NCBI GenBank assembly: GCA_018267955.1
Contig: JAFDXL010000005.1
Span: forward strand, 1 to 64,000
Reading direction: 5' to 3'
Length of the DNA stretch: 64,000 nt
DNA from: Bacteroidota bacterium
GTDB lineage: Bacteria > Bacteroidota > Bacteroidia > Chitinophagales > Chitinophagaceae
Part shown: positions 1 through 64,000 of the stretch, piece after piece
Position numbering within the stretch: the stretch's first letter is position 1
Layout of the letters: every line of letters begins with the position of its first letter
Notes under the pieces: model-generated
The model's input: the letters and a program-made list of their open reading frames with translations, nothing else
Told to the model about the DNA's origin: nothing
Database searches by the model: none
Made by a program: the position numbers and the translations under genes

Positions 1-159
1 CTTATGCCCTTTTGTGCCATTGGCAGTAAACTGCAGGGGCTGCAGCAGGTGCCTATCACCCGATATCGTCATGCTGCTGGCAGGTGTAGCATCTTTTTTT
101 CTACATGCGGTTGCAGCCATGCATAGCAATGCTATTACTGCGATATAAGAAATCTTCAT
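1..159 (-). CDS. Partial lipoprotein, N-terminus only
   Basis: Reading the minus strand from the ATG at 159 gives 53 codons without a stop, so the gene continues past the left edge. The first 19 residues (MKISYIAVIALLCMAATAC) form a lipoprotein signal peptide with a lipobox ending in Cys19. It is followed by RKKD, the charged stretch common after the lipid cysteine in Bacteroidota lipoproteins. Nothing else in the visible part identifies a family. It lies on the same strand as, and downstream of, the lipoprotein gene at 267-1175, about 107 bases apart, so the two may be co-expressed. Confidence 0.75.
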   Translation of the reverse strand, partial: MKISYIAVIALLCMAATACRKKDATPASSMTISGDRHLLQPLQFTANGTKGHK

Positions 160-266
160 AACGGGGTGTGTTTAGGTGTAGATATCTACAACGCTTATAG
201 GTATATGTTTATTGTCAAGACTTTTTATAACTAATCTAATACCACCCTGAGAGTCGATAATAAGCA

Positions 267-1175
267 TTAATATACTTCGTAAACAAAGCTGTAAGAATAC
301 GTCCCATCATCATAAGACAGCAAGTGGTTTTCTGCATCATAATGAAAATCATAATTGATATTGTGCGATATACCGTCCGCATCGGTATAGATCCATGCGG
401 AGGCATTATTCAAAGATAAAGTCTGAGGGCTGGGTGTTATCAACCAAGAAAAATTACCCTGGTAAATAAAACCATAAATAGGCAGGCCTGGCACAAAAGA
501 CTGATAATTTTTACTTCTGTCGTATGTAATATTACTATACAAAGGAAATATAGTTGTTGAATCTTTATAAGTATCTGTTCTTACCTCTATCTTTTCTGCA
601 TCGCCCGAGGCATCATAAGTAATGAAGTATTTAAACACATGATAATTAGGCGAGGATCCGTCATCGACATGATAGTAATTGTTTATCTGTATAATATTAT
701 TGCCGTTGTTGCGAATGTATTCTATGTAGTTATGTATGCTCGGATCTGAATCGAGCGTGTAATTTATCAACATCAGCTGACCTGAACTGTTGTACGAAAA
801 TTTGCCGGAAAATTTATCAAATCCGATTGTATCCTCGATAGAATGGTCGCCTATGACATGAACCCAATGATCGCTAATGATTTGTTTTTGACTATTGTAG
901 GTAAATGTTTCTATAAAACGCTCTGTAGTCGGATATTGAGGGGTAGAATCTACCAATGTTACAGATGACACATTCCCATCTGTATTATAAGTGTAATTGT
1001 ACGTTGTAATTTTGTTCGTTCCGGCACGCGACATCTGCATGAGCCTATAGTGCTTGTTCGTGGTATTTTGTTGATTATTGTTAGCGTTGTTCGCTGCAAC
1101 TTGAGGTTTGTCATTCTTTTTACAAGCAACAATAGACAGTAACAATAGCGAAATAAAGGGAAGTTTAGCTTTCAT
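267..1175 (-). CDS. YD-repeat-like surface lipoprotein
   Basis: The 302-residue protein starts with a lipoprotein signal peptide (MKAKLPFISLLLLSIVAC; lipid Cys18), followed by KKNDKPQ and an Asn/Gln-rich linker. The mature part is full of beta-strand motifs of the type TYNYTYNTDGNVSSV, FSYNSSGQLMLINY, FITYDASGDAEKIEV and FHYDAENHLLSYDDGT. These resemble the YD/RHS-type repeats found in many Bacteroidota lipoproteins of unknown function. By lipobox logic it should sit in the outer membrane or on the cell surface. No catalytic motif is visible. The lipoprotein and repeat calls are read from the sequence; a structural or binding role is inference. Confidence 0.8.
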   Translation of the reverse strand: MKAKLPFISLLLLSIVACKKNDKPQVAANNANNNQQNTTNKHYRLMQMSRAGTNKITTYNYTYNTDGNVSSVTLVDSTPQYPTTERFIETFTYNSQKQIISDHWVHVIGDHSIEDTIGFDKFSGKFSYNSSGQLMLINYTLDSDPSIHNYIEYIRNNGNNIIQINNYYHVDDGSSPNYHVFKYFITYDASGDAEKIEVRTDTYKDSTTIFPLYSNITYDRSKNYQSFVPGLPIYGFIYQGNFSWLITPSPQTLSLNNASAWIYTDADGISHNINYDFHYDAENHLLSYDDGTYSYSFVYEVY

Positions 1176-1758
1176 AATTAAGATTTTAGAATGAGGTAAA
1201 TTTATATATTAAGGGAAGTATTTCAAAGCTCAATTACCAATCGCAGTTCACAATTAGCAACCAATAGTAAAATTCCCAATCCACAATTACCGCATTACTT
1301 CATCGTTTATAAGAAAATTCCATCGTTTATAAAGTAATTCGGGATTTTATCGTTCCGTTCCTGTTTTTTAGTAGCCGGAATTCTGTTCCTGCACTTATCC
1401 TGCCCTGTTGATACTGCTTATTGGCATAAGCACCACTTTTGCCCGGCCCCTTTTTCCTTTACGCACTACGATTAGAAGCTCCGGCAAAAAGCTATGTATT
1501 TGTCGGAGCTTTAAAATGATGCAGGCAGCAGATCAGCAGCCAGGTTGCTAATGAGCAATATGAAGGAATACATCATTAAAGATCAGTGCTTTAACGAAAT
1601 ACCGTTTTCATTGTACCAATAAAACGGTATTGGTAATGAATAGAAAATCATTATCTGGCCGTGAAAAAAATTGTGTGAATTATTAACGCTTAGCCCATCC
1701 TATTGCTTGTTTTTGTCGTCTAATTCAGGATAATACCTGTTTTTAAAAAACCACCCTT
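1176..1758. other. Intergenic region with spacer repeats and two hairpins
   Basis: No convincing gene lies in these 583 bases. From about 1230 to 1345 there is low-complexity Bacteroidota spacer of the CAATTACC / ACCGCATTA type, including two copies of CATCGTTTATAA. There is a hairpin at 1477-1510 (see the relic entry). A second, perfect 11-bp inverted repeat (AATACCGTTTT at 1598-1608, AAAACGGTATT at 1621-1631, loop of 12) lies about 130 bases upstream of the next gene. The second hairpin has no U-tract, so it could be regulatory rather than a terminator. Confidence 0.6.
1470..1560 (+). pseudogene. Relic resembling the 3' end of a T9SS sorting domain
   Basis: The segment resembles the last ~80 bases of the neighbouring gene (3329-3411). 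It shares the block AAGCTCCGGCAAA, then one inserted base, then GCTATGTATTTG, GGAGCT, GATGC and TTGCT in the same order. The one-base insertion and an in-frame stop destroy the reading frame (APAKSYVFVGALK then stop). It looks like a decayed copy of a sorting-domain 3' end. Both copies can also fold into a hairpin (AGCTCCGGCAAA pairing with TTTGTCGGAGCT), so a duplicated hairpin element is an alternative explanation. Confidence 0.4.
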
Positions 1759-3411
1759 ATGCGTTACCTGTTCCTTTTACTATCGCTGTGCTTTGCCACT
1801 ACTGCCCATAGCCAGCACTACTATTCTTTTACAGACTATGATACCACGTCAGACGATCGTGGCAACCTGGATCCTTACTGGCTGCAACCTTTGGATAATG
1901 GCCGGATATTGTTTGTTGCGTACACCAAAGAATTTGGCACAGAACTTTGGACCAGTGACGGTACGCTTGCCGGTACGCATATGATCAAAGACATAGGCCC
2001 CGGTGCACTGGGTGGCCAAATAGGTAAACCGGTGCTCCTCAACCATATATACTATTTTGCCGCCAATGATACCGTACATGGCTTCGAGCTGTGGCGAACC
2101 GATGGCACTGCAACAGGTACTTATATGGTCAAAGACATAAGCCCTGGAAGAGAGCATTCTATGCCCAACTATATTGTTGTGTGTAATAATAAACTGTATT
2201 TCAGCGCCACAACACCGGCAACCGGCACCGAGCTATGGACGTCGGACGGAACTGCAGCGGGGACACATTTAGTAGTGGATGCTACACCCGGAGTTGCTAC
2301 CACAGGTGTAATCAATCTCTTTAGTTGCAATGGCAAAGTTTATTTCGTGGGTTCTGATAATACTAATGGCAATGAACCCTGGGTATCAGATGGTACTGCT
2401 GCGGGTACACACATAGTAAAAGACATAAATCCGGGTATCTATAGCGGTATTATGAATGATCCCACAGAGTTCAACGGGAAAATGTTTTTTATCAGCAATA
2501 CCAATAGTACGGATGTAGACATATATTATACTGACGGCACAGATACGGGTACGCATATATTAAAGGACTTTGTTCCCGGTAATCACACAGCATACCTGGG
2601 AGTGCAAAAAATATTAACGGTATATAATGGCAGGCTCTATTTTGCTGCCAACGATGGCCTGAAAGGGAATGAGCTATGGAGTACGGATGGTACGGATACA
2701 GGTACGCATATGGTAAAGGACATCAACCCGGGCATTGACCCATCTGACCCCATAAATCCATACTTCTATAAAGGTAAGCTCTACTTCTCTGCAAACGTTA
2801 CCGGTACGGGCAGGGAGCTATGGATTACAGATGGCACTACCGCGGGCACGAAGATGTTCCTGGATATCAATCCTAAAGGTGGAAGCGACCCTGTTTACTG
2901 GACAGAGTTTGAAGGACTATTGTTCTTCTGCGCAACACATTTCAATACACGCAACCAGGTATATTATACCGATGGTACTGATACCGGTACACACATGACA
3001 AGGCCATCATCCTATGCTTTTAGCCCGGTGGCCGCCAATATCATAGGGTGTGCATCCGGTGGTAAGCTTTTTTATAATGCCGACTATAGGAACTTTGATG
3101 TTATAAAATCAGAATTATGGTCGCTGCAGGATAGTATTATTAAACCCAACAGTATCAGCACTGTTCAGCAGGCCGCGCCGGGCATCATATACCCAAACCC
3201 CAATAACGGGCATTTCATCATCAACACAGGTACGGATGATTTTACGGGTACAGTACGTATATATGATGTAACAGGTAAGCTGGTACAAACCAATAGCGTA
3301 AAAGGCAGGCAGGCAGCTATAATATTAAAAGCTCCGGCAAATGCTATGTATTTGCTGGAGCTGATAAACGATGCCGGTGGCAAAACGGTGAGTAGATTGC
3401 TGGTAGAGTAA
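1759..3411 (+). CDS. ELWxxDGT-repeat protein with T9SS type A sorting domain
   Basis: This 550-residue exported protein has a signal peptide ending in TTAHSQ near residue 19. Eight repeats of the ELWxxDGT type follow (for example ELWTSDGTLAGTHMIKDI, ELWSTDGTDTGTHMVKDI, ELWITDGTTAGTKMFLDI), spaced about 45-55 residues. The final ~75 residues form a T9SS type A sorting domain beginning IIYPNPNNGHFII and ending RLLVE. The expected route is Sec export, outer-membrane passage by T9SS, and attachment to or release from the cell surface. Eight repeats suggest an eight-bladed propeller, which is inference. It is a solitary relative of the six-gene array at 24.4-34.2 kb. Substrate and function are unknown. 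Confidence 0.9.
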   Translation: MRYLFLLLSLCFATTAHSQHYYSFTDYDTTSDDRGNLDPYWLQPLDNGRILFVAYTKEFGTELWTSDGTLAGTHMIKDIGPGALGGQIGKPVLLNHIYYFAANDTVHGFELWRTDGTATGTYMVKDISPGREHSMPNYIVVCNNKLYFSATTPATGTELWTSDGTAAGTHLVVDATPGVATTGVINLFSCNGKVYFVGSDNTNGNEPWVSDGTAAGTHIVKDINPGIYSGIMNDPTEFNGKMFFISNTNSTDVDIYYTDGTDTGTHILKDFVPGNHTAYLGVQKILTVYNGRLYFAANDGLKGNELWSTDGTDTGTHMVKDINPGIDPSDPINPYFYKGKLYFSANVTGTGRELWITDGTTAGTKMFLDINPKGGSDPVYWTEFEGLLFFCATHFNTRNQVYYTDGTDTGTHMTRPSSYAFSPVAANIIGCASGGKLFYNADYRNFDVIKSELWSLQDSIIKPNSISTVQQAAPGIIYPNPNNGHFIINTGTDDFTGTVRIYDVTGKLVQTNSVKGRQAAIILKAPANAMYLLELINDAGGKTVSRLLVE

Positions 3412-3413
3412 TG

Positions 3414-3932
3414 TTACTTCTTTGCCTGCGGCGCTAAGATGTCTGCAGCTACCACACCCAGTTGTTGCAAGAAGCCTAGCCTGTCTGTCTGCATCCAGGC
3501 ATGGTGTATCTTACCATCGTGTATCTCGTAGATGGCAATGGCAGTATTGGTCATAGCTTTGCCTGTAGCTGCAAAATGCTGAAAAGGATTTTTGTTGGTA
3601 CCCGTCCACTGCCAGCGCACTACCACTTTATCGCCCTCGGCTATCATGTCCTCTACATTCCAGTGCACATCAGGGAATGCGCTGATGACAGGTTGTGTAG
3701 CATTGAGGAATCCCTCGTAGCCACGTTCATTACGGATACCGGCGTAGTCATCGGCAATAATGTCTCTTAACGGCTCTGTGTTACGATTGTTCAGGCAGTC
3801 ATACACTTTGGTTACGATCTCTTTGTTCTGTACTGTTGTATTCATGATCTTTTTGTTTTTTGCCTGCCCGTTACTGTAGATGCTTATAGCACAACACAAT
3901 AGCAGGCAGCCTGTTTTTAGTAAATGATTCAT
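3414..3932 (-). CDS. SnoaL-like ester cyclase family protein, exported
   Basis: The protein is about 172 residues from the ATG at 3932. An upstream in-frame ATG at 3953 would add seven residues, but the internal start places the signal-like sequence (MNHLLKTGCLLLCCAISIY) at the N-terminus. The mature part has the SnoaL/NTF2-like fold pattern: NKEIVTKVYDCLNNRN, DYAGIRNERGYEGF, FPDVHWNVEDMIAEGDKVVVRWQW and IAIYEIHDGKIHHAWMQTD. Family members are small cyclases, isomerases or binding proteins; the substrate cannot be read here. It lies 65 bases downstream of an AraC-family regulator on the same strand, which may control it. It converges with the ELWxxDGT gene, with two bases between the stops. 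Confidence 0.8.
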   Translation of the reverse strand: MNHLLKTGCLLLCCAISIYSNGQAKNKKIMNTTVQNKEIVTKVYDCLNNRNTEPLRDIIADDYAGIRNERGYEGFLNATQPVISAFPDVHWNVEDMIAEGDKVVVRWQWTGTNKNPFQHFAATGKAMTNTAIAIYEIHDGKIHHAWMQTDRLGFLQQLGVVAADILAPQAKK

Positions 3933-3997
3933 TGTTATGAATTGATACAGCAAAGCTAGCTGTGCCCGCAGGCCCAGAATTGTAAAAAATCATTGAA

Positions 3998-4768
3998 TTA
4001 CCAGCGGCGCTCTGTGCTGAAATAAGCACGCGGAGCCAGCCCGGTGAACGAACGGAAATCGCGGGTGAAGTGCGACTGATCGTAATAGCCCGCATCATAG
4101 GCAAGAGATGTAAGAGAGCTGCCCGCTGTGTATTGATCTATGGCATGGCGCAGGCGTGTGGTATTGGCAAATTGCTTAGGTGTGCATCCTGCAATGCTGC
4201 GAAATTTTTTCTCCAGCACATCAGTACTCATAAATACACTTTTTGCCAGGGCATTTATGTTGATGATGCCCTTAGCTGCCTGTATGCTTGCGATGGTATG
4301 GTGTATGGCGGCATCCGTTTTTGCGTGTTTCAAATGTGCCAGCAGGAAGCGTTCTATAATGCTGATGCGTGCAATATTGCCGGTAGCCAGCGCCAGCTGC
4401 TCCTCTACATCGCGCACCTGCTGCGGGGCAAATACATCCTGCAGGGATATGCTTTGGCTATACAATTGATGCACCGGCATATTGCAAAAGGCGGCGGCGC
4501 CACCTTCGCGAAAGGTCACCAGTATTACTTCCGTATCACCCTCATACTGCACCAGGCTGGCCGTACGGCGCAGCCCGCTGATGATCGAAGCAGGCAGCGG
4601 TGTATCGGTACCATTCTTATAAGTAAGCGAACCCTTGTAGCGAAAGGCCATTACCAGGGATGTACCTGGCAGCAGGCGGTTGGTCATACCCTCGCCGCTA
4701 TTCATTACCATATAACCCTTTATATAAGGGCTCAATGCCGCTGCCGGTTGGTATCGCTGCATCTGCAT
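3998..4768 (-). CDS. AraC-family transcriptional regulator
   Basis: The protein has 256 residues. The N-terminal ~150 residues match the ligand-sensing half common in Bacteroidota AraC proteins (YQPAAALSPYIKGYMVMNSG, then LLPGTSLVMAFRYKG). The C-terminal ~100 residues carry both helix-turn-helix units: INALAKSVFMSTDVLEKKFRSI, then LAYDAGYYDQSHFTRDFRSF and the conserved TGLAPRAYF end. The DNA-binding domain is therefore intact. It probably regulates the SnoaL-like gene immediately downstream. The inducer is unknown. Confidence 0.9.
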   Translation of the reverse strand: MQMQRYQPAAALSPYIKGYMVMNSGEGMTNRLLPGTSLVMAFRYKGSLTYKNGTDTPLPASIISGLRRTASLVQYEGDTEVILVTFREGGAAAFCNMPVHQLYSQSISLQDVFAPQQVRDVEEQLALATGNIARISIIERFLLAHLKHAKTDAAIHHTIASIQAAKGIININALAKSVFMSTDVLEKKFRSIAGCTPKQFANTTRLRHAIDQYTAGSSLTSLAYDAGYYDQSHFTRDFRSFTGLAPRAYFSTERRW

Positions 4769-4869
4769 GATACAAAGTAAGGATAGTTTGATGGGTAGTG
4801 TAATAGTTATCGTTGATAGTATTATTACATCTACAGAGATTTAAATAATGATTTACTTTACGTGATATT

Positions 4870-5247
4870 ATGTTGCAATTCGCTTTTGTAGACGATATCG
4901 ATCTGTATGGCGCCACAGGTAAATACTGTGTCTTTTTAGATGCTATTGACTCAGAAGAATTACTACTACAGGAATACAACAGGCAATTGCAATTTCCATT
5001 CTTTGGTTTCAATTGGGATGCGCTAAACGATAGCCTGCGTTATTTGGATAATATTCCGCAGTATGATATTGTTCTGCTTCATAAAACACTACCACAACTG
5101 GCCGATCGCGATCTTTGGATTTACCTGGATATACTAAATGATACTATTACGTTTTGGGGGGATTTCCCCGATCATAACGTACAGGCAATATTCCGTACAT
5201 CAGATCGGGACAGAATAATTGCAGTATTTAATGCATTTAACAAATGA
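4870..5247 (+). CDS. Barstar-like (barnase inhibitor family) protein
   Basis: The 125-residue cytoplasmic protein shows the barstar fold signature: a strand ending in VFLDAIDSEELLL, then FPFFGFNWDALNDSLRYLDNI, which matches the family core F-x-G-x-NWDAL-x-D-x-L. The C-terminal part (LWIYLDILNDTITFWGD, VQAIFRTSD) also fits. Barstar is an intracellular inhibitor that plugs the barnase active site; many distant members are immunity proteins or have other roles. No barnase-type RNase gene is next to it. The stop overlaps the start of the next gene (ATGA), so the two are translationally coupled. Confidence 0.85.
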   Translation: MLQFAFVDDIDLYGATGKYCVFLDAIDSEELLLQEYNRQLQFPFFGFNWDALNDSLRYLDNIPQYDIVLLHKTLPQLADRDLWIYLDILNDTITFWGDFPDHNVQAIFRTSDRDRIIAVFNAFNK

Positions 5248-5738
5248 CCAAATTCACCTTATCTCTGTTGCTCGCACTATTGATATATGGTACGGCAAAT
5301 GCCCAAGCAAATGCATTCGCTAAGATATACTTATGGCGATATGATAAAGCCCTGCTGCAAACAGAACCTTATGATCCTGCATACCTCCGTACACACCACG
5401 ATGAGTGCATCTACATAACAGAAGGTATTCCTGCACAGAAATTACAAACCGCAATGGCACATATAGATTCTGCCCGCTACGATACAGTGGTGCAATATGC
5501 CAATAACTTTAGAGCCTGCAGGCTGGTGATAGACCTGCAGGGTGCTGATGGTGTTGTAACACAAAGCATCGCTATCAATGAGCGCGGACAGTTTGTTTTT
5601 ATATCACCCGGCGGACAAATAAGGAATGGGAAAGTGTATCATGCAGATGTTGCTTTTATCTGCGCCATTAAAGAACTGGTACCATCTTTCGAAGATTATG
5701 ATCCTAATTTTATAAACTGCAATATCAGCAACAGATAG
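5244..5738 (+). CDS. Exported protein of unknown function, coupled to the barstar-like gene
   Basis: The protein has 164 residues with a clear signal peptide (MTKFTLSLLLALLIYGTANA, cleavage near residue 20). The mature part is small and mixed alpha/beta, with no recognised motif. It contains two cysteines (CIYITEG and FRACRLV) and a third and fourth near the end (FICAIK, INCNISNR). The start overlaps the barstar-like stop by four bases, indicating one operon. I do not recognise the family, and the sequence does not resemble barnase. Confidence 0.7.
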   Translation: MTKFTLSLLLALLIYGTANAQANAFAKIYLWRYDKALLQTEPYDPAYLRTHHDECIYITEGIPAQKLQTAMAHIDSARYDTVVQYANNFRACRLVIDLQGADGVVTQSIAINERGQFVFISPGGQIRNGKVYHADVAFICAIKELVPSFEDYDPNFINCNISNR

Positions 5739-5864
5739 CTCATCCCAATTCAACCAATCAACCAGTCAACCAATCAACTCTTCCTATACCACTATCAGAA
5801 ATGAATAAAACGCATCCGCAACAGATGCCTTTACCTTTGCTGCTTACTTCAACAAACTACTATT
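5739..5864. repeat. Short spacer repeats of the CAACCAATCAAC type
   Basis: From about 5746 to 5780 the DNA consists of repeated CAACCAATCAACC-like units. The same family recurs as an inverted pair at 24273-24425. A Bacteroidota -7-type element TACCTTTG lies at 5832-5839, about 26 bases before the DinB start; a matching TTTG at -33 is not present. Confidence 0.5.
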
Positions 5865-6383
5865 ATGCAAGCCGATTCTGTAAACAATGCAGCCACCAAA
5901 CAGATCATTACCCAGGTATTGAACGCATGGACTGCGGAAAATAAAAAAGTAACCGATTTCTTCAGCAAGTATGCCGATGATGTTTATATGCAGGAAATAG
6001 CAGAAGGGCGTAACCGTGCCATCTACCTGCTGGGGCACCTGGTGGCCGTTAATGATGCCTTGCTGCCACTGATGGGCTTTGGCGAACGACTGTACCCCGA
6101 ACTGGAACAACCCTTCCTGCGCAGCGCAGACAGGACTACTGAACATAGCTATACCGTAGCCGACCTGAAACAAAAATGGCAGGAAGTAAACGAACTGCTG
6201 AGCACGCATTTTGCAAAGCTCGAACCATCTGACTGGCTGGATAGGCACATGAGTGTATCACCCGAAGATTTTGCTAAAGAACCTCACCGCAACAGGCTGA
6301 ACGTGATACTGGGACGTACCAATCACCAGGCATCGCACATGGGCCAGCTAAACCTGCTGCATAAACACGCACTGGCAGATTAA
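5865..6383 (+). CDS. DinB-family putative metal-dependent hydrolase
   Basis: The protein has 172 residues and a four-helix DinB/YfiT-type pattern. The probable metal-binding histidines are visible: His in LLGHLVAVND, and the pair in GRTNHQASHMGQL near residue 155-160, the family's C-terminal H-x3-H motif. DinB-like proteins bind a divalent metal; many are thiol transferases or have unknown substrates. It seems monocistronic, with a -7-type element upstream and a strong terminator 30-65 bases downstream. Confidence 0.85.
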   Translation: MQADSVNNAATKQIITQVLNAWTAENKKVTDFFSKYADDVYMQEIAEGRNRAIYLLGHLVAVNDALLPLMGFGERLYPELEQPFLRSADRTTEHSYTVADLKQKWQEVNELLSTHFAKLEPSDWLDRHMSVSPEDFAKEPHRNRLNVILGRTNHQASHMGQLNLLHKHALAD

Positions 6384-6413
6384 GAAAGACAAAGAGGGCG
6401 ATTATATATAAAC

Positions 6414-6447
6414 TAAAAGGACAGCTATGCATAGGGCTGTCCTTTTT
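6414..6447 (+). terminator. Rho-independent terminator after the DinB gene
   Basis: The stem AAAAGGACAGC (6415-6425) pairs with GCTGTCCTTTT (6436-6446) around a 10-base loop and runs into a T-tract. It is about 30 bases after the DinB stop. Confidence 0.85.
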
Positions 6448-6564
6448 CTATGTTAGCAGTTTCCAATTTTCAGTAGGCAGTTTCCGGTTGCAATTCCAAT
6501 AACTAATTCGCAAATCACTAAATACTTGGCTGCGAAAAAAGCCAGCAATAACTTAATTTAGGAT

Positions 6565-7248
6565 ATGACTTTCAGGGCCATAATATTTATCCTCACCATT
6601 ATTACATCGTTACACGCAAACGCCCAGTTATACCCTATAGTTTCGCTAGATGGAGGCAGACAACAAATTCGGCTACGCTATGAGTATGTGGAGCGCAATC
6701 TTAAAATATTTTACAAGAAAGATACTTTCACAATACATGAGGTAGACAACATAGAAAAGATATACTACTTGTCACCTCAAATATTAGCTATAGAATGCGG
6801 GAAACGTGCAGGTAGTGGCATGCATGTAAAGCTCACCCAATTGTTATGCATTAAAAACTACAGGCTGATACCAGCGCTTAATCAAATCACACAGGATATC
6901 CATTACAATTTCAATGACAAGACACAAAAGTCGTACATAGATTATTATTATGTAGCACGTCTGAAACTTGCCGGGAGCATCAAACAGCGCAATACACGTT
7001 TGTTATTCATTCAAAAACACAGGAAGGATTCGTTATTTTTTAACGATGCACTTGGATGCTTTTATAATGGTTATAAAAGCTTTGACACTATCCAGCCGGT
7101 TCTTATCAACGACTCAACTACTAAACATATATATTTCAAGGGAACGTTTCCTGCTACAAGAATCGACGACTTTGTAGAGATCTTTACCAACAATGGCTAC
7201 TACTTTTGGATGGACAGTATATGGTATAGACGAAATGATTTTTTATAA
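6565..7248 (+). CDS. Exported protein of unknown function
   Basis: The protein has 227 residues and a signal peptide (MTFRAIIFILTIITSLHANA) ending before QLYPIVSLDGG. The rest is rich in Tyr, Lys and aromatic residues and seems globular, with no domain I recognise. Two cysteines lie near residues 80-95 (AIECGKR, LLCIKN). It stands alone between a terminator and a repeat-rich spacer, so context gives no function. Confidence 0.65.
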   Translation: MTFRAIIFILTIITSLHANAQLYPIVSLDGGRQQIRLRYEYVERNLKIFYKKDTFTIHEVDNIEKIYYLSPQILAIECGKRAGSGMHVKLTQLLCIKNYRLIPALNQITQDIHYNFNDKTQKSYIDYYYVARLKLAGSIKQRNTRLLFIQKHRKDSLFFNDALGCFYNGYKSFDTIQPVLINDSTTKHIYFKGTFPATRIDDFVEIFTNNGYYFWMDSIWYRRNDFL

Positions 7249-7463
7249 AACCAGCCGGATAGATCAATAATAGCATTATCATATCCTGGCCCCTCATTTA
7301 GTGAGACTGCTTCATGCCTCGCAATGACAAAGAGAAATCCTAATTCCGAATAACTAAATCCTAATTGCCCTTATTAACCTATTACCGAATTAACTTATTG
7401 CCGCATTACCGCATTATCAAATTGCCGCATTACCGCATTATCAAATTGCCGCATTATCAAATA
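7249..7463. repeat. Spacer with tandem repeats, CCGCATTA type
   Basis: No gene is present. From 7401 a 24-base unit beginning CCGCATTACCGCATTATC occurs twice in tandem (7401-7424, 7425-7448), followed by a partial third copy to about 7468. Less regular units (CCTAATTGCC, CCTATTACCG) precede it. The array touches the 3' end of the AraC-like gene at 7464. Confidence 0.75.
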
Positions 7464-8165
7464 TTACCCAATAGCAGAATTACCACCCTGCCAGGCCCCG
7501 GCATATTGCATAAAATAATGCTGATCGTACAGGCCTCTTTCATATTCATGTACGGTATCAGAATCCTGTGCCTGTCCCATCAGGTGCTTCATCTGTATGA
7601 TGCTGGCAAATTTATGTGTGGTAGTGCCTATAAAACGGCTGAAGCGGCTTTCGAGCGATCGTGGCTTTATATGCAGCTGATCTGCAAGCTCCTTTACCTT
7701 TACATCGCCTTTGCGCTTGTGTATAATAGCCAGTGCCGTCATCAGCAGCAGATCAGGGGCTGCACGTTGCAGGCGCGCCAGCAAAAACTGCTCCGTCATC
7801 ATAAAGCGTTCTTTATCTGTAGCTGCTTCAAACAATTGTTCTTCCAGCACCAGCAGTTCTGAACGTAACATAAAATCGCCGGGAGACATTCGTTGCCCCT
7901 GCAACGCATCTACCGGCTGATGAAACAGGGGCATAAAGCCTCCGTCGCGGAAATATACCAGTACAATGCCTGTCTGTCGGATGGTGTGTTGCGCAAGCGG
8001 ACCATTATGCTGCCTGCCCTTATACTGAAAACCCAGTACCGAACCCGTACCGTGCAGTATAGTGTATGTTTCGTTTTGTGGTCCTTCTACAATTGCCAGC
8101 ATCCTTATATAAGGTCGCAGCTCTTTAGATGGTATGTGCTTTTTGTACTTCAAAGGGATAATCAA
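7464..8165 (-). CDS. AraC-like regulator with shortened C-terminus
   Basis: The protein has 233 residues. The N-terminal half resembles the AraC at 3998-4768 (ELRPYIRMLAIVEG, GTGSVLGFQYKG, VLVYFRDGGFMPLF). The first helix-turn-helix is present (VKELADQLHIKPRSLESRFSRF). The second begins normally (YERGLYDQHYFMQYAGAW) but ends in QGGNSAIG and a stop. It therefore lacks the usual FTG-x-xP-x-x-Y tail. The stop lies at the edge of a tandem repeat array, so the 3' end may have been lost when the repeat arose or moved in. Whether it still binds DNA is uncertain. Confidence 0.75.
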   Translation of the reverse strand: MIIPLKYKKHIPSKELRPYIRMLAIVEGPQNETYTILHGTGSVLGFQYKGRQHNGPLAQHTIRQTGIVLVYFRDGGFMPLFHQPVDALQGQRMSPGDFMLRSELLVLEEQLFEAATDKERFMMTEQFLLARLQRAAPDLLLMTALAIIHKRKGDVKVKELADQLHIKPRSLESRFSRFIGTTTHKFASIIQMKHLMGQAQDSDTVHEYERGLYDQHYFMQYAGAWQGGNSAIG

Positions 8166-8252
8166 TTTGGAAATTTCAATTTACGTCATATAAAAGTAAA
8201 AAGCAAAGGGTAAATACACCTTTTTCAGCAAAATATGTATGCAATCATGTGT

Positions 8253-8777
8253 TTACACCAGCTTTATTTGTTCTACGGTACGCAGCACGGGATTCTTGTA
8301 TTCTATAATATCCAGGTGGGTGATGTGGCCCTTGATTTCCCATTCGGTACCATTCCATTCATCCGTCAGTTGCTTTACCTCGCGTGCATCTGCCTTATCG
8401 GCAATGCTCATGTGCGGTATGTACGGGATATCCAGCCGCAGGTGAGGTGCCAATAAACCACTATACAAGCGATCGTGCAGTTTTTGTATGGCACTAAAAC
8501 CTTCGTCAGGCACCAGCATGGCATCATACCAGCCGCTGACGGCATCAGGCACTACCATAGCTCTGCGGATTATAAAGTCGACTATGGCGGCACCTTGCAG
8601 TTGTCTTTTGGCTTCCGCAACAAAATCTTCCCGGCTTATATCATTTACTGCAAACACCAGGGTGAAGTGTGGCGCTATAACATGGTATAGCCTGTTGTGC
8701 AGCCTGCGGCAATCCTGTATGCGTTGCAGGTCAGCATCATTCAATTGTGGATAGGCTATTACATGTAGCGATAGCAT
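8253..8777 (-). CDS. 2'-5' RNA ligase superfamily (2H phosphodiesterase) protein
   Basis: From the ATG at 8777 the protein has 174 residues; a start at 8816 would add 13 residues ahead of the first conserved strand (LHVIAYPQL). Two H-x-(S/T) motifs define the family: PHFTLVF near residue 50 and IPHMSIA near residue 125. These histidines form the 2H active site for cyclic or 2'-5' phosphoester chemistry. The true substrate is unknown. It is downstream of, and on the same strand as, the NmrA-like gene, about 70 bases away. Confidence 0.85.
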   Translation of the reverse strand: MLSLHVIAYPQLNDADLQRIQDCRRLHNRLYHVIAPHFTLVFAVNDISREDFVAEAKRQLQGAAIVDFIIRRAMVVPDAVSGWYDAMLVPDEGFSAIQKLHDRLYSGLLAPHLRLDIPYIPHMSIADKADAREVKQLTDEWNGTEWEIKGHITHLDIIEYKNPVLRTVEQIKLV

Positions 8778-8849
8778 ATTGCAGCTCTTTACTGCAATAT
8801 CGGCAAAAGTCCTCATTGCCGGTGAGGACTTCTCCTGTAAAGCTCAGCG

Positions 8850-9734
8850 TCATACCACCTGGTACACCTCCGCAAATTCTGTTGCAAAATCTAACAGCGT
8901 GGTTCCACCCTCCCGGTTATCGCTATCATAGCCTTTCAGCATCGTACCATTACGCAATGCAATGCCCACTTCTATGACATAGGTAGATGCCGCGTCTGCG
9001 CTCATGCCGTTTTGTAACAACGCCTGCAACAAGGCCTCATCCGGCAGCTGCATCCACTGCAAAGCTTCGCCAATGGCATTGCCAAGTGCTGCGGCTATTT
9101 CATTACCTGTGCGTATATCCCCTACTATATACTCCACATTATTGCCCTCAAAAGAACAGTTATTCAATGCATCAGCCGCTACACGCGCTATATCTGCCGG
9201 GTGTGAAAGAGCCATAGGTACATCACCGGCAAAATTATTACCCAGCACATGCTGTTGCCGGATGACAGGAATACTGCCGTAGAAGTTGGTATAGAACATA
9301 CCGGGGCGCAGGTGCAATGTGTTTGTTCCGGGTATGCTATTCAGCTTGTTTTCTGCATAATGGTTTGCAGATGCAGGGCCTGCACCATGCGGGGCGTCTG
9401 CCCCAATACTACTTAGATGGACCACATAGCGGATGTTGTGATACTGTATGGCAGCGGCATAGGCATCTGCTACAGCCATTATATAGCCACGGGTATCATC
9501 AGCCATAAAATTAGGTGGTGTCATGGTGTACACCGCATCTGCACCGGCAAGCGCGTGTTTTAAAAATGCGGCATCTGTAACAGACCCTATCAAAGGCCTT
9601 GCACCCATTGCTGTTATTTCATCTGCCCGCTGTGCATTGCTGCTGATAACAGACACCTGGTGCCCTGCTGCAATAAGAGATGTGGAAAGTGGTTTGCTGA
9701 TATTGCCAAGCGAACCTGTAATTGTAATGTTCAT
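8850..9734 (-). CDS. NmrA-like NAD(P)-binding oxidoreductase
   Basis: The protein has 294 residues. It opens with an atypical Rossmann motif, MNITITGSLGNISKPLSTSL, then VSVISSNAQRADEI and ADAVYTMTPPNF. These match the NmrA/atypical short-chain dehydrogenase group, which binds NAD(P)H and often acts as a redox sensor or quinone reductase (QorB-like). The classical YxxxK pair is replaced by HYAENKL. It is divergent from an HxlR regulator (start 9814), an arrangement typical of redox-responsive pairs. A -7-type promoter element is at 9757-9764 on this strand. Confidence 0.85.
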   Translation of the reverse strand: MNITITGSLGNISKPLSTSLIAAGHQVSVISSNAQRADEITAMGARPLIGSVTDAAFLKHALAGADAVYTMTPPNFMADDTRGYIMAVADAYAAAIQYHNIRYVVHLSSIGADAPHGAGPASANHYAENKLNSIPGTNTLHLRPGMFYTNFYGSIPVIRQQHVLGNNFAGDVPMALSHPADIARVAADALNNCSFEGNNVEYIVGDIRTGNEIAAALGNAIGEALQWMQLPDEALLQALLQNGMSADAASTYVIEVGIALRNGTMLKGYDSDNREGGTTLLDFATEFAEVYQVV

Positions 9735-9756
9735 TGCTACTATATTTTTTGTTGCA

Positions 9757-9795
9757 CAAAGGTAGTTTTGTACTTACTTTTGTACCAGTACTTAC
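9757..9795. promoter_or_regulatory. Shared control region of the NmrA-like and HxlR genes
   Basis: On the minus strand TACCTTTG (9764 to 9757) fits the Bacteroidota -7 box for the oxidoreductase. GTACTTAC occurs twice on the plus strand (9770-9777 and 9788-9795), 18 bases apart, with an additional GTAC at 9782. HxlR-family operators commonly contain GTAC half-sites, so this is a likely operator. That assignment is inference. Confidence 0.55.
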
Positions 9796-9813
9796 CCTAA
9801 AGTATGTATCTAT

Positions 9814-10215
9814 ATGGCAGCAATAAAAGAAAGCTCGGTAATACAGGAAAATAAAAAGAGTGCGTTTGAAGAATGCCCTGTAACCTATGTAATGGAGAAG
9901 ATAGGCGGCTATTGGAAACCCATCATCCTCTTCCAGCTAATGGGTGGCCCCCAGCGCTATAGCGACCTGCGCCGGGCGGTACCGCAGATAACGGAGAAAG
10001 TATTGATACAGCAGCTAAAACAACTGGAGGCGGACGGGCTGATCCTCAGAAAAGCAAAGCCCGTAGTACCACCTTATGTTACCTATAGCCTTACCACATC
10101 GGGACAACGCCTGCACCCGGTACTGTACGCAATGGCCGTATGGGCTGTGCAGGATAGTAAGGAATATGCTACAACATTCCGCAGGAACCTGGCAAAGTTC
10201 CCGGAGCTGAAGTAA
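9814..10215 (+). CDS. HxlR-family transcriptional regulator
   Basis: The protein has 133 residues and a winged helix. The family core is plain: CPVTYVMEKIGGYWKPIIL with Cys near residue 25, then GPQRYSDLRRAVPQITEKVL and LKQLEADGLILRKAKPVVPP with PYVTYSLTTSGQRL. The cysteine at the start of the HTH domain is the sensor in YodB/HypR-type members that respond to quinones or electrophiles. It most likely controls the divergent NmrA-like gene and itself through the repeats between them. Confidence 0.92.
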   Translation: MAAIKESSVIQENKKSAFEECPVTYVMEKIGGYWKPIILFQLMGGPQRYSDLRRAVPQITEKVLIQQLKQLEADGLILRKAKPVVPPYVTYSLTTSGQRLHPVLYAMAVWAVQDSKEYATTFRRNLAKFPELK

Positions 10216-10230
10216 ACAGGTAAACAGTGC

Positions 10231-10455
10231 TTATACCAACGCGCGCAACTGCTTGCCGCTGAAGGGATAGCCAAACAAAGGGGCAAATACACAGAAATCG
10301 AGTATACCGGCAGACAATGGCACCAGGCCAATGATAATAGGCCACCAGTTGATACCACCTGTATAATTATAACCCCATGATATCAGTGCCACCCCGGCAA
10401 TGATGCGCACCAGGCGGCCCGAACTGCCTGCCATAAAACGGAAGAAACTTTTCAT
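10231..10455 (-). CDS. Small inner-membrane protein, DUF2892-like
   Basis: From the ATG at 10455 (MKSFFRFMAGSSGRLVRI) the protein has 74 residues. It has two predicted membrane segments: IIAGVALISWGYNYTG and WWPIIIGLVPLSAGILDFCV, followed by PLFGYPFSGK. The motif string and length match the DUF2892/YgaP membrane-anchor family. A longer reading to 10587 has no conserved features and is probably not translated. The stop is 15 bases from the HxlR stop (convergent). Confidence 0.8.
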   Translation of the reverse strand: MKSFFRFMAGSSGRLVRIIAGVALISWGYNYTGGINWWPIIIGLVPLSAGILDFCVFAPLFGYPFSGKQLRALV

Positions 10456-10610
10456 CGTTCTTATTTTTTTAGAAGATAAAGCTACTCTGCACCACAGGTT
10501 TGGGAAATGACCGTCATCAGCGCAAATACAGTTTGTGGTCAGCGATAAAAGGCTGTAACTTAACGTAACAATGCTGCAACACCGCATAGCAATACAAAGC
10601 GCTTAGGTTT

Positions 10611-10871
10611 ATGATAGAAAAATTATTGCCACAGACGCATCATGCAACAGAGACCTTGTCGCGGTCTGTTTTAAAAACACTCAGTTACAGGGTAGTGATC
10701 CTTATCCTCGATTTCACATCCATTTACCTGTTCACAGGCAAGGTAAAGATCGCATTCGGTTTTATGCTGGTGAGCAATGTCTATACTACCATAGGCTACT
10801 TTGTACACGAGCGCATCTGGGACAGGATAAAATGGGGCAAGATCATTTACAGGAAGACTGCAGATCATTGA
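10611..10871 (+). CDS. DUF2061 small membrane protein
   Basis: The 86-residue protein has the DUF2061 pattern: RSVLKTLSYRVVILILDFT, then a segment (FGFMLVSNVYTTIGYFVHER) and the ending IWDRIKWGK. It has two membrane segments. The function of the family is unknown. Its stop overlaps the 3' end of the convergent gene at 10865. Confidence 0.85.
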   Translation: MIEKLLPQTHHATETLSRSVLKTLSYRVVILILDFTSIYLFTGKVKIAFGFMLVSNVYTTIGYFVHERIWDRIKWGKIIYRKTADH

Positions 10872-11143
10872 AACAGGCCATGCTCTTGCTTAGACGTACG
10901 TTCCTTCCATTCACCTCTATGCAGGGCGTCCAGCCGGCTGTCTATATCCTCTTCATCGTGCTGCACACGTGTTAGCAGCCTTTTATGGTTATCGTGCTGC
11001 AATTGCAGTTGATCTGTAAGCGCTTCTATAGATGATTTTACGCGGTTGATGTTATCCTCCGCATTGTGCAGGGATATCTGCAAACTGATGTTCCAGGCAA
11101 TAAGGATGATCATGATGATGAATATGGGCACACGGTTTTTCAT
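10865..11143 (-). CDS. Membrane-anchored coiled-coil protein
   Basis: From the ATG at 11143 the protein has 92 residues: one N-terminal membrane helix (VPIFIIMIILIAWNISLQI), then a charged coiled-coil-like stretch (residues about 30-75, with HNAEDNINRVKSSIEAL and DEEDIDSRLDALHRG). An upstream start at 11191 would put a second hydrophobic patch in front and is less likely. No family was recognised. Confidence 0.6.
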   Translation of the reverse strand: MKNRVPIFIIMIILIAWNISLQISLHNAEDNINRVKSSIEALTDQLQLQHDNHKRLLTRVQHDEEDIDSRLDALHRGEWKERTSKQEHGLFQ

Positions 11144-11220
11144 AAGGTTAAGTTTGTGCAGTAAAACAACGGAAATACCTGCAAAATTCATAGCTTAGGG
11201 TAATACAAAAACGATCATCT

Positions 11221-11610
11221 ATGGATGCCCGCAAATACACTACGGTAGATGAATACATCGCTTCCTTTCCGCCCGATGTGCAGGCTTTACTCAACGAAAT
11301 GCGCACCCTGGTAACGCAGGCTGCTCCCAAAGCTAAAGAAGTGATCAGCTACAATATGCCCGCCATAAAGCAAAACAGCGTGCTGGTGTACTATGCTGCT
11401 GCTAAAGAGCATATAGGCTTCTACCCTACTGCCTCGCCCATTATAGCATTTGCAGATGTGCTCGGCAAATACAAGACTTCCAAAGGTGCTATACAGTTTC
11501 CAATAGATAAGCCCATACCCAAAAAGCTGGTAAAGGATATCGTAAAATATCGCCTGGCAGAAGACGCAGAAAAAGCCGCACACAAAGCTGCTAAAAAGAA
11601 AACCAGATGA
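11221..11610 (+). CDS. DUF1801 family protein
   Basis: The protein has 129 residues and the DUF1801 core: TVDEYIASFPPDVQALLNEM, then AAPKAKEVISYNMPAI, HIGFYPTASPI and the basic end GAIQFPIDKPIPKKLVKDIV. The C-terminus is Lys/Ala-rich (AEKAAHKAAKKKTR). Some relatives are described as iron chaperone-like; the role here is unknown. Its stop overlaps the next gene's start (ATGA), indicating an operon with the methyltransferase. Confidence 0.85.
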   Translation: MDARKYTTVDEYIASFPPDVQALLNEMRTLVTQAAPKAKEVISYNMPAIKQNSVLVYYAAAKEHIGFYPTASPIIAFADVLGKYKTSKGAIQFPIDKPIPKKLVKDIVKYRLAEDAEKAAHKAAKKKTR

Positions 11611-12365
11611 GCGACAACACGAGACGCTTCAGCAACCGGGTAGATGATTATGTACGCTACCGCCCGCATTATCCTAAGGACATTATCTCTTACCTGCAGG
11701 ATAATTATCGCCTCACTACAGGCAAGCATATTGCAGATATAGGTGCAGGCACGGGTATCTCAGCGCAATTGTTTCTCGAGGCCGGTTATATGGTTACCGC
11801 GATAGAGCCCAACAAAGAGATGCGCGATAAGTGTATAGAACTGCTGGGGGTGTATAACAACTTCAAAGCTATAGATGGCACGGCAGAGCAAACCAACCTG
11901 CAGGATGCTGCCGTAGAGGCCATCGTATGCGGGCAGGCTTTTCACTGGTTCGATCGCGAACGTTGCAAACCTGAGTTTCAGCGGATACTTCGCGGCGATA
12001 GCCTGGTGATACTGATGTGGAACGAACGCAGCACACGCACACCGTTTGAGCACGAGTACGAGGCGCTGATACAAAAACATGCTATCAGCTACCGGCAGGT
12101 AAGCCATCGCAATATAGATCCGCACAGCATTGCAGATTTCTTTTCGCCCGCACCAATGCAGTGGCGGGCATTTCCTAATTACCAGGTATTTGATTTTGAA
12201 GGGTTGCTGGGCAGGCTGCTGTCATCGTCCTACATACCGGCAAGAGGCACGGATGGCTACGATGCCATGTACGACGACCTGCTGCACCTCTTTGACAAAC
12301 ACCAGCAAAGCGGCACCATCACCATCCACTACGAGGCAAGGGTGTACACGGCAAGGATGGGTTGA
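11607..12365 (+). CDS. Class I SAM-dependent methyltransferase
   Basis: The protein has 252 residues. Motif I is HIADIGAGTGISAQLFLEAG, followed by the acidic ribose-binding residue in VTAIEPNKEM and the post-motif region IDGTAEQTNLQDAAVEAIVC with QAFHWFDRE. This matches the methyltransferase type-11/UbiE-like group. The substrate is not identifiable. It is translationally coupled to the DUF1801 gene. Confidence 0.88.
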   Translation: MSDNTRRFSNRVDDYVRYRPHYPKDIISYLQDNYRLTTGKHIADIGAGTGISAQLFLEAGYMVTAIEPNKEMRDKCIELLGVYNNFKAIDGTAEQTNLQDAAVEAIVCGQAFHWFDRERCKPEFQRILRGDSLVILMWNERSTRTPFEHEYEALIQKHAISYRQVSHRNIDPHSIADFFSPAPMQWRAFPNYQVFDFEGLLGRLLSSSYIPARGTDGYDAMYDDLLHLFDKHQQSGTITIHYEARVYTARMG

Positions 12366-12380
12366 TAGTTCCAGTAGCAT

Positions 12381-12419
12381 TTGAACTTTATAACAAAGCA
12401 AATTGAACTTTATAACAAA
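12381..12419 (+). repeat. Direct repeat upstream of the aldehyde dehydrogenase gene
   Basis: TTGAACTTTATAACAAA occurs at 12381-12397 and again at 12403-12419, a 22-base period equal to about two helical turns. It lies 55-93 bases before the ATG at 12474. A pair of same-face regulator sites, perhaps for the AraC protein encoded downstream, would fit. This is inference. Confidence 0.45.
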
Positions 12420-12473
12420 CACTACTCGTTTGATAGCACCGAGCTTTGCAGTGTAATTAAAAATTCAAACGAG

Positions 12474-13889
12474 ATGATAAGTATCAACAGTATCTACATC
12501 AATGGTGCATTTACGGCACCGCATGGCACCGCCACCTTCGATCTCATTAGCCCTATAGACAATACCTTGCAGGGCACACTTACGCTGGGCGATGAAGAAG
12601 ATGTGAACAGGGCAGTAGCAGCCGCCAAAGCCGCTTTTCAAACCTTCTCTAAAACTACGGTGGAACAACGTATCGGCTACCTGCAAAAAATGTATGACGC
12701 GGTAAGCAGGCGTGCAGATGAGCTTACCAATATTATGGTGCAGGAGTATGGCGGCAGCATTCGTTTTTGCCGTAACAGTACGCAAAATGCGCTCAATAGT
12801 ATCCGTACCAATATTGAAGTATTGCAACAGTTTTCGTTTACCCGCCATGCAGGCAAGGCAATAGTACATTTGGAGCCGGTAGGCGTGGCAGGCATCATTA
12901 CCCCCTGGAATGCCAGCAACAGTTTTATCTGTGCTAAACTATCTACTGCCATCGCGGCGGGCTGTACGGCTGTTATAAAACCCAGCGAACTAAGCGGCAG
13001 GCAAACACAATTGCTGCTCGAATGCCTGCACGAGGCAGGATTGCCCAATGGCGTATTCAATGTGGTGAATGGTTTGGGAAATGTTGTAGGCGCGGCCATT
13101 ACAGCACATAAAGACATTGCTAAGATATCCTTCACAGGCTCTACGATCACCGGCAAAACAATAGCCCGGGGCGCGGTTGATACGATGAAGCGTATAACAC
13201 TGGAGCTGGGTGGCAAATCTCCCAACATACTGCTGGAAGATGCGGACCTGGAAACTGCCATACCAATGGCCATACAGGCTGCTTATATGAATAGCGGACA
13301 GGCGTGCATAGCAGGCACACGCTTACTGGTACCTGCATCGCGCATAGAGGAGGTAAAACAACTCCTAAAGGAAAACATGGACATTGCCAGGGTGGGCAAC
13401 CCTGCCGAAGAGGACACTTTAATAGGCCCTATGGTGAGCCAAAAACAGTACGAAAGGGTACAGCAATATATACAACTGGGCATAGAAGAAGGCGCTGAAT
13501 TATGGATAGGTGGCCCCGGCAAACCCGAGCACCTGGAAGCAGGTAATTTTGTAAAGCCTACAGTATTTGTAAACGTAACCAATGATATGCGCATAGCACG
13601 CGAAGAGATATTTGGACCGGTACTTTCTGTGATCAGCTACAGCGACGAGGACGAAGCTATTGCAATAGCCAACGATACAGACTATGGGCTGCAGGCATAC
13701 GTAAGCTCGGCCAGTGATGAGCACGCAAACCGGGTAGCCACACAGATACGCGCAGGAAGGGTATTGATAAACGGATTGAAACATGATCCTATGGCGCCTT
13801 TCGGCGGGTTTAAGCAATCGGGCATTGGCAGGGAATATGGCGCGTACGGACTGGAAGCTTACCTGGAACCTAAAGCGATCCTTAACTAA
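12474..13889 (+). CDS. NAD(P)-dependent aldehyde dehydrogenase
   Basis: The protein has 471 residues from the ATG at 12474 (MISINSIYINGAFTAP). A longer TTG-initiated frame from 12381 only translates the upstream repeats and adds no family sequence. All family signatures are present: PWNASNSF, the coenzyme-binding GFTGS-like ISFTGSTITGK, the general base in LELGGKSPN, the catalytic cysteine in NSGQACIAGTR, and EEIFGPVLSV plus PFGGFKQSGIGRE. It oxidises an aldehyde to an acid; the specific aldehyde cannot be told. An AraC regulator gene follows 28 bases later. Confidence 0.93.
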   Translation: MISINSIYINGAFTAPHGTATFDLISPIDNTLQGTLTLGDEEDVNRAVAAAKAAFQTFSKTTVEQRIGYLQKMYDAVSRRADELTNIMVQEYGGSIRFCRNSTQNALNSIRTNIEVLQQFSFTRHAGKAIVHLEPVGVAGIITPWNASNSFICAKLSTAIAAGCTAVIKPSELSGRQTQLLLECLHEAGLPNGVFNVVNGLGNVVGAAITAHKDIAKISFTGSTITGKTIARGAVDTMKRITLELGGKSPNILLEDADLETAIPMAIQAAYMNSGQACIAGTRLLVPASRIEEVKQLLKENMDIARVGNPAEEDTLIGPMVSQKQYERVQQYIQLGIEEGAELWIGGPGKPEHLEAGNFVKPTVFVNVTNDMRIAREEIFGPVLSVISYSDEDEAIAIANDTDYGLQAYVSSASDEHANRVATQIRAGRVLINGLKHDPMAPFGGFKQSGIGREYGAYGLEAYLEPKAILN

Positions 13890-13917
13890 GCACCTTCATT
13901 TGTAACTTGCAGACGAT

Positions 13918-14718
13918 ATGAGCGTACAAGACCGTAGCCTGCCCGTACAGTTCTCCTGCTATTTTGCACGCAGCCGTGCAGGGGAGCAATTTATAGCCGA
14001 GCATACTATTGGCTATGTAGTATCGGGCAGTGTAGAGATGGCAGACGAGAACAATAAAGCGATGTTTAAAGCAGGAGATCTGTATTTCTGCCGTCGCAAC
14101 AGGCTGAATAAATACACGAAGATACCTGGCACAGGTGGCGATTATCGTTCTGTCTCCATATACTTCAGCCAGGATGTGCTGCGCAACTTTGCCATAGAGT
14201 ACGGATATAGCGCCGATACACAGGTAACATCGTCGGCATTTATGCCACTGGCAACACCATCTGTACTGGCCACGTATATGGAGTCGCTGCGGGCATACGA
14301 GCAAACACTGCACCAGGCGGGTACCGAACACCTGCTGGCCATCAAGCAGAAAGAAGCCTTGTTACTATTGCTGCAAATGCAGCCGGAGTTGAAAGATATA
14401 TTGTTTGATCTCTCAGAACCGGGTAAGATAGACCTGGAGGGATTTATGAACCGAAACTATCATTTCAATGTGTCGCTGGATAGATTTGCCTACCTCACCG
14501 GGCGAAGCCTCTCTACCTTCAAGCGCGATTTTGAAAAACAGTTTCATCAAACGCCCAGCCGGTGGCTGTTACAAAAACGGCTTGCACAGGCATGGCACCT
14601 TATTAAGGAAGAGAAAAGATCACCATCAGATATCTACCTCGACCTGGGCTTTGAAGACCTCTCTCATTTTTCTTTCGTGTTCAAAAAACAATATGGTGTT
14701 GCCCCCACTATGGTATAG
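13918..14718 (+). CDS. AraC-family transcriptional regulator
   Basis: The protein has 266 residues. The N-terminal ~110 residues look like a cupin-type sensor (AEHTIGYVVSGSVEMADENN, FKAGDLYFCRRN). The C-terminal HTH pair is intact: LDRFAYLTGRSLSTFKRDFEK and DIYLDLGFEDLSHFSFVFKK, ending QYGVAPTMV. It lies directly after the aldehyde dehydrogenase on the same strand and probably controls it. Confidence 0.9.
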   Translation: MSVQDRSLPVQFSCYFARSRAGEQFIAEHTIGYVVSGSVEMADENNKAMFKAGDLYFCRRNRLNKYTKIPGTGGDYRSVSIYFSQDVLRNFAIEYGYSADTQVTSSAFMPLATPSVLATYMESLRAYEQTLHQAGTEHLLAIKQKEALLLLLQMQPELKDILFDLSEPGKIDLEGFMNRNYHFNVSLDRFAYLTGRSLSTFKRDFEKQFHQTPSRWLLQKRLAQAWHLIKEEKRSPSDIYLDLGFEDLSHFSFVFKKQYGVAPTMV

Positions 14719-14726
14719 CACTTACA

Positions 14727-14775
14727 TAAAAAAACTATTGCCGGCAGTTGTTTGGTACAAACTTGCCGGCAATAG
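14727..14775 (-). terminator. Terminator closing the ArsR/SRPBCC minus-strand unit
   Basis: A perfect 12-bp inverted repeat, CTATTGCCGGCA (14735-14746) and TGCCGGCAATAG (14764-14775), is flanked on the left by a run of A. Read on the minus strand this is a GC-rich hairpin followed by a U-run, a classical terminator for the genes at 14865-15961. Confidence 0.75.
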
Positions 14776-14864
14776 CCTGTGCGTCAAAGAAACCGGAGGA
14801 CGGGGGTAATTCCGGAGGACATGGTAAACGAAATTTCAAGTAGTAGCAGACACTTTCGTACTCC

Positions 14865-15032
14865 TCACCAGCCGTACATCATTGCATATTTGGCTTTGAG
14901 CTTCAGCTCTTCCAGATAGGGGGCTAGTTCTGCCGTGCGGGCAGGCTCTTCATCGCCACGTTCCAGATCAACCAATTTTTTGTAGATGATGGCCAGCATG
15001 GTTTCTAACTCTTTGAGTTGTTGTGGGTCCAT
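14865..15032 (-). CDS. Small acidic helical protein, 55 residues
   Basis: An ATG at 15032 on the minus strand opens 55 codons (MDPQQLKELETMLAIIYKK ... KAKYAMMYGW) ending at TGA. The product is helical and charge-rich (LVDLERGDEEP, YLEELKLKAKY). It lies 71 bases downstream of the SRPBCC gene, on the same strand and before the terminator at 14727-14775, so it is probably the last gene of that unit. No family was recognised. Confidence 0.6.
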   Translation of the reverse strand: MDPQQLKELETMLAIIYKKLVDLERGDEEPARTAELAPYLEELKLKAKYAMMYGW

Positions 15033-15103
15033 GTGGTTGAAAGTTTGTACTAATATAATAAAAAGGCTGCAACTGGTAGGGGTGACAGTTCAATTTTAAT
15101 GTA

Positions 15104-15595
15104 TTACATCTGCCTCAACAAAGCATCCAGCTTCTCGTAGCCGTCATTTACGCCTGTTTCCATACCGCTTTGCATCATACCATCCCTGTCTGCCACAGAG
15201 CGGAATACAGAGTGTATGGTAACCTTTGTACGGTTGCCCGCCAATTCTTCAAATAAGGCAGTTTCCATAGCCACATGCCCGCGTTCAGGCAGCCCTTCAA
15301 ATTCAAAAGTCTGTATCACACGTTCCGGTGCAGTGGCTTCGTGTATTGATCCGTGGAAGCCTGCTATCTCCTTGCCATCCTGTGAGCTCACCGTATAGCG
15401 ATAAGAACCACCGGGGCGGGGATCAAATTTTTCGAACTTTACTACACGGTCTGCCGGCCCCATCCATTGTGCCAGCATATCGGCGTCCGTATGTGCCTTA
15501 TACACCATATCGCGGGGCGCATCAAATTCGCGTACGATGTACACCTCCTGCTTGCCGGGCTCGGCAATAATGCTTGTCTGGTTTTTTGTACTCAT
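15104..15595 (-). CDS. SRPBCC / AHSA1-family protein
   Basis: The protein has 163 residues with the activator-of-Hsp90-ATPase-like START fold: VYIVREFDAPRDMVYKAHTD, LAQWMGPADRVVKFEKFDPR, GGSYRYTVSSQDGKEIAGFHG and the end DGMMQSGMETGVNDGYEKLD. Proteins of this type are usually encoded with an ArsR-like repressor and bind hydrophobic ligands or have unknown roles. Here it directly follows the ArsR gene (36 bases). Confidence 0.92.
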   Translation of the reverse strand: MSTKNQTSIIAEPGKQEVYIVREFDAPRDMVYKAHTDADMLAQWMGPADRVVKFEKFDPRPGGSYRYTVSSQDGKEIAGFHGSIHEATAPERVIQTFEFEGLPERGHVAMETALFEELAGNRTKVTIHSVFRSVADRDGMMQSGMETGVNDGYEKLDALLRQM

Positions 15596-15631
15596 GTTCA
15601 GGTAGATTGAATTGGTGAAGAATTGTATGTA

Positions 15632-15961
15632 CTATTTCTTATTGTTTTTCATTTTACCAAGCAGTTTATCCAGGCGGTCATGCTTCTCCTGCCAGCTGCG
15701 GCGGTATTGCTCCACCCAGTCGGCCACCTCTTCCAGTTGGGCCAGCCTGGCTTCGCAATAGCGTTCCCGCCCCTGTTGGGTTATCTCTATCAGCCCGCAC
15801 TCTACCAGTATCTTTATATGCTGCGATATGGCAGGCCGGCTCACATCAAAGTTCTGTGCGATGCTGTTAAGGTTCATTGGCTGTGCGGATACCAGGTTAA
15901 TAATATCCCTGCGTGTAGGATCGGCAATTGCCTGGAAAACATCTCTGCGTATGGCGTGCAT
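15632..15961 (-). CDS. ArsR-family transcriptional repressor
   Basis: The protein has 109 residues and a winged helix: DVFQAIADPTRRDIINLVS, LNSIAQNFDVSRPAISQHIK and LVECGLIEITQQGRERYC. It lacks the CVC metal site of arsenic sensors and belongs to the SRPBCC-linked subgroup. Its promoter contains two near-identical 16-bp palindromes, so it is very probably autoregulated and controls the SRPBCC and 55-residue genes. Confidence 0.92.
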   Translation of the reverse strand: MHAIRRDVFQAIADPTRRDIINLVSAQPMNLNSIAQNFDVSRPAISQHIKILVECGLIEITQQGRERYCEARLAQLEEVADWVEQYRRSWQEKHDRLDKLLGKMKNNKK

Positions 15962-15966
15962 AATAT

Positions 15967-16015
15967 GTAAGTGTTTACTTACGCAAATGTATATGTAAGT
16001 ACTTACTTACGCAAA
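15967..16015 (-). promoter_or_regulatory. Promoter with two ArsR operator palindromes
   Basis: On the minus strand the elements are TTTG (16015-16012), a 20-base spacer, and TACATTTG (15991-15984), a near-ideal Bacteroidota promoter. GTAAGTACTTACTTAC (15995-16010) fills the spacer. GTAAGTGTTTACTTAC (15967-15982) covers the expected transcription start. The two sites are 28 bases apart and both are followed by GCAAAT. This is the layout of an autorepressed promoter. Confidence 0.85.
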
Positions 16016-16042
16016 TTTATTTTTTAAGGAGATTCCTGGAGT

Positions 16043-16702
16043 TTAAAAGATGGGGATGTGGGGAGGGAAGCTTTCGCCCTTTTTTATTGGTACAATTACT
16101 AGTAAATAAATAAACCTGTCTTTCTTATAAAGTGTAACGTCCATCGGTACCGGCGTCTTAGAATATAAAATATAATCGCTGGCAGTATTATTATCCAATT
16201 TTATGGTAACGCTGCTACTCCAGCCGCGATAATTAATTATTGAGTCACCAATTTTTACTTGTTTTATATTTTCCGAGTTAGAATTAATGCTTAATTGCGA
16301 TGCGATAATTTGTGCGTTGCCTGTTTTGTAATAATACTCAAAGAGGCTCCTGTCAATTTCATAATATACGGTATTAAAATCTTTTTCCAGATTTGCGATG
16401 CGATACCTGATATCATTTTCAAACGAAAACTGTGCACCTGTCAATAGTTTCGTCATTACTACATCGTATTTATTATCTAATTCAAAGACTATTGTAGGCG
16501 GTTGCTTGTCTGATATAAATGATAGGTAATTATTAATATGGGGAGCGATACTATCTGCAAATATTTTGTCGTATTCTGAGATACGTTTACCAGAAACATC
16601 CAGGTAATTATTGGATGTAAAATGTCTCACTTTTATTATAATAATTGAAATTATAAGCAGACCCAGTAAACTCCAGATTAGTATTCTATAATTTTTCTTC
16701 AT
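16043..16702 (-). CDS. Membrane-anchored protein of unknown function
   Basis: From the ATG at 16702 the protein has 219 residues: a short basic N-terminus (MKKNYR), one membrane helix (ILIWSLLGLLIISIIIIKV) and an extracytoplasmic domain with alternating polar strands. An upstream start at 16801 would add a second hydrophobic patch without conserved features. No family was recognised. The gene is AT-rich compared with its neighbours. Confidence 0.65.
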   Translation of the reverse strand: MKKNYRILIWSLLGLLIISIIIIKVRHFTSNNYLDVSGKRISEYDKIFADSIAPHINNYLSFISDKQPPTIVFELDNKYDVVMTKLLTGAQFSFENDIRYRIANLEKDFNTVYYEIDRSLFEYYYKTGNAQIIASQLSINSNSENIKQVKIGDSIINYRGWSSSVTIKLDNNTASDYILYSKTPVPMDVTLYKKDRFIYLLVIVPIKKGESFPPHIPIF

Positions 16703-16803
16703 CAATAGGACAAGAATAATGCAAATACGTTGCAAATGCCAGCCCACTCTATAGCTTACTAAAAAAAGATTGATTATATTAAAGGGAATAACACCTCCCA
16801 TCT

Positions 16804-17838
16804 ATGCAAAAACTATTAGCTATCCTGGCGTGCACTGTTTTATTACTGTTTACCGCACAAGCTGCACCCGATACGCTAACCCTCGCTGAAAAGAAGTCGC
16901 TTGCAGCAGCGTTTGAGCAATCTCCAATTGCCGATTACCAGCGTTTTTTTCATTGGTCGAAACTACACGACACCGCAAAAGCGAGTGAATACCTGCTCAA
17001 AACAAACCCGTATCTGTTGATGTGGGAATGGGCAGATGCTACCAATGCAGATAGTATGCTGCGCACAGAATCACTAACAGAGAACGCACGTAAAACATTT
17101 GCTGCGGCATATGCCAAAGAACGCAACGGTAAGAGATCAGCGTCTTACACCAGCTTTTACAATATGACGGTAGAAGACCAAGCGGTGAGGAACAGTATGG
17201 ATAAGTGTGCCGATACCACCAGTTGCCGCCTCCTGGCACGACGTATGCGTGTTACCGATAGCATACATGCAGCTTATCTATATAGCTATGTGCAGCAAAA
17301 CGGCTGGCCTACGCTTGAAAATGGTTCTATGCCTGCTATGCTGCTGGCGATACACGATCATGCACACCATACATTCTACAAACCATATATACAGGCTGCT
17401 GTGCTAAAAGGGCAGGCTGACCTAAGCGGCTTAATGCTCATCAATATGTTCATTAAAAACAACACTTCTGATGGCGCACTTGAAAAAGCACTGGCAACAG
17501 GCAATGTGATCAAATACAATATCAGCGAAATGCTTACAGACAGGATGCCGGCAGCCCTTGGCAGGATACAGAAAAAGGTGAAAGAATTATGTGGTACGCG
17601 TTACAGGCGCCAGTATATATTTTATACCCCTCGTAAAATAGAATCTGATGATTGGTGTACAAAGCAACAGCACACCGCTAATTGTATTATAGTACAATTT
17701 CAAAAAGAACTGCAACCTGCATGTAAAATCAGCTTCCGTGACGAAGAAGTATGGGATGTGCGGCACGAGCCCTCAGAGAAGAGAGCACTATACCTGGTAT
17801 TCTATGGGTTTGGCAAGGAGATATATAGCAGCTATTAG
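16804..17838 (+). CDS. Exported protein of unknown function
   Basis: The protein has 344 residues and a signal peptide (MQKLLAILACTVLLLFTAQA) cleaved before APDTLT. The mature part is mainly helical. It contains paired cysteines (DKCADTTSCRLLARRM near residue 140) and an internal DHAHHTFYKPY motif. I do not recognise the family. It is divergent from the gene at 16043-16702. Confidence 0.65.
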   Translation: MQKLLAILACTVLLLFTAQAAPDTLTLAEKKSLAAAFEQSPIADYQRFFHWSKLHDTAKASEYLLKTNPYLLMWEWADATNADSMLRTESLTENARKTFAAAYAKERNGKRSASYTSFYNMTVEDQAVRNSMDKCADTTSCRLLARRMRVTDSIHAAYLYSYVQQNGWPTLENGSMPAMLLAIHDHAHHTFYKPYIQAAVLKGQADLSGLMLINMFIKNNTSDGALEKALATGNVIKYNISEMLTDRMPAALGRIQKKVKELCGTRYRRQYIFYTPRKIESDDWCTKQQHTANCIIVQFQKELQPACKISFRDEEVWDVRHEPSEKRALYLVFYGFGKEIYSSY

Positions 17839-17921
17839 TTTCACTCTTTCAGACACCTGCAAAGCGGGATAGCAGCGGCAGCACCCATTTACATCAGCAA
17901 CACCATAGTGTAGCAAATGCA

Positions 17922-18491
17922 CTAGGGCGTATTGCGGCGAATATACCCACTATAAATACCTTGCATATGCAGCGTGTCTGCAAAACCCTGCAGGGCAGGC
18001 TTATTAATATTTAACCTGTAAAAGACGGCCTTAAAGCTACCACTAATCATATGGGTAGTGCTATCATAGCTGCTAACGGTTACATAGTTGTCATAGGAGC
18101 TATCTACCCTGTATATATTCGCGGTTGCCTGATCCGATACAGTAAACGTGGCCATGCAAGTATCCTGTAATGTAGCGTTGCCGGCGGGTTGGTAATAATA
18201 ATCAGGGTAAATCTTTTGTTTACCTATGGTAGGGGCTATTCTATTAATAACAAATTGCTGTGCCTCAAATCCATTAATGAAATATGTAGCTTGCATGTCT
18301 ACAAGCCTGCCATCGTTGTGGTTAAATACTTCTACTGTTTGATGAGCCCAGGTATTGCCATTGATATCTCCGGTTAATGAGCCAGTATTAAATTGCATGG
18401 CTGCATCAAGAGGTGTAGGTTCTTTAATATGTTGCTTTTTGCAAGATACACAGCATAAGATAGCTACAGGTAATAAGTAAATAAGACGCAT
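17922..18491 (-). CDS. Lipoprotein of unknown function
   Basis: The protein has 189 residues and a lipobox (LPVAILCCVSC, lipid Cys17) followed by KKQHIKEPTP. The mature part begins with a strand motif LTGDINGNTWAHQTVEVF and is predicted all-beta. It resembles DUF6252-type Bacteroidota lipoproteins (GDINGNTW-like start), but this match is from memory of the pattern and is weak. It probably sits in the outer membrane. Confidence 0.7.
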   Translation of the reverse strand: MRLIYLLPVAILCCVSCKKQHIKEPTPLDAAMQFNTGSLTGDINGNTWAHQTVEVFNHNDGRLVDMQATYFINGFEAQQFVINRIAPTIGKQKIYPDYYYQPAGNATLQDTCMATFTVSDQATANIYRVDSSYDNYVTVSSYDSTTHMISGSFKAVFYRLNINKPALQGFADTLHMQGIYSGYIRRNTP

Positions 18492-18597
18492 AGGATAGTT
18501 TTTCGTAAAAATATAATCCTGCCAAAAGCTATACCGTTATAGGAATATCAATTCTGAAACATTTAACATCTTTTGCTGACACCCTGCATTACGATCT

Positions 18598-19677
18598 TTA
18601 CGTCTTTATTGTTTTTGTTGCATACAACCTGTCGCGCAGGTAAAATGCAAGTCTTACCAGCAGTATCAATGCCGGCACTTCTACCAGCGGGCCTATCACT
18701 CCTACAAATGCTTCGCCCGAATTGATACCAAATACACCTATAGCTACTGCTATTGCCAGCTCAAAATTGTTACCTGCAGCCGTAAACGCAATAGATGCAT
18801 TGCGGGAATAATCTGCACCCAATGCTTTGCCGGTAAAGAAGCTCACCAGGAACATAATAGCAAAATATATAACCAGCGGAATGGCTATGCGCACCACATC
18901 AAAAGGTATATTTACGATCAGCTGCCCTTTGAGGCTAAACATCACTACAATAGTAAATAGCAGGGCTATTAATGTAATGGGAGATACCATGGGCACAAAC
19001 TGCTCACGAAACCATTGCTCACCTTTAATGGCTATAAGGCCATACCGGCTGATGATACCTGCGGCAAATGGTATTCCCAGGTAGATACCTACGCTGCGGG
19101 CTATTTCGCCAATAGTTACATTCACTTCCATTCCGCTCATACCAAACAACGGCGGCAATACGGTGATAAAAACATAGGCATATACACTGTACAGCAATAT
19201 CTGGAAGACACTGTTCAGCGCTACCAGCCCCGCAGCGTATTCCCTGTTGCCATCGGCCAGCTCGTTCCATACGATCACCATAGCAATACAGCGCGCAAGC
19301 CCTATAAGTATCAGGCCGGTCATATAATGCGGGTACCCATGCAGAAAAATGATCGCTAAAGCAAACATCAGTATCGGTCCTACTATCCAGTTAAGAAACA
19401 GGGATGCACCCAGCACTTTGGTATTTTTAAATACTTCCTTCATGTTCTCGTACTTCACCTTTGCCAGCGGCGGGTACATCATCAATATCAGCCCGATGGC
19501 TAATGGTATATTGGTAGTACCTGATGAGAAAGAATTGATGAACGAGGAAGAAGAAGGTATAAAATACCCTATGGATACACCTGATGCCATAGCAAGGAAT
19601 ATCCACAGGGTAAGGTATCTGTCAAGAAAGGAGAGCTTTTTACGCTCTGCTGCAGGTGTGCAATTGTTAGAGGACAT
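18598..19677 (-). CDS. acr3: ACR3-family arsenite efflux transporter
   Basis: The protein has 359 residues with about ten membrane helices. ACR3 signatures include [20 protein letters not shown] at the start, [20 protein letters not shown] (with the arginine-cysteine pair), [16 protein letters not shown] and [21 protein letters not shown]. It exports As(III) from the cytoplasm using the proton gradient. It is the last gene of the operon arsR-arsC-arsM-acr3, 30 bases after arsM. Confidence 0.95.
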
Positions 19678-19707
19678 TGTATTTACTTAGTTTCTTATTA
19701 AGCCTGT

Positions 19708-20544
19708 TTAGCAACATCCTGCACCAGGTGTGCAGCAATTGGGTTTGCGGGCAAATACCGTAATACTATAGATGCCTGTACCACTGTTTTTAAATGTGGT
19801 GATCTCCTCCGCACTCAGGTAACCACTCAGTATATCATCCGGTATCGTTATCTTCTTTTCTTTCTGTATGGTGATGGATTCAAAGCCTGCATCTTTGATA
19901 AAGCCCATGTATTCGTTCTTTTGTATGGCACCGCTTACGCAGCCTGCATACATCTCGGCAGCTTGTTGCAGGTTGGCTGGCAATATACCATCCAGTACTA
20001 TATCAGAGATACTGAAGTGCCCACCCGATTTCAGTACACGAAATATTTCGCTGATAACATTCTTTTTATTAGGTACCAGGTTCAGCACACAATTGCTTAC
20101 TACTACATCGGCAACGCCGCCGCCAACAGGCATTTGTTCTATATCTCCCTGCCTAAACTCTACATTGTTATAGCCCAGCTTATCTGCATTGATGCGCGCT
20201 TTGCTGATCATCGCCTCGGTAAAGTCTATACCTATTACCTTGCCTGTTTCACCGGTAAGCGAGCGTGCTATAAAACAATCGTTACCTGCACCACTGCCCA
20301 GGTCTATCACGGTATCGCCGGGCTTTATTTGCGCAAACTCTGTCGGCAGGCCGCAGCCCAATCCCAGGTCGGCATCGGGGTTATATCCTTCCAGTTGGGT
20401 ATAGTCTTCGCTCATGATGTTGTATACCTCTGTGCTGCAGCCACCTGCACCGCAGCAGGATGATGCATTGGTTTCTTTGTCCTGCAAGGCTATCTCACTA
20501 TACTTCTGCCTTACCAGCTCCTTCAGTTCTTGTTCGTTTTGCAT
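19708..20544 (-). CDS. arsM: Arsenite methyltransferase
   Basis: The protein has 278 residues. The SAM-binding motif is VIDLGSGAGNDCFIARSL. Cysteines known to bind As(III) in ArsM are present in LGLGCGLPTEF, VVVSNCVLNL and MYAGCVSGAI. Additional Cys-rich patches lie at the N-terminus (SSCCGAGGCSTEVYNI) and the end (NCCTPGAGCC), as in many bacterial ArsM proteins. It methylates arsenite to less retained forms. It lies between arsC and acr3, 21 bases after arsC. Confidence 0.94.
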   Translation of the reverse strand: MQNEQELKELVRQKYSEIALQDKETNASSCCGAGGCSTEVYNIMSEDYTQLEGYNPDADLGLGCGLPTEFAQIKPGDTVIDLGSGAGNDCFIARSLTGETGKVIGIDFTEAMISKARINADKLGYNNVEFRQGDIEQMPVGGGVADVVVSNCVLNLVPNKKNVISEIFRVLKSGGHFSISDIVLDGILPANLQQAAEMYAGCVSGAIQKNEYMGFIKDAGFESITIQKEKKITIPDDILSGYLSAEEITTFKNSGTGIYSITVFARKPNCCTPGAGCC

Positions 20545-20565
20545 TTGTCTGATATTTTTTGGTGA

Positions 20566-21012
20566 TTAATTCGCATTCCAGAAAGCAGGGTCGCCCGCTT
20601 CTTTAATAAAGCGCTCCACCGATGCTTTTATCTCATCCCTTATCGGGCGTATCTGTTGTAATTTTTCTTCTTCTGTTCCTGTAAACTGTGATGGGTCGTT
20701 AAAGTACCAGGCGATGCGTATGCTTTTGCCGGGGAATACCGGGCATTTCTCTGCGCTGGCTTCATCGCATACGGTAACTACAGCATCATAGGTTTTGCCA
20801 TGCTCTATCAATGTGGCAGCTTCTTTTGTCTGGTGCATACTGATGTCTATGCCTGTTTCCATCATAGCCTTTACTACAAGCGGATTCAATACGCCTTTTT
20901 CTATACCTGCGCTTTCAGCTACAAAATGGCCGTGGCCCAGCGCGTTCAGGAAACCTTCTGCCATCTGGCTGCGGGCAGAGTTGTGGATGCAAACAAATAA
21001 TACTCTTTTCAT
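20566..21012 (-). CDS. arsC: Arsenate reductase, low-molecular-weight phosphatase type
   Basis: The protein has 148 residues. The P-loop VLFVCIHNSARSQMAEGFLN is at the N-terminus with the catalytic Cys in CxxNSARS. Further down are YDAVVTVCDEASAEKCPVFP, with the resolving cysteines of the thioredoxin-coupled class, and IAWYFNDPSQFTGTEEEKL. It reduces As(V) to As(III) for methylation or export. It starts 10 bases after arsR. Confidence 0.94.
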   Translation of the reverse strand: MKRVLFVCIHNSARSQMAEGFLNALGHGHFVAESAGIEKGVLNPLVVKAMMETGIDISMHQTKEAATLIEHGKTYDAVVTVCDEASAEKCPVFPGKSIRIAWYFNDPSQFTGTEEEKLQQIRPIRDEIKASVERFIKEAGDPAFWNAN

Positions 21013-21022
21013 AAGGTTGTTA

Positions 21023-21352
21023 TTAACAGCATTTATTATTTAGATCTATTTCTGTGAAGAATCCTGCCAGCATCTGCCTGTATTCTGTCCATACCTTGGG
21101 GCTGATGCAATAACATACACTCGTACCTTCTACCGTGCCTTGTATCAGCCCTGCGTTCTTTAATTCCTTCAGGTGTTGGGATATCGTTGGCTGTGCCAGT
21201 CCCAGTGCATCCACCAGGCTGCCACATACGCAGGCATTGGTTTTGAGCAGGTATTGCAGTATAGCAATACGGGCCGGGTGTGCAATGGCTTTTGCCATAT
21301 TTGCCAGCTCATTTTGCTTTTTGGTAAACAGGTCTGTCTTGGTCGCACCCAT
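21023..21352 (-). CDS. arsR: ArsR arsenic-responsive repressor
   Basis: The protein has 109 residues. The winged helix includes KTNACVCGSLVDALGLAQPT with the metal-sensing ACVCG cysteines at the start of the DNA-reading domain, then ISQHLKELKNAGLIQG. Further cysteines are in SVCYCISP and at the C-terminus (NNKCC). It should release the operator when As(III) binds. It is the first gene of the operon; a dyad overlapping its promoter lies just upstream. Confidence 0.94.
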   Translation of the reverse strand: MGATKTDLFTKKQNELANMAKAIAHPARIAILQYLLKTNACVCGSLVDALGLAQPTISQHLKELKNAGLIQGTVEGTSVCYCISPKVWTEYRQMLAGFFTEIDLNNKCC

Positions 21353-21366
21353 CTATTCATCTATTT

Positions 21367-21401
21367 ATTGCAATATTACGATTAATGGAAAACAAACCAA
21401 A
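21367..21401 (-). promoter_or_regulatory. ars operon promoter and ArsR operator
   Basis: On the minus strand TTTG (21401-21398), 19 bases and TAATATTG (21378-21371, one mismatch to TAnnTTTG) form a promoter. The imperfect dyad ATTGCAATATTACGAT (21367-21382; six of eight pairs match) covers the -7 element, so bound ArsR would block polymerase. Confidence 0.6.
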
Positions 21402-21429
21402 TTAAATTTTATTTGTGTGTCTAATTTTC

Positions 21430-22602
21430 CTAAACCTTGCTTGTTAGATATGGCAACCTTGCCAGGTAAATGACCACACCAATAGCAATAATACCGGTAG
21501 TGATGAAAGTAGCCGCAGGGCCAAAGCCGTACCACAACAGCCCGGCAATACTGCTGGCCAGTAAGGCGCAGATACTTTGAAAAGCTGCAAACGTGCCTAT
21601 AGCAGTTGCTACCTGTGCTTTGCTAACCATATTACTGATCCATGCCTTGGAGATACCTTCTGTAGCAGCAGCATACAGGCCGTAGGTAAAGAAGAGCACA
21701 AAATAATAATAACGGCTACCCGGTATGGCCATACCAAAATAAGTGAGCGCAAACAACACGAGGCCTATCAACAGCATACGTTTAAGCCCTACCCTGTCTG
21801 CTATAATGCCAATAGGAAAGGCCGCGAGTGCATATACCAGGTTGTAAAAGATATACACCAGTATCACCGACTGGTCGTTCAGCCCGGCACTCTTTGCGCG
21901 CAGCAGCAGGAACACATCTGAACTATTAAACAAAGTAAACACCAACAATCCGCCCGCCAGCTTCCGGTAAATGGCGGGGCTTTGCTTCCAGTAACCGAGG
22001 AAGGCAAAAAAAGATACACGTTCACGCTGTATAGGTTTATTGCTTTTATCTTTTATCAGTGTGGTGCAGATAACGGCAAGCACACCCGGTGCAAAAGCGA
22101 TCAGGAACAACGTTTTGTACTGCTGCGGATGGTATTGCAGGTATAGCAATGCCGCCAAAGGCCCCAGTACCGCCCCTACTGTATCCATAGAACGATGGAA
22201 GCCAAATATCTTTCCCTTGTTTTGAGGTGTGCTTTCGTCAGACAGTATCGCATCTCTCGCGGCAGTACGTACACCCTTACCGAGGCGATCTATAGTGCGC
22301 ACGCCAAATATCCATAGCGGCGCAGTAAACAATGCCATCAGCGGTTTGGATATTGCACTGAGTGCATAACCCATCTGCACAAAGGGCACGCGCCTGCCGC
22401 TATTGTCGCTCCAGTTACCAAAATATCCTTTACTGAATCCCGCAGTTGCTTCCGCTAATCCTTCCAGCATACCTATCAATACTACGGAGAAGCCAATGCT
22501 TTGCAGGTATATCGGCATAATGGGATACAGCATTTCGCTGGCCGTATCGGTAAACAGGCTCACTAACGACAGTATCCATATTGTGCGGGTAATAACTTTC
22601 AT
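21430..22602 (-). CDS. Major facilitator superfamily transporter
   Basis: The protein has 390 residues and about twelve membrane helices. It contains the MFS loop motif in YFGNWSDNSGRRVPFVQMGY and the distinctive RTIDRLGKGVRTAARDAILS. LPS-like gene names cannot be assigned; the substrate is unknown. It lies upstream of arsR on the same strand with a 77-base gap that contains the ars promoter, so it is probably transcribed separately but may read into the operon. Divergent from the Crp/Fnr gene. Confidence 0.85.
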   Translation of the reverse strand: MKVITRTIWILSLVSLFTDTASEMLYPIMPIYLQSIGFSVVLIGMLEGLAEATAGFSKGYFGNWSDNSGRRVPFVQMGYALSAISKPLMALFTAPLWIFGVRTIDRLGKGVRTAARDAILSDESTPQNKGKIFGFHRSMDTVGAVLGPLAALLYLQYHPQQYKTLFLIAFAPGVLAVICTTLIKDKSNKPIQRERVSFFAFLGYWKQSPAIYRKLAGGLLVFTLFNSSDVFLLLRAKSAGLNDQSVILVYIFYNLVYALAAFPIGIIADRVGLKRMLLIGLVLFALTYFGMAIPGSRYYYFVLFFTYGLYAAATEGISKAWISNMVSKAQVATAIGTFAAFQSICALLASSIAGLLWYGFGPAATFITTGIIAIGVVIYLARLPYLTSKV

Positions 22603-22646
22603 CGCCCGATGAAGTTACTTTGTTTTCACAGCTTTCAGGTAACCAT

Positions 22647-22654
22647 TATATTTG
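22647..22654 (+). promoter_or_regulatory. -7-type promoter element close to the Crp/Fnr start
   Basis: TATATTTG fits TAnnTTTG and lies only five bases before the ATG at 22660. Transcription would begin at about the start codon, giving a leaderless or nearly leaderless message. A TTTG exists at 22619-22622 but the 24-base spacing is longer than usual. Confidence 0.4.
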
Positions 22655-22659
22655 GGGAT

Positions 22660-23214
22660 ATGATCCAGTGGCTCAAAGATCAATTCCCTCAAATAGCGAA
22701 GCACTATGCAACTTATGCCGCCAATTTTCGTCGCAAAGAAATACCGGCCAAAACTATATTGCTACGCGAGGGCGAGGTAGCCCGCAAACTGTTTTTTATA
22801 GAACAGGGTTGTATGCGTATCTGGTTCAACGACGATGGGCGTGATATTACCATGCAGTTTTTCTTCGAAGGAAGTTGCGTGGCATCATACGAAAGCCTGC
22901 GCACCGGGCAGCCTGGTTTATATACACTAGAAACTCTGGAGCCCTGCATCGTACACGAGATCGACAAGGACGACTTCGACCGGATGGAAAAAGAAATACC
23001 TGCCATACGCGACGAGATGGAGAGCTTTATTTACAGGCGTTGGTTTTACTACCAAAAGCTTTTCCTTTCGCGCATCAGGGATACACCACAGCAACGCTAT
23101 AAAATCCTCGGGGCAGATCATCCGCATATTATTGACCGTGTGCCACAGCATTATATCGCATCTTACCTCGGCATTACATCTGTATCGCTTAGCCGCATCA
23201 AGAATAAGGTGTAA
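22660..23214 (+). CDS. Crp/Fnr-family transcriptional regulator
   Basis: From the ATG at 22660 the protein has 184 residues. The cyclic-nucleotide-like beta-roll shows KTILLREGEVARKLFFIEQG and MRIWFNDDGRDITMQFFFEG. The short C-terminal HTH is VPQHYIASYLGITSVSLSRI. A longer start at 22609 has no conserved extension. There is no Fnr iron-sulfur cysteine cluster. The effector is unknown. It is followed by an oxidoreductase gene and a dyad that could be its binding site. Confidence 0.9.
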   Translation: MIQWLKDQFPQIAKHYATYAANFRRKEIPAKTILLREGEVARKLFFIEQGCMRIWFNDDGRDITMQFFFEGSCVASYESLRTGQPGLYTLETLEPCIVHEIDKDDFDRMEKEIPAIRDEMESFIYRRWFYYQKLFLSRIRDTPQQRYKILGADHPHIIDRVPQHYIASYLGITSVSLSRIKNKV

Positions 23215-23250
23215 AAACTTCCCGCGCATTAACAATTGTTATTGGGGTGG

Positions 23251-23270
23251 AATTTCATCGTAATGAAATT
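23251..23270. promoter_or_regulatory. Palindromic operator candidate upstream of the MDR gene
   Basis: AATTTCAT (23251-23258), CGTA, ATGAAATT (23263-23270) is a perfect dyad with a four-base centre. It lies 25 bases before the oxidoreductase ATG and 37 bases after the Crp/Fnr stop. Crp-type proteins bind dyads of about this size, so it may be their target. This is inference. Confidence 0.45.
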
Positions 23271-23294
23271 TGCATTTCAAATAACTGTAAGAAG

Positions 23295-24269
23295 ATGAAA
23301 GCAGCAGTATTGCACCAACTGGGCACCGCACCCCGCTACGAAGATTTTCCCGACCCCAAACCTGCAAACGACGACGAACTACTGTTAACCATAAAAGCGG
23401 CCAGCATCAAAAACCTGGACCGTGCCCGTGCCAGCGGACAGCATTATGCCAGCCATACCAACCTGCCGGAAGTAGTAGGCATGGATGGTGTAGGGGTGTT
23501 GCAGGATGGCACACAGGTATATGCTATTGGCAACACAGGCATGATAGCGGAAAAGGCGCTTACAGGCATAAACAGGTATATACCCATACCCAACGGTATA
23601 GCTGATGCCACCGCGGCAGCATTACCTAATGCGGTATTGGGCAGTGCTGTAGCACTACACTATAAAGCACAGCTACAACCCGGGCAGACGATCCTTATAA
23701 ACGGGGCTACCGGTGTTACCGGAAAAGTAGCAATACAGATAGCCAAACATTATGGCGCAGCACATATCATCGCCACAGGCCGCAACGCGGAGCAACTGGC
23801 AAAACTGCCGGCATTGGGTGCAGATGAGGTCATATCACTGAAACAGGACGATAAAGACCTGATGGCGCAACTAAAAGCGGTGAACGAAAAATATCCTATT
23901 GATGTGGTGCTGGACTATACATGGGGCAAACCCATAGAGCTGATCCTACAATCGCTAAAAGGTGGAGGCATGCATCATGTAAGCCGCAAAGTGCGCATCG
24001 TAACAGTTGGCAGTATGGCTGGTGAAGAGATCAGCTTATCATCAGGTACCTTGCGCAGCTCTGCCATAGAGATATTGGGATCAGGCATTGGCAGCATCCT
24101 GCCCGAAGAAATGCACGGATACCGTGTAAGTATTTTGCCTGAAATGTTTCGGCTGGCAGCAGATGACAAACTGCATATAGATACCGACACTATACTGCTG
24201 AAAGACGTAGAGCAGGCTTGGCTTACGCATAACAACCCCGGCAGCAGGCTGGTGGTGATGATGGGGTAG
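23295..24269 (+). CDS. Zinc-independent MDR oxidoreductase (quinone oxidoreductase-like)
   Basis: The protein has 324 residues from the ATG at 23295; a GTG-initiated extension from 23247 would translate the operator-like palindrome. The MDR fold is clear: MKAAVLHQLGTAPRYEDFP, LPEVVGMDGVGVLQDG and the NAD(P)-binding ILINGATGVTGKVAIQIAKH. The catalytic zinc ligands of alcohol dehydrogenases are absent. It resembles QOR-type enzymes that reduce quinones or enones with NADPH. Confidence 0.88.
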   Translation: MKAAVLHQLGTAPRYEDFPDPKPANDDELLLTIKAASIKNLDRARASGQHYASHTNLPEVVGMDGVGVLQDGTQVYAIGNTGMIAEKALTGINRYIPIPNGIADATAAALPNAVLGSAVALHYKAQLQPGQTILINGATGVTGKVAIQIAKHYGAAHIIATGRNAEQLAKLPALGADEVISLKQDDKDLMAQLKAVNEKYPIDVVLDYTWGKPIELILQSLKGGGMHHVSRKVRIVTVGSMAGEEISLSSGTLRSSAIEILGSGIGSILPEEMHGYRVSILPEMFRLAADDKLHIDTDTILLKDVEQAWLTHNNPGSRLVVMMG

Positions 24270-24450
24270 CCGTTAGTTGATTGGTTGATTAGTTAGTTAG
24301 TAGGACTACATGATAGTAAGTTAATAGAGCAATAGGGCGATAAGCTAATAATTATTAATAAGCATGACCTTATTAACCCATTTACCCTATTAACTTATTA
24401 TCCCAATCAACCATTCAACCAATCAGCTAAAACCCCTTATCTTCATAAGG
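24270..24450. repeat. Spacer with long imperfect inverted repeat
   Basis: TTGATTGGTTGATTAG (from about 24276) and CAATCAACCATTCAACC (from about 24403) are imperfect inverted copies. The AT-rich centre also has mirrored units (CCTTATTAACCC, TTAACTTATTA). The units match those at 5746-5780. No gene is present. Confidence 0.6.
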
Positions 24451-25812
24451 ATGAAAGCATTCCTTTGTTTTGCGCTTTCTCTGTTTGTAAGCGTACAATT
24501 ACATGCCCAGGCTCATTATGCCTTTAAAAGTTATGATATAAGCAAGGGTATAGCATCATCGCAGCCCGATAGGTTTACCCCCTTTGGCAAGCAAATGGTG
24601 TTTTCGGCCATTACACCGGCAACAGGCCGCGAACCCTGGATAAGCGATGGTACAGGAGCAGGCACCTACATGCTTCGGGATATAGCTACCGGCGATCATA
24701 GCGGTAACCCCACGGGGTTCACAGTGCTGGGCAACAAACTATACTTCGCAGCAACAGACTCTGCAAGTGAGGCGCTATGGGTAAGCGATGGTACAAAAGC
24801 AGGCACGCATATAGTACAGCGTATTATTCCATTTAGCTCCATCTTTACCGATGAAACACAAATTGTAACCGTTCATAACAAACTATTATTACGTGGTCAG
24901 GATGCCACCGGCGATGTAGAATTATGGGTAAGCGATGGTACAGATACAGGTACGCATCTGCTCAAAAACATCAACCCACTTGGCAGCAGCTATCCGCTAA
25001 ATATGTTTGCCTATAATGGCAACGCTTACTTTACAGTAGACGACGGTGTGTACGGCAACTGTATATGGGTATCAGATGGCACACCGCAGGGCACACATAT
25101 ATTACTGCCCGGCAACCCTGCCGCAACGCCTTCGTTTTTCAAACACTGCCCGCCTGTAGTATGCAATGGTAAAATGTACTTTGTAGCTAATGATAATGCG
25201 CACGGAACCGAACTATGGATCACCGATGGCACTGAAGCAGGCACGCATATCATCCGCGACTGCCCGGGCTGCGACGGTGCAGAAATCCGTCCCCCTGCCG
25301 TTATGAATGGTAAGGTATATTTTGCTGGTAATACCCAAACCAGTACCGGCAACCTATGGGTAACGGATGGCACTGCCGATGGCACATTGCTTGTTTACAG
25401 CCCCAACCCTACAGGCCATAGCGATATTGCTGAAATCGCAGTGCTGAACAATAAGCTATACTTTAACGCCTACGAAGAAACGTATGGTAACGAAATGTGG
25501 ACAAGCGATGGCAGCCCATCTGGCACTCACTTATTCAAAGACATGAACCCCGGCGAGCAAAGCGCCTATCCTGCTCAATACTATGTTTTTGGCAACAAGT
25601 TGCTGTTTACAGCGGTTTCAGAAGGCAGGAAATCTTTTTACTATACAGATGGAGAAACGATAGGTGAGCTAAAACCGGCCAATGCACCTAAGGTAGTACC
25701 ACATGATCTTAATGGTGCTGTCGCTAACGGCATCTTTTACTTCGTTGCAGATTATGCGGATGGCGCAGGTTACGATCTATGGTCTGTAAAAGAGGTAACG
25801 GAGAGGGAATAA
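24451..25812 (+). CDS. ELWxxDGT-repeat protein without a sorting domain
   Basis: The protein has 453 residues and a signal peptide (MKAFLCFALSLFVSVQLHA). Seven to eight ELWxxDGT repeats follow, for example EPWISDGTGAGTYMLRDI, ELWVSDGTDTGTHLLKNI and ELWITDGTEAGTHIIRDC. It ends at DLWSVKEVTERE, exactly where its paralogues begin the T9SS sorting domain. The next gene starts 40 bases later, so no relic of the domain remains. It should be exported to the periplasm, but without a visible T9SS signal its final location is open. Confidence 0.88.
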   Translation: MKAFLCFALSLFVSVQLHAQAHYAFKSYDISKGIASSQPDRFTPFGKQMVFSAITPATGREPWISDGTGAGTYMLRDIATGDHSGNPTGFTVLGNKLYFAATDSASEALWVSDGTKAGTHIVQRIIPFSSIFTDETQIVTVHNKLLLRGQDATGDVELWVSDGTDTGTHLLKNINPLGSSYPLNMFAYNGNAYFTVDDGVYGNCIWVSDGTPQGTHILLPGNPAATPSFFKHCPPVVCNGKMYFVANDNAHGTELWITDGTEAGTHIIRDCPGCDGAEIRPPAVMNGKVYFAGNTQTSTGNLWVTDGTADGTLLVYSPNPTGHSDIAEIAVLNNKLYFNAYEETYGNEMWTSDGSPSGTHLFKDMNPGEQSAYPAQYYVFGNKLLFTAVSEGRKSFYYTDGETIGELKPANAPKVVPHDLNGAVANGIFYFVADYADGAGYDLWSVKEVTERE

Positions 25813-25852
25813 TAACATTTTTTCTTAATTTAAATCTACAAACCTCATTCCT

Positions 25853-27451
25853 ATGCGCTACAACCTTTCACTATTATTTTTACTTTTTTGTATTACGACA
25901 TCTGCCCAGACTTTTAAAAGATACGACCTGATAAACGGTAGCAATAGCTCCTTCCCGTTTGACTACATGGTATTAGGTGACAGAATGATATTCTTTGCGA
26001 GCGATACTCCCGGAGGCGAGGCTTTGTGGGTAACGGATGGCAGAGACAGTACCACGTTGATACTTAAACCGCTGAATCACATAAATTACGCCCAGGAATT
26101 TGATTTACCATTCGCCGCAACAATAGGGGATAAAGCATTTTTCCTTGCATCAGAAGATAGGGCAAATATGGAGCTTTGGGTTTCTGACGGCAGTTACAAT
26201 GGCACCAACAGAATAAAAAAAATAGACAATAGCTCATATATCTCCAGTGCAGCAAATAACATCATTCTATGCAATAGCAAATTACTTTTCCTTGTAGGTA
26301 ATGACAATTCACAAACAGAACTATGGGTTTCTGACCAAACAGAATCGGGCACAAAACTACTAAAGACCTTTAATGCAAATCCCTCTACAATATCTCAAAT
26401 AAATCTTTTAAACCGCAAAGCCTATTTTCGTTTGAGAGATAGCAGTAGCTGGCAATTGTGGAGTACCGACGGCAGTACGGGAGGTACACAGTTAATATAT
26501 AGGCAAAACTTGCCCATTAATTTTCAACAAGGCATACCCCCATTGCTGACACCTGTAAATAACGAGTTGTTCTTTACAGGTATTGACAGCGCACATGGCA
26601 CTGAGCTCTGGGTTACAAACGGAACTACCTTCGGTACACATATCGTAAAAGACCTTAACCCCGGCCCTTCATCCGGAATGGTATTATTTCATTTTCCATT
26701 CAATGGGAAAGCCCTTTTTGTTGGCTACGACGGTAATAATTCAGGCCTATACAGCAGCGATGGCACCCAAACCGGTACCGGGTTAATATCAGTTATAGTC
26801 CCGGCACCTTACTGGCCTCCTGTACTGTGCAATGGACGTTTGTATTATTACGGCTATAATGGCCAGCATCAATCCCTGGCTGTTACAGATGGTACCACAG
26901 CAGGAACATACCTGCTCAAAGACCGAAACGGTAACTTTTTGCCCCAGGGAACGGTAGCTACCTACAATAATCGTGTGTACCTGGAAACTGACTTTAGCAT
27001 GTCTGCGATCGCTCACGGGCTTTATCAAAGCGATGGAACGGACACAGGTACCTACCTTATTTTACCGGGCAAGATGCTTGCATCACAAACTGTAACGACA
27101 AATTATGGCTTTTGCCAATTCAAAGGTTCTCTTTGGTTAGGTGGCATTTTTGATAATACGGGGATGGAACTATGGAGAATCACTACAACACCTGCCACAT
27201 CAATAAGTTCTGTCGATCAAAATTATAGTTTCTCCATTTACCCCAATCCCAATCATGGCAATTTTACAATAAAAACGGATATCCACACAGGCATAGTTAC
27301 AGTCTATGATATTACAGGACGCATTATCCTGAGCGCAGATGTAAAAGGAAACATTACCGACCTGCAATTACCTGCCGGAGCTAAAGGTATTTACTTTATA
27401 AAGCTGCAAAGCGGTGATGCTATAAGTACAAATAAGATATTGGTGGAGTGA
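25853..27451 (+). CDS. ELWxxDGT-repeat protein with T9SS sorting domain
   Basis: The protein has 532 residues: a signal peptide (ending ITTSAQ), eight repeats of varying quality (ALWVTDGRDSTTLILKPL, ELWVSDGSYNGTNRIKKI, GLYQSDGTDTGTYLIL) and a C-terminal sorting domain (FSIYPNPNHGNFTIKTD to KILVE). It is the second gene of the six-gene array. Its C-terminal ~25 residues (AKGIYFIKLQSGDA) closely match the following gene. It is a surface-exposed or secreted protein of unknown function. Confidence 0.9.
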   Translation: MRYNLSLLFLLFCITTSAQTFKRYDLINGSNSSFPFDYMVLGDRMIFFASDTPGGEALWVTDGRDSTTLILKPLNHINYAQEFDLPFAATIGDKAFFLASEDRANMELWVSDGSYNGTNRIKKIDNSSYISSAANNIILCNSKLLFLVGNDNSQTELWVSDQTESGTKLLKTFNANPSTISQINLLNRKAYFRLRDSSSWQLWSTDGSTGGTQLIYRQNLPINFQQGIPPLLTPVNNELFFTGIDSAHGTELWVTNGTTFGTHIVKDLNPGPSSGMVLFHFPFNGKALFVGYDGNNSGLYSSDGTQTGTGLISVIVPAPYWPPVLCNGRLYYYGYNGQHQSLAVTDGTTAGTYLLKDRNGNFLPQGTVATYNNRVYLETDFSMSAIAHGLYQSDGTDTGTYLILPGKMLASQTVTTNYGFCQFKGSLWLGGIFDNTGMELWRITTTPATSISSVDQNYSFSIYPNPNHGNFTIKTDIHTGIVTVYDITGRIILSADVKGNITDLQLPAGAKGIYFIKLQSGDAISTNKILVE

Positions 27452-27490
27452 CAATAACCCGTAGCTTTAAGCTGCAAAAAACCGTTTACT

Positions 27491-29110
27491 ATGCGATCTG
27501 TTTTTACCCTGCTGACACTTCTGATATCTCTATCCGCTAACGCTCAGTCTTTTAGCCGTTTTGATCTAAACCCGGGCACTAAAGATTCCGGGCCTGCGCT
27601 TTTCACAGTTGCAGGCGACAAAATGTATTTTGTAACAAGTGCACCCGTCGACAGTACAAGTATCCTGTGGCATCGCTATTTATGGGTAACGGACGGTCAC
27701 GATACAGGTACTCACAAAATACAGGATGTAGTACATGCCATTCCACCGGGAGATATATACGCCTTCAATCCCAGGACGCTTCAAGTACTTAACAACAAAT
27801 TGTTTTTTGTATGGCAGGATTCACAGCAGCATATGCAATTATGGACAACCGATGGCACAGATACAGGATCGCACCATGTTATTACCCTCCGGCAGATCAT
27901 GCCCATATCTACTTATAAAAGCAGCTACATTTTCCTTGGGAGGGATAGTGACCTGATACAATCTGTGTGGATTACTGATGGAACATCCGCAGGAACACGC
28001 ATTATCAAACGTGGAAACAAATATTGGAACGCCAACCCTACTTCCGCATGCAATTATAAGGACAAGATCTTCTGGCTGATGAACGATAGTACTTACATTG
28101 CCCAAATGTGGTATACAGATGGAACAGATACCGGCACACATATTATTTACAAAGGCAACCTGAATACACTTAGCACTGCCAATCAGTATATTAATGTAAT
28201 TGACAGCCAGATATTATACTCTGCATCTGACACGACTCATGGCATGGAACTATGGACGTGCGACGGTACGGACTCCGGAACACATATGCTTGTTGAGATC
28301 AATCCCGGCCCGAAAAACCAGGGAGCTTTTACTTATTCAACCTTAACATTCAATGGCAAACTATATTTCGGTGGAATGTATGGCAATGCAACGGGACTTT
28401 ATTGCAGCGACGGAACGGCAACAGGAACCCGGATTATAAAACCAATGAATTCGGTTTTTTACGGTGTTGTACCCGCAATTTTTAATAACAAATTCTTCTT
28501 CCTTGCAGAAGATAGCCGCAGATGGGCCTGTATGTATGTATCTGACGGAACTACAGCAGGTACAAAAATATTTACCGATAGTGCAGGTAAAGAGATAAGG
28601 GGAACGCCTATAGCTTACAACAATAAACTATACATACAATCCTATTTCGATACAGCCGCCGTTGGACTATACCAAAGCGATGGTTCATCTGCAAACACCT
28701 ATGTGATACATGCGGCATTTCCAAGGCCTGTGAATTACAGCACATTCGGATACTATTATACTATATACAAAAATGTCTTATGGCTGGAAGGCCAGTATGA
28801 CAGTACCGGGTTAGAGTTATGGCACCTTGGTGATATTGATACCCCTACAACCATCAGATCATTAGAGTATCAGAATATTGCCTGCTCCATTTACCCCAAC
28901 CCCAATCATGGCAATTTTACAATAAACACGGATAATGAAGCTTTTTTTGGTGTGGCGAGTGTTTATGACCTTACGGGGCGTTTGGTTATGGCCAAAACCG
29001 TAAAGGGAGCAGTCACTGTGCTGCAACTACCTGCATATGCCAAAGGCATCTATCTGGTGAAGCTGCAGAGCGGTGACGCTGTAAGTACAAAGAAGATATT
29101 GGTACAGTGA
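27491..29110 (+). CDS. ELWxxDGT-repeat protein with T9SS sorting domain
   Basis: The protein has 539 residues, with signal peptide MRSVFTLLTLLISLSANAQ. Eight repeats include YLWVTDGHDTGTHKIQD, QMWYTDGTDTGTHIIY and ELWTCDGTDSGTHMLVEI. The sorting domain runs from CSIYPNPNHGNFTINTD to KKILVQ. It starts 39 bases after the preceding paralogue and shares with it the pattern GxYxxKLQSGDAxSTxKILV. Repeat positions 6-8 use LY/MY instead of LW, a subfamily trait of the central array genes. Confidence 0.9.
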   Translation: MRSVFTLLTLLISLSANAQSFSRFDLNPGTKDSGPALFTVAGDKMYFVTSAPVDSTSILWHRYLWVTDGHDTGTHKIQDVVHAIPPGDIYAFNPRTLQVLNNKLFFVWQDSQQHMQLWTTDGTDTGSHHVITLRQIMPISTYKSSYIFLGRDSDLIQSVWITDGTSAGTRIIKRGNKYWNANPTSACNYKDKIFWLMNDSTYIAQMWYTDGTDTGTHIIYKGNLNTLSTANQYINVIDSQILYSASDTTHGMELWTCDGTDSGTHMLVEINPGPKNQGAFTYSTLTFNGKLYFGGMYGNATGLYCSDGTATGTRIIKPMNSVFYGVVPAIFNNKFFFLAEDSRRWACMYVSDGTTAGTKIFTDSAGKEIRGTPIAYNNKLYIQSYFDTAAVGLYQSDGSSANTYVIHAAFPRPVNYSTFGYYYTIYKNVLWLEGQYDSTGLELWHLGDIDTPTTIRSLEYQNIACSIYPNPNHGNFTINTDNEAFFGVASVYDLTGRLVMAKTVKGAVTVLQLPAYAKGIYLVKLQSGDAVSTKKILVQ

Positions 29111-29183
29111 TAATAACTGCGGGTTAAAGCTGATTGCTGTATGCAAAAACAGTGATAACTTAGGCATATAAGAGCTATTCCGT

Positions 29184-30779
29184 ATGCTTAAATACCTGCT
29201 TTTCATACTGCTATTAGTGCGTATAAGTGTATCTGCTCAACCGGTAACACTTACGTGTTTCGATCTCTTGTCGGGATCACTTAGCTCCGTACCGCAATAC
29301 ATGGCATCCTGCAATGGTAAGATGTTGTTTACCTGCGAAGCCGATTCCGCTTCCGGACGGGAATTATGGATAAGTGACGGAACACTGCCGGGCACACACT
29401 TGCTAAAAGATATACGCAAGGGCGCAAATAGCAGCTGGCCATCTTGCATTACGGGCGCTAACGACAAAGTATTTTTCATCGCGGTTGAAAAAAACTATAA
29501 CTCACAGCTTTGGGTAAGCGATGGCACTGAAGCCGGCACTCGTCGCCTCACCAATATAGATACCAACAATATCAATGGTGGTGTTTATCCGCCGCTGGCC
29601 GTTCTGGGCAGCAGGGCATTTTTATGGGGCTCAGACAGCACACACAGGCAGGCTCTTTGGGTAAGTAATGGAACGGTGGCAGGTACACAGTTGGTCTTGT
29701 CGCTCAACAATGCAGATAATGCTGCTGTTACAGACTTTATAGCCTACAAGGGAAAAATGTGTTTTATGGCCCGGTACCCAACAGGCTATACGGAGCTTTG
29801 GTCAACCGATGGCACCGCTGCAGGTAGCACCAGGATAGATACACTACATACGACCTCCCTTGTTTACCAGCACCTGGTTAGCTGCAACAATCTATTGTTT
29901 TTTATGGGCCAGGATAATGCGCATGGCCTCGAAGCATGGGTATCTGATGGCACTGCTGCCGGCACACATATGATCACAGACCTCAACCCCGGCCCCGCGC
30001 AGGGATATTTGGGCTCTACCTTCTACGCGTACAATGGCCGCACCTACTTCTTTGGCGACAATGGCCAGCAAAAAGGTTTGTATGCCACCGACGGCACTGC
30101 TGCTGGTACACAATTTATAACAACCTCCGCCGGCGCATTGGGCTGGGATTATACAACCGTCTATAAAGACAAGCTCTACTTTATTGGCGATAGTGCAGCT
30201 ATGTGCGTAACCAACGGCACAAAAGAAGGCACTTATCCGTTAAGAGATTCTGCAGGCTATCTACTGCATCCTTATTTGTTGCACGAATATAAAGGCAATC
30301 TATACATACTTACTGCTGAAGGATGGCGCCATGGCCTTTATAGAACATCCGGTAACGATACAGTGAAAACATTAAAACAAGGATTGGTAGTAAGCCCATG
30401 GCTATACTATGTAAAGCAGTTTTATGAGTATGATGATGCGCTTTGGATAAACGATTGGCTGGATAGCAGTGGTGCGGAGTTGTGGCGTATATACGACACC
30501 ACCACTATTATAAAAAAACCTACGCCGCCCTTTGCCATCTACCCCAACCCCAATCATGGCAGCTTCACCATCAGCACAGCCGATAGCAATTTTATTGGCC
30601 GTATACATATCTGCGATGTGGCCGGCAGGGAAGTGTATTACAACAATCATGTGTCCGGTGCCATTATCAATGTAACGATACCAGGTGCTGCTGCAGGTGT
30701 GTACTTCCTCACAATGCAGGATATCTCTGATCCCAAAACCAGCAGAACTATTAGCAGCTATAAGATAGTGGTGTGGTAG
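29184..30779 (+). CDS. ELWxxDGT-repeat protein with T9SS sorting domain
   Basis: The protein has 531 residues with a signal peptide ending VRISVSAQ. Eight repeats include ELWISDGTLPGTHLLKDI, QLWVSDGTEAGTRRLTNI and EAWVSDGTAAGTHMITDL. The last ~80 residues, from FAIYPNPNHGSFTIST to SYKIVVW, are almost identical to those of the next gene, in DNA as well as protein, while the repeat regions are diverged. The domain carries an insertion (DISDPKTSRTI) absent from the other paralogues. Confidence 0.9.
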   Translation: MLKYLLFILLLVRISVSAQPVTLTCFDLLSGSLSSVPQYMASCNGKMLFTCEADSASGRELWISDGTLPGTHLLKDIRKGANSSWPSCITGANDKVFFIAVEKNYNSQLWVSDGTEAGTRRLTNIDTNNINGGVYPPLAVLGSRAFLWGSDSTHRQALWVSNGTVAGTQLVLSLNNADNAAVTDFIAYKGKMCFMARYPTGYTELWSTDGTAAGSTRIDTLHTTSLVYQHLVSCNNLLFFMGQDNAHGLEAWVSDGTAAGTHMITDLNPGPAQGYLGSTFYAYNGRTYFFGDNGQQKGLYATDGTAAGTQFITTSAGALGWDYTTVYKDKLYFIGDSAAMCVTNGTKEGTYPLRDSAGYLLHPYLLHEYKGNLYILTAEGWRHGLYRTSGNDTVKTLKQGLVVSPWLYYVKQFYEYDDALWINDWLDSSGAELWRIYDTTTIIKKPTPPFAIYPNPNHGSFTISTADSNFIGRIHICDVAGREVYYNNHVSGAIINVTIPGAAAGVYFLTMQDISDPKTSRTISSYKIVVW

Positions 30780-30879
30780 TTACGATAAAAAATTACAGGT
30801 TCATGACCTGCAATAACGGGGGATGGATTGGTAACCGGTCATTTTTTGTATTTTTATCTTACCCGGTTAAAACTATCCT

Positions 30880-32490
30880 ATGCGTACACACTTAATGCTT
30901 ATAGCGTTATTATTGTCTCATTTTATTGCCCCCGCACAGTCAATCACTAAATATGATCTTAATCCGGGAAGTGCCAGTTCTGTGCCAGCCAATTTTCTGG
31001 TAGCCGGAAATAAAATGTTCTTTACCACACTGAACTATGATACTACAGTCCTATGGGTTACAGATGGCAGCGCCAACGGAATGCGGAAAATAAAACAGAC
31101 AAAACTGAGGCAATACTCCTATGCATTCGATAACCTGGTAGCACTTAATGGGAAAGTTTTCTTTCTGGCAACAGATACTTCTTCTTCGGTCTTTAATCAG
31201 CTATGGGTTTCAGATGGTACGGACACAGGCACCTATATGATAAAAGAGATAACGAACAATAGCAGAACCACCGGTATCGTTAGTACCATGACAGCATATA
31301 AGGGCCGGTTAATTTTCCCCGCGACAGACAATTCCGGCCCTGCACTTTGGAGCTCTGACGGTACAGAGGCGGGCACCGGGATAATCTATACCAATCCGGG
31401 ATCCAACTGGTTTCCCGGAAGTGATTTCTGCTTTTTCCAGGGAAAGGAGTACTTCATCGTTCAAGATCAATTTGACAAAGGCAGTCTTTGGTATACCGAT
31501 GGCACTAAAGCCGGTACGCAAACCCTTAATATTCCGAGCTTGGGCAAGTACATACCGGCAAACGGGTCAATGATTGCTACACGGGATAAGATATTTTTCC
31601 CTATGAGCGATAGTTTGCACGGGAATGAGCTTTGGGTTTCTGACGGCACAGTCAGTGGTACGCACCTGGTGAAAGACATCGCGCCCGGTATTGCAGATAG
31701 CAAACCCTTATTACAGCCATCGCCATTAAGTAATAAAGTTTTCTTTACCGCTTCCAACAAGCCAAATTACATCAACGCATTCTGTACAGACGGTACTGAT
31801 ACAGGCACACATCTTTTTTGGCATGATTTAATATACAATCCCCGTTCATGGAATGCCGTTTTTAAAGGTCATTATTACTTTAACAGCACTTATTTAGATA
31901 GCCTGCTTGTTACCGATGGTACACAGCCGGGCACAGAACCATTGAAGGACAACGATGGAAATTACGTGCCGCAGGGTGTAGTTGCCCCATACAATAACGC
32001 ACTCTATATAATACAAAATTCCGCTCCCGGCATCAGCGGACGTGTTTACAAAACAGACGGCACCCAAGAAGGTACTTATTTAATAAAACAAGGTACCCCC
32101 GGAAGCTATTTACTCACGTGGAAACATGCATCCATTGAATTCAATGGATCTCTATGGATATCTGCAACCCTGGATAGCGATGGGCAGGAGCTTTGGCGGA
32201 TAACTGACACTACAACCATTATACTGCAACCTATCCAACCCTTTGCCATCTACCCCAACCCCAACCATGGCAGCTTCACCATCAGCACAGCCGACAGTAA
32301 TTTTATCGGGCGCATACACATCTGCGATGTGGCAGGCAGGGAAGTGTATTACAACAATCATGTTTCCGGTGCTACTATCCATGTAACGATACCCGGCGCT
32401 GCTGCAGGTGTGTACTTCCTCACGATGCAGGATATCTCTGATCCCAAAACCAGCAGAACTATTAGCAGCTATAAGATAGTGGTGTGGTGA
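30880..32490 (+). CDS. ELWxxDGT-repeat protein with T9SS sorting domain
   Basis: The protein has 536 residues with signal peptide MRTHLMLIALLLSHFIAPAQ. Eight repeats include QLWVSDGTDTGTYMIKEI and ELWVSDGTVSGTHLVKDI. The sorting domain (FAIYPNPNHGSFTIST to SYKIVVW) differs from that of the upstream paralogue by only two residues. It also shares a KDxxGNxxPQG loop after the seventh repeat with the gene at 25853. The upstream gap of 100 bases is the largest in the array and may hold a promoter. Confidence 0.9.
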   Translation: MRTHLMLIALLLSHFIAPAQSITKYDLNPGSASSVPANFLVAGNKMFFTTLNYDTTVLWVTDGSANGMRKIKQTKLRQYSYAFDNLVALNGKVFFLATDTSSSVFNQLWVSDGTDTGTYMIKEITNNSRTTGIVSTMTAYKGRLIFPATDNSGPALWSSDGTEAGTGIIYTNPGSNWFPGSDFCFFQGKEYFIVQDQFDKGSLWYTDGTKAGTQTLNIPSLGKYIPANGSMIATRDKIFFPMSDSLHGNELWVSDGTVSGTHLVKDIAPGIADSKPLLQPSPLSNKVFFTASNKPNYINAFCTDGTDTGTHLFWHDLIYNPRSWNAVFKGHYYFNSTYLDSLLVTDGTQPGTEPLKDNDGNYVPQGVVAPYNNALYIIQNSAPGISGRVYKTDGTQEGTYLIKQGTPGSYLLTWKHASIEFNGSLWISATLDSDGQELWRITDTTTIILQPIQPFAIYPNPNHGSFTISTADSNFIGRIHICDVAGREVYYNNHVSGATIHVTIPGAAAGVYFLTMQDISDPKTSRTISSYKIVVW

Positions 32491-32524
32491 TACCAATATC
32501 AATATATTCAGTAAATTGTAACAG

Positions 32525-34177
32525 ATGGCTATCCGTAGAATTATATGGTTATTGCTCTTCTGCTTTCTTTGGGTACATACGGAAGCCAATACTTTTTTTC
32601 GCAGCGTAGACATCACAACCCGGGGTAGTGGTAACCCCTTGCGTTTTTTTATTTTTAAAAACAGGCTGTATTTTACCGCCACGGACAGCGTACATGGATA
32701 TGAGTTATGGAGCAGTGATGGTACACCATCCGGCACAAAAATGTTTGCCGATCTCACTCCTGGCATCAGCAACTCTGTTTTAGACAACTACATTATATAC
32801 CACAACAAACTTTACTTCCAAAATATAGTAAGTTACGATAGTTTGCAAATATGGTGCACAGACGGTACAACATGGGGCACCCAATTGATCAAGACCGTCT
32901 ATGCTGTCCCTGCTGCCAATCCTTATCATCCTTCCACTGCATTTACACTCTGCAACGACAAGTTGTTCTTTGCTGCCGACAGTGGCCAGGCAGGATCAGA
33001 ATTATGGATTAGCGATGGCACAACGGCAGGCACATATATGCTGAAGGATATAAACCCAACTGGTACCGGCATATCCGGATCGTCTTACCCCGAGCAGATC
33101 ACAGCTTACAATGGCAATATATATTTTACAGCAAATGACGCCATACACGGCGTAGAAATGTGGGAAAGCGATGGCACTACCGCAGGCACACAGTTACTAC
33201 GCGATATTAATCCCGGGCCATTCCATTCAAACCCACGCGGATTTACAGTATTTATAAATAAGATGTGGTTCTTTGCCAATGACAGCACTCACGGCAGCGA
33301 ATTATGGACCAGCAATGGCACTACCACAGGCACTTACCTGTTTCTCGACATCAATCCCGGTAGTGCCAGCAGCGGCTTTAGCAAGCCATTTGAGCAAAAC
33401 AACATCTTGGTCTTTACCGCTAACGATGGCATTACCGGTACAGAATTATGGATTACAGATGGGACACAGGGTAAAACAATTCCTGTTGCAGATATCAACC
33501 GGGGCAGCAATGGTTCCAATCCACATTATTTTAGTGTATGCGGCAAACGCCTCTATTTTGTCGCTAATGACGGCATACATGGTACAGAACCTTGGGTAAC
33601 AGACTTTGCAGCTAATGGCACGCATATACTTCGCGATATTGCCCCCGGCAGTGATGGATCTTATCCATCAGTTGCAACACCTTATGCAGGTCAATTCTAT
33701 TTTGAGGCAGATGCCCATGCTGGTGATGCACAACTATACGAATCTGACGGAACAGAAACCGGCACGAATATGCTGCAACCTGCCAACGCTTATAACAATG
33801 CACTAGTGGCGGTATATCAACCAGCCATGCTTCCCATTCTGAATGGTGCTTTGTACTTCCCTGCTTATTACAACGATATAGGTAATGAACTCTGGTCATT
33901 GACCAACTATCTAGCGCAGGGCGTTACCAGCCTGTCAGGCAAGGATATGAACATCTACCCCAACCCCAATCACGGCAGCTTTACTATTAATACCGGCAAC
34001 GCAGATTTTACAGGGCGCATACACATCTGCGATGTTGCAGGCAGGGAGGTATATTATAACAACAGCGTATCGGGGATGGAAATCAATGTGCAATTACCAT
34101 CTGCAGCCGCAGGCTTGTATTTCTTAAAGATTTGCAGCAATACAGGCATCAGCACTTATAAGATAGTGGTGCGGTAA
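32525..34177 (+). CDS. ELWxxDGT-repeat protein with T9SS sorting domain
   Basis: The protein has 550 residues with signal peptide MAIRRIIWLLLFCFLWVHTEA. Eight well-conserved repeats include ELWSSDGTPSGTKMFADL, EMWESDGTTAGTQLLRDI and EPWVTDFAANGTHILRDI. In repeat quality it resembles the solitary gene at 1759 more than its array neighbours. The sorting domain (MNIYPNPNHGSFTINTG to TYKIVVR) shares IHICDVAGREVYYNN with the two preceding genes but lacks their insertion. It closes the array and is followed by a strong hairpin. Confidence 0.9.
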   Translation: MAIRRIIWLLLFCFLWVHTEANTFFRSVDITTRGSGNPLRFFIFKNRLYFTATDSVHGYELWSSDGTPSGTKMFADLTPGISNSVLDNYIIYHNKLYFQNIVSYDSLQIWCTDGTTWGTQLIKTVYAVPAANPYHPSTAFTLCNDKLFFAADSGQAGSELWISDGTTAGTYMLKDINPTGTGISGSSYPEQITAYNGNIYFTANDAIHGVEMWESDGTTAGTQLLRDINPGPFHSNPRGFTVFINKMWFFANDSTHGSELWTSNGTTTGTYLFLDINPGSASSGFSKPFEQNNILVFTANDGITGTELWITDGTQGKTIPVADINRGSNGSNPHYFSVCGKRLYFVANDGIHGTEPWVTDFAANGTHILRDIAPGSDGSYPSVATPYAGQFYFEADAHAGDAQLYESDGTETGTNMLQPANAYNNALVAVYQPAMLPILNGALYFPAYYNDIGNELWSLTNYLAQGVTSLSGKDMNIYPNPNHGSFTINTGNADFTGRIHICDVAGREVYYNNSVSGMEINVQLPSAAAGLYFLKICSNTGISTYKIVVR

Positions 34178-34181
34178 TAAA

Positions 34182-34207
34182 AAAAGGGCCCCGCAATGAG
34201 CGGGGCC
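34182..34207 (-). terminator. Terminator of cspA, possibly bidirectional
   Basis: GGCCCCGC (34187-34194), loop AATGA, GCGGGGCC (34200-34207) is a perfect 8-bp hairpin. On the minus strand it is followed by a run of T and lies 23 bases after the cspA stop. On the plus strand it lies just after the array's last stop but has no T-run. Confidence 0.8.
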
Positions 34208-34230
34208 TGCAAATGACTGATATGATTAGA

Positions 34231-34422
34231 TTAGATAACTCTTACGTTAACTGCATTTAAACCCTTCGGACCATTTTGTACTTCGTATGTAACTGTGCTG
34301 TTTTCGAAGATCTCATCTATAAGACCTGAAACGTGCACAAATACATCCTGACCACCTGTTGAAGGTGTAATGAAACCAAAACCTTTAGTTTCATTGAAAA
34401 ATTTTACTTTGCCTTCTTGCAT
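34231..34422 (-). CDS. cspA: Cold-shock domain protein
   Basis: From the ATG at 34422 the protein has 63 residues, the usual size. The RNA-binding motifs RNP1 (KGFGFI) and RNP2 (VFVHVS) are present in GKVKFFNETKGFGFITP and GQDVFVHVSGLID. A longer frame to 34482 only translates the 5' leader. It is a single-stranded nucleic acid chaperone of the cytoplasm. The symbol is used for the family; the paralogue number is unknown. A -7-type TATATTTG lies 28 bases upstream. Confidence 0.95.
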   Translation of the reverse strand: MQEGKVKFFNETKGFGFITPSTGGQDVFVHVSGLIDEIFENSTVTYEVQNGPKGLNAVNVRVI

Positions 34423-34449
34423 AAAAAATTGAAATAAATTAATAAAGTG

Positions 34450-34457
34450 CAAATATA
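34450..34457 (-). promoter_or_regulatory. -7-type promoter element of cspA
   Basis: On the minus strand the bases read TATATTTG, matching TAnnTTTG, 28 bases before the ATG. No TTTG at the expected -33 position was found. Confidence 0.5.
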
Positions 34458-34511
34458 ACGAGAATATTTGAATATTTGACATTTTTCTTCAAGGCTGCAA
34501 ATAATATCCCC

Positions 34512-35387
34512 TTACCTCTTCACCACAAACCGCTTCTGCGCTACAGCATCATCTGTCTTGTACCGCAGTATATAAGTGCCATCAGGCAGGTTAATGGGTA
34601 TATGATCTGTGGTAAGCGGAGCATCGTATAGCTGTCTGCCCAGTGCATCATAGATGCTTACCTGTGGGATATGCGTAGCTATCTTTTTACTCTTTATATA
34701 CAGATAGTCGGTGCACGGGTTGGGGTAGATGCTGATGAAATTATCGTCTTTCAATGGTTGCACATAGCCTTCCGAGTAATAATCAAGTACTATATTATCT
34801 ATCATCCACCCATCCTGGTGACTGTCTATACTATCAGATATAAAAGTAAATCGATAAAAAACAGAATCTGGGTGGTGATGTCGAGGCGCCCAATAACACC
34901 ATACAGATCGCCACCCATTAGTAGAAGTATCAATACTTGGTGTATCATTTAGATCAAAAACATAGTCTCCTGACTTAATGAGATCGGTCCATGTTTTACC
35001 GGTATCTGCAGAATATTCAATGATAGCCTTGTCCCCACTATCCTTTTGTAATTGAAATGAGAAGGTGATTAATGGTACGCTTCCATATGCCCACAAAGCA
35101 AGCGGCCACTCCTGTTTAAGAATGAAGACCGAAGTATCATTTACCGGATAGGTATTAACGGTATCTATAACCAAGGCATTTGGGTAAGTCCTGGCTGAAT
35201 CAAAAACCGCTTTTTGCGGCCTGCCTATTTGCCATATGTTATGCTTGTAGTTTATGGTATCTATAAACAAATGTCCTCTTATTGTATCATGCGGGTGTTC
35301 GAATGTACAATCCCAGACATCACCGATTTGCCCATAACCTCTAACAATAGAAAACAGGCATAGAAAGAGTAGTATAGTTTTTTGCAT
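34512..35387 (-). CDS. Secreted protein with T9SS type A sorting domain
   Basis: The protein has 291 residues. Signal peptide MQKTILLFLCLFSIVRGYGQ is followed by a beta-rich domain (residues about 20-205) with ALWAYGSVPLITFSFQLQ and KAIIEYSADTGKTWTDLI, which resembles the jelly-roll/CUB-like exported domains of Bacteroidota. The C-terminal ~75 residues are a sorting domain: FISIYPNPCTDYLYIKS to KRFVVKR. There is no ELWxxDGT repeat. Function unknown. Confidence 0.85.
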   Translation of the reverse strand: MQKTILLFLCLFSIVRGYGQIGDVWDCTFEHPHDTIRGHLFIDTINYKHNIWQIGRPQKAVFDSARTYPNALVIDTVNTYPVNDTSVFILKQEWPLALWAYGSVPLITFSFQLQKDSGDKAIIEYSADTGKTWTDLIKSGDYVFDLNDTPSIDTSTNGWRSVWCYWAPRHHHPDSVFYRFTFISDSIDSHQDGWMIDNIVLDYYSEGYVQPLKDDNFISIYPNPCTDYLYIKSKKIATHIPQVSIYDALGRQLYDAPLTTDHIPINLPDGTYILRYKTDDAVAQKRFVVKR

Positions 35388-35484
35388 AGAATATGAATTT
35401 TAGGTACCCTAAAGTTACATGCATTATTTTTCATATTCATTGGCTTCTGTAACATTTATTCCGCAACTCCATGCAGGGGCTATA

Positions 35485-35492
35485 TAATTTTG
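35485..35492 (+). promoter_or_regulatory. -7-type element upstream of the methyltransferase gene
   Basis: TAATTTTG fits TAnnTTTG and lies 17 bases before the ATG at 35510. It supports that start over the ATG at 35471, which lies upstream of the element. Confidence 0.45.
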
Positions 35493-35509
35493 CAAAAACA
35501 TTACCTCTT

Positions 35510-36127
35510 ATGTTTGATGCAAAAGCACATTGGGAGCAGATATACAATACCAAAGCTATTACCGACTTTAGCTGGTATCAGCAGGTACCGGAAACCTCTC
35601 TTGGCTTCATCCGCGAGTTCAGCGTACCATTAGATGCAAAGATCATTGACGTTGGCGGTGGTGATGGCTATTTTGTAGATCACCTGCTGGCGCTGGGCTA
35701 TACCAATATCACCGTGCTGGATATTTCCGAGGCAGCGATCCATCGTGCGCAGCAAAGGCTGGGCGACAAGGCAAAACATGTGCATTGGATAGTAGCAGAT
35801 GCGGCAACATTTGTACCGCAGGAACAATACGACTTTTGGCACGACAGGGCAGCATTTCACTTCCTTACCGGCGAGGCAGATATAAAACACTATGTAACCA
35901 CCATCAAAAAAGGGCTACGTAAAAATGGCATCCTGGTAATTGGCACGTTCTCTGAGCAAGGCCCTAAAAAATGTAGCGGCATAGAAATAAAGCAGTATTC
36001 AGAACAGAGCCTGTCAGAAAAACTACAGGCATATTTCCAAAAGATCAGGTGTATTACTACAGACCACACCACCCCATCCAAGGCGATTCAGAATTTTATC
36101 TTCTGCAGTTTCCGCCCTGCAGCATGA
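35510..36127 (+). CDS. Class I SAM-dependent methyltransferase
   Basis: The protein has 205 residues from the ATG at 35510 (MFDAKAHWEQIYNTK). That beginning is typical of the family, and a promoter-like element separates it from the alternative ATG at 35471. The motifs are KIIDVGGGDGYFVDHLLALG (motif I), ITVLDISEAAIHRAQ and DFWHDRAAFHFLTGEADIKH. The end (KNGILVIGTFSEQGPKKCSG, IQNFIFCSF) matches small Bacteroidota methyltransferases of the thiopurine/tellurite type. Substrate unknown. Confidence 0.88.
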   Translation: MFDAKAHWEQIYNTKAITDFSWYQQVPETSLGFIREFSVPLDAKIIDVGGGDGYFVDHLLALGYTNITVLDISEAAIHRAQQRLGDKAKHVHWIVADAATFVPQEQYDFWHDRAAFHFLTGEADIKHYVTTIKKGLRKNGILVIGTFSEQGPKKCSGIEIKQYSEQSLSEKLQAYFQKIRCITTDHTTPSKAIQNFIFCSFRPAA

Positions 36128-36193
36128 CAATAATCATTCTCTAAAATGTCTGTCGTCAATGCGTGGGGCACATCGCCATATTAGCTTTGCTAT

Positions 36194-36418
36194 ATGGACG
36201 TGTACAGGGTAACATTCGATAATAACAGGGCGGTATCGGCGACTAAGACAGATGTGGCTAAGCATGGAGATATAGCGCTATACCCCAATGATATGGTAAA
36301 CTGGTATGCTGTGGAATGCGAATCGGAACAGATGGCCATTATAGTGGCTCAGAGTGTAGTGAACGAGATGTGGCGGCAGTTACACTTCAATGCGCCGCTA
36401 CCCGGCGGGCAATCCTGA
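36194..36418 (+). CDS. Small protein of unknown function
   Basis: The protein has 74 residues (MDVYRVTFDNNRAVSATK ... LHFNAPLPGGQS) with no signal peptide or membrane helix. It has a strand-strand-helix pattern: MVNWYAVECESEQMAIIVAQ then VVNEMWRQL. It has normal codon use for the window and is followed by a terminator-like hairpin 83 bases later. Not recognised. Confidence 0.55.
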   Translation: MDVYRVTFDNNRAVSATKTDVAKHGDIALYPNDMVNWYAVECESEQMAIIVAQSVVNEMWRQLHFNAPLPGGQS

Positions 36419-36753
36419 CAAACATAATATTTTTTGTGCAGTGGCTAAACGAACTTTACTGTATGGCGTGAATTAGTAAGAAATGTGTTTCGTTTATCAT
36501 CCCCTTTCTTTTCGTGGAAAGGGGATATTTTTTGCAAAAAAGAAAGGCAGCCCGAAGCTGCCCTATCCGTGGTTGCAACAAAAAATGCGTTTACCCTATA
36601 AAACTATCTGTTTCAGCGAAATATGCAAGGATTTATGGAAGAATATTAACCTGAGGGCTAAATTTCTTTTTATCGCAACAATATTAAACCCGGCGACAGT
36701 TAACTGTAACACTGGCATGAACTTTTAAAACCATATATCTCAACTATTAACTG
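36419..36753. other. Intergenic region with two hairpins
   Basis: These bases hold a terminator at 36501-36533 and, just after it, a GGCAGC-CCGAA-GCTGCC hairpin near 36552-36568. A frame of 81 codons (36483-36728) runs through both hairpins and has no protein-like features, so it is not called. The rest shows nothing definite. Confidence 0.5.
36501..36533 (+). terminator. Rho-independent terminator
   Basis: CCCCTTTC (36501-36508) pairs with GAAAGGGG (36517-36524) around TTTTCGTG, followed by ATATTTTTT. It probably ends the transcript of the 74-residue gene. Confidence 0.75.
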
Positions 36754-38850
36754 ATGAGCCTCACAACCCGGAAAACAAGCACAAAAAAACAGGCTCCGCC
36801 TAAAAAGAAAACTGCTGCCCAAAAAGCACCCGCAAGCAGGGGCAAGCTAGCACACTTATTGCAGCATGCTACGAAACAAAAATTCTATACCTCTATCAGC
36901 GAACCTATGCTGGCTACGCTGGTAGATAAGCCGGTGGAAAGTACCGAATGGGTTTATGAAATAAAATGGGATGGTTACCGCGCCGTCGCTTTTAAGAATG
37001 GCAATACGCTGGAACTAAAATCCCGGAACGATAAATCATTCAACGAAAAATATTACCCCATCTATGACGCACTGAAACAACTAAACCTCGACGCAATACT
37101 GGATGGTGAGATAGTGGTAGTAGATGACAATGGACAGGCCAATTTTGGAGCATTGCAGAATTGGCGCAGCGAAGCAGATGGCACACTGCTCTATTATATC
37201 TTCGATATCCTGTGGCTGGATGGCTATGACCTGAAGGAATTGCCTCTTACCGAAAGAAAAGCCATATTGGAAACCATCGTAAAGCCAACGGGCATCATTA
37301 AATTAAGCCAGGCATTCGAAACATCGGGTGCAGAAATGCTGGAGGCAGCAAAACAAATGGGACTGGAAGGTGTGATGGCCAAACGCAAAGACAGCACTTA
37401 CCAGGTAGGCAACCGCACGCGCGACTGGCTGAAGATAAAAGCCAGCAAACGGCAGGAAGTGATCATTGGCGGATATACGCGAAACGAAGACAGCAGTAAG
37501 CCATTCAGCTCGCTTTTGGTAGGGGTGATGCAGGGAGGCAGGCTGCACTACATCGGCAAAATAGGTACCGGCTTCAACAGCAAGCTGCAAAAAGAAATGC
37601 TGGAACAGTTCAAGCCGTTAGTCATCAACAAGCCACCATTTGCAGAAGTGCCCGATGTGAATAAGCCCAGCAGGTTCCGCCCTAATCCACCCAAAGCAAC
37701 CGCTACCTGGTTAAAGCCCAAACTTATCTGTGAAGTAAGCTATGCAGAGATAACAAGTGATGGTGTAATGAGGCATCCATCATTTGAAGGCATGCGAAAC
37801 GATAAAACTGTTAAGGATGTAAAGCTGGAGAAAGAAATTGCTGCGGAAGATATTGTTACTCCCCAAAAATCGGCAGCTAAAAAAAGCATCGCTATAGATA
37901 AACCCGGCAAGGGTGAAAGGAAAACCCTGCTGAATCCATCTGAAGAAACACAGGTACGCATCATTAACGGGCACGAGCTGAAGTTTACCAACCTTAGCAA
38001 AATATTCTGGCCGGTGATAAAAGGCACTAAGCGCGATATGATCAATTACTATTACCAGGTAGCGCCTATAATACTACCTTATCTTAAAGACAGGCCCATG
38101 TCGCTCAATCGTTATCCCAATGGAATTAATGGAAAAAGTTTTTATCAGAAAGACATGACAGGCAAAGCGCCCGATTGGATAGAGACCTATCTATACCACA
38201 GCAGCGCTGATGATCGCGACCGCAATTACCTGGTGTGCAAAAAAGAAGCAGATCTTTTGTTTATGGCCAACCTGGGCTCTATAGAGATGAACCCCTGGAA
38301 CAGCAAAGAGCAGTCAGAAGACTACCCCGACTGGTGCGTGATAGACCTGGACCCTGATAAGAATACATTTGAGCAGGTGATAGAATGTGCACAGGTAACA
38401 CACCAGGTACTGGAAGCTTTGGGCGTGCCTTCCTATTGCAAAACATCGGGCTCTACAGGCCTGCATGTATATATACCATTAGGCGCTAAGTATGGCTATG
38501 AAACGTCTAAAGAATTTGGGCGTGCCATCGCTACCATCGTGCATAAACAACTACCCAAATACACCAGCATCGAAAGGCTGACGAATAACCGCAATGGGAA
38601 GATGTATATCGACTTTCTGCAAAACCGCCCGCAGGCTACGCTGGCAGCGCCCTACTCTGTAAGGCCAAAGCCCGGGGCTACCGTTTCTATGCCCTTGTAT
38701 TGGGATGAAGTAAAAAAGGGCCTGAAGATTTCCGACTTCAACATATACAATGCTATAGCCCGCATCAGGGAAATGGGCGATATCTTCAAACCAGTTATTG
38801 GCAAAGGCGTAAACCTGGAGAAAGTGATCAGAAAGTTGGATGATTTCTAA
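36754..38850 (+). CDS. ligD: DNA ligase D (ligase-polymerase, no phosphoesterase domain)
   Basis: The protein has 698 residues. After a Lys-rich tail the ATP-dependent ligase domain spans about 45-350, with the nucleotidyl lysine in EWVYEIKWDGYR (Lys71), DAILDGEIVVVDDNG and LEGVMAKRKDSTYQVG. The LigD-type primase/polymerase domain spans about 410-690, with NRYPNGINGKSFYQKDM, WCVIDLDPDKNTFEQV (metal-binding DxD) and CKTSGSTGLHVYIPL. LigD proteins work with Ku in non-homologous end joining. The 3'-phosphoesterase domain seen in many LigD proteins is absent, and no Ku gene is in the window. Confidence 0.94.
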   Translation: MSLTTRKTSTKKQAPPKKKTAAQKAPASRGKLAHLLQHATKQKFYTSISEPMLATLVDKPVESTEWVYEIKWDGYRAVAFKNGNTLELKSRNDKSFNEKYYPIYDALKQLNLDAILDGEIVVVDDNGQANFGALQNWRSEADGTLLYYIFDILWLDGYDLKELPLTERKAILETIVKPTGIIKLSQAFETSGAEMLEAAKQMGLEGVMAKRKDSTYQVGNRTRDWLKIKASKRQEVIIGGYTRNEDSSKPFSSLLVGVMQGGRLHYIGKIGTGFNSKLQKEMLEQFKPLVINKPPFAEVPDVNKPSRFRPNPPKATATWLKPKLICEVSYAEITSDGVMRHPSFEGMRNDKTVKDVKLEKEIAAEDIVTPQKSAAKKSIAIDKPGKGERKTLLNPSEETQVRIINGHELKFTNLSKIFWPVIKGTKRDMINYYYQVAPIILPYLKDRPMSLNRYPNGINGKSFYQKDMTGKAPDWIETYLYHSSADDRDRNYLVCKKEADLLFMANLGSIEMNPWNSKEQSEDYPDWCVIDLDPDKNTFEQVIECAQVTHQVLEALGVPSYCKTSGSTGLHVYIPLGAKYGYETSKEFGRAIATIVHKQLPKYTSIERLTNNRNGKMYIDFLQNRPQATLAAPYSVRPKPGATVSMPLYWDEVKKGLKISDFNIYNAIARIREMGDIFKPVIGKGVNLEKVIRKLDDF

Positions 38851-38855
38851 GTCTC

Positions 38856-38999
38856 TCAGATCAGCGTCCACACATTAGTGCCTTTGAACTGCACCTCTGC
38901 TTTTATCGATTCTATTATTTCTTTCTCGTCAGCCTTGTCTTCGGTTAACGTAAACCGTTCAGACAAAAACTTTATAATAGCAAATAATACTATTTTCAT
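38856..38999 (-). pseudogene. Truncated DUF389-family membrane protein gene
   Basis: On the minus strand an ATG at 38999 opens 47 codons. The product, with ERFTLTEDKADEKEIIES and QFKGTNVWTLI, matches the conserved start of DUF389 membrane proteins (DKADE ... F-K/R-GTNLW-x-LIF). It stops right where the first membrane helix should begin. The stop lies six bases from the ligD stop, so the rest of the gene was evidently lost at this junction. The DUF389 link is from memory of the family pattern. Confidence 0.55.
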
Positions 39000-39100
39000 A
39001 TAATTTTTGTAATAAAAAAAATTCGCTGTAAAAGGTTAATGCAAGAAGTAGCTACCTATAATGCCTAACTGACTGACGTTCAGTATAGAAAGCCCCGCAT

Positions 39101-39131
39101 TTTGCAGCAACCTTCATTTTTTGTAAATTTG
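39101..39131 (+). promoter_or_regulatory. Promoter of the trehalose gene
   Basis: TTTG (39101-39104), 19 bases, TAAATTTG (39124-39131) is a full match to the Bacteroidota housekeeping promoter. The 5' leader would be about 145 bases. Confidence 0.65.
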
Positions 39132-39280
39132 GCCACCTGCAGCGGACAAAAACCTTATAACAGATCACCGGTTTTCTTTGTTTTACAATACTCCGCTATT
39201 CTTATTAAATGCAGGCAATAGCCATCGCACACCGCGAGGCATGATTTTTTTATTTTTTATTAAAAAACCGCGCCACAACC

Positions 39281-41512
39281 ATGCTTCAAAAATTATTTAT
39301 TATATCTAACCGTTTGCCCTTAACAATAGAGCATCAAAATGGCTCTTATGAATGCAGGCAATCTTCAGGCGGTTTGGTATCGGCTATAACCTCTTATCTC
39401 CACACATCCGGCGGACATGATTTTTCTGAAACCATATGGGCGGGTGTGCCGGGCTGCAGCGAAAAAATATGGCAGTCTGCTATTAGCAGTACACAACAGG
39501 GTGACTATACTTATTTACCCGTTTTCCTGCAACGAAAAGATTATGAGCAATACTATAGCGGATTTAGTAATTCTGTGGTATGGCCTTTATTTCACTATTT
39601 CCCTACTTATGTAGATTATAACGCCGCATACTTTGATGCATATATAAGGGCAAATGAACATTTTGCCGATGTGCTGTCTGCCCAACTGACGGCCAACGAT
39701 GTAGTATGGATACATGATTACCACTTGCTGCCGCTCGCCGGGATGCTCCGGAAACGTATACCTGGCCTCACCATCGGTTTCTTCCTGCATATACCATTTC
39801 CATCTTATGAGCTCTTCAGGGTAATGCCCAAACCCTGGCAGCAAGCAATACTTACGGGTATGCTAGGTGCCGATCTTGTAGGCTTTCATACTGTAGACTA
39901 TGCAGCACATTTTCTTAATTGCGCAGAACGTGTGCTCAAGTTGCAGCATGATGGACAAATGATATCCTGGGATAACAGGCAGGTACGTGCAGATGCATTC
40001 CCTATCAGTATAGATTTTGAGCAATTCAATAATGCTTATAGCGAAGAAAGGGTAGCCGCTATGCGCGATCAATACCTGGAGGTAAAAGGAGATAAAAAAA
40101 TGCTCTTCTCGGTTGACAGGCTCGATTATACCAAAGGGCTATCTAACAGGTTACGTGGCTATGAACAGTTTTTACAGGTCAATCCTGATTATATAGGTAA
40201 GGTGATCTTTGTGCTGGTGGTCGTTCCATCGCGCGATTCCATCACTAAGTATGCAGAACGTAAGAAGATGATAGATGAGTTTATTGGCAGCTTCAATAGC
40301 CGCATGGGCAATATCAGCTGGCAGCCTGTACTATACAAATATGGGCATCTATCTTTTGAAGAACTAATGGGCCTGTACACCGCCTGTGATGTGGCGCTCA
40401 TCACCCCGCTACGTGATGGCATGAACCTCGTCTCCAAGGAATTTGTTGCCAGCCGTAAAGATCAGCAGGGGGTATTAATACTAAGCGAAATGGCAGGCGC
40501 ATCCAAAGAACTTACAGAGGCGCTGCTCATCAACCCCAACGATACGAATGAAATTGCCGATATGATAAAAATGGGGTTTGAGATGGAACCAAAGGAACAG
40601 CAGGTACGCATTGCCGCTATGCAAGACCGTATCAGCACCTATAATGTAAACACATGGGCGGCAGATTTCTTTGATCAACTATATCATGTAAAAAGTCAGC
40701 AATTGGCATTCGAAATAAAATTTCTCGACAACGCATCACGCATACAATTGCTGGATGCCTACGGAACATCTGCTAAGCGGTTACTCCTGCTTGATTATGA
40801 TGGAACGCTCACACCTTTCGCCAAACTCCCTTCCCTGGCAGTACCGGGCAGGGAGGTACTGGATGCACTGCAGCAGCTATGCACCAACCCTGCCAATGAT
40901 GTATATATTGTTAGCGGCAGGGATGCCAATACGCTCGAAGAATGGCTGGGAGCATTGCACGTAGGATTAGTAGCAGAGCATGGTGCTGCTATAAAGCACC
41001 CCGATGGCCTTTGGGAAAAAACTATTATTGCCGAGCATGTTACCTGGCGCCCGCAGATAGAAGCAATTATGCAAAGCTATGTGAGCAAATGCCCCAACAG
41101 CTTTATAGAGCAAAAAGAACACTCGCTGGCATGGCACTATCGCAATGCGGATAAAGTATTGGGCTCCCTACGCGCACGCGAGCTATACGAGCTGCTGATG
41201 GCACAAACAGAAGGCCTGTCGTTGAATGTGCTCAACGGCAATAAGGTAATAGAAGTACGTATGAAAGGCATCAATAAGGGCATGGCCGCAGAACGCCTGC
41301 TCTTGCACGATCATTACGATTTTATACTTTCTATCGGTGATGATCTTACCGACGAGGATATGTTTAAGCGATTAGCCGCCGTAGATGGTGCATACACTAT
41401 TAAAGTAGGCAACGAGGCATCCTTTGCAAAATACAATCTGCACACACCGCAAATGGTGCTATCACTGTTGCAAACTATTGGCCACTACGCTACCCGCATG
41501 ACGGGAGTATAA
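39281..41512 (+). CDS. otsAB: Fused trehalose-6-phosphate synthase / phosphatase
   Basis: The protein has 743 residues. Residues 1-470 are a GT20 glucosyltransferase with SSGGLVSAITSYL, VWIHDYHLLPLAGML, VDRLDYTKGLSNRL and TPLRDGMNLVSKEFVAS. Residues 490-735 are a HAD-type phosphatase with LLLLDYDGTLTPF (catalytic DxD), VYIVSGRDANTLEEWL, KGINKGMAAERLL and IGDDLTDEDMFKRL. Together they convert UDP-glucose and glucose-6-phosphate to trehalose. All key residues are present. It is monocistronic with its own promoter. Confidence 0.95.
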   Translation: MLQKLFIISNRLPLTIEHQNGSYECRQSSGGLVSAITSYLHTSGGHDFSETIWAGVPGCSEKIWQSAISSTQQGDYTYLPVFLQRKDYEQYYSGFSNSVVWPLFHYFPTYVDYNAAYFDAYIRANEHFADVLSAQLTANDVVWIHDYHLLPLAGMLRKRIPGLTIGFFLHIPFPSYELFRVMPKPWQQAILTGMLGADLVGFHTVDYAAHFLNCAERVLKLQHDGQMISWDNRQVRADAFPISIDFEQFNNAYSEERVAAMRDQYLEVKGDKKMLFSVDRLDYTKGLSNRLRGYEQFLQVNPDYIGKVIFVLVVVPSRDSITKYAERKKMIDEFIGSFNSRMGNISWQPVLYKYGHLSFEELMGLYTACDVALITPLRDGMNLVSKEFVASRKDQQGVLILSEMAGASKELTEALLINPNDTNEIADMIKMGFEMEPKEQQVRIAAMQDRISTYNVNTWAADFFDQLYHVKSQQLAFEIKFLDNASRIQLLDAYGTSAKRLLLLDYDGTLTPFAKLPSLAVPGREVLDALQQLCTNPANDVYIVSGRDANTLEEWLGALHVGLVAEHGAAIKHPDGLWEKTIIAEHVTWRPQIEAIMQSYVSKCPNSFIEQKEHSLAWHYRNADKVLGSLRARELYELLMAQTEGLSLNVLNGNKVIEVRMKGINKGMAAERLLLHDHYDFILSIGDDLTDEDMFKRLAAVDGAYTIKVGNEASFAKYNLHTPQMVLSLLQTIGHYATRMTGV

Positions 41513-41517
41513 TAAGG

Positions 41518-42381
41518 TCATTGCTTCATCCTCTTATCATAGGTATCCTGTATCTTTTGCAGGGCAGCATCATAGCCTGCACGGTCTATAAATACATCAG
41601 GATTGTAGCGGTCGCCGTCTTTATGCTTTTTATGTAGATCTACCTGGCTGGCGTGGCTCGCAAGCCAGATATCAAACTGAAGATGCTTCATGGCATCCAA
41701 TGTATAGCCGTAATCTTTACCTATATTAGGATAGGTAGCCATGGATGGCAAAGTGTATTCGTCAAGTATGCTGGGCATATTTGCTACCAGCACACGATAG
41801 CTGCGATGCTCGTCTGTTACATCAAATAGAAAACTGCTGGCACCTTTGGTATGGCCCGGATGATGCAGCATTACTATGTTCATACCACCCAGCTTTATGG
41901 TATCACCATCATACAGCAACACATCGGGAGTTACAGGTGTGTAATGTGCACCATACTTACCATACTCAAAATCAGACAAACCACCATCCGCAATTACTGC
42001 GGCATCCTGCGCATTCACCATTAGCTTAGCATGTGTCATTTGTTTCACCTTTGCAATATCGGCTGCATGATCGTAATGGGCGTGCGTTAGCAACAAAACT
42101 TTTATATCAGAGAATTTAAACCCCAAATGCTGCACATGCCGCTTTATCATATCGGCAGATCCATAGGCACCGGTGTTAATGAGTATATGTCCCTCGGGAG
42201 TGGTAATAAGATAACTGGCAAGATCGTACGAGCCCACATAATACAGGTTCCCCGCAATGCGAAATGGCTTCATATCCTGTGTCCATTCTTTATTAAGAAT
42301 AGGAAAATGACGTATCGTCTGTGCGTCCATGCCGCCTGCAGCAAACAGGCAGGATGCCAATAGTATGGTATGCAATTTCAT
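41518..42381 (-). CDS. Subclass B3-type metallo-beta-lactamase
   Basis: From the ATG at 42381 the protein has 287 residues with signal peptide MKLHTILLASCLFAAGGMDA. Zinc ligands of the B3 type are visible: LLLTHAHYDHAADI (HxHxDH), the His in LHHPGHTKGASSFLF and the His in DIWLASHASQVDLHKKH. ITTPEGHILINTGAYGS is the family's strand before the active site. It is probably a periplasmic beta-lactam hydrolase, but some B3-like enzymes act on other esters. Divergent from a serine beta-lactamase-like gene. Confidence 0.88.
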   Translation of the reverse strand: MKLHTILLASCLFAAGGMDAQTIRHFPILNKEWTQDMKPFRIAGNLYYVGSYDLASYLITTPEGHILINTGAYGSADMIKRHVQHLGFKFSDIKVLLLTHAHYDHAADIAKVKQMTHAKLMVNAQDAAVIADGGLSDFEYGKYGAHYTPVTPDVLLYDGDTIKLGGMNIVMLHHPGHTKGASSFLFDVTDEHRSYRVLVANMPSILDEYTLPSMATYPNIGKDYGYTLDAMKHLQFDIWLASHASQVDLHKKHKDGDRYNPDVFIDRAGYDAALQKIQDTYDKRMKQ

Positions 42382-42486
42382 AACCGTAAAATGTAACTGC
42401 AAAATCAGCAATCTATACTTCAAAAACAAGAGGACTGCTACACCTATTGGAAAGATACCCTAAATAATCTCCCCCAATTTTACACT

Positions 42487-42544
42487 CTATCGACCAAACC
42501 CGGCTTTTTTTAGACAAAACCTGCATCCTCCTTTCTGTCGATAG
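42487..42544. promoter_or_regulatory. Inverted repeat between the two beta-lactamase-type genes
   Basis: CTATCGAC (42487-42494) and GTCGATAG (42537-42544) are perfect inverted copies 42 bases apart in the shared divergent control region. Flanking ACCAAACC and GTTTTGGT-like stretches extend the symmetry loosely. It could be a bidirectional operator. Confidence 0.35.
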
Positions 42545-42618
42545 TATGCGTGTTTTGGTCTAATTACCATTTACCCTTACCGGGCATCTATGTTTCTTTG
42601 TCCTACAAGCTCAGCCAA

Positions 42619-43962
42619 ATGAAAAAGATCCTCATTTTAGTTATCGGCCTTTTAGCCTCTATTCAATCGCAGGCGCAAACTGTAGAAAAGAAAATAGACA
42701 GCGTGCTCGATTATTATGCACAAACTTTCAACTTCAACGGTGCAGCCTACGTGGTGCAAAAAGGCAAAGTGCTATTGCATCGCGGTTATGGCTATAAAGA
42801 CAGGTATAAAAATATTATGAACGATGGCAATGGCGTCTATATGATAGGATCCATTACCAAACAGTTTACTGCTGAGGAGATACTGATGCTGGCCACCCAA
42901 AACAAACTATCCCTGCAGGATAAAGTAACCAAATACTTTCCCGACTATCCTGATGGTGATAAGATCACACTAGAAAATCTGCTGACACATACTTCAGGCA
43001 TTTACAACTATACGGAAGATACGTTCTGGCACAATCACCCGACAGAGCATGTAACGCACGAGCAAATGCTGGGCTTCTTTAAAAACAAACAACTAGCGTT
43101 TGATCCCGGCAGTAAATTCGAATACAGCAACAGCAACTACATACTGCTGAGCTATATCATTGAGCAGGTAACAGGTAAAGATTATTACACCGTCATCCGC
43201 GAAAACATTATCCAACCATTGGGCATGACACATACAGGCTTTGATTACGCGGCTCTCAAAGACAAAAACAAAGTAACAGGCTACAACTGCATTTTGCAGG
43301 ATTCCTTCTATTCCTGCAAGATAGAGGACTCAACACAGAGTAGCGGCGCAGGCGCTATGTACAGCACGGTAGAAGACATGTACAAGTGGCATCGTGCATT
43401 GCAGGAGTATCGTTTTGTAAGCAAGGAGTGGCAGGAGAAAGCTTACACGCCATATAAAGACAGGTATGGTTATGGCTGGTTCATAACAAAAGACCTGGAA
43501 GGCAAACGAGCCATAGGCCATTCCGGCGGTATCAACGGCTTCTACACTTATGAACTGCGTCTACCCGAAGAAGATGTATTCATTATGCTGATGAAAAATG
43601 TACAATACCTGGGGGCCGACAATAACGAAATAGCAAAGGACATTGTAAAATGCCTGTACAAACCGGGCTATGCAGTACCGGCGCCCCGCACTACAATATC
43701 CCTGGGCAAAGATGTGCTAAAGCAATATGCAGGCGAATACTGGTTTGATTCTACTATGTCCATAAAATTTACGGTAGATGGTAACCATCTTCGCTCGTAT
43801 ATAGAAGGACAAGGTGAGGATCAGATACTACCTATGAGCCCAAACAAATTCTTCACCAAATCTGTAGATGCACAATTTGAGTTTGTAAAGAACGATAAGG
43901 GCAACTTCGATATGTATCTCTACCAGCACGGACAAAAGATGCAAGCCATCAGGCACGATTAA
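42619..43962 (+). CDS. Serine hydrolase, class C beta-lactamase family
   Basis: From the ATG at 42619 the protein has 447 residues with a signal peptide (KILILVIGLLASIQSQAQ). The SxxK motif is in MIGSITKQFTAEE, the YxN motif in FEYSNSNYILLSY, and the third motif in AIGHSGGINGFYTY (HSG in place of KTG). A C-terminal beta domain (about 360-447) follows. Family members include AmpC-like beta-lactamases, esterases and D-aminopeptidases; the substrate is open. A GTG-initiated extension from 42550 adds nothing conserved. It ends at a strong terminator. Confidence 0.9.
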   Translation: MKKILILVIGLLASIQSQAQTVEKKIDSVLDYYAQTFNFNGAAYVVQKGKVLLHRGYGYKDRYKNIMNDGNGVYMIGSITKQFTAEEILMLATQNKLSLQDKVTKYFPDYPDGDKITLENLLTHTSGIYNYTEDTFWHNHPTEHVTHEQMLGFFKNKQLAFDPGSKFEYSNSNYILLSYIIEQVTGKDYYTVIRENIIQPLGMTHTGFDYAALKDKNKVTGYNCILQDSFYSCKIEDSTQSSGAGAMYSTVEDMYKWHRALQEYRFVSKEWQEKAYTPYKDRYGYGWFITKDLEGKRAIGHSGGINGFYTYELRLPEEDVFIMLMKNVQYLGADNNEIAKDIVKCLYKPGYAVPAPRTTISLGKDVLKQYAGEYWFDSTMSIKFTVDGNHLRSYIEGQGEDQILPMSPNKFFTKSVDAQFEFVKNDKGNFDMYLYQHGQKMQAIRHD

Positions 43963-43988
43963 ATATATAACAGCCCCTATGCGAACCT

Positions 43989-44013
43989 GCAGCCTCACAA
44001 GGGCTGCTTTTTT
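43989..44013 (+). terminator. Rho-independent terminator
   Basis: GCAGCC (43989-43994) pairs with GGCTGC (44002-44007) around TCACAAG, followed by TTTTTTG. It lies 27 bases after the serine hydrolase stop. Confidence 0.75.
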
Positions 44014-44052
44014 GTTTGTTAAAATCACTATTTTCACAGCACATCACTATAT

Positions 44053-44781
44053 ATGAACCGCTTTATCCTGCTATTACTATTAGTATTATTTACTGCATCA
44101 TCTAGCGCACAAAAGAAAAAAGACGATCACGTCCTTGTTTGTGAAGAGAATGTACCCGTACCTGTAGGTGCGAAGTATATAGGGAAGATACGAGTGATGA
44201 ATGAATTTACTGAAACCCAGATCAGCCAGAATTTGATGATGAAAAATGCTATGGAAAAGGTCCTAAGAAGAGGTGGGAATGTTTTAAAAGTCACCAGATA
44301 TGAAATACCCGGCATCAATGGCAAAAAGGAATTTCGCATTTGGGGAGATGTATATAAGGTAGATGATGCAGACAAAGCAGCAGCTTTATTACCTAAAGTG
44401 CCTGATAGTATTAGTCTACGCTTATTAAGTGACACCTCGAAATATGCACTGTTATTTATTTACGAACCTATACTGACTGGTACCCCGAATTGTAACTTGT
44501 ATTTAAATGGCAAATCAATTTACGACCCATCTATTCGTTATTTCGATACCGTTAAAGTATATAAAGAAGGTCATCACATATTATCAACCTGCGCATCTGC
44601 TGATACACTTAATATAAAATTTGGCAAAGCATACTTTATATGCTATTGGCCTGTATATTCGATTGTAAGAATTGTTCGCAACCCATATAAAGGTTACAAA
44701 GAGTTCAAATGTATTGCAGATAAAGTAGGACCAATAAAGGGCAAACGAAAACCCTGGCCAAAGCAGTACGAAGATTACTAG
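44053..44781 (+). CDS. Exported protein of unknown function
   Basis: The protein has 242 residues with a signal peptide (FILLLLLVLFTASSSAQ) followed by KKKDD. Near residue 30 is PVGAKYIGKIRVMN, and near 75 RGGNVLKVTRYEIPG, a pattern shared with small Bacteroidota exported proteins that are unassigned. The C-terminal part has a second hydrophobic stretch (AYFICYWPVYSIVRIV). It ends four bases into the convergent next gene. Confidence 0.65.
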   Translation: MNRFILLLLLVLFTASSSAQKKKDDHVLVCEENVPVPVGAKYIGKIRVMNEFTETQISQNLMMKNAMEKVLRRGGNVLKVTRYEIPGINGKKEFRIWGDVYKVDDADKAAALLPKVPDSISLRLLSDTSKYALLFIYEPILTGTPNCNLYLNGKSIYDPSIRYFDTVKVYKEGHHILSTCASADTLNIKFGKAYFICYWPVYSIVRIVRNPYKGYKEFKCIADKVGPIKGKRKPWPKQYEDY

Positions 44782-45548
44782 AATCCCACTCCAATAAGCA
44801 GGGACAGTGTACGATGCCTTCCGTCAAATTTATCCTTCGCTACCGGATATCCGGTATTGTAGTAGGTCACATCTAAACTATTAGCCCCACTAGGTATTAT
44901 ATACTGCTGACGATATTGCACACCCAGCTTTACAGACTTGATAGTTTTATTACCACGCCATACACCTGCGGCAAGCGTTACACTATTTAACAGTTCGCCA
45001 ATAGGTAATTGTCCCGCACTGTTACCGAATCCGCCTTTTGCAACTGTTTGGTAATAGCCTCGATAATTGCTAGGATATTCATAAATATTCCTGTAGGCAT
45101 CGGTAGCCCTCATAGGCATATGCAGGGTTTGCCCTACCCGTAGCTCTGGCCAAAACTTCTTTGTAACCTTGAAACGCCAGCCTAATTCTATGTTCACATC
45201 ACCATAGGGTATAGTACTGCGTAGTTTGTAATCTTTGGGTTTATTAACAAAGCTAAAACCTGTTATCACAGGTGGTGCAGTAAATAAGTCTATAGCATAT
45301 CGCTCATACCCTACTTCCAATCCTCCGGCAGCAATAAGCCCAAACTTTGTATAAAGCGAGTAACGGGTACCAATTGACTGTATCCAGCTATTCTTCACTG
45401 TGGTGAACTTATAAGGAGTAATGGAGCTATAAGTGGCATCTTTTTTATTCAACAGTATCCCTTGCCTGGTGTATACATCAAATTGCCCTTTGGCGTTTGC
45501 CATAGCAGGCATAGCTATACATAGTGCTGCAATAATCGTATTCTTCAA
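44778..45548 (-). CDS. Outer-membrane beta-barrel-like protein
   Basis: The protein has 256 residues with a signal peptide (IIAALCIAMPAMANA). The mature part is a series of amphipathic strands with aromatic girdles: IGTRYSLYTKFGLIAAGGL, VGYERYAIDLFT, GDVNIELGWRFKVTKKFW and SVKLGVQYRQQYI. It ends in the strand LSLLIGVGF, the terminal phenylalanine typical of outer-membrane barrels. It probably inserts by the BAM pathway. Function unknown. Confidence 0.75.
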   Translation of the reverse strand: MKNTIIAALCIAMPAMANAKGQFDVYTRQGILLNKKDATYSSITPYKFTTVKNSWIQSIGTRYSLYTKFGLIAAGGLEVGYERYAIDLFTAPPVITGFSFVNKPKDYKLRSTIPYGDVNIELGWRFKVTKKFWPELRVGQTLHMPMRATDAYRNIYEYPSNYRGYYQTVAKGGFGNSAGQLPIGELLNSVTLAAGVWRGNKTIKSVKLGVQYRQQYIIPSGANSLDVTYYNTGYPVAKDKFDGRHRTLSLLIGVGF

Positions 45549-45766
45549 TCTATAGGTTTTAGTGCCGCGAAGATAAGCCCATATAACTAAAGAGCTTCCA
45601 TCTCAACCTATTTATTTTACATCCTCTCGTTTCATTTTCACACAAAGCAGCATTTCCAAATCAATATCAGTTATCACACACCCACAAACATATCAACAAC
45701 GGGCTATGTTGTTGCTCCACTTTCCCACTCTACGTTTTTCAAAACCCCTTTTGTAAAACATAATCT

Positions 45767-45798
45767 TTTGGCAGCGACTGTAGCACGTGGTAGCTTTG
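45767..45798 (+). promoter_or_regulatory. Housekeeping-type promoter of the phage packaging cassette
   Basis: TTTG (45767-45770), 20 bases, TAGCTTTG (45791-45798) matches the Bacteroidota promoter in full. The ATG of the first cassette gene is 22 bases further. A host-type promoter here suggests expression without phage regulators. Confidence 0.7.
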
Positions 45799-45820
45799 CT
45801 GTATAAACAACCTATCACAC

Positions 45821-46444
45821 ATGGCTATAGATATTAGTCCGCTGCTAACGGACCATAACGCCCGGCCATACCACCTGTCTGTTGTTGCAGACATCTACTC
45901 CGGGCAAGACGAAGACACCTATTATTCTGATGCGCTCAGTACCACAAGGGAAACAGCTAAAACCTCTATCCATACAGATGTGGATGATGCAGCTGCGGAT
46001 GTGAATATTATTGCTGCCATCGCAGCTATCAATAGTATTATTGATGCGGCACATGCAGCAGGTAGCTTCGACGAAACGGTAGGTAGCGATCTGAAGACCG
46101 ACATCGCTGCCGCAATCAATGCAAACATCAGCTTTGATGCAACCGCATTAAAAACAGCTACAGATACTGCGGTGAACGGGATCCCTGTAACAATTAATAA
46201 ATCAGATGTACTGAACCGGGTAAAGGTAGAGCTGGATGACTACATATCATCAGACACTACCAACTTCCCGTATGTTGATGTATGGTGCCAGGGTGCGGGC
46301 AGGTACGAGAAGTACCGCGATGCGGGCGCAGACCCCGGCGACACTTCGCTAAAACATTGCGATGTGTGCGATGGCTTTGGCCGCAAGCCTACACAGGGAG
46401 AGATCATTGTTATTAAACCTGCCACCACTATCTATCCTCAGTAA
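45821..46444 (+). CDS. Phage-cassette protein with C-terminal zinc-knuckle-like motif
   Basis: The protein has 207 residues. The first two thirds are Ala/Asp-rich and helical with two repeat-like parts (ADVNIIAAIAAINSIIDAA and LKTDIAAAINANISFDATA). Near residue 180 is KHCDVCDGFGRKP, a CxxCxGxG knuckle of DnaJ type. The portal protein two genes on has the same kind of motif. It is the first gene of the packaging cassette; its stop and the next start are one base apart. I do not recognise the family, and a structural or DNA-handling role is only suggested by context. Confidence 0.6.
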   Translation: MAIDISPLLTDHNARPYHLSVVADIYSGQDEDTYYSDALSTTRETAKTSIHTDVDDAAADVNIIAAIAAINSIIDAAHAAGSFDETVGSDLKTDIAAAINANISFDATALKTATDTAVNGIPVTINKSDVLNRVKVELDDYISSDTTNFPYVDVWCQGAGRYEKYRDAGADPGDTSLKHCDVCDGFGRKPTQGEIIVIKPATTIYPQ

Positions 46445-46445
46445 C

Positions 46446-46919
46446 ATGAAGATCAATTACATCATCAAGAGTTCAGAACAAAAATACAGCAAGTTGTTTG
46501 CAGAGCAGGCGTATAAGCTATGCCTGCTGGGCATGGACGATACTGCACTAGCCGGTGTTTTCGACATCTCGGAAGATGTATTGCAGCAGTGGAAACAGGA
46601 ACATAAAGAATTTGCAGCAGGTATACATAAAGGGCGGGCGCTGGCGGATGCAGAGGTGGCTTTGGCACTCTACAAAAGAGCGGTGGGATATGAAGCGCCG
46701 GATGTGGATATACGATTGGTGGCCGGCGAAGTGAAGCAGACACCTTGCATCAAATATTACCCGCCCGATACCTCTGCCATTAACTTATGGCTTAAATACA
46801 GGCAACCCGATTACTGGGCCGATAAAAAACGTAGTACCACCACCACGCTCGACGACCTGGGCAATATATCAGAGGCAGAGATAGATGCACGCATCGAAGC
46901 ACTTACCCAATTACTATGA
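46446..46919 (+). CDS. Phage terminase small subunit-like protein
   Basis: From the ATG at 46446 the protein has 157 residues. Its N-terminal helix-turn-helix (FAEQAYKLCLLGMDDTALAG then VFDISEDVLQQWKQEH) and the segment HKGRALADAEVALALYKRA with INLWLKYRQPDYWADK are typical of terminase small subunits. These bind the DNA packaging site and load the large subunit. A longer frame from 46362 overlaps the preceding gene and is unlikely. The stop overlaps the terminase large subunit start (ATGA). Confidence 0.82.
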   Translation: MKINYIIKSSEQKYSKLFAEQAYKLCLLGMDDTALAGVFDISEDVLQQWKQEHKEFAAGIHKGRALADAEVALALYKRAVGYEAPDVDIRLVAGEVKQTPCIKYYPPDTSAINLWLKYRQPDYWADKKRSTTTTLDDLGNISEAEIDARIEALTQLL

Positions 46920-48322
46920 AGCTTGAAGAAAAGAAAGACTTGCTGCGCTTACTGTTACAGAAGCGTTGTGCAGCAGCACGCAATCACCTCGGGGTATTCA
47001 CACAGTTTACTATGCCCTCGTTCTCGCCCACTTGGTTTCACCGGTCGTACTACGAGGTATTGAACCGTTTTGCGCAGGGGCAGATACGCAAGCTGATGAT
47101 CTTTGTACCGCCGCAACATGGCAAATCAGAAGGGGCTACACGCAGGCTGCCTGCCTACCTGCTGGGTATCAACCCCGATCATAAAATAGCTATCGTTAGC
47201 TATTCTGCAGCCAAGGCGCGCAAGTTCAATCGCGAGATACAGCATATACTGGATGATGCTCCCTACGCACAGTTGTTTCCGAATGTGAGGCTATCCAACG
47301 GAGCAGACGGCTATGCCCGCACAATGGACGAGATAGAAGCAGTGGGTTATAACGGTGGCATCAAAACAGTAGGTGTAGGTGGTGCACTTACGGGCGAGCC
47401 TGTAGATATACTCATCATGGACGATCTCTATAAAGATGCCAAAACAGCCTGGAGCGAGCTGATGCGCGATAGCATAGAACATTGGTACAATGCAGTTGCC
47501 GAAACGCGCCTGCATAATAACAGCCGCCAGCTTATAGTATTCACCCGCTGGCACGAGAAAGACCTTGCTGGATATCTCCTGCAAAAAGAGGCCGACTGGG
47601 AAGTATTCACCTACCCGGCTATAAAAGTGGGCAAGCCCAATGCTTATGATCCGCGCAATGAAGGCGAGGCTCTGTGGCCCGAACGGCATAGCGCCGCTAA
47701 GATGGAAGCTATCCGTCAGCGCGATCCCTGGGTATTTGGCAACCTCTACCAGCAGGATCCAAAAGTAAAAGAAGGATTGCTATACAAAACCTTCAAAACC
47801 TACAAACTATTACCTACAGATGCCGTCACCATCAAAGCGGTGGTAGATACGGCAGATACCGGAAGCGATTATTTATGCAGCATAGTGTATGCCACATCGC
47901 CACAGGGATATTATATACTCGACATCATCTACACGCAGGATGGTATGGACACTACCGAGCAGCAGGTGGCGGCACAGCTCTGCAAATACCAGGTGCAGCA
48001 GGCACGTATAGAAAGCAATAACGGTGGCCGTGGCTTTGCCCGCAATACAGAACGCATTTGCCGCACCATGGGCAATACACGCACTGTATTCCAATGGTAT
48101 CACCAGCGCGATAATAAAGAGGTGCGCATCTTCACCCGTGCTGCCGAGGTACAGAATATGATCCATTATCCCGATGGATGGGATGCATTATACCCGCAGT
48201 TTTACGCAGCCGTAAAAGGCTATATGGCACAGGGGCGCAACCGGCACGATGATGCTGCCGATGCACTCACCATGATACTTGAAGCAGAAACCAAAAAAAC
48301 TTATAACATTCATTACACCTAA
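46916..48322 (+). CDS. terL: Phage terminase large subunit
   Basis: The protein has 468 residues with all motor parts visible. The Walker A-like motif is FVPPQHGKSEGATRRLPAYL, Walker B is VDILIMDDLYKDAK and the coupling motif is LIVFTRWHEKDLAG. The C-terminal RNase H-type nuclease has its acidic residues in AVVDTADTGSDYLCSI, ARIESNNGGRGFARN and NRHDDAADALTMILE. It drives DNA into an empty capsid and cuts concatemers. The frame is intact and no key residue is missing, which argues against long neutral decay. Confidence 0.93.
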   Translation: MKLEEKKDLLRLLLQKRCAAARNHLGVFTQFTMPSFSPTWFHRSYYEVLNRFAQGQIRKLMIFVPPQHGKSEGATRRLPAYLLGINPDHKIAIVSYSAAKARKFNREIQHILDDAPYAQLFPNVRLSNGADGYARTMDEIEAVGYNGGIKTVGVGGALTGEPVDILIMDDLYKDAKTAWSELMRDSIEHWYNAVAETRLHNNSRQLIVFTRWHEKDLAGYLLQKEADWEVFTYPAIKVGKPNAYDPRNEGEALWPERHSAAKMEAIRQRDPWVFGNLYQQDPKVKEGLLYKTFKTYKLLPTDAVTIKAVVDTADTGSDYLCSIVYATSPQGYYILDIIYTQDGMDTTEQQVAAQLCKYQVQQARIESNNGGRGFARNTERICRTMGNTRTVFQWYHQRDNKEVRIFTRAAEVQNMIHYPDGWDALYPQFYAAVKGYMAQGRNRHDDAADALTMILEAETKKTYNIHYT

Positions 48323-48327
48323 ACATT

Positions 48328-49980
48328 ATGATACTATCACTACAAGACATAGAGCAGATCTTAAAGAACAGGCCCAACAAAACATTGGTAGATGCCGCGC
48401 AGGCCTACAGCCGCAAGCTCACCATGCACATCACGGGTGCGGGGCTCGATACCTATATACAGAAGCTCGATTATTTTGAAAAAAAGGAGTTGTATGATAT
48501 CCGCCTCCGGTACACACGCAGCAATAAAGATTTCTTCAGCCGCCTGCATCGCCCTATAGATAAAATATTTACAGCCAATGGGGGCAGCAGCTACTACAAT
48601 ATGCCCGATGGTGCACGCCGCGCCTTCCTCCAGTTGCTGGGCGATGTAGAATGGGGGCATAGCCTGCGCAGTTGGGTAAAGACCTTCTGGCAGCCTGCAC
48701 TACACTACGATCCTATGGGGCTTATTATGATGGAGGTAGATGCTAAGGGCGATACCTACCCTACCTACAAAAGCAGTAACAGCATTTACGATTACCAGCT
48801 TACCGGCCGCAGGCCCGAGTACGTAGTGTTATGCACCGATATAAAAACAGGTGACACCAATAGAGCAGATGGCAAGCCGCGCAAGATATATCGCGTAGTA
48901 GATGATGCGATGGACTACCTGGTAGAGTGGAATGGCAACACAGCTGTTATCATACAAGAGCACAGCTTCACCAACTATTATGGCAAGCTTGCAGCATGGG
49001 TATTGTCAGACAGGTTTGATCCCCAGCGCGGGTATTATATCTCCCCCGATGATGCAGTAATAGAACTGGCAGATCAGTACCTGCGCGAGGGCGGCATCCT
49101 CAATGTATTCAAAAATCATTTCGGCTTTCCGCAGCGCTGGCGTTATATGGGCGATTGCGATAAATGCAAGGGAACTACACAGATCAATGGTGAAGCCTGC
49201 GATGCCTGCAATGGCAGCGGCAGGAAACATAAGTACGATGTATCGCAGGATATCAACCTGCCGATACCATCCAAAGAAGATCCTTTGCTGGTACCACCTG
49301 CGGGCAATATAGAAGCTTCCGTTACTTCCTGGGATAAGATGGATGGCTCGCTGGATGCACTCTTTAATATGGCCTACTATACCAAATGGGGCGTGGACTA
49401 TGCCATACAAACTTCCGGCCCGGATATAAAGACAGCTACGCAATCGCTCATGGATGAGCAGCCAAAGATCGAGGCACTATACGCTTATAGCAGCGCAGCC
49501 GAGCAAACGGAAAAAATGATAGCAGACCACATGGGCAGCTTCTACTTCGGCAGCAGTTATGGTGGTGCAGATATCAATTATGGTAAACGCTTTATGCTCG
49601 AAAGCCCTGATAAGATCATGGATAGCCTGGTGGCACTGGTACGCGATGAAGCTCCGTACGAGATAGTCCGCGAAAAGATGGAAGCCTACTACCACACCCT
49701 GTACCAGGGAGATAGTGTAAAGCTGAACACCGCCTTGAAGCTGATAGATGTAGAGCCCCTGCCCTTCTGCCCGTTGAGTCGCGCTAAGGAATTATTGAAT
49801 CCTATGGACTATGCGCGTAAGCTGTACTACAACGACTGGCGTGGCCTCAAAACCACCCGCGACATGCTGATGAAAAGCACCGTAGAAGCCCTGCGCGCAT
49901 CACTCACCACATATACATTGCAACGCATCAGCGACCCTACTGTAACAATAACCACGCAACCAATAACCACAATAATATGA
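48328..49980 (+). CDS. Phage portal protein with inserted zinc knuckle
   Basis: The protein has 550 residues and is placed directly after the large terminase, the usual portal position. The fold features agree: an N-terminal helical part, a wing (HYDPMGLIMMEVDAKGD, SSNSIYDYQLTGRRPEY) and a late helical stem (ALYAYSSAAEQTEKMIADHM). Near residue 275 is an unusual insertion CDKCKGTTQINGEACDACNG with SGRK after it, a four-cysteine CxxCxG pair like the DnaJ zinc knuckle. It would form the ring through which DNA enters. The portal call rests on position and fold pattern. Confidence 0.75.
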   Translation: MILSLQDIEQILKNRPNKTLVDAAQAYSRKLTMHITGAGLDTYIQKLDYFEKKELYDIRLRYTRSNKDFFSRLHRPIDKIFTANGGSSYYNMPDGARRAFLQLLGDVEWGHSLRSWVKTFWQPALHYDPMGLIMMEVDAKGDTYPTYKSSNSIYDYQLTGRRPEYVVLCTDIKTGDTNRADGKPRKIYRVVDDAMDYLVEWNGNTAVIIQEHSFTNYYGKLAAWVLSDRFDPQRGYYISPDDAVIELADQYLREGGILNVFKNHFGFPQRWRYMGDCDKCKGTTQINGEACDACNGSGRKHKYDVSQDINLPIPSKEDPLLVPPAGNIEASVTSWDKMDGSLDALFNMAYYTKWGVDYAIQTSGPDIKTATQSLMDEQPKIEALYAYSSAAEQTEKMIADHMGSFYFGSSYGGADINYGKRFMLESPDKIMDSLVALVRDEAPYEIVREKMEAYYHTLYQGDSVKLNTALKLIDVEPLPFCPLSRAKELLNPMDYARKLYYNDWRGLKTTRDMLMKSTVEALRASLTTYTLQRISDPTVTITTQPITTII

Positions 49981-50177
49981 CAAAACGTAAAGAAGCAGGC
50001 CAAAACCTGAAACAGTATGAATACTGGAAAGTGCGCCCCGAATATGAGAACGGCGACACACCTGAATGGCGCAAGATAGAAGAACTCATCGCTATCGTAT
50101 CCCTGGAGCCACGCCATGCAGATGCACTCAACGAACATTCGCACAATACAGGCTTCCGTTATTTCCCCGTATCCTGA
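49977..50177 (+). CDS. Small phage-cassette protein
   Basis: The protein has 66 residues (MTKRKEAGQNLKQYEYW ... FRYFPVS), charged and probably alpha/beta. Its start overlaps the portal stop by four bases and the scaffold-like gene follows 27 bases later. It is translationally coupled to the portal, which suggests a structural or assembly role. No family was recognised. Confidence 0.6.
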   Translation: MTKRKEAGQNLKQYEYWKVRPEYENGDTPEWRKIEELIAIVSLEPRHADALNEHSHNTGFRYFPVS

Positions 50178-50204
50178 TAACATTTAAAAAACCACAAGTA
50201 CACC

Positions 50205-51014
50205 ATGTTAAGCATACAAGCACAAAAACAATTATTACAGATCGTAGGACTGCCTGCAGACGAGATAGAACAACTGCTGGCCGCAGAAGACCCGCAGGAT
50301 ATTACCCTGCCCGATGGCATCCGCGTATATGATGCAGAGGGCTATGCAGCGCTCGAAGCGCAGCTCAAAGCCAATGGCAAAACAGGCTACATCAACGCAG
50401 GTAAGGAAATAGCCATTAAGAACCTGAAGGAGAAGCTGGGTATAGAATATGATGGCAAGGATGCAGATGTATTCCTGCAAAAGGCAAAGGAAAAGATATT
50501 GGCAGATGCAGGCGATGCAGAACAACTGGCAACCCTACGCCAGCAGTTGCAGGACTATGAAGCACAACTGCAAACACTCAGCACAGAAAAGCAATCTCTT
50601 GTGCGCGATACAGAATGGCTGAAGAAATTCCCCGCAGGGCGCAGCGCCGGCATGAGCGATGAGGACAGGCTCCTGCTATTAAAAACACGCCTTACCCAGC
50701 AGCAGGACGATGGCGGCAACACCACCTACCTGTATAAAGGCAAGCCACTGGCAGATGAAGAAGGCAGCTATGATATAGCCCGCACCCTGCAGCATGTATT
50801 TACAGAAGAGCGCTGGCTGGGCGATAGCTACCCCATGCAGCACCGCCCCGGGCGTGGCACACACAGCAGCCGGGGCAGCGGCTACCGCCCCATGACCCTC
50901 ACCGAAGCCGAAACCCAATGGGAACGCACGGGCCGCAAAGCTGAGGGTTATGAATTCCAGGCGCATGTAGTAAGCCTCAAAAAAGAAAACCCGGATTTTG
51001 ATCTGAATAAATAA
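50205..51014 (+). CDS. Phage scaffold-like protein
   Basis: The protein has 269 residues. A small N-terminal domain (GLPADEIEQLLAAEDPQDI, IRVYDAEGYAALEAQLKANG) precedes a coiled coil around residues 90-150 (ATLRQQLQDYEAQLQTLSTE) and a flexible Arg/Gly/Ser-rich segment (HRPGRGTHSSRGSGYRP). Acidic, coiled-coil proteins between portal and major capsid genes are usually capsid scaffolds. Here no major capsid gene follows: the gene is closed by a terminator. The assignment is by position and composition. Confidence 0.6.
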   Translation: MLSIQAQKQLLQIVGLPADEIEQLLAAEDPQDITLPDGIRVYDAEGYAALEAQLKANGKTGYINAGKEIAIKNLKEKLGIEYDGKDADVFLQKAKEKILADAGDAEQLATLRQQLQDYEAQLQTLSTEKQSLVRDTEWLKKFPAGRSAGMSDEDRLLLLKTRLTQQQDDGGNTTYLYKGKPLADEEGSYDIARTLQHVFTEERWLGDSYPMQHRPGRGTHSSRGSGYRPMTLTEAETQWERTGRKAEGYEFQAHVVSLKKENPDFDLNK

Positions 51015-51055
51015 CGGTCTGCCCCTTTCCAGGGATGGAGTCTTTCATAGATCAA

Positions 51056-51083
51056 AGCCTACCCGCAAGGGTGGGCTTTTTGT
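51056..51083 (+). terminator. Terminator closing the packaging cassette
   Basis: AGCCTACCC (51056-51064), loop GCAA, GGGTGGGCT (51069-51077), then TTTTTG. The stem has one G-T pair. It sits 42 bases after the scaffold-like gene and marks a clean end of the cassette. Confidence 0.85.
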
Positions 51084-51239
51084 TATTCAGACATTTCCCA
51101 CAATAAATGAAAAAATCAAAAAATCAAAAAAATTAAATCCACAGCACTTTCGGGGGTTTTACCCACACTTTATCCCCAGCTGTCAATTACTTTATATACT
51201 GTTTGCATTTTTGTTTTCAGTATTTCGTAACGTTGTATT

Positions 51240-51737
51240 ATGAAAGAAGCAACTGCTAAACAGATTGCATTATTGGAAGAACAGCTTGAAGAAGTTGAGC
51301 TGCAGGTATTGGAAGCCACGCGAAGGCTAAAAGAGCTAAAGAGGCAATTAGCAATACTTAGGAAGAGTAGCTTTGACTGGGCTGAAATATCGTTAAAATG
51401 CTTAGCTCAATTTGACGAACCACTTTCAACTACAGAGATACTGGATATGTTTATTTATTTGAAAAACGAGGAAATAAGCTCAATTAAAAGAAGAGAGTAT
51501 ATAATGGCACTCTCTTTAAGGTTGAATAGAATGGTTCAGGCAGGCAGACTTTTTAAACATAATCATGATGGAATTAAAGGAAATTTTTATGGGCTAAAAG
51601 AATGGCAAGAGGGTGAGATACTGAAACCTCTTTACGCATCGCGGCTCAAAGAAAAAGTTGACAGCATAAAGCCTCGAAACGAAGATAATTTCTTAACTAA
51701 AAAAAGAACTAGATCGAAAGTAGTATTACAAAAATAA
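51240..51737 (+). CDS. Coiled-coil protein with winged-helix-like domain
   Basis: The protein has 165 residues. Residues 1-45 form a strong coiled coil (AKQIALLEEQLEEVELQVLE and ATRRLKELKRQLAIL). Residues 50-125 resemble a winged helix (FDEPLSTTEILDMFIYLKNE, IMALSLRLNRMVQAGRLFKH). The tail is basic (TKKRTRSKVVLQK). A DNA-binding role for a dimer is likely but not shown. The gene is more AT-rich than the packaging cassette, which points to a different origin. It has its own terminator. Confidence 0.65.
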   Translation: MKEATAKQIALLEEQLEEVELQVLEATRRLKELKRQLAILRKSSFDWAEISLKCLAQFDEPLSTTEILDMFIYLKNEEISSIKRREYIMALSLRLNRMVQAGRLFKHNHDGIKGNFYGLKEWQEGEILKPLYASRLKEKVDSIKPRNEDNFLTKKRTRSKVVLQK

Positions 51738-51770
51738 AAAGGATACAGCTTGACAGAGCTGCATCCTTTT
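51737..51770 (+). terminator. Terminator after the coiled-coil gene
   Basis: AAAAGGATACAGC (51737-51749) pairs with GCTGCATCCTTTT (51758-51770) with one A-C mismatch. It begins at the last base of the stop codon. Confidence 0.7.
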
Positions 51771-51945
51771 GAAAACCTTAATGTTTTTGTCCTCCAAGAC
51801 TCAACAATATTAAATGCTGGGCTATTCGACCCTAAGCATTATGGGGGTTTTCTTTGCCTACAAAGTTACTAACTATAACTTAAATGGCAATACTGTTCGG
51901 AGATCGGGTGCCGAATATTAAACACCGGCTGTAAAATGATATGTT
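51771..51945. other. Non-coding stretch
   Basis: I see no gene, promoter consensus or clear repeat in this AT-rich stretch before the zinc-ribbon gene. Confidence 0.4.
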
Positions 51946-52104
51946 ATGACCGGACATACTGGTGAAACATGCCAGGTAAGTGGAGTATACAAATGCTCTA
52001 TGCACCCGTCAAATACTATACCACTGGCTAAGGGTAATAAGTTTCCTCCATGCCCGATGGGTAGTGGTCATGGTGCTACTTGGATTCTTATTCAACGCGC
52101 TTAA
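51946..52104 (+). CDS. Small zinc-ribbon protein, 52 residues
   Basis: An ATG at 51946 opens 52 codons. The product begins MTGHTGETCQVSGVYKCSMH and continues with IPLAKGNKFPPCPMGSG and ATWILIQRA. Cys9, Cys17, His20 and Cys36 are spaced as in small zinc ribbons of the TGE-x-C-x-xSG-x-Y-x-C-x-x-H ... I-PL-x-KG-x-x-FPPC type. The pattern strongly supports a real gene despite its size. It is followed by a palindrome at 52117-52139. The function is unknown. Confidence 0.65.
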   Translation: MTGHTGETCQVSGVYKCSMHPSNTIPLAKGNKFPPCPMGSGHGATWILIQRA

Positions 52105-52116
52105 CCGCTGAATTAA

Positions 52117-52139
52117 GGGTGACTGAAATTCAGTCACCC
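52117..52139. repeat. Perfect palindrome between small genes
   Basis: GGGTGACTGAA (52117-52127), one base, TTCAGTCACCC (52129-52139). It could be a 9-bp stem with a five-base loop. It follows the zinc-ribbon gene by 12 bases and precedes the next ATG by 45. The following ATTTTC is only a weak U-tract, so the terminator role is uncertain. A related hairpin is at 52387-52409. Confidence 0.7.
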
Positions 52140-52184
52140 ATTTTCAAACGCAATTTGATTTATTAATTGAAAACATTTATTAAA

Positions 52185-52382
52185 ATGAGCAATAACCGTT
52201 CAAGAAATAACGACGGAGAATTCCGTAAAAAAAGAGGTGATACTAAAGTTCAAAATCTTAAAGAAACTTATCCAGAATTTAACGGAATAAATGGCAACAC
52301 CCATCTTAAAACCTTAAAAGAAAAATTCAACACCGATTCATTAGATGGTGTATTAAAGAATCTAAAACAAAATAGAAATTAA
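52185..52382 (+). CDS. Small basic protein of unknown function
   Basis: From the ATG at 52185 the protein has 65 residues (MSNNRSRNNDGEFRKKRGD ... LKNLKQNRN). It is strongly basic and has two similar segments: TKVQNLKETYPEFNGI and THLKTLKEKFNTDSL. A start at 52167 would add six residues. The gene is AT-rich and lies between two similar hairpins. A nucleic-acid-binding role would fit the charge, but nothing else supports it. Confidence 0.6.
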   Translation: MSNNRSRNNDGEFRKKRGDTKVQNLKETYPEFNGINGNTHLKTLKEKFNTDSLDGVLKNLKQNRN

Positions 52383-52386
52383 CAAT

Positions 52387-52409
52387 GGGTGCTGATTAAT
52401 TCAGCACCC
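52387..52409. repeat. Second hairpin of the GGGTG-type
   Basis: GGGTGCTGA (52387-52395), loop TTAAT, TCAGCACCC (52401-52409). It starts four bases after the stop of the 65-residue gene and ends 21 bases before the next ATG. It resembles the palindrome at 52117-52139 in both arm sequence and position. Confidence 0.7.
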
Positions 52410-52430
52410 TTAACCATTTGTACTATAACA

Positions 52431-52823
52431 ATGATAACAACAGAATTAAAAGATCAAATACTAAATGAAATAGTAGACAATTCAACTGACATGTTTGTCA
52501 CCTTTAATATAAATGAACTAGCGGCCAAGTACAATGTTGGAAGCAAAACTGTCGATGCCATGCTTCATGAATATGAAAATCGACAATTCATGGATGTTGA
52601 TAGAATGCTAGGTGGTCGTGTATATTGTAATTTAACTATTCGAGTATATGATTTCATTAAAAACGGTGGATATAATTTTGAAGACACTATTGCATCCATC
52701 CAACTTGAAAAACTAAAGTTAGAAATACAATCACTTGAAGGAAGCATACCTAATGCTAAATACACTCTTCTAATGACAACTATCGGAGCGATAGCGACTG
52801 CTTTAACACTCTTTAAAAAGTAG
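52431..52823 (+). CDS. Membrane-anchored winged-helix candidate
   Basis: From the ATG at 52431 the protein has 130 residues. Residues 1-60 look like a winged helix (FNINELAAKYNVGSKTVDAM then LHEYENRQFMDVDRMLGG). Residues about 85-105 form a helix with LEKLKLEIQSLEG. The end is a single membrane segment, YTLLMTTIGAIATALTLF, followed by KK. A DNA-binding head with a C-terminal membrane anchor would be an unusual arrangement for a small island gene. Topology and DNA binding are inferred. AT-rich like its neighbours. Confidence 0.6.
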   Translation: MITTELKDQILNEIVDNSTDMFVTFNINELAAKYNVGSKTVDAMLHEYENRQFMDVDRMLGGRVYCNLTIRVYDFIKNGGYNFEDTIASIQLEKLKLEIQSLEGSIPNAKYTLLMTTIGAIATALTLFKK

Positions 52824-52826
52824 ATA

Positions 52827-52975
52827 AGCTAAGTTGACGCTACATCAACCTTAGTTCTCCCAGTTGGCGCAAGCATGCAGTCAGACTTTTGCATAGCGTG
52901 CTTGTGCCTTATTTTATTTCCCCAAGTTGGCGCAAGCATGCAGCCAAGCATTTGTGAGCAGCGTGCTTGCGCTTT
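52827..52975. repeat. Tandem long hairpins downstream of the small-gene islet
   Basis: Two copies of a ~50-base unit start with AGTTGGCGCAAGCATGCAG (52862 and 52925, period 63). In each, GGCGCAAGCATGC pairs with GCGTGCTTG(T/C)GC (stems 52866-52878/52896-52908 and 52930-52941/52961-52972). The first is followed by TTATTTTATTT, a possible terminator. A smaller hairpin, CTAAGTTGA with TCAACCTTAG, precedes them at about 52828-52853. Confidence 0.75.
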
Positions 52976-52991
52976 ACAACATATCGTCTAT

Positions 52992-53405
52992 CTAGAACAC
53001 CCTGTGCTTGTTGCTGATCTTATCTAGATAATCTGAAATTTTCAGATTCTTATATTCGTAGTATACACCTTTGTATTTATATACCCTCGCCTGAAGAAAA
53101 TATATTGTGTCTATATTATGTAAAGCGTGAAGATAAACCACCATATAAGCGTGGTCATGCTTAGGAATATAACTCAGTTTAGATACTTCTGTTGATTTTA
53201 ATAGTTCAAGTATATGTCTTTTACGCGATTGGTCTTTAACAATTGTGGTATCAATTTGTAGCCCACTGGTGTAAAACATATTACAGGATACATCGTCAAA
53301 GTCTTCCAGACTGCCTGTTTCGTTGTTATGAATTTCAATAAAATCGATGTTGGCTAATTTATAATTAGCAAAAAACAGCAATAGCGAAATCAGCAAAACT
53401 TTCAT
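52992..53405 (-). CDS. Exported protein of unknown function
   Basis: The protein has 137 residues with a short signal peptide (MKVLLISLLLFFANYKLA). The remainder is a small alpha/beta domain (KRHILELLKSTEVSKLSYI, AYMVVYLHALHNIDTIYFLQ, YYEYKNLKISDYL). One cysteine only (DVSCNMF). No family was recognised. AT-rich, like the islet on its left. Confidence 0.6.
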   Translation of the reverse strand: MKVLLISLLLFFANYKLANIDFIEIHNNETGSLEDFDDVSCNMFYTSGLQIDTTIVKDQSRKRHILELLKSTEVSKLSYIPKHDHAYMVVYLHALHNIDTIYFLQARVYKYKGVYYEYKNLKISDYLDKISNKHRVF

Positions 53406-53645
53406 TACCTGAAGATAACATTTTCAAAATACCGGGCACACAATTCATTCGCGTTCTTTAATTGAGTTTGGATCGACTATTTCGTTTCTCGCAGTGACTC
53501 TAACTAAACGTAAAACACTACAATTCGTTAAAGTCTATGCTGCCTTTGCTACCAAGCTTCTTGTCGTTTGGTCCTCATTTGCAACGAGGATATCCCCGCC
53601 CAGCGTTTCCAACGCCCGAAAGCACAGTATCAGGTTTCATCAATA
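53406..53645. other. Spacer containing a protein-like relic
   Basis: On the minus strand, 53535-53636 reads as 33 codons then a stop, without a start codon: LETLGGDILVANEDQTTR and SLVAKAA are contained in it. The same DNA holds a small dyad TCCTC (53572-53576) / GAGGA (53586-53590). It ends next to the TonB_C gene. It looks like a fragment of a coding or mobile element, but I cannot name it. Confidence 0.35.
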
Positions 53646-54395
53646 CTATTCCGCCAAACTAAATTTTATCATCACGGTAGTTAATACCGGTACGGGCAAA
53701 TAATGTTGTCGGCCCGGTTGCCAGTGCGGCATCAGTTTCACAATGCGTAGTGCTTCTTCGTCGCAGCCATCACCAATGCCTTTCAACACCTTACAGTCTG
53801 TTATACTGCCATCTTCGTTGATCACAACCTGCACAGTTACGGTTCCCTGTATGCCTTTTGCTTTTGCTGCCTGTGGGTACTGCAGGTTGTCCTGTATATA
53901 TTTATTAAAGTCAAAACCCGGTACAGGCATGTGTTCTACAAATGTATAGGGCGTTGCTGCAAAATGGACTTTATACGCCGTACCGGATTCACCTGCCTTA
54001 GGCAGCACAAAGCTTACCGGTATATACCCATTTGATGCCAGTGGCTTGCCTTCCTGTAGTTTGGCATGCCAGCGCGGCATACCGGCAACAAGCTTTACCG
54101 CCACATCGCCGCAGGTCTTCATAATGCCGGCAACATCGCATACGCCATTGCTATCTGCCGCTATGGTCATATGCACATTATTATTTACCACATGGCAATT
54201 GCTGATGGCACCCGTACTGTCAATGGTAAAGTTCACCATAACACTTCCCTCGGCCCGGCAATCTTTTGCAATAGCAGGATAATTGAAATGGGCAGAGAAA
54301 TAGGAATAGAGATCATAACCGGGTTGTGCATCTTCTGTTTGTGCAATGGTATGCATGGCGGGCAGCAGCAGGCAGGTGATGAGTATGCGTTTCAT
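53646..54395 (-). CDS. Exported protein with two TonB C-terminal-like domains
   Basis: From the ATG at 54395 the protein has 249 residues with signal peptide MKRILITCLLLPAMHTIAQ. Domain 1 (about 30-130) has FNYPAIAKDCRAEGSVMVNF and ISNCHVVNNN. Domain 2 (about 155-249) has LQYPQAAKAKGIQGTVTVQV, DGSITDCKVLKGIGDGCDEE and ALRIVKLMPHWQPG, the standard TonB_C pattern. Unlike true TonB, there is no membrane anchor or Pro-rich linker, so it is probably periplasmic. The role is unknown. Confidence 0.88.
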   Translation of the reverse strand: MKRILITCLLLPAMHTIAQTEDAQPGYDLYSYFSAHFNYPAIAKDCRAEGSVMVNFTIDSTGAISNCHVVNNNVHMTIAADSNGVCDVAGIMKTCGDVAVKLVAGMPRWHAKLQEGKPLASNGYIPVSFVLPKAGESGTAYKVHFAATPYTFVEHMPVPGFDFNKYIQDNLQYPQAAKAKGIQGTVTVQVVINEDGSITDCKVLKGIGDGCDEEALRIVKLMPHWQPGRQHYLPVPVLTTVMIKFSLAE

Positions 54396-54471
54396 TGCAA
54401 TAAATATTTGATGCAATTTACATTATATAGATTGCCTGTCGCATTTCGTGGTTGGTATTAGAATTCTCAAC

Positions 54472-54501
54472 AAAAAAGGCCGCTCTTTAAAAAAAGCGGC
54501 C
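54472..54501 (-). terminator. Minus-strand terminator with no annotated gene before it
   Basis: GGCCGCT (54478-54484) pairs with AGCGGCC (54495-54501) around CTTTAAAAAA. Only on the minus strand is it followed by a run of T. The nearest minus-strand start upstream is the 32-codon frame at 54565-54663, so it implies a short transcript there. Confidence 0.75.
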
Positions 54502-54564
54502 ATGTGCTATACCATATATTACGACCCCAAAACTTTTATAGGGTGTTCCTAACCAAACAGCTTC

Positions 54565-54663
54565 TTAACGATATCTCATGTATTTACCCACGCCATTGCA
54601 TGAGGGTACATTTTTACCAATAAAGGAACAGGAAAGCAGGAGCGGAGTAGCGGTCGGCTTCAT
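54565..54663 (-). CDS. Candidate 32-residue peptide or small RNA locus
   Basis: An ATG at 54663 on the minus strand opens 32 codons: MKPTATPLLLSCSFIGKN, then VPSCNGVGKYMRYR and a stop. The peptide has two cysteines eight residues apart. A near-consensus -7 element (TAACTTTA) lies upstream and a good terminator 64 bases downstream. This supports a short transcript of about 200 bases; whether it is a peptide gene or a regulatory RNA cannot be decided. Confidence 0.4.
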   Translation of the reverse strand: MKPTATPLLLSCSFIGKNVPSCNGVGKYMRYR

Positions 54664-54780
54664 GATGCAGGAGGTTTGTATTGTAAAGTTATATGTAAAT
54701 AATCCTTAAAATTGTTTTCCCGTGTTTTTCACAGCATTAAATCTTCGTAACTTTAAGTAACGATTAATAAAACACACCGC

Positions 54781-55422
54781 ATGAAAGCCCTTCTCTCCAT
54801 CACAGCATTATTATTGCTGCATTTTGCAGTATCTGCATCGCCCACCTGGGAGCTTAAAAAAAATCAGGACAGCATAAAAGTATATACCGCCAATGCCGAT
54901 AACAGCAACGTAAAATCGGTACGGGTAGAATGCATCATCAACGCAACACCATCGCAGCTTGCTGCGCTGTTGCTGGATGCCAAAGCGCATGAGCAATGGG
55001 TGTATAGCACCAAAAGTTCTTATGCTATACGTAGTACAGGGCCTGGCAGGCAGCTATACTATTCAGAGATATCTATGCCCTGGCCGCTGGCCAATCGCGA
55101 GGTAGTTGTAAATTTCTCTGTATCGCAACACCCGGCCACCAAAGTGCTCACTGTAAAAGCAATCGCTATAGATGGCGAACTGCAACCGAAAAAAGATAAA
55201 GTGCGCGTAGTAAGGTCTAATGTCACCTGGACGGTAACGCCACTTGCGCCCAACAGGCTAAAGATAGACTACATTGCAGATGCCGATCCCGGTGGGTCTA
55301 TACCTGCATGGATCACCAATATGTTCCTTACCAAGGGCCCTTATGAAACCTTCAGGCAACTACGGCAGGAAGTAGCAAAGCCCGCATACAAAAATGCCCG
55401 CTTCGATTTTATTACAGATTAG
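54781..55422 (+). CDS. START-domain exported protein
   Basis: The protein has 213 residues with a signal peptide (LLSITALLLLHFAVSASP). The START fold is clear: WELKKNQDSIKVYTANADNS, VKSVRVECIINATPSQLAAL, DAKAHEQWVYSTKSSY, MPWPLANREVVVNFSV and TPLAPNRLKIDYIADADPGG. START domains bind lipids or other hydrophobic ligands. It overlaps the convergent next gene by 11 bases at the 3' ends. Confidence 0.9.
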   Translation: MKALLSITALLLLHFAVSASPTWELKKNQDSIKVYTANADNSNVKSVRVECIINATPSQLAALLLDAKAHEQWVYSTKSSYAIRSTGPGRQLYYSEISMPWPLANREVVVNFSVSQHPATKVLTVKAIAIDGELQPKKDKVRVVRSNVTWTVTPLAPNRLKIDYIADADPGGSIPAWITNMFLTKGPYETFRQLRQEVAKPAYKNARFDFITD

Positions 55423-56032
55423 AGCCTTCTTTCTTAAACCATAAAGCCAGTGCCAGCATTGAGCCTGCCGCGGTGATGAGCCAGGGCGCACCCAAAAATA
55501 AAAGCGGGATGGAAAACTGCGGGTAGAAATACACTACCGATATCACCGGCACCATAATGCCATGTGCTATGAAGAAAAAACGTACCTGTTTACCCCGGCC
55601 AAGGTTGGTCAATGCACCTGCTGCAAACAAAGTAGCAACCCCCATAAAAATATAAGCCATCGCATCCAGTGTCCAGAAGAGCGAATGTGGCGTTACTGCC
55701 AGTGTATCATTAATATTCCCTTTCACTGATGCAGGTATCACCGTTGCCAGTTGCTCTACATACATCAGGCTTGCACTTATAGTGTACAGCACGGCAAAGA
55801 GCAATCCTGCATGGCTCCATATCTTCCGCTCACCGGGCGTATGATAGTGGAGTGCCAGCATTGCCAGCATAAAGAATGGCGCAATGCACAAAGAGGTTGC
55901 ATATATAAGTGTTGCATCGTACGGATAGCTGATCAGCTTTGCCACTTGCGCTATTTGCACTAATCCATAGGCTACAATAGCTGCAAAAGAGATCATCGCA
56001 TTATAATATCCAAAGCGGGCGATGGTTTTCAT
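55412..56032 (-). CDS. Integral membrane protein of unknown function
   Basis: From the ATG at 56032 the protein has 206 residues and about six membrane helices: AMISFAAIVAYGLVQIAQVA, IYATSLCIAPFFMLAMLALH, WSHAGLLFAVLYTISASLMY, AMAYIFMGVATLFAAGALTN, FFIAHGIMVPVISVVYFY and LITAAGSMLALALWF. The loop before helix 3 has a conserved-looking TPGERKIW. The gene overlaps the START gene tail to tail. No family was named. Confidence 0.75.
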   Translation of the reverse strand: MKTIARFGYYNAMISFAAIVAYGLVQIAQVAKLISYPYDATLIYATSLCIAPFFMLAMLALHYHTPGERKIWSHAGLLFAVLYTISASLMYVEQLATVIPASVKGNINDTLAVTPHSLFWTLDAMAYIFMGVATLFAAGALTNLGRGKQVRFFFIAHGIMVPVISVVYFYPQFSIPLLFLGAPWLITAAGSMLALALWFKKEGSNL

Positions 56033-56182
56033 ACGGGTGGTTTTATAGGGTAAAGGGAGCAAAAGAAAGCATCATACACATTGATGGCCGTTAGCCTATC
56101 ACATGATATTAATCATCATATAGCAGATTTCACCCGGATACATAAGCCTGATTTTTATATTTTTGCAGACTTTTAAAAAATT

Positions 56183-57397
56183 ATGAGCCATACTTTAAGT
56201 AATCAGCAACTGATTGAGATCGCCAATGAATTTGGCACGCCGGTATATATATACCATGCAGAAAAGATAGCAGAACAGTACAATAAGCTGAAGGATGCGT
56301 TCAAGAACCATCCTACGCGTTTCTTCTATGCATGCAAGGCCCTCACAAACATCAATGTGCTGAAGTACCTGAAGAGCCTGGGCGCATCTATAGATTGTGT
56401 GAGCATCAACGAGGTAAACCTGGCACTCAAAGCCGGCTTCGAACCTTCTGATATACTCTTTACGCCCAACTGTGTAGATCTGAACGAGATCATTGAAGGG
56501 CAAAAGCTGGGCGTTAATATCAATATAGATAACATCAGCATTCTGGAGCAGTTTGGCAACAAGTTTGGCAGCAGCTACCCGGTTTGTATCCGCATCAACC
56601 CGCATATAGAGGCAGGTGGCAATTATAAAATATCTACCGGCCATATAGATAGCAAGTTTGGTATCTCGGTACACCAGATGCGCCATATAGAGCGTATCGT
56701 TAAAACCACCAAACTGCATGTAAAAGGCCTGCATATGCACACGGGCAGTGAGATCAAGGATGCAGATGTATTCCTGCAGGGGCTGGAGGTAATGTTTAAT
56801 ATTGCCCGCCACTTCGAGCAGTTAGAGTTCATAGATATGGGCTCGGGCTTTAAAGTGCCTTATAAAGATGGCGATAAAGAAACTGATGTAGCTAAGCTGG
56901 GCGAAAAACTTACCAATGCCCTCAAAGAATTTGAGGCAGAGTACAACCGCACGCTGGAAGTTTGGTTTGAACCCGGTAAATACCTGGTAAGCGAATGTGG
57001 TTACTTCGTGGTAAAGGCCAATGTCATCAAGCAAACCCCTGCTACTGTATTTGTTGGTGTCAACTCAGGCTTCAATCACCTGATACGTCCTATGTTCTAC
57101 GATGCCTATCACCGCATTGCCAATATCAGCAACCCGTCGGGCGCAGAGCGCATCTATACTATTGTAGGTAACATCTGCGAAACAGACACCTTTGCCTGGG
57201 ACCGTGTACTGAACGAGGTACGCGAGGGCGATTACCTGGTATTCTATAATGCAGGCGCTTATGGTTTCGAGATGAGCAGCAATTTCAACTCCCGCCTGAA
57301 GCCTGCAGAAGTAATGGTAAAGGATGGACAACCGTTCCTCATCCGCAAGCGCGATGTGTTTGAAGACCTCCTCCGCAACCAGGTAGAAGTTTTGTAG
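56183..57397 (+). CDS. lysA: Diaminopimelate decarboxylase
   Basis: The protein has 404 residues and is a PLP-dependent alanine-racemase-type barrel. Lys52 in RFFYACKALTN is the cofactor lysine. HMHTGSEI and FIDMGSGFKVPY bind the phosphate region. EPGKYLVSECGYFV and GNICETDTFAWD, with the Cys and Glu of the active site, and YNAGAYGFEMSSNFNSR close the second domain. It makes lysine from meso-diaminopimelate, the last step of lysine synthesis. It appears monocistronic. Confidence 0.95.
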   Translation: MSHTLSNQQLIEIANEFGTPVYIYHAEKIAEQYNKLKDAFKNHPTRFFYACKALTNINVLKYLKSLGASIDCVSINEVNLALKAGFEPSDILFTPNCVDLNEIIEGQKLGVNINIDNISILEQFGNKFGSSYPVCIRINPHIEAGGNYKISTGHIDSKFGISVHQMRHIERIVKTTKLHVKGLHMHTGSEIKDADVFLQGLEVMFNIARHFEQLEFIDMGSGFKVPYKDGDKETDVAKLGEKLTNALKEFEAEYNRTLEVWFEPGKYLVSECGYFVVKANVIKQTPATVFVGVNSGFNHLIRPMFYDAYHRIANISNPSGAERIYTIVGNICETDTFAWDRVLNEVREGDYLVFYNAGAYGFEMSSNFNSRLKPAEVMVKDGQPFLIRKRDVFEDLLRNQVEVL

Positions 57398-57447
57398 GCA
57401 GGTTAACACTGTAATAAGTTAATTAGGTAATAGGAAAATTCACTCTA

Positions 57448-57675
57448 CTCTTCCCCTCTTCAGAGGGTGTAGGGGGTGTGTCTTATACAAAACAAAAAGT
57501 CCGCTTCGCTCTTCCCCTCTTCAGAAGGGCGTAGGGTGTGTCTTATACAAAACAAAAAGTCCGCTTCGCTCTTCCCCTCTTCAGAGGGGCGTAGGGGTGT
57601 GTCCTAATTATAACAACAAGACATCCATTCGCTCTTCCTCTCTTCAGAGGGGTGTAGGGGTGTGTCTAATTACAA
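57448..57675. repeat. Four tandem palindromic repeats upstream of the DUF559 gene
   Basis: Units start at 57448, 57509, 57569 and 57632 (periods 61, 60, 63). Each has the core CCCCTCTTCAGAGGGG, a 6-bp stem with a TTCA loop, in more or less perfect form, followed by GTAGGGGTGTGT. Units 1 and 2 share the linker TCTTATACAAAACAAAAAGT. An inverted copy is at 58067-58095 inside the end of the DUF559 gene. Confidence 0.9.
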
Positions 57676-57701
57676 TTCAGTTATCTGTATTAAATTACAT
57701 A

Positions 57702-58100
57702 ATGCGTCGCATCATCCCATATAATCCCAAACTGAAAGCTTTGGCACGCCAACTAAGAAACAATAGCACTAAAAGCGAAATACTGCTTTGGAAACAATTG
57801 AGCGGCAAACAAATGTTAGGTTATGATTTTCATCGCCAAAAACCTGTTGACAACTACATTCTCGACTTCTTTTGCCACGAGCTAATGCTAGGCATTGAGC
57901 TGGACGGATATACGCATACTTTCGAGGAAGTGGTAATTGCTGATGGCAAAAAAGAAGAAATATTGAAACAATTCGGGATCACAATTCTTCGGTTCAACGA
58001 TAGTGAGGTGATCAATGATATGCCGAATGTCCTTCGGGTTATTGAAATATACATCGAAAATATAAAACACACCCCTATCCCCTCTCAAGAGGGGACATGA
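57702..58100 (+). CDS. DUF559 (Vsr/PD-(D/E)xK-like) endonuclease in a repeat element
   Basis: From the ATG at 57702 the protein has 132 residues. A longer frame to 57597 only translates repeats. The family core is GYDFHRQKPVDNYILDFFCH with Asp55, then LGIELDGYTHTFEE with Glu66, Asp68 and His72, and the end ITILRFNDSEV. This is a Vsr-like PD-(D/E)xK nuclease fold. The last residues (TPIPSQEGT) are encoded by an inverted copy of the upstream repeat. The gene is thus bracketed by its repeats, like REP-associated enzymes, suggesting that enzyme and repeat spread together. Confidence 0.85.
   Translation: MRRIIPYNPKLKALARQLRNNSTKSEILLWKQLSGKQMLGYDFHRQKPVDNYILDFFCHELMLGIELDGYTHTFEEVVIADGKKEEILKQFGITILRFNDSEVINDMPNVLRVIEIYIENIKHTPIPSQEGT
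58067..58095 (-). repeat. Inverted copy of the DUF559-associated repeat
   Basis: On the minus strand the bases read TCCCCTCTTGAGAGGGG then ATAGGGGTGTGT. They match the four upstream units in opposite orientation and form the 3' end of the DUF559 reading frame. Confidence 0.85.
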
Positions 58101-58147
58101 TTTAATATACTTTCAGTAATATAATTTATCATTTGCCCCATCACCTG

Positions 58148-58155
58148 TAATTTTG
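58148..58155 (+). promoter_or_regulatory. -7-type element next to a GTG start
   Basis: TAATTTTG fits TAnnTTTG and ends five bases before the GTG at 58160. Transcription would begin at about the start codon, so the message is probably leaderless. Confidence 0.45.
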
Positions 58156-58159
58156 CAGC

Positions 58160-58807
58160 GTGAAATGGATCATATCGTTGGTAGTAGTGGTAGCAGCCGT
58201 GTACTTTTTTGTGCAGGCACAGGTTCCTGCGCATGATGCGCATACCATAGCCCAGATGCAGCAAAATCCATACAACAGGCAGGCTATTAAAAAAGCCCTG
58301 ACACTGGTACACACAGGCGATATTGTGGTGCGTACCGGCAACGATATGACCAGCTATATGTTTTGCCGTGCCAACAGGCGCGATCATACCTACTCGCATT
58401 GTGGTATTGTCTCCATAGAGAATGGCTATCCTTTCGTATATCATAGTATAGGTGGCGAGGACAATCCCGATGAGGTTTTGCGCCGCGATTCACTTGATTT
58501 CTGGCTCTCCCCCGCCCATAACACGGGCTTTGGCATACGCCGTACTTTGTTCAATGCCGCACAAATAGACACCATGTTGCAGGTGGCACAATCTTACTAC
58601 CGTCAGCATAAGAAGTTCGACCTTGATTTTGATATCAATAACGACGATAAATTGTATTGTGCGGAATTGCTTTACCGGGCTGTGAACCGCGCTGCGGCAG
58701 ACAGTAATTATATTCGCCCCACCCGCTCGGCAGGCTACACCTACGTTGCGGTAGATAATATCACCGCCGCGCCGGGCTCGTGGGTTTGGCAGATAACATA
58801 TAAGTAA
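58160..58807 (+). CDS. YiiX/YebB-like permuted papain-fold peptidase
   Basis: The protein has 215 residues, begins at a GTG and has an N-terminal anchor or signal (WIISLVVVVAAVYFFVQA). The family core has TGDIVVRTGNDMTSYMFC, the His in HTYSHCGIVSIENG and the catalytic Cys in DDKLYCAELLYRAV. This permuted NlpC/P60-like order (His before Cys) marks the YiiX family. Substrate unknown; relatives are thought to act on cell-wall peptides or lipids. It precedes the DUF4878 gene by 38 bases but has a separate promoter. Confidence 0.85.
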   Translation: MKWIISLVVVVAAVYFFVQAQVPAHDAHTIAQMQQNPYNRQAIKKALTLVHTGDIVVRTGNDMTSYMFCRANRRDHTYSHCGIVSIENGYPFVYHSIGGEDNPDEVLRRDSLDFWLSPAHNTGFGIRRTLFNAAQIDTMLQVAQSYYRQHKKFDLDFDINNDDKLYCAELLYRAVNRAAADSNYIRPTRSAGYTYVAVDNITAAPGSWVWQITYK

Positions 58808-58815
58808 TACCTTTG
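58785..58815 (+). promoter_or_regulatory. Promoter of the DUF4878 lipoprotein gene
   Basis: TTTG (58785-58788), 19 bases, TACCTTTG (58808-58815) matches the full Bacteroidota consensus. The -33 element lies inside the end of the peptidase gene. The ATG is 30 bases downstream. Confidence 0.65.
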
Positions 58816-58845
58816 CCGCGAATTTGAATTGACAATTAAGAAATT

Positions 58846-59334
58846 ATGAAGAAAATATTTTTAGGGCTCGCCGCCATCCTCACTTTTACGCTGGTAAGCT
58901 GTTCGTCTAACAGCCCTAAAGGCGTAGCTCAAAAATTCCTGGAGCACTTTTGGCATATGGAATATAAAGACGCTAAAGAGTACTCTACAGACGTTACCAA
59001 AGATATGCTCGATATGCTGGAACAGGTATCCACCACCATGCCTGATTCTGCCAAGCAAAACGCCAAAAAGATAAAAGTGGATATTAAAGATGTAAAGGAA
59101 AATGGCGATAAAGCCGTAGTGTCTTTTACCACTTCAGAAATGCCGGAAGAAAAACAGTTGAACATGGTGAAACAAAACGGCAAATGGCTGGTAAACCTCA
59201 CCAAAAATGACAACCTGGGCGATGAACCTGATAATACTGCAGCACCTGAGGCAGATAGTACAGCACCAGACCCCAATGTAGGCCGCAACGAAGCTGATGC
59301 TGCCGCAGAAGGCGATACGGTAAAGAACAAATAA
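58846..59334 (+). CDS. DUF4878-family lipoprotein
   Basis: The protein has 162 residues with the lipobox LTFTLVSC (lipid Cys19) then SSNSPKGVAQ. Residues 22-120 have the NTF2-like DUF4878 pattern: VAQKFLEHFWHMEYKDAKEY, KIKVDIKDVKENGDKAVVSF and LNMVKQNGKWLVNLTK. The last 40 residues are acidic, Ala/Asp-rich and disordered. It should be anchored in the outer or inner membrane facing the periplasm. Function unknown. Confidence 0.88.
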   Translation: MKKIFLGLAAILTFTLVSCSSNSPKGVAQKFLEHFWHMEYKDAKEYSTDVTKDMLDMLEQVSTTMPDSAKQNAKKIKVDIKDVKENGDKAVVSFTTSEMPEEKQLNMVKQNGKWLVNLTKNDNLGDEPDNTAAPEADSTAPDPNVGRNEADAAAEGDTVKNK

Positions 59335-59357
59335 GGTATCGACACTGAATAATATGA

Positions 59358-59386
59358 AAGCCTCGCAAACGCGGGGCTTTTCTTTT
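59358..59386 (+). terminator. Terminator after the DUF4878 gene
   Basis: AAGCCTCGC (59358-59366), loop AAAC, GCGGGGCTT (59371-59379), then TTCTTTT. One T-G pair in the stem. Confidence 0.8.
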
Positions 59387-59770
59387 GCAGTAAGCGGAGA
59401 GATTTCTATCGATGACTGTTGCATTACTCACTTCATCGTTTGAGGCATTATCTGCCAAACAAAAATGCCGGGATAGTCCCGGCGTTTTGTACAAACTTAT
59501 ATAACAACATTTAAAACTTCATGCTATAGGCAGATTGCCTCAACTCTTTCCCCTATCACATGATCATAAATCAAAGCTACACTGGCAACAATGGCTTTGC
59601 AAGCGCTTACCATCGCTTTAAGAAAGCTATAACAGCGTTTTATAATATCTATAACACTGCTTTAAGAAAGTTATAACATACACCGGGCTATATGCTAACG
59701 ATTTCTTAAAACATTCGTTGCATTTCGGCATTGGCAGGCTTTTTGGACTTCTTTGTAAAAAGCGAATTGT
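59387..59770. other. Non-coding stretch with 20-base direct repeats
   Basis: GCTTTAAGAAAGCTATAACA (59615-59634) recurs with one change at 59659-59678, 44 bases apart, with a shorter CTATAACA copy between. They lie about 95-155 bases upstream of the micro-lipoprotein gene. A regulatory array is possible. Nothing else was seen. Confidence 0.5.
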
Positions 59771-59920
59771 ATGAAATCGATGATCATAATTGGCCTGCTG
59801 GCGGTGCTTGGTTTATCGTCCTGTGCTGTGTATGTACCAGGTCCTCCAAGGCCCCGGTATCATTATTATCACGGGTATTATCATCACCCGCATTATTATG
59901 GCCACTACAGGCATTGGTAA
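59771..59920 (+). CDS. His/Tyr-rich micro-lipoprotein, 49 residues
   Basis: An ATG at 59771 opens 49 codons. MKSMIIIGLLAVLGLSSC is a complete lipoprotein signal with lipid Cys18. The mature 31 residues are AVYVPGPPRPRYHYYHG followed by YYHHPHYYGHYRHW, with eight His and ten Tyr. A strong terminator follows. Short His/Tyr-rich lipoproteins of this kind occur in Bacteroidota and Proteobacteria and may bind metal; that is inference. Confidence 0.75.
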   Translation: MKSMIIIGLLAVLGLSSCAVYVPGPPRPRYHYYHGYYHHPHYYGHYRHW

Positions 59921-59953
59921 TTAGTTAATTAGGTTTGGATTATAGAATGGTTG

Positions 59954-59980
59954 AGCCCGTGATTTCTCACGGGCTTTTTT
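59954..59980 (+). terminator. Terminator after the micro-lipoprotein gene
   Basis: AGCCCGTGA (59954-59962), loop TTTC, TCACGGGCT (59967-59975), then TTTTT. The stem is perfect. Confidence 0.9.
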
Positions 59981-60018
59981 AATATACTCTTATCGCTAAC
60001 TTTATCCAAACAACCATT

Positions 60019-60396
60019 ATGTCAGCATACACGTACAACCAGCACATGGATATCAAGTTTGGTCACCTGCAACTGATAGATGTCCCGGAAATTGTATCAG
60101 CCTGTACCGAGCCCTGGTTCAACCAGACACTAACACAGGTAAATGATTCTGTGATACGCCTGGGTATTGTGCAGGGCGAGTATCACTGGCATAATCACCC
60201 TGATGATGATGAATTCTTTTTTGTGCTTTCCGGCCGTTTGTTCATAGACCTTGAAGATCGCACCATTGAACTCGGCCCGATGCAGGGCACTACAATTACC
60301 AAAGGTGTAATGCACCGCCCACGCGCGTTAGAAAAAACAGTAATGCTAATGGCCGAAACCAGCACTATAGATCCTATTGGCGATACCAGTAAGTAA
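60019..60396 (+). CDS. Cupin-domain protein
   Basis: The protein has 125 residues and a single cupin barrel. The metal-binding motif is EYHWHNHPDDDEFFFVLSG, with two His and a Glu. Then come LFIDLEDRTIELGPMQGTTI and GVMHRPRALEKTVMLM with the fourth ligand His. Small cupins of this type can be isomerases, dioxygenases or sensors. It converges with the outer-membrane protein gene, whose stop is one base away. Confidence 0.9.
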   Translation: MSAYTYNQHMDIKFGHLQLIDVPEIVSACTEPWFNQTLTQVNDSVIRLGIVQGEYHWHNHPDDDEFFFVLSGRLFIDLEDRTIELGPMQGTTITKGVMHRPRALEKTVMLMAETSTIDPIGDTSK

Positions 60397-61737
60397 TTAC
60401 ATTCGCTTCATCAGCGTTGGATAGAACCTCAAGTACACTTCGCCACCCATTGGTGCATTACCATATAGGCTGCGTAGTTTTACATCAGGTATATATAGTG
60501 TAGCCTGTGTACCTGCGGCAACACGTAGCGCTCCTACATGCAGCAGATCATAGGCTATCCCAAGGGTAGCTGCGTTTACAGAATAATTTCTATCATAGTA
60601 ATAAAACGCCATAGACTTCAAGTCCAGCTCTTCAGGAGATTTTTGTACCCATTCGTAACGGGTATAAATATCAAACCTTTTCAGTGCAAGAGACGCTTCA
60701 AGCAGTACAGCATTTTCTCCCTGCTCAGTTCCTGTTTTATTCAGTCCCCACAAAGCTGTAGCGTTAAGCAGTTTATTATCACTGAAGCTATAGCTATAAA
60801 CAACAGAAGCAGTAGTTCGGTTCACATCTTCTTTAGGATGTAATTCCTCCGGGCTTTTTACCCAGCCATGAGACACCTGCAATGCCCAGTGCGCATTGGG
60901 GTTAAAAGATAGACGTCCGCTCCATGAGTCGAACTTTGGCATATCAAAATTATACCTGTTCTCATCCGGCTCTCTCCCTGTAAAAGAAGATCCTTCTACT
61001 TTAAACTTACCATACCGGAAGCCTACCGTTGCTACTCCAAAGGTGATGTGTGTACCATCATTCCAATGATGGCTGATGGGTGCATCAGGATTGGTGAGTG
61101 CAGACGGCCGGTGCATAAAGGCTACAGACCCTAATGCCGGCTCCCCGGGGTAACCCAGATAGGCAAATACGTCTGCCTTTTTACTAAGCGCATAAGAATA
61201 GCTTATGGATAATTCAGAAAACAGATCGTGCGGGTGTTGCCTGTCAACTAATGGCTGCCCATTCCATGACTCCCCCGTCTGAAACAACAAAGGATATCCG
61301 CTACCACCAGCTATCAGCGCATCAAGGGAAAACATAGTACTAAAATGAAACAAACCCTTCTTACCTACTTTTCTTTGCCCCATCAGCATCAGCCAGTTAG
61401 GCGCATCCACTTTATTATCCCCCCTTCCACCATTATTGAATATATCCTGGCTATTATATCGTACATACAAATTACCATGCAGCATAAACATCCATTTACC
61501 GGAGTGCAGCATGTTACCATACATGGGCGAGTTATCAGGGAGCCAGCCGGTACCCGATCCATTTCTAGTCATCGGCAGGTTCAAAGAGTATGCATGGCTC
61601 ATGCTGCTCCTATCATGCATAGGCATATCCATCCCGTGCGCCATGGTATCGTCCATTTTCATGCCTTTCATATCATGCTGAGCAAATGCCGTCTGTAATC
61701 GCAGCAATACAAACGCCAAAAAGATGCATCTTTTCAT
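60397..61737 (-). CDS. Outer-membrane protein with Met/His-rich N-terminus
   Basis: From the ATG at 61737 the protein has 446 residues with signal peptide MKRCIFLAFVLLRLQTAFA. The mature N-terminus is QHDMKGMKMDDTMAHGMDM and continues with Met/His (PMHDRSSMSH), a copper-type binding sequence. The rest is a beta-barrel with girdles (MFMLHGNLYVRYNSQDIF, RFDIYTRYEWVQKSPEEL, AFYYYDRNYSVNAATLGIAY) and the terminal strand GGEVYLRFYPTLMKRM. Proteins of this type are found near copper and silver efflux genes. No such gene is in view here. Confidence 0.75.
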   Translation of the reverse strand: MKRCIFLAFVLLRLQTAFAQHDMKGMKMDDTMAHGMDMPMHDRSSMSHAYSLNLPMTRNGSGTGWLPDNSPMYGNMLHSGKWMFMLHGNLYVRYNSQDIFNNGGRGDNKVDAPNWLMLMGQRKVGKKGLFHFSTMFSLDALIAGGSGYPLLFQTGESWNGQPLVDRQHPHDLFSELSISYSYALSKKADVFAYLGYPGEPALGSVAFMHRPSALTNPDAPISHHWNDGTHITFGVATVGFRYGKFKVEGSSFTGREPDENRYNFDMPKFDSWSGRLSFNPNAHWALQVSHGWVKSPEELHPKEDVNRTTASVVYSYSFSDNKLLNATALWGLNKTGTEQGENAVLLEASLALKRFDIYTRYEWVQKSPEELDLKSMAFYYYDRNYSVNAATLGIAYDLLHVGALRVAAGTQATLYIPDVKLRSLYGNAPMGGEVYLRFYPTLMKRM

Positions 61738-61846
61738 ACTTCGAAGTTCTTTTAGTATGGGCAACAATATCATACCAGTCAGCTTAAAATTATTCGGTTT
61801 GGTGATCGTTTAGTATTTTAGTTCACTATTACTATCCTCCCCAATC

Positions 61847-64000
61847 ATGCAGAAACTGTTACTGACCATATTAGTTTTAATAAGCACGCTCTTCCATTCC
61901 CATGCTCAAAAAACGGACAGTACATATAGTAAGCTTAAAGATACTGCAGCGCTGGATGAATTCGTGATCGTAAACAAGGTAGCAATTAAGGTTACCAAAG
62001 ACACAGTCAGCTACACCGTAGATTCATTTAACCGTAATGCGCAGGCTACCACAGAAGATGTTCTAAAACGGCTGCCAGGCGTGGATGTTGCCAGTGACGG
62101 GACTATTACAGTACAGGGTAAAACCGTTGCCAAACTATACATCAATGGTAAGGAATACACCGCTCAAGACCTTCGTACCATTACCCAGAATATGCCTGCC
62201 GAGGTATTGGAAAAGATACAATTTGCCGATTACCAGGACGAGGATGCTCAGTTTACAGGCATTAAGCCCAATACGGATAAGAAGATCATCAACTTGCAAT
62301 TCAAGAAAAAGTATAAAGGCACCATACTCAGCCGCCTTTCCGCGGGGTATGGCACCAACAACAGGTACCAGGCAGGTTTGTTTACCAATTACATCACTGA
62401 TACCGTTCGCATCACTGCAATAGGTTATGCAGGCAATACCGGCGTAAACGATGCGAATAGCCAGGGCAATGACAACACACGCGCCGGCAGCAGGCCGCAA
62501 AATGGCATCAATAACAGGCAGGGCGGCAACCTCAACTTCTCTTACGAGCCCGGCAAGCGCTTCCGGCTGAATGGCACTTATGATGTAAGCAATAGCATGA
62601 ATGATCTTACACAAACCATATTCCGCACTACTTATTTACCAGGGGATAGCCAGCAATTGCGTACACAGGGTACAACACAAACAGCCAATACCATGCAGCA
62701 CCACCTTTCCCTGCGAAGCTATTACGAGGTAAACGACCGTAACATCCTGCAGTTAGATGGAGGCATCGGGTATCAGGCTGCAACAACGCATAGCAATACT
62801 ACAGATGCTATAGCTTACCAGTATGTGGACAACACCAGTTTTCGCAGAACGGCAGACAACCATACTGACAATAAAAGACCTTCCTATAACCTTTCTGCCA
62901 TTTACAGGCGTCGTTTCCAAAAACCGAAACGTACACTTATGCTAACCGGTAACGTTAATTATGGCAATGGCAGAGGTAGTGGTACGAACAATAATATAAA
63001 TGAATATTTTGCTCCAGGCTATGACAATAGCACCAGTTTTATTTCTTCTGATGATATTAATAACCTCTCAGCTACCGGTTCGCTGCGTTATACAGAGCCT
63101 TTAGGCAAAAGACATTTATTATCCTTCAGCTATTCTTACAATTATACAAAGGGCAACAGTACCAAAGAAGTGTTTGCAGATACCGGTAACGTTCTGGTAA
63201 AAGATACGATACAAAGCAGATCGTACAACAATCGTAATATAGATCAGCCCCTGAGCCTTACTTATCAGTATAGCGCCGAAAAGCTTACGGCTAATGCTAC
63301 TTTTATGGCTAAGCCATACTATCGCTACAGCGGGCAAAATACATCAGTGGGCACAGTAGAGCAAAGTGGCATCAATTATGCGCCGGGATTATCACTAAGG
63401 TATGATCTTGGTACAGGCAAATCTTTATCCTTTGGGTACAGTGGCAGTATTACCGCTCCGGATATATCCCAGCTACAGCCCATACCTGATTATACAGATA
63501 GCCTGAACATCCGCATCGGGAATCCTTCTCTTAGACCGGAAGTAACGCACAATGCCAGCCTGTCGCTCAACTATACTGATCCTAAAAAGCAACGTGTGGC
63601 CTGGGTACAGGTAAACGGCGGTAAGACAGATAACAAGATCATCAGTAAAACAGATATTACTGCTACCAAAAGGATCAGTTCTTATGCCAATGAGAACGGA
63701 ACATATCACATGGGTGCCTCCGCCAATTACGCGGCACCATTCCTGGTAAAAAAGATGAAGCTTATCACGGGCATCAATGGTAACTACAATAATAATATCT
63801 CTTACACCAATGGCACGTTACTGAATGTAGGTAGCTATTACATACAGCCTTCTGTAAGACTGCTATATATCTCTGATGCCTACGAAGGCGATCTGAACGC
63901 CAGCTACCGAACGAGCATAGTAGATAACCCTGCTGCTATATCTAATACTTTACAAACCTATAGTGTAGTGCAAACCGGCGCAATTGCTTTACCATTTAAA
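61847..64000 (+). CDS. TonB-dependent-receptor-like outer-membrane protein, partial
   Basis: The ATG at 61847 opens 718 codons with no stop up to the right edge. Signal peptide: KLLLTILVLISTLFHSHA. Residues about 45-140 form a plug-like domain: TEDVLKRLPGVDVASDGTIT, VQGKTVAKLYINGKEYTAQD and MPAEVLEKIQFADYQDED. The region after 150 is a barrel with alternating aromatic strands. The usual N-terminal carboxypeptidase-like domain is absent or very short, and no TonB box was identified. It is divergent from the Met/His-rich barrel gene, with 109 bases between, so they may share control. Confidence 0.85.
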   Translation, partial: MQKLLLTILVLISTLFHSHAQKTDSTYSKLKDTAALDEFVIVNKVAIKVTKDTVSYTVDSFNRNAQATTEDVLKRLPGVDVASDGTITVQGKTVAKLYINGKEYTAQDLRTITQNMPAEVLEKIQFADYQDEDAQFTGIKPNTDKKIINLQFKKKYKGTILSRLSAGYGTNNRYQAGLFTNYITDTVRITAIGYAGNTGVNDANSQGNDNTRAGSRPQNGINNRQGGNLNFSYEPGKRFRLNGTYDVSNSMNDLTQTIFRTTYLPGDSQQLRTQGTTQTANTMQHHLSLRSYYEVNDRNILQLDGGIGYQAATTHSNTTDAIAYQYVDNTSFRRTADNHTDNKRPSYNLSAIYRRRFQKPKRTLMLTGNVNYGNGRGSGTNNNINEYFAPGYDNSTSFISSDDINNLSATGSLRYTEPLGKRHLLSFSYSYNYTKGNSTKEVFADTGNVLVKDTIQSRSYNNRNIDQPLSLTYQYSAEKLTANATFMAKPYYRYSGQNTSVGTVEQSGINYAPGLSLRYDLGTGKSLSFGYSGSITAPDISQLQPIPDYTDSLNIRIGNPSLRPEVTHNASLSLNYTDPKKQRVAWVQVNGGKTDNKIISKTDITATKRISSYANENGTYHMGASANYAAPFLVKKMKLITGINGNYNNNISYTNGTLLNVGSYYIQPSVRLLYISDAYEGDLNASYRTSIVDNPAAISNTLQTYSVVQTGAIALPFK

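Follow-up and report, generated by a model that had tools for sequence, protein, structure and literature searches.

A conserved phage packaging module set apart from capsid genes in two related Bacteroidota: a candidate part of a multi-locus element

The packaging cassette and its surroundings

The window analysed here is a stretch of 64,000 nucleotides from a contig (C6) of a Bacteroidota bacterium. Six genes on its forward strand, at positions 45821–51014, code in this order for a 207-aa protein, the small (TerS) and large (TerL) terminase subunits, a portal protein, a 66-aa protein and a scaffold-like protein, and are followed by a terminator (Table 1). A sequence-only reading of this DNA had described six genes in tight order with stop-start overlaps, and this description holds: all six reading frames are intact and the intergenic distances are, in order, 1, −4, 5, −4 and 27 nt.

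Table 1. Features of the cassette and its flanks. Positions are those of the window; the last column refers to the corresponding locus of the sister species (L002).
Feature	Position	Strand	Matches and traits	Sister locus
Left host flank gene, 256 aa	44778..45548	-		same neighbour
207-aa first gene	45821..46444	+	C-terminal CxxC motif	orthologue at 8906-9529; 93% aa; dN/dS 0.05
TerS, terminase small subunit	46446..46919	+	phrog_309 8.5e-39	88% aa; dN/dS 0.17
TerL, terminase large subunit	46916..48322	+	phrog_38 4.9e-94; PF03237, PF17289 and TIGR01630, all above cut-off	96% aa; dN/dS 0.027
Portal, zinc-finger-like insert	48328..49980	+	phrog_7376 3.2e-34; 36% to Pan5 portal	dN/dS 0.05
66-aa gene, between portal and scaffold-like gene	49977..50177	+		83% aa; dN/dS 0.12
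269-aa scaffold-like protein	50205..51014	+	phrog_30432 1.6e-4; Pan5 homologue 5e-11, alignment	dN/dS 0.08
Intrinsic terminator ending the cassette	51054..51079	+	26-nt hairpin, 11-bp stem	identical
Variable slot past terminator	51083..54472	.		homology stops, later resumes
Right host flank gene, 213 aa	54781..55422	+		same neighbour

In TerL, the Walker A/B and nuclease motifs, which we take to be the sites of its ATPase and nuclease activities, align with those of two phage TerLs; these residues had been noted as retained, and they are. TerL is closest to Porphyromonas phage005 (56%), so that the cassette is mosaic in its parts. A TerL pattern scan of viral contigs gave nine pattern matches, none of them a relative. 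The zinc-finger-like insert of the portal is common to its phage relatives, as judged from an alignment with three phages. TerS most likely starts at 46446, as a 185-aa ORF starting at 46362 would overlap the preceding gene; it matched nothing in Pfam, NCBIfam or PDB searches, and its structure model shows short N-terminal helices at low confidence (mean pLDDT 37). The 207-aa protein had no match among phages, and the mean pLDDT of its model was 40. In another genome of the genus (G005), terS is preceded by a gene for a 158-aa protein that also ends with CxxC motifs. Family matches of the 66-aa protein (PHROGs, Pfam) were no better than chance. The scaffold-like label is based on position and on homology to the gene preceding the capsid gene in related phages: phrog_30432, a PHROG of unannotated function, includes the Pan5 gene located immediately before the capsid gene, and the NCBIfam search with this protein was empty. 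Scanning the window for Rfam families and tRNAs returned nothing.

The hairpin is separated from the last stop codon of the cassette by a few dozen nucleotides with two indels relative to the sister locus, the hairpin itself being unchanged, and homology breaks off a few nucleotides beyond it. That a terminator closes the block, as had been proposed, is borne out by this identity; the terminator scan taken overall did not exceed chance (8 found vs 6.6 expected). In the window, the variable slot contains small genes of no assigned function and, by eye, a TonB-like gene, with no PADLOC match for the four genes scanned. The slot of the sister species holds an Old-family nuclease gene (PADLOC 2.5e-232) and, by eye, a desaturase-like gene. 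The right flank gene has matches in 5 of 14 genomes, at 90% identity in the sister species and 41–47% in the remaining four.

The cassette shares its phrog_7376-type portal, small gene and scaffold-like gene with Pan5-like and P12002L-like siphophages (ON968456.1, OP947161.1, NC_028924.1) and with prophages of the family (G160, G105, G198 and G133), although in G198 the scaffold-like gene was not matched. Phages Pan5, MD05 and P12002L have their capsid gene directly behind the scaffold-like gene, and it is likewise the next gene mapped in the prophages of G160, G105 and G133. The cassette thus does end where a major capsid gene would be expected, as the sequence-only reading had noted. In the three phages and all four prophages the packaging genes are followed in one piece by capsid, adaptor and tail genes, so that both modules co-occur in one phage lineage, whose phage genomes measure 44.8–49.8 kb; here, in contrast, the packaging genes stand apart from capsid and tail genes.

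A tblastn search of the window (threshold 1e-4) with 15 head-tail-lysis and four early proteins of the sister species gave no hit, genes for capsid, tail, lysis or early phage functions were not seen, and the first tyrosine recombinase (PF00589) on the contig is at 156881. The sequences flanking the cassette (272 bp on the left, 286 bp on the right) have no 10-mer in common, direct or inverted, and further comparison gave scattered short pairs only; we accordingly rejected an insertion with att-like or inverted repeats at its ends. Within the scope of these searches, the earlier claim that capsid, tail, lysis and integrase genes are lacking stands for the window. It does not extend to the genome: the capsid module was not seen there in DNA searches scoring the best 20 of 33, 40 of 86, 40 of 46 and 40 of 62 candidates and leaving out C18:190–197 kb of the sister species, and 'no capsid' is unreadable, because the orthologous 75 kb fall where the assembly is interrupted, between the end of contig C7 (170289) and the start of C6.

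Conservation in the sister species

The same cassette at the same site, which had been proposed as something to look for in related genomes, was found in 'Bacteroidetes bacterium 43-93' (contig C18, 271.8–277.0 kb). Its six genes are intact and of the same lengths, the flanks are the same and the DNA is 86% identical. The two assemblies agree on both cassette flanks, which rules out misassembly of the cassette and, with it, capsid genes lying just outside a misassembled junction, a case raised in the sequence-only reading.

Pairwise comparison of the two sequences by the NG86 method gave dN/dS values of 0.027–0.17 for the six cassette genes and 0.04–0.14 for five host neighbours (two host gene pairs being trimmed in frame at the start), with overlapping dS; the values for terL and portal, singled out beforehand as a test, point to purifying selection. 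With YN00 the corresponding ranges were 0.04–0.27 for five cassette genes (the 66-aa gene gave no value) and 0.05–0.21 for host genes. The six genes contain no indel relative to the sister species, compared with five gap openings in ~360 aligned nt of non-coding DNA around and between them, a control restricted to its homologous part because homology is incomplete in the 182 nt that follow the last gene. When all 673 differences were placed randomly on one sequence, a mean of 25.5 stop codons resulted and 0 of 2000 runs were stop-free, so that decay without selection was rejected. Intact genes, low dN/dS and the ~25 stops expected by random change together show that the cassette has been kept since the species parted. 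By these measures it is under purifying selection at the same site in two species, and its divergence tracks that of the flanking host genes. This TerL is present in 2 of the 15 genus genomes examined and was not found in the other 13; any domestication would therefore be young.

A detached head-tail module in the sister species

In the sister species a capsid gene (phrog_7231, 7.9e-30) is located at 208.8–209.8 kb of C18, 62 kb upstream of the cassette and on the opposite strand. Downstream of it are adaptor, tail terminator, tape measure, tail and endolysin genes; these head-tail-lysis genes are intact, and the two modules span ~85 kb end to end. The position of this module, seen in one species, is that given by a single public assembly. 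GC3 of the cassette (0.47–0.58) matches that of the head-neck genes (0.50–0.55) and is lower in the tape-measure and later genes (0.33–0.43). The sister genome has one TerL, and none of four TerL types was found in C18:90–264 kb. The sole tyrosine recombinase (PF00589) on C18 is at 76.8 kb, with none within 114 kb of either module. DnaB, DnaA-like, Lin1244_N and S24 genes (replication/repressor) are situated 12–17 kb from the capsid gene, the first three at 12–15 kb with non-phage genes in between.

The suggestion that a motor had been retained by itself is not supported, since the lack of a capsid cannot be read across the C7/C6 gap. With the capsid gene next in line in related phages and 62 kb away in the sister species, the cassette did not originate as a free-standing motor. 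The explanation we favour, and consider somewhat more probable than its negation, takes the cassette for the packaging part (TerS, TerL, portal, scaffold) of a multi-locus element that derives from a siphophage and resembles a GTA in its anatomy. Such an element would have been broken into separate chromosomal loci before the species split, and the capsid-neck-tail-lysis module of the window's genome would probably lie in the assembly gap adjoining this contig. The two modules may be co-expressed and supply each other's missing functions in trans, and packaging would begin on chromosomal DNA. As a span of ~85 kb compares with 45–50 kb for related phage genomes, no particle could be expected to carry the whole element, and particles would carry mostly host DNA in GTA fashion. 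Counting against this explanation are the capsid module not seen in the window's genome, the narrow distribution of the TerL within the genus, the lower GC3 of the tape-measure and later genes, the eroded state of related elements in the genus and the replication and repressor genes near the sister capsid.

The most serious rival is a prophage that rearrangement has ruined and that is being lost, with the two halves decaying slowly. Eroded relatives do occur in other members of the genus, with a 161-aa ORF of TerL-like start and portal-like end in G005 and adjoining tape-measure and portal fragments in G014, and early genes persist near the sister capsid module. However, the block recurs in two species without indels or stops, has low dN/dS and has diverged as far as the host genes beside it, which makes such decay unlikely and agrees with the earlier view that this is not a dying remnant. 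Still less likely is a phage-interference device, in which terminase, portal and scaffold decoys would spoil the packaging of infecting phages independently of a capsid. The Old-family nuclease gene directly after the sister terminator and the window's genome being without a known capsid gene would fit, but the window's slot has no Old gene, TerL has kept catalytic motifs unnecessary in a decoy, six genes rather than one are conserved, and the sister species also retains intact head-tail-lysis genes.

A working inducible prophage, with modules apart on the chromosome and an infectious phage carrying both on one molecule, is very improbable: repressor and replication genes remain in the sister species, but the modules lie on opposite strands across 85 kb, well beyond the genome size of related phages, and no tyrosine integrase lies within 114 kb of either sister module. 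An active temperate prophage, with an integrase and a contiguous genome, does not fit these data on tyrosine integrases and module positions. A mobile satellite packaging itself in helper capsids, or borrowing them as the sequence-only reading had it, is hardly credible, for although the window, like capsid-less phage satellites, has packaging genes without capsid genes, no tyrosine integrase was found on C6 before 156.9 kb and no bracketing repeats were found, the cassette diverges in step with its neighbours at the same site in both species, and a matching capsid module is present on the sister chromosome.

Comparison with gene transfer agents

Among the ideas put forward from the sequence, a gene transfer agent (GTA) split over several loci fits best, given the sister capsid-tail-lysis module 62 kb away. 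GTA attributes set out in passages of PMC9662315 include descent from tailed phages, an endogenized genome often over multiple loci and not packaged whole, vertical inheritance with host co-diversification, packaging of mostly random host DNA and its delivery to other cells. Remarks in part of PMC11841831 add a TerS without a detectable DNA-binding domain and the lack of own replication genes. Tailed-phage descent is evident here from the PHROG and phage matches. Multiple loci are seen in the sister species, and in the window's genome one module was seen, the other region being in the assembly gap. With related phages as a size guide, the span may be too long for the element to be packaged whole. 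Vertical inheritance would fit the shared site and the neighbour-like dS in two species, and fits less well with a TerL not found in 13 of 15 genus genomes. Phage-derived genes spread over separate loci, the lack of a nearby tyrosine integrase and inheritance over one speciation are shared with RcGTA, BaGTA and others, as these are portrayed in the same passages of PMC9662315. The present candidate differs in the separation of its packaging module from its capsid module, in its narrow distribution and in the replication genes nearby. In RcGTA, terminase, portal and capsid are in one cluster. Presence in 2 of 15 genus genomes and the replication genes near the head-tail module speak against a mature GTA.

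A second set of dispersed portal-tail and presumed capsid modules is conserved in two genera (G004, G007, G172, G087). It is conceivable, if doubtful, that two or more domestications of phages with phrog_7376-type portals gave rise to multi-locus GTAs in this genus, the split modules described here being one outcome and this dispersed set another. Bacteroidota would then have GTAs, with a motor for packaging whose genes lie away from those of the head that it fills. The weight we give this was lowered by the lack of any PHROG, Pfam or NCBIfam match for the presumed capsid of the second set.

Among the open-access papers surveyed, judged by titles and the openings of abstracts, none is put forward as an account of a Bacteroidota GTA; the portion of PMC12946183 consulted describes lateral transduction in Bacteroides and GTA activity in other groups. 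On the favoured explanation, these bacteria seem to retain one half of a fragmented virus, perhaps as a means of mobilising their own DNA. GTAs are hard to distinguish from defective prophages, and a packaging module severed from its capsid module yet apparently under purifying selection in two species would offer a sharp, testable case of domestication in progress.

The packaging cassette and its counterpart in the sister species

The genome under study (G000; 4.18 Mb in 10 contigs, completeness 98%) carries at window positions 45821-51014, on contig C6, a cassette which the sequence-only reading took for an orphan phage packaging unit. Its six genes, all in the same direction and separated by 1, -4, 5, -4 and 27 nt, encode a 207-aa protein, the small and large terminases (TerS, TerL), the portal, a 66-aa protein and a scaffold-like protein of 269 aa. 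Profile searches strongly supported the names TerS, TerL and portal, assigned the 269-aa protein to the PHROGs family phrog_30432 (unknown function), to which the gene just before the capsid gene of phage Pan5 also belongs, and gave no above-chance family match for the 207-aa and 66-aa proteins; a match to the former was not found in the phage collection either. The TerL motifs PPQHGKS, LIMDD, DTADTGSD, ESNNGGRGF and HDDAADAL have aligned counterparts in two phage TerLs. GC content is 0.50 in the cassette versus 0.44 in the first 45 kb of the window. The closest phage TerL, that of Porphyromonas phage005 (L003:9941-12388), has a long insertion, intein-like by eye, in the middle of its Walker A motif.

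A scan of 84,980 species (one genome each) with short exact TerL peptide patterns, the reach of which is close relatives only, yielded one further locus, L002, on MKUO01000018.1 of the sister species 'Bacteroidetes bacterium 43-93' (G010, contig C18). These two genomes are the only ones with this TerL among 59 (G000 and 58 relatives), and among the 15 of the genus. L002 contains all six genes at equal lengths and 86% DNA identity, with the same host genes on both flanks. Flank matches of at least 780 nt are 86–90% identical and two short ones 81%; the divergence of the cassette is that of its neighbours, in agreement with what vertical inheritance predicts. Homology ends ∼70 nt past the last cassette gene, directly behind a terminator common to both loci. 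The slot behind it differs by species, with small unknown genes in the window (51083-54472) and an Old-family nuclease gene (PADLOC) in L002 (14179-17292).

Selection has held the cassette intact since the split of the two species. The dN/dS ratios (NG86) are 0.027 for TerL, 0.05 for the portal and the 207-aa protein, 0.08 for the scaffold-like protein, 0.12 for the 66-aa protein and 0.17 for TerS, those of five neighbouring host genes being 0.04–0.14. Alignment of the six genes required no gap openings versus five in ∼360 aligned nt of homologous non-coding DNA; a flanking host gene likewise has none. When the 673 observed differences were placed randomly on the coding sequence, a mean of 25.5 stops arose, and none of 2000 runs was stop-free.

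The head-tail-lysis module and the gap in the G000 assembly

Portal relatives in the phage collection (six records, E up to 0.01) represent four siphophages, Pan5, MD05, P12002L and P12002S. In the first three, which were examined, the portal gene is followed by small gene(s), the scaffold-like gene, the capsid gene, and neck and tail genes. A portal-alignment search of 294 family genomes gave matches in 20; five besides G000 were full-length, one of them (G199) on a 3.7-kb contig. In the four examined (G160, G105, G198 and G133) packaging, capsid, neck and tail genes are contiguous; in G198 no scaffold-like gene was hit.

The capsid family phrog_7231 had no match in a profile search of the G000 assembly and was matched in G010 (7.9e-30; a second, weak match had 0.10), on the contig that also carries the cassette. 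There the capsid gene opens a head-tail-lysis module (see the table). The G010 cassette starts at 271.8 kb of C18 on the plus strand; 62 kb lie between the modules, which span 85 kb end to end, and the fetched part of C18 (90–264 kb) gave no match to four TerL types, five portals and the scaffold. The head-neck genes have a GC3 (0.50–0.55) similar to that of the cassette (0.47–0.58), and the genes from the tape measure onwards a lower one. A lipoprotein-like gene (L034:9200-9826; 208 aa, GC 0.37) lies amid the tail genes, and a 232-aa gene (L035:7364-8062) resembles it by eye.

Coordinates and assignments of phage-derived genes and associated elements
Feature	Location	Strand	Assignment
Capsid gene	G010 C18:208.8-209.8 kb	-	phrog_7231
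Adaptor gene	G010, leftwards of capsid		phrog_8189; name from Pan5 record
Tail terminator gene	G010, after adaptor		phrog_29973; name from Pan5 record
Tube-like gene	G010, after tail terminator		named by position
Tape-measure gene	G010, after tube-like gene		phrog_339, weak
Tail gene	G010, after tape measure		phrog_15220
Endolysin gene	G010; module reaches down to C18:191.7 kb		phrog_181
Element at C7 end	L087:3358-10885 (G000:C7:162.4-169.9 kb)		serine recombinase (PF00239, PF07508); HTH gene and AbiE-like pair by eye
TerL start joined to portal-like end, 161-aa ORF	L043:9198-9683 (G005:C97)		internal deletion in cassette cousin
Second-set loci	L052/L053 (G004:C1:2288-2320 kb)		
Second-set loci	L054/L055 (G007:C2:1372-1404 kb)		
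Second-set loci	L057/L104/L105 (G172)		
Second-set loci	L059/L060/L106 (G087)		

The apparent lack of a capsid module in G000 seems to reflect an assembly gap in the orthologous region. C18:132.6-150 kb of G010 corresponds to C7:140-159 kb of G000, the match running on to C18:153.4 kb, and C18 from 228.1 kb onward corresponds to the window from its first bases. Judged by these synteny ends, the two G000 contigs flank a gap equivalent to 75 kb of G010, a stretch that includes a radical-SAM HemN-like gene and has the capsid module inside. C7 ends 7.8 kb past the synteny break, within an element carrying a serine recombinase gene. DNA searches of G000 against C18 revealed no orthologous stretch for 153.5–170 kb (two short or low-identity matches; best 40 of 62 candidates), 170–190 kb (three; best 40 of 46) and 210–228 kb (58; best 40 of 86), and no matches for 197–210 kb (best 20 of 33). 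A true deletion of the capsid region in G000 is possible, the assembly gap being the reading we prefer. The 58 matches are several kinds of intergenic repeat scattered in G000 (e.g. window 7302-7462), some in near-tandem groups (C6:430.3-431.2 kb). The C7-end element adjoins an acetyl-CoA carboxylase-like gene (by eye), and G010 is without it at that place.

Domain scans for tyrosine recombinases (PF00589) gave a single match on C18, at 76.8 kb, and none on C6 before 156.9 kb; reading through the ORFs of C18:150-230 kb (minimum lengths 80–150 aa) revealed no serine recombinase. In the one-piece prophages, PF00589 lies within ∼7 kb of mapped phage genes in two of four (G105, G133) and ∼20 kb away in G198; the G160 contig has none.

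Proposed working and comparison with gene transfer agents

An intact packaging set is under selection, and a matching head-tail-lysis set is located elsewhere on the chromosome of the sister species. We infer that a single cell would produce both modules, whose products would come together in trans. Genomes of related phages measure 44.8–49.8 kb, so that a head with such a capacity, if packaging began at one module, could not take in the other; the particles would carry chromosomal DNA. This mode of action, proposed here for the split modules, is that of gene transfer agents (GTAs). The spread over several loci, the absence of an integrase close by and inheritance through one speciation agree with GTA attributes listed in PMC9662315. 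The narrow distribution of the cassette, the replication genes close to the G010 capsid module and a TerS that may keep a DNA-binding end (PMC11841831) are poor or uncertain fits. Given this mixed fit, the element is named GTA-like by anatomy and not a GTA. Among the open-access papers listed by the literature searches, no title or abstract beginning presented a GTA of Bacteroidota as such.

Other phage-derived sets in the genus and family

In G005 there is a cousin of the cassette whose TerS is of the Terminase_2 type and whose scaffold-like gene is 42% identical to that of G000; it also has an ORF in which a TerL-like start is joined to a portal-like end. Its capsid gene is preceded by ∼7 kb of mostly non-phage, mostly sensory genes, among them one for a PAS histidine kinase and, by eye, FIST and response-regulator genes.

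A second phage-derived set, different from the cassette, is common to G004 and G007 and includes a portal (phrog_7376, 1.6e-12) and a tape measure (phrog_25241, 4.6e-11). The capsid position is occupied by a 443-aa protein for which PHROG, Pfam and NCBIfam gave no match, and its capsid name is therefore presumed. Identity between the two genomes is 95% for this protein, 91% for the portal and 77–80% for four flanking host proteins. The tape-measure gene is 13 and 20 kb away from TerL-like genes, and the portal and 443-aa genes are separated by a gene for a TPR histidine kinase; no tyrosine recombinase was found within 65 kb in either genome. Of 294 family genomes, 9 have the 443-aa protein: identities are 72–95% in the genus and 76–77% in four g73 genomes, and two other genomes have versions at 42% (with a stop) and 24%. 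In the two g73 genomes examined, 27 and 43 kb separate its gene from that of the portal. The portal-tail module, presumed capsid module and TerL-like gene of this set are dispersed among host genes and kept in two genera; as a candidate for a multi-locus GTA, the set may be stronger than the cassette of the window. G012 (L056, C142) has the portal-tail genes and nothing that matches the 443-aa protein; G014 (L107/L108, C3:235-249 kb) has the 443-aa and neighbouring genes, with portal and tape measure only as fragments, the two representing opposite losses. Taken together, the patterns in G005, the second set, G012 and G014 indicate that phage modules were repeatedly broken up and kept in the genus, a recurrence that may reflect either domestication or slow loss on several occasions.
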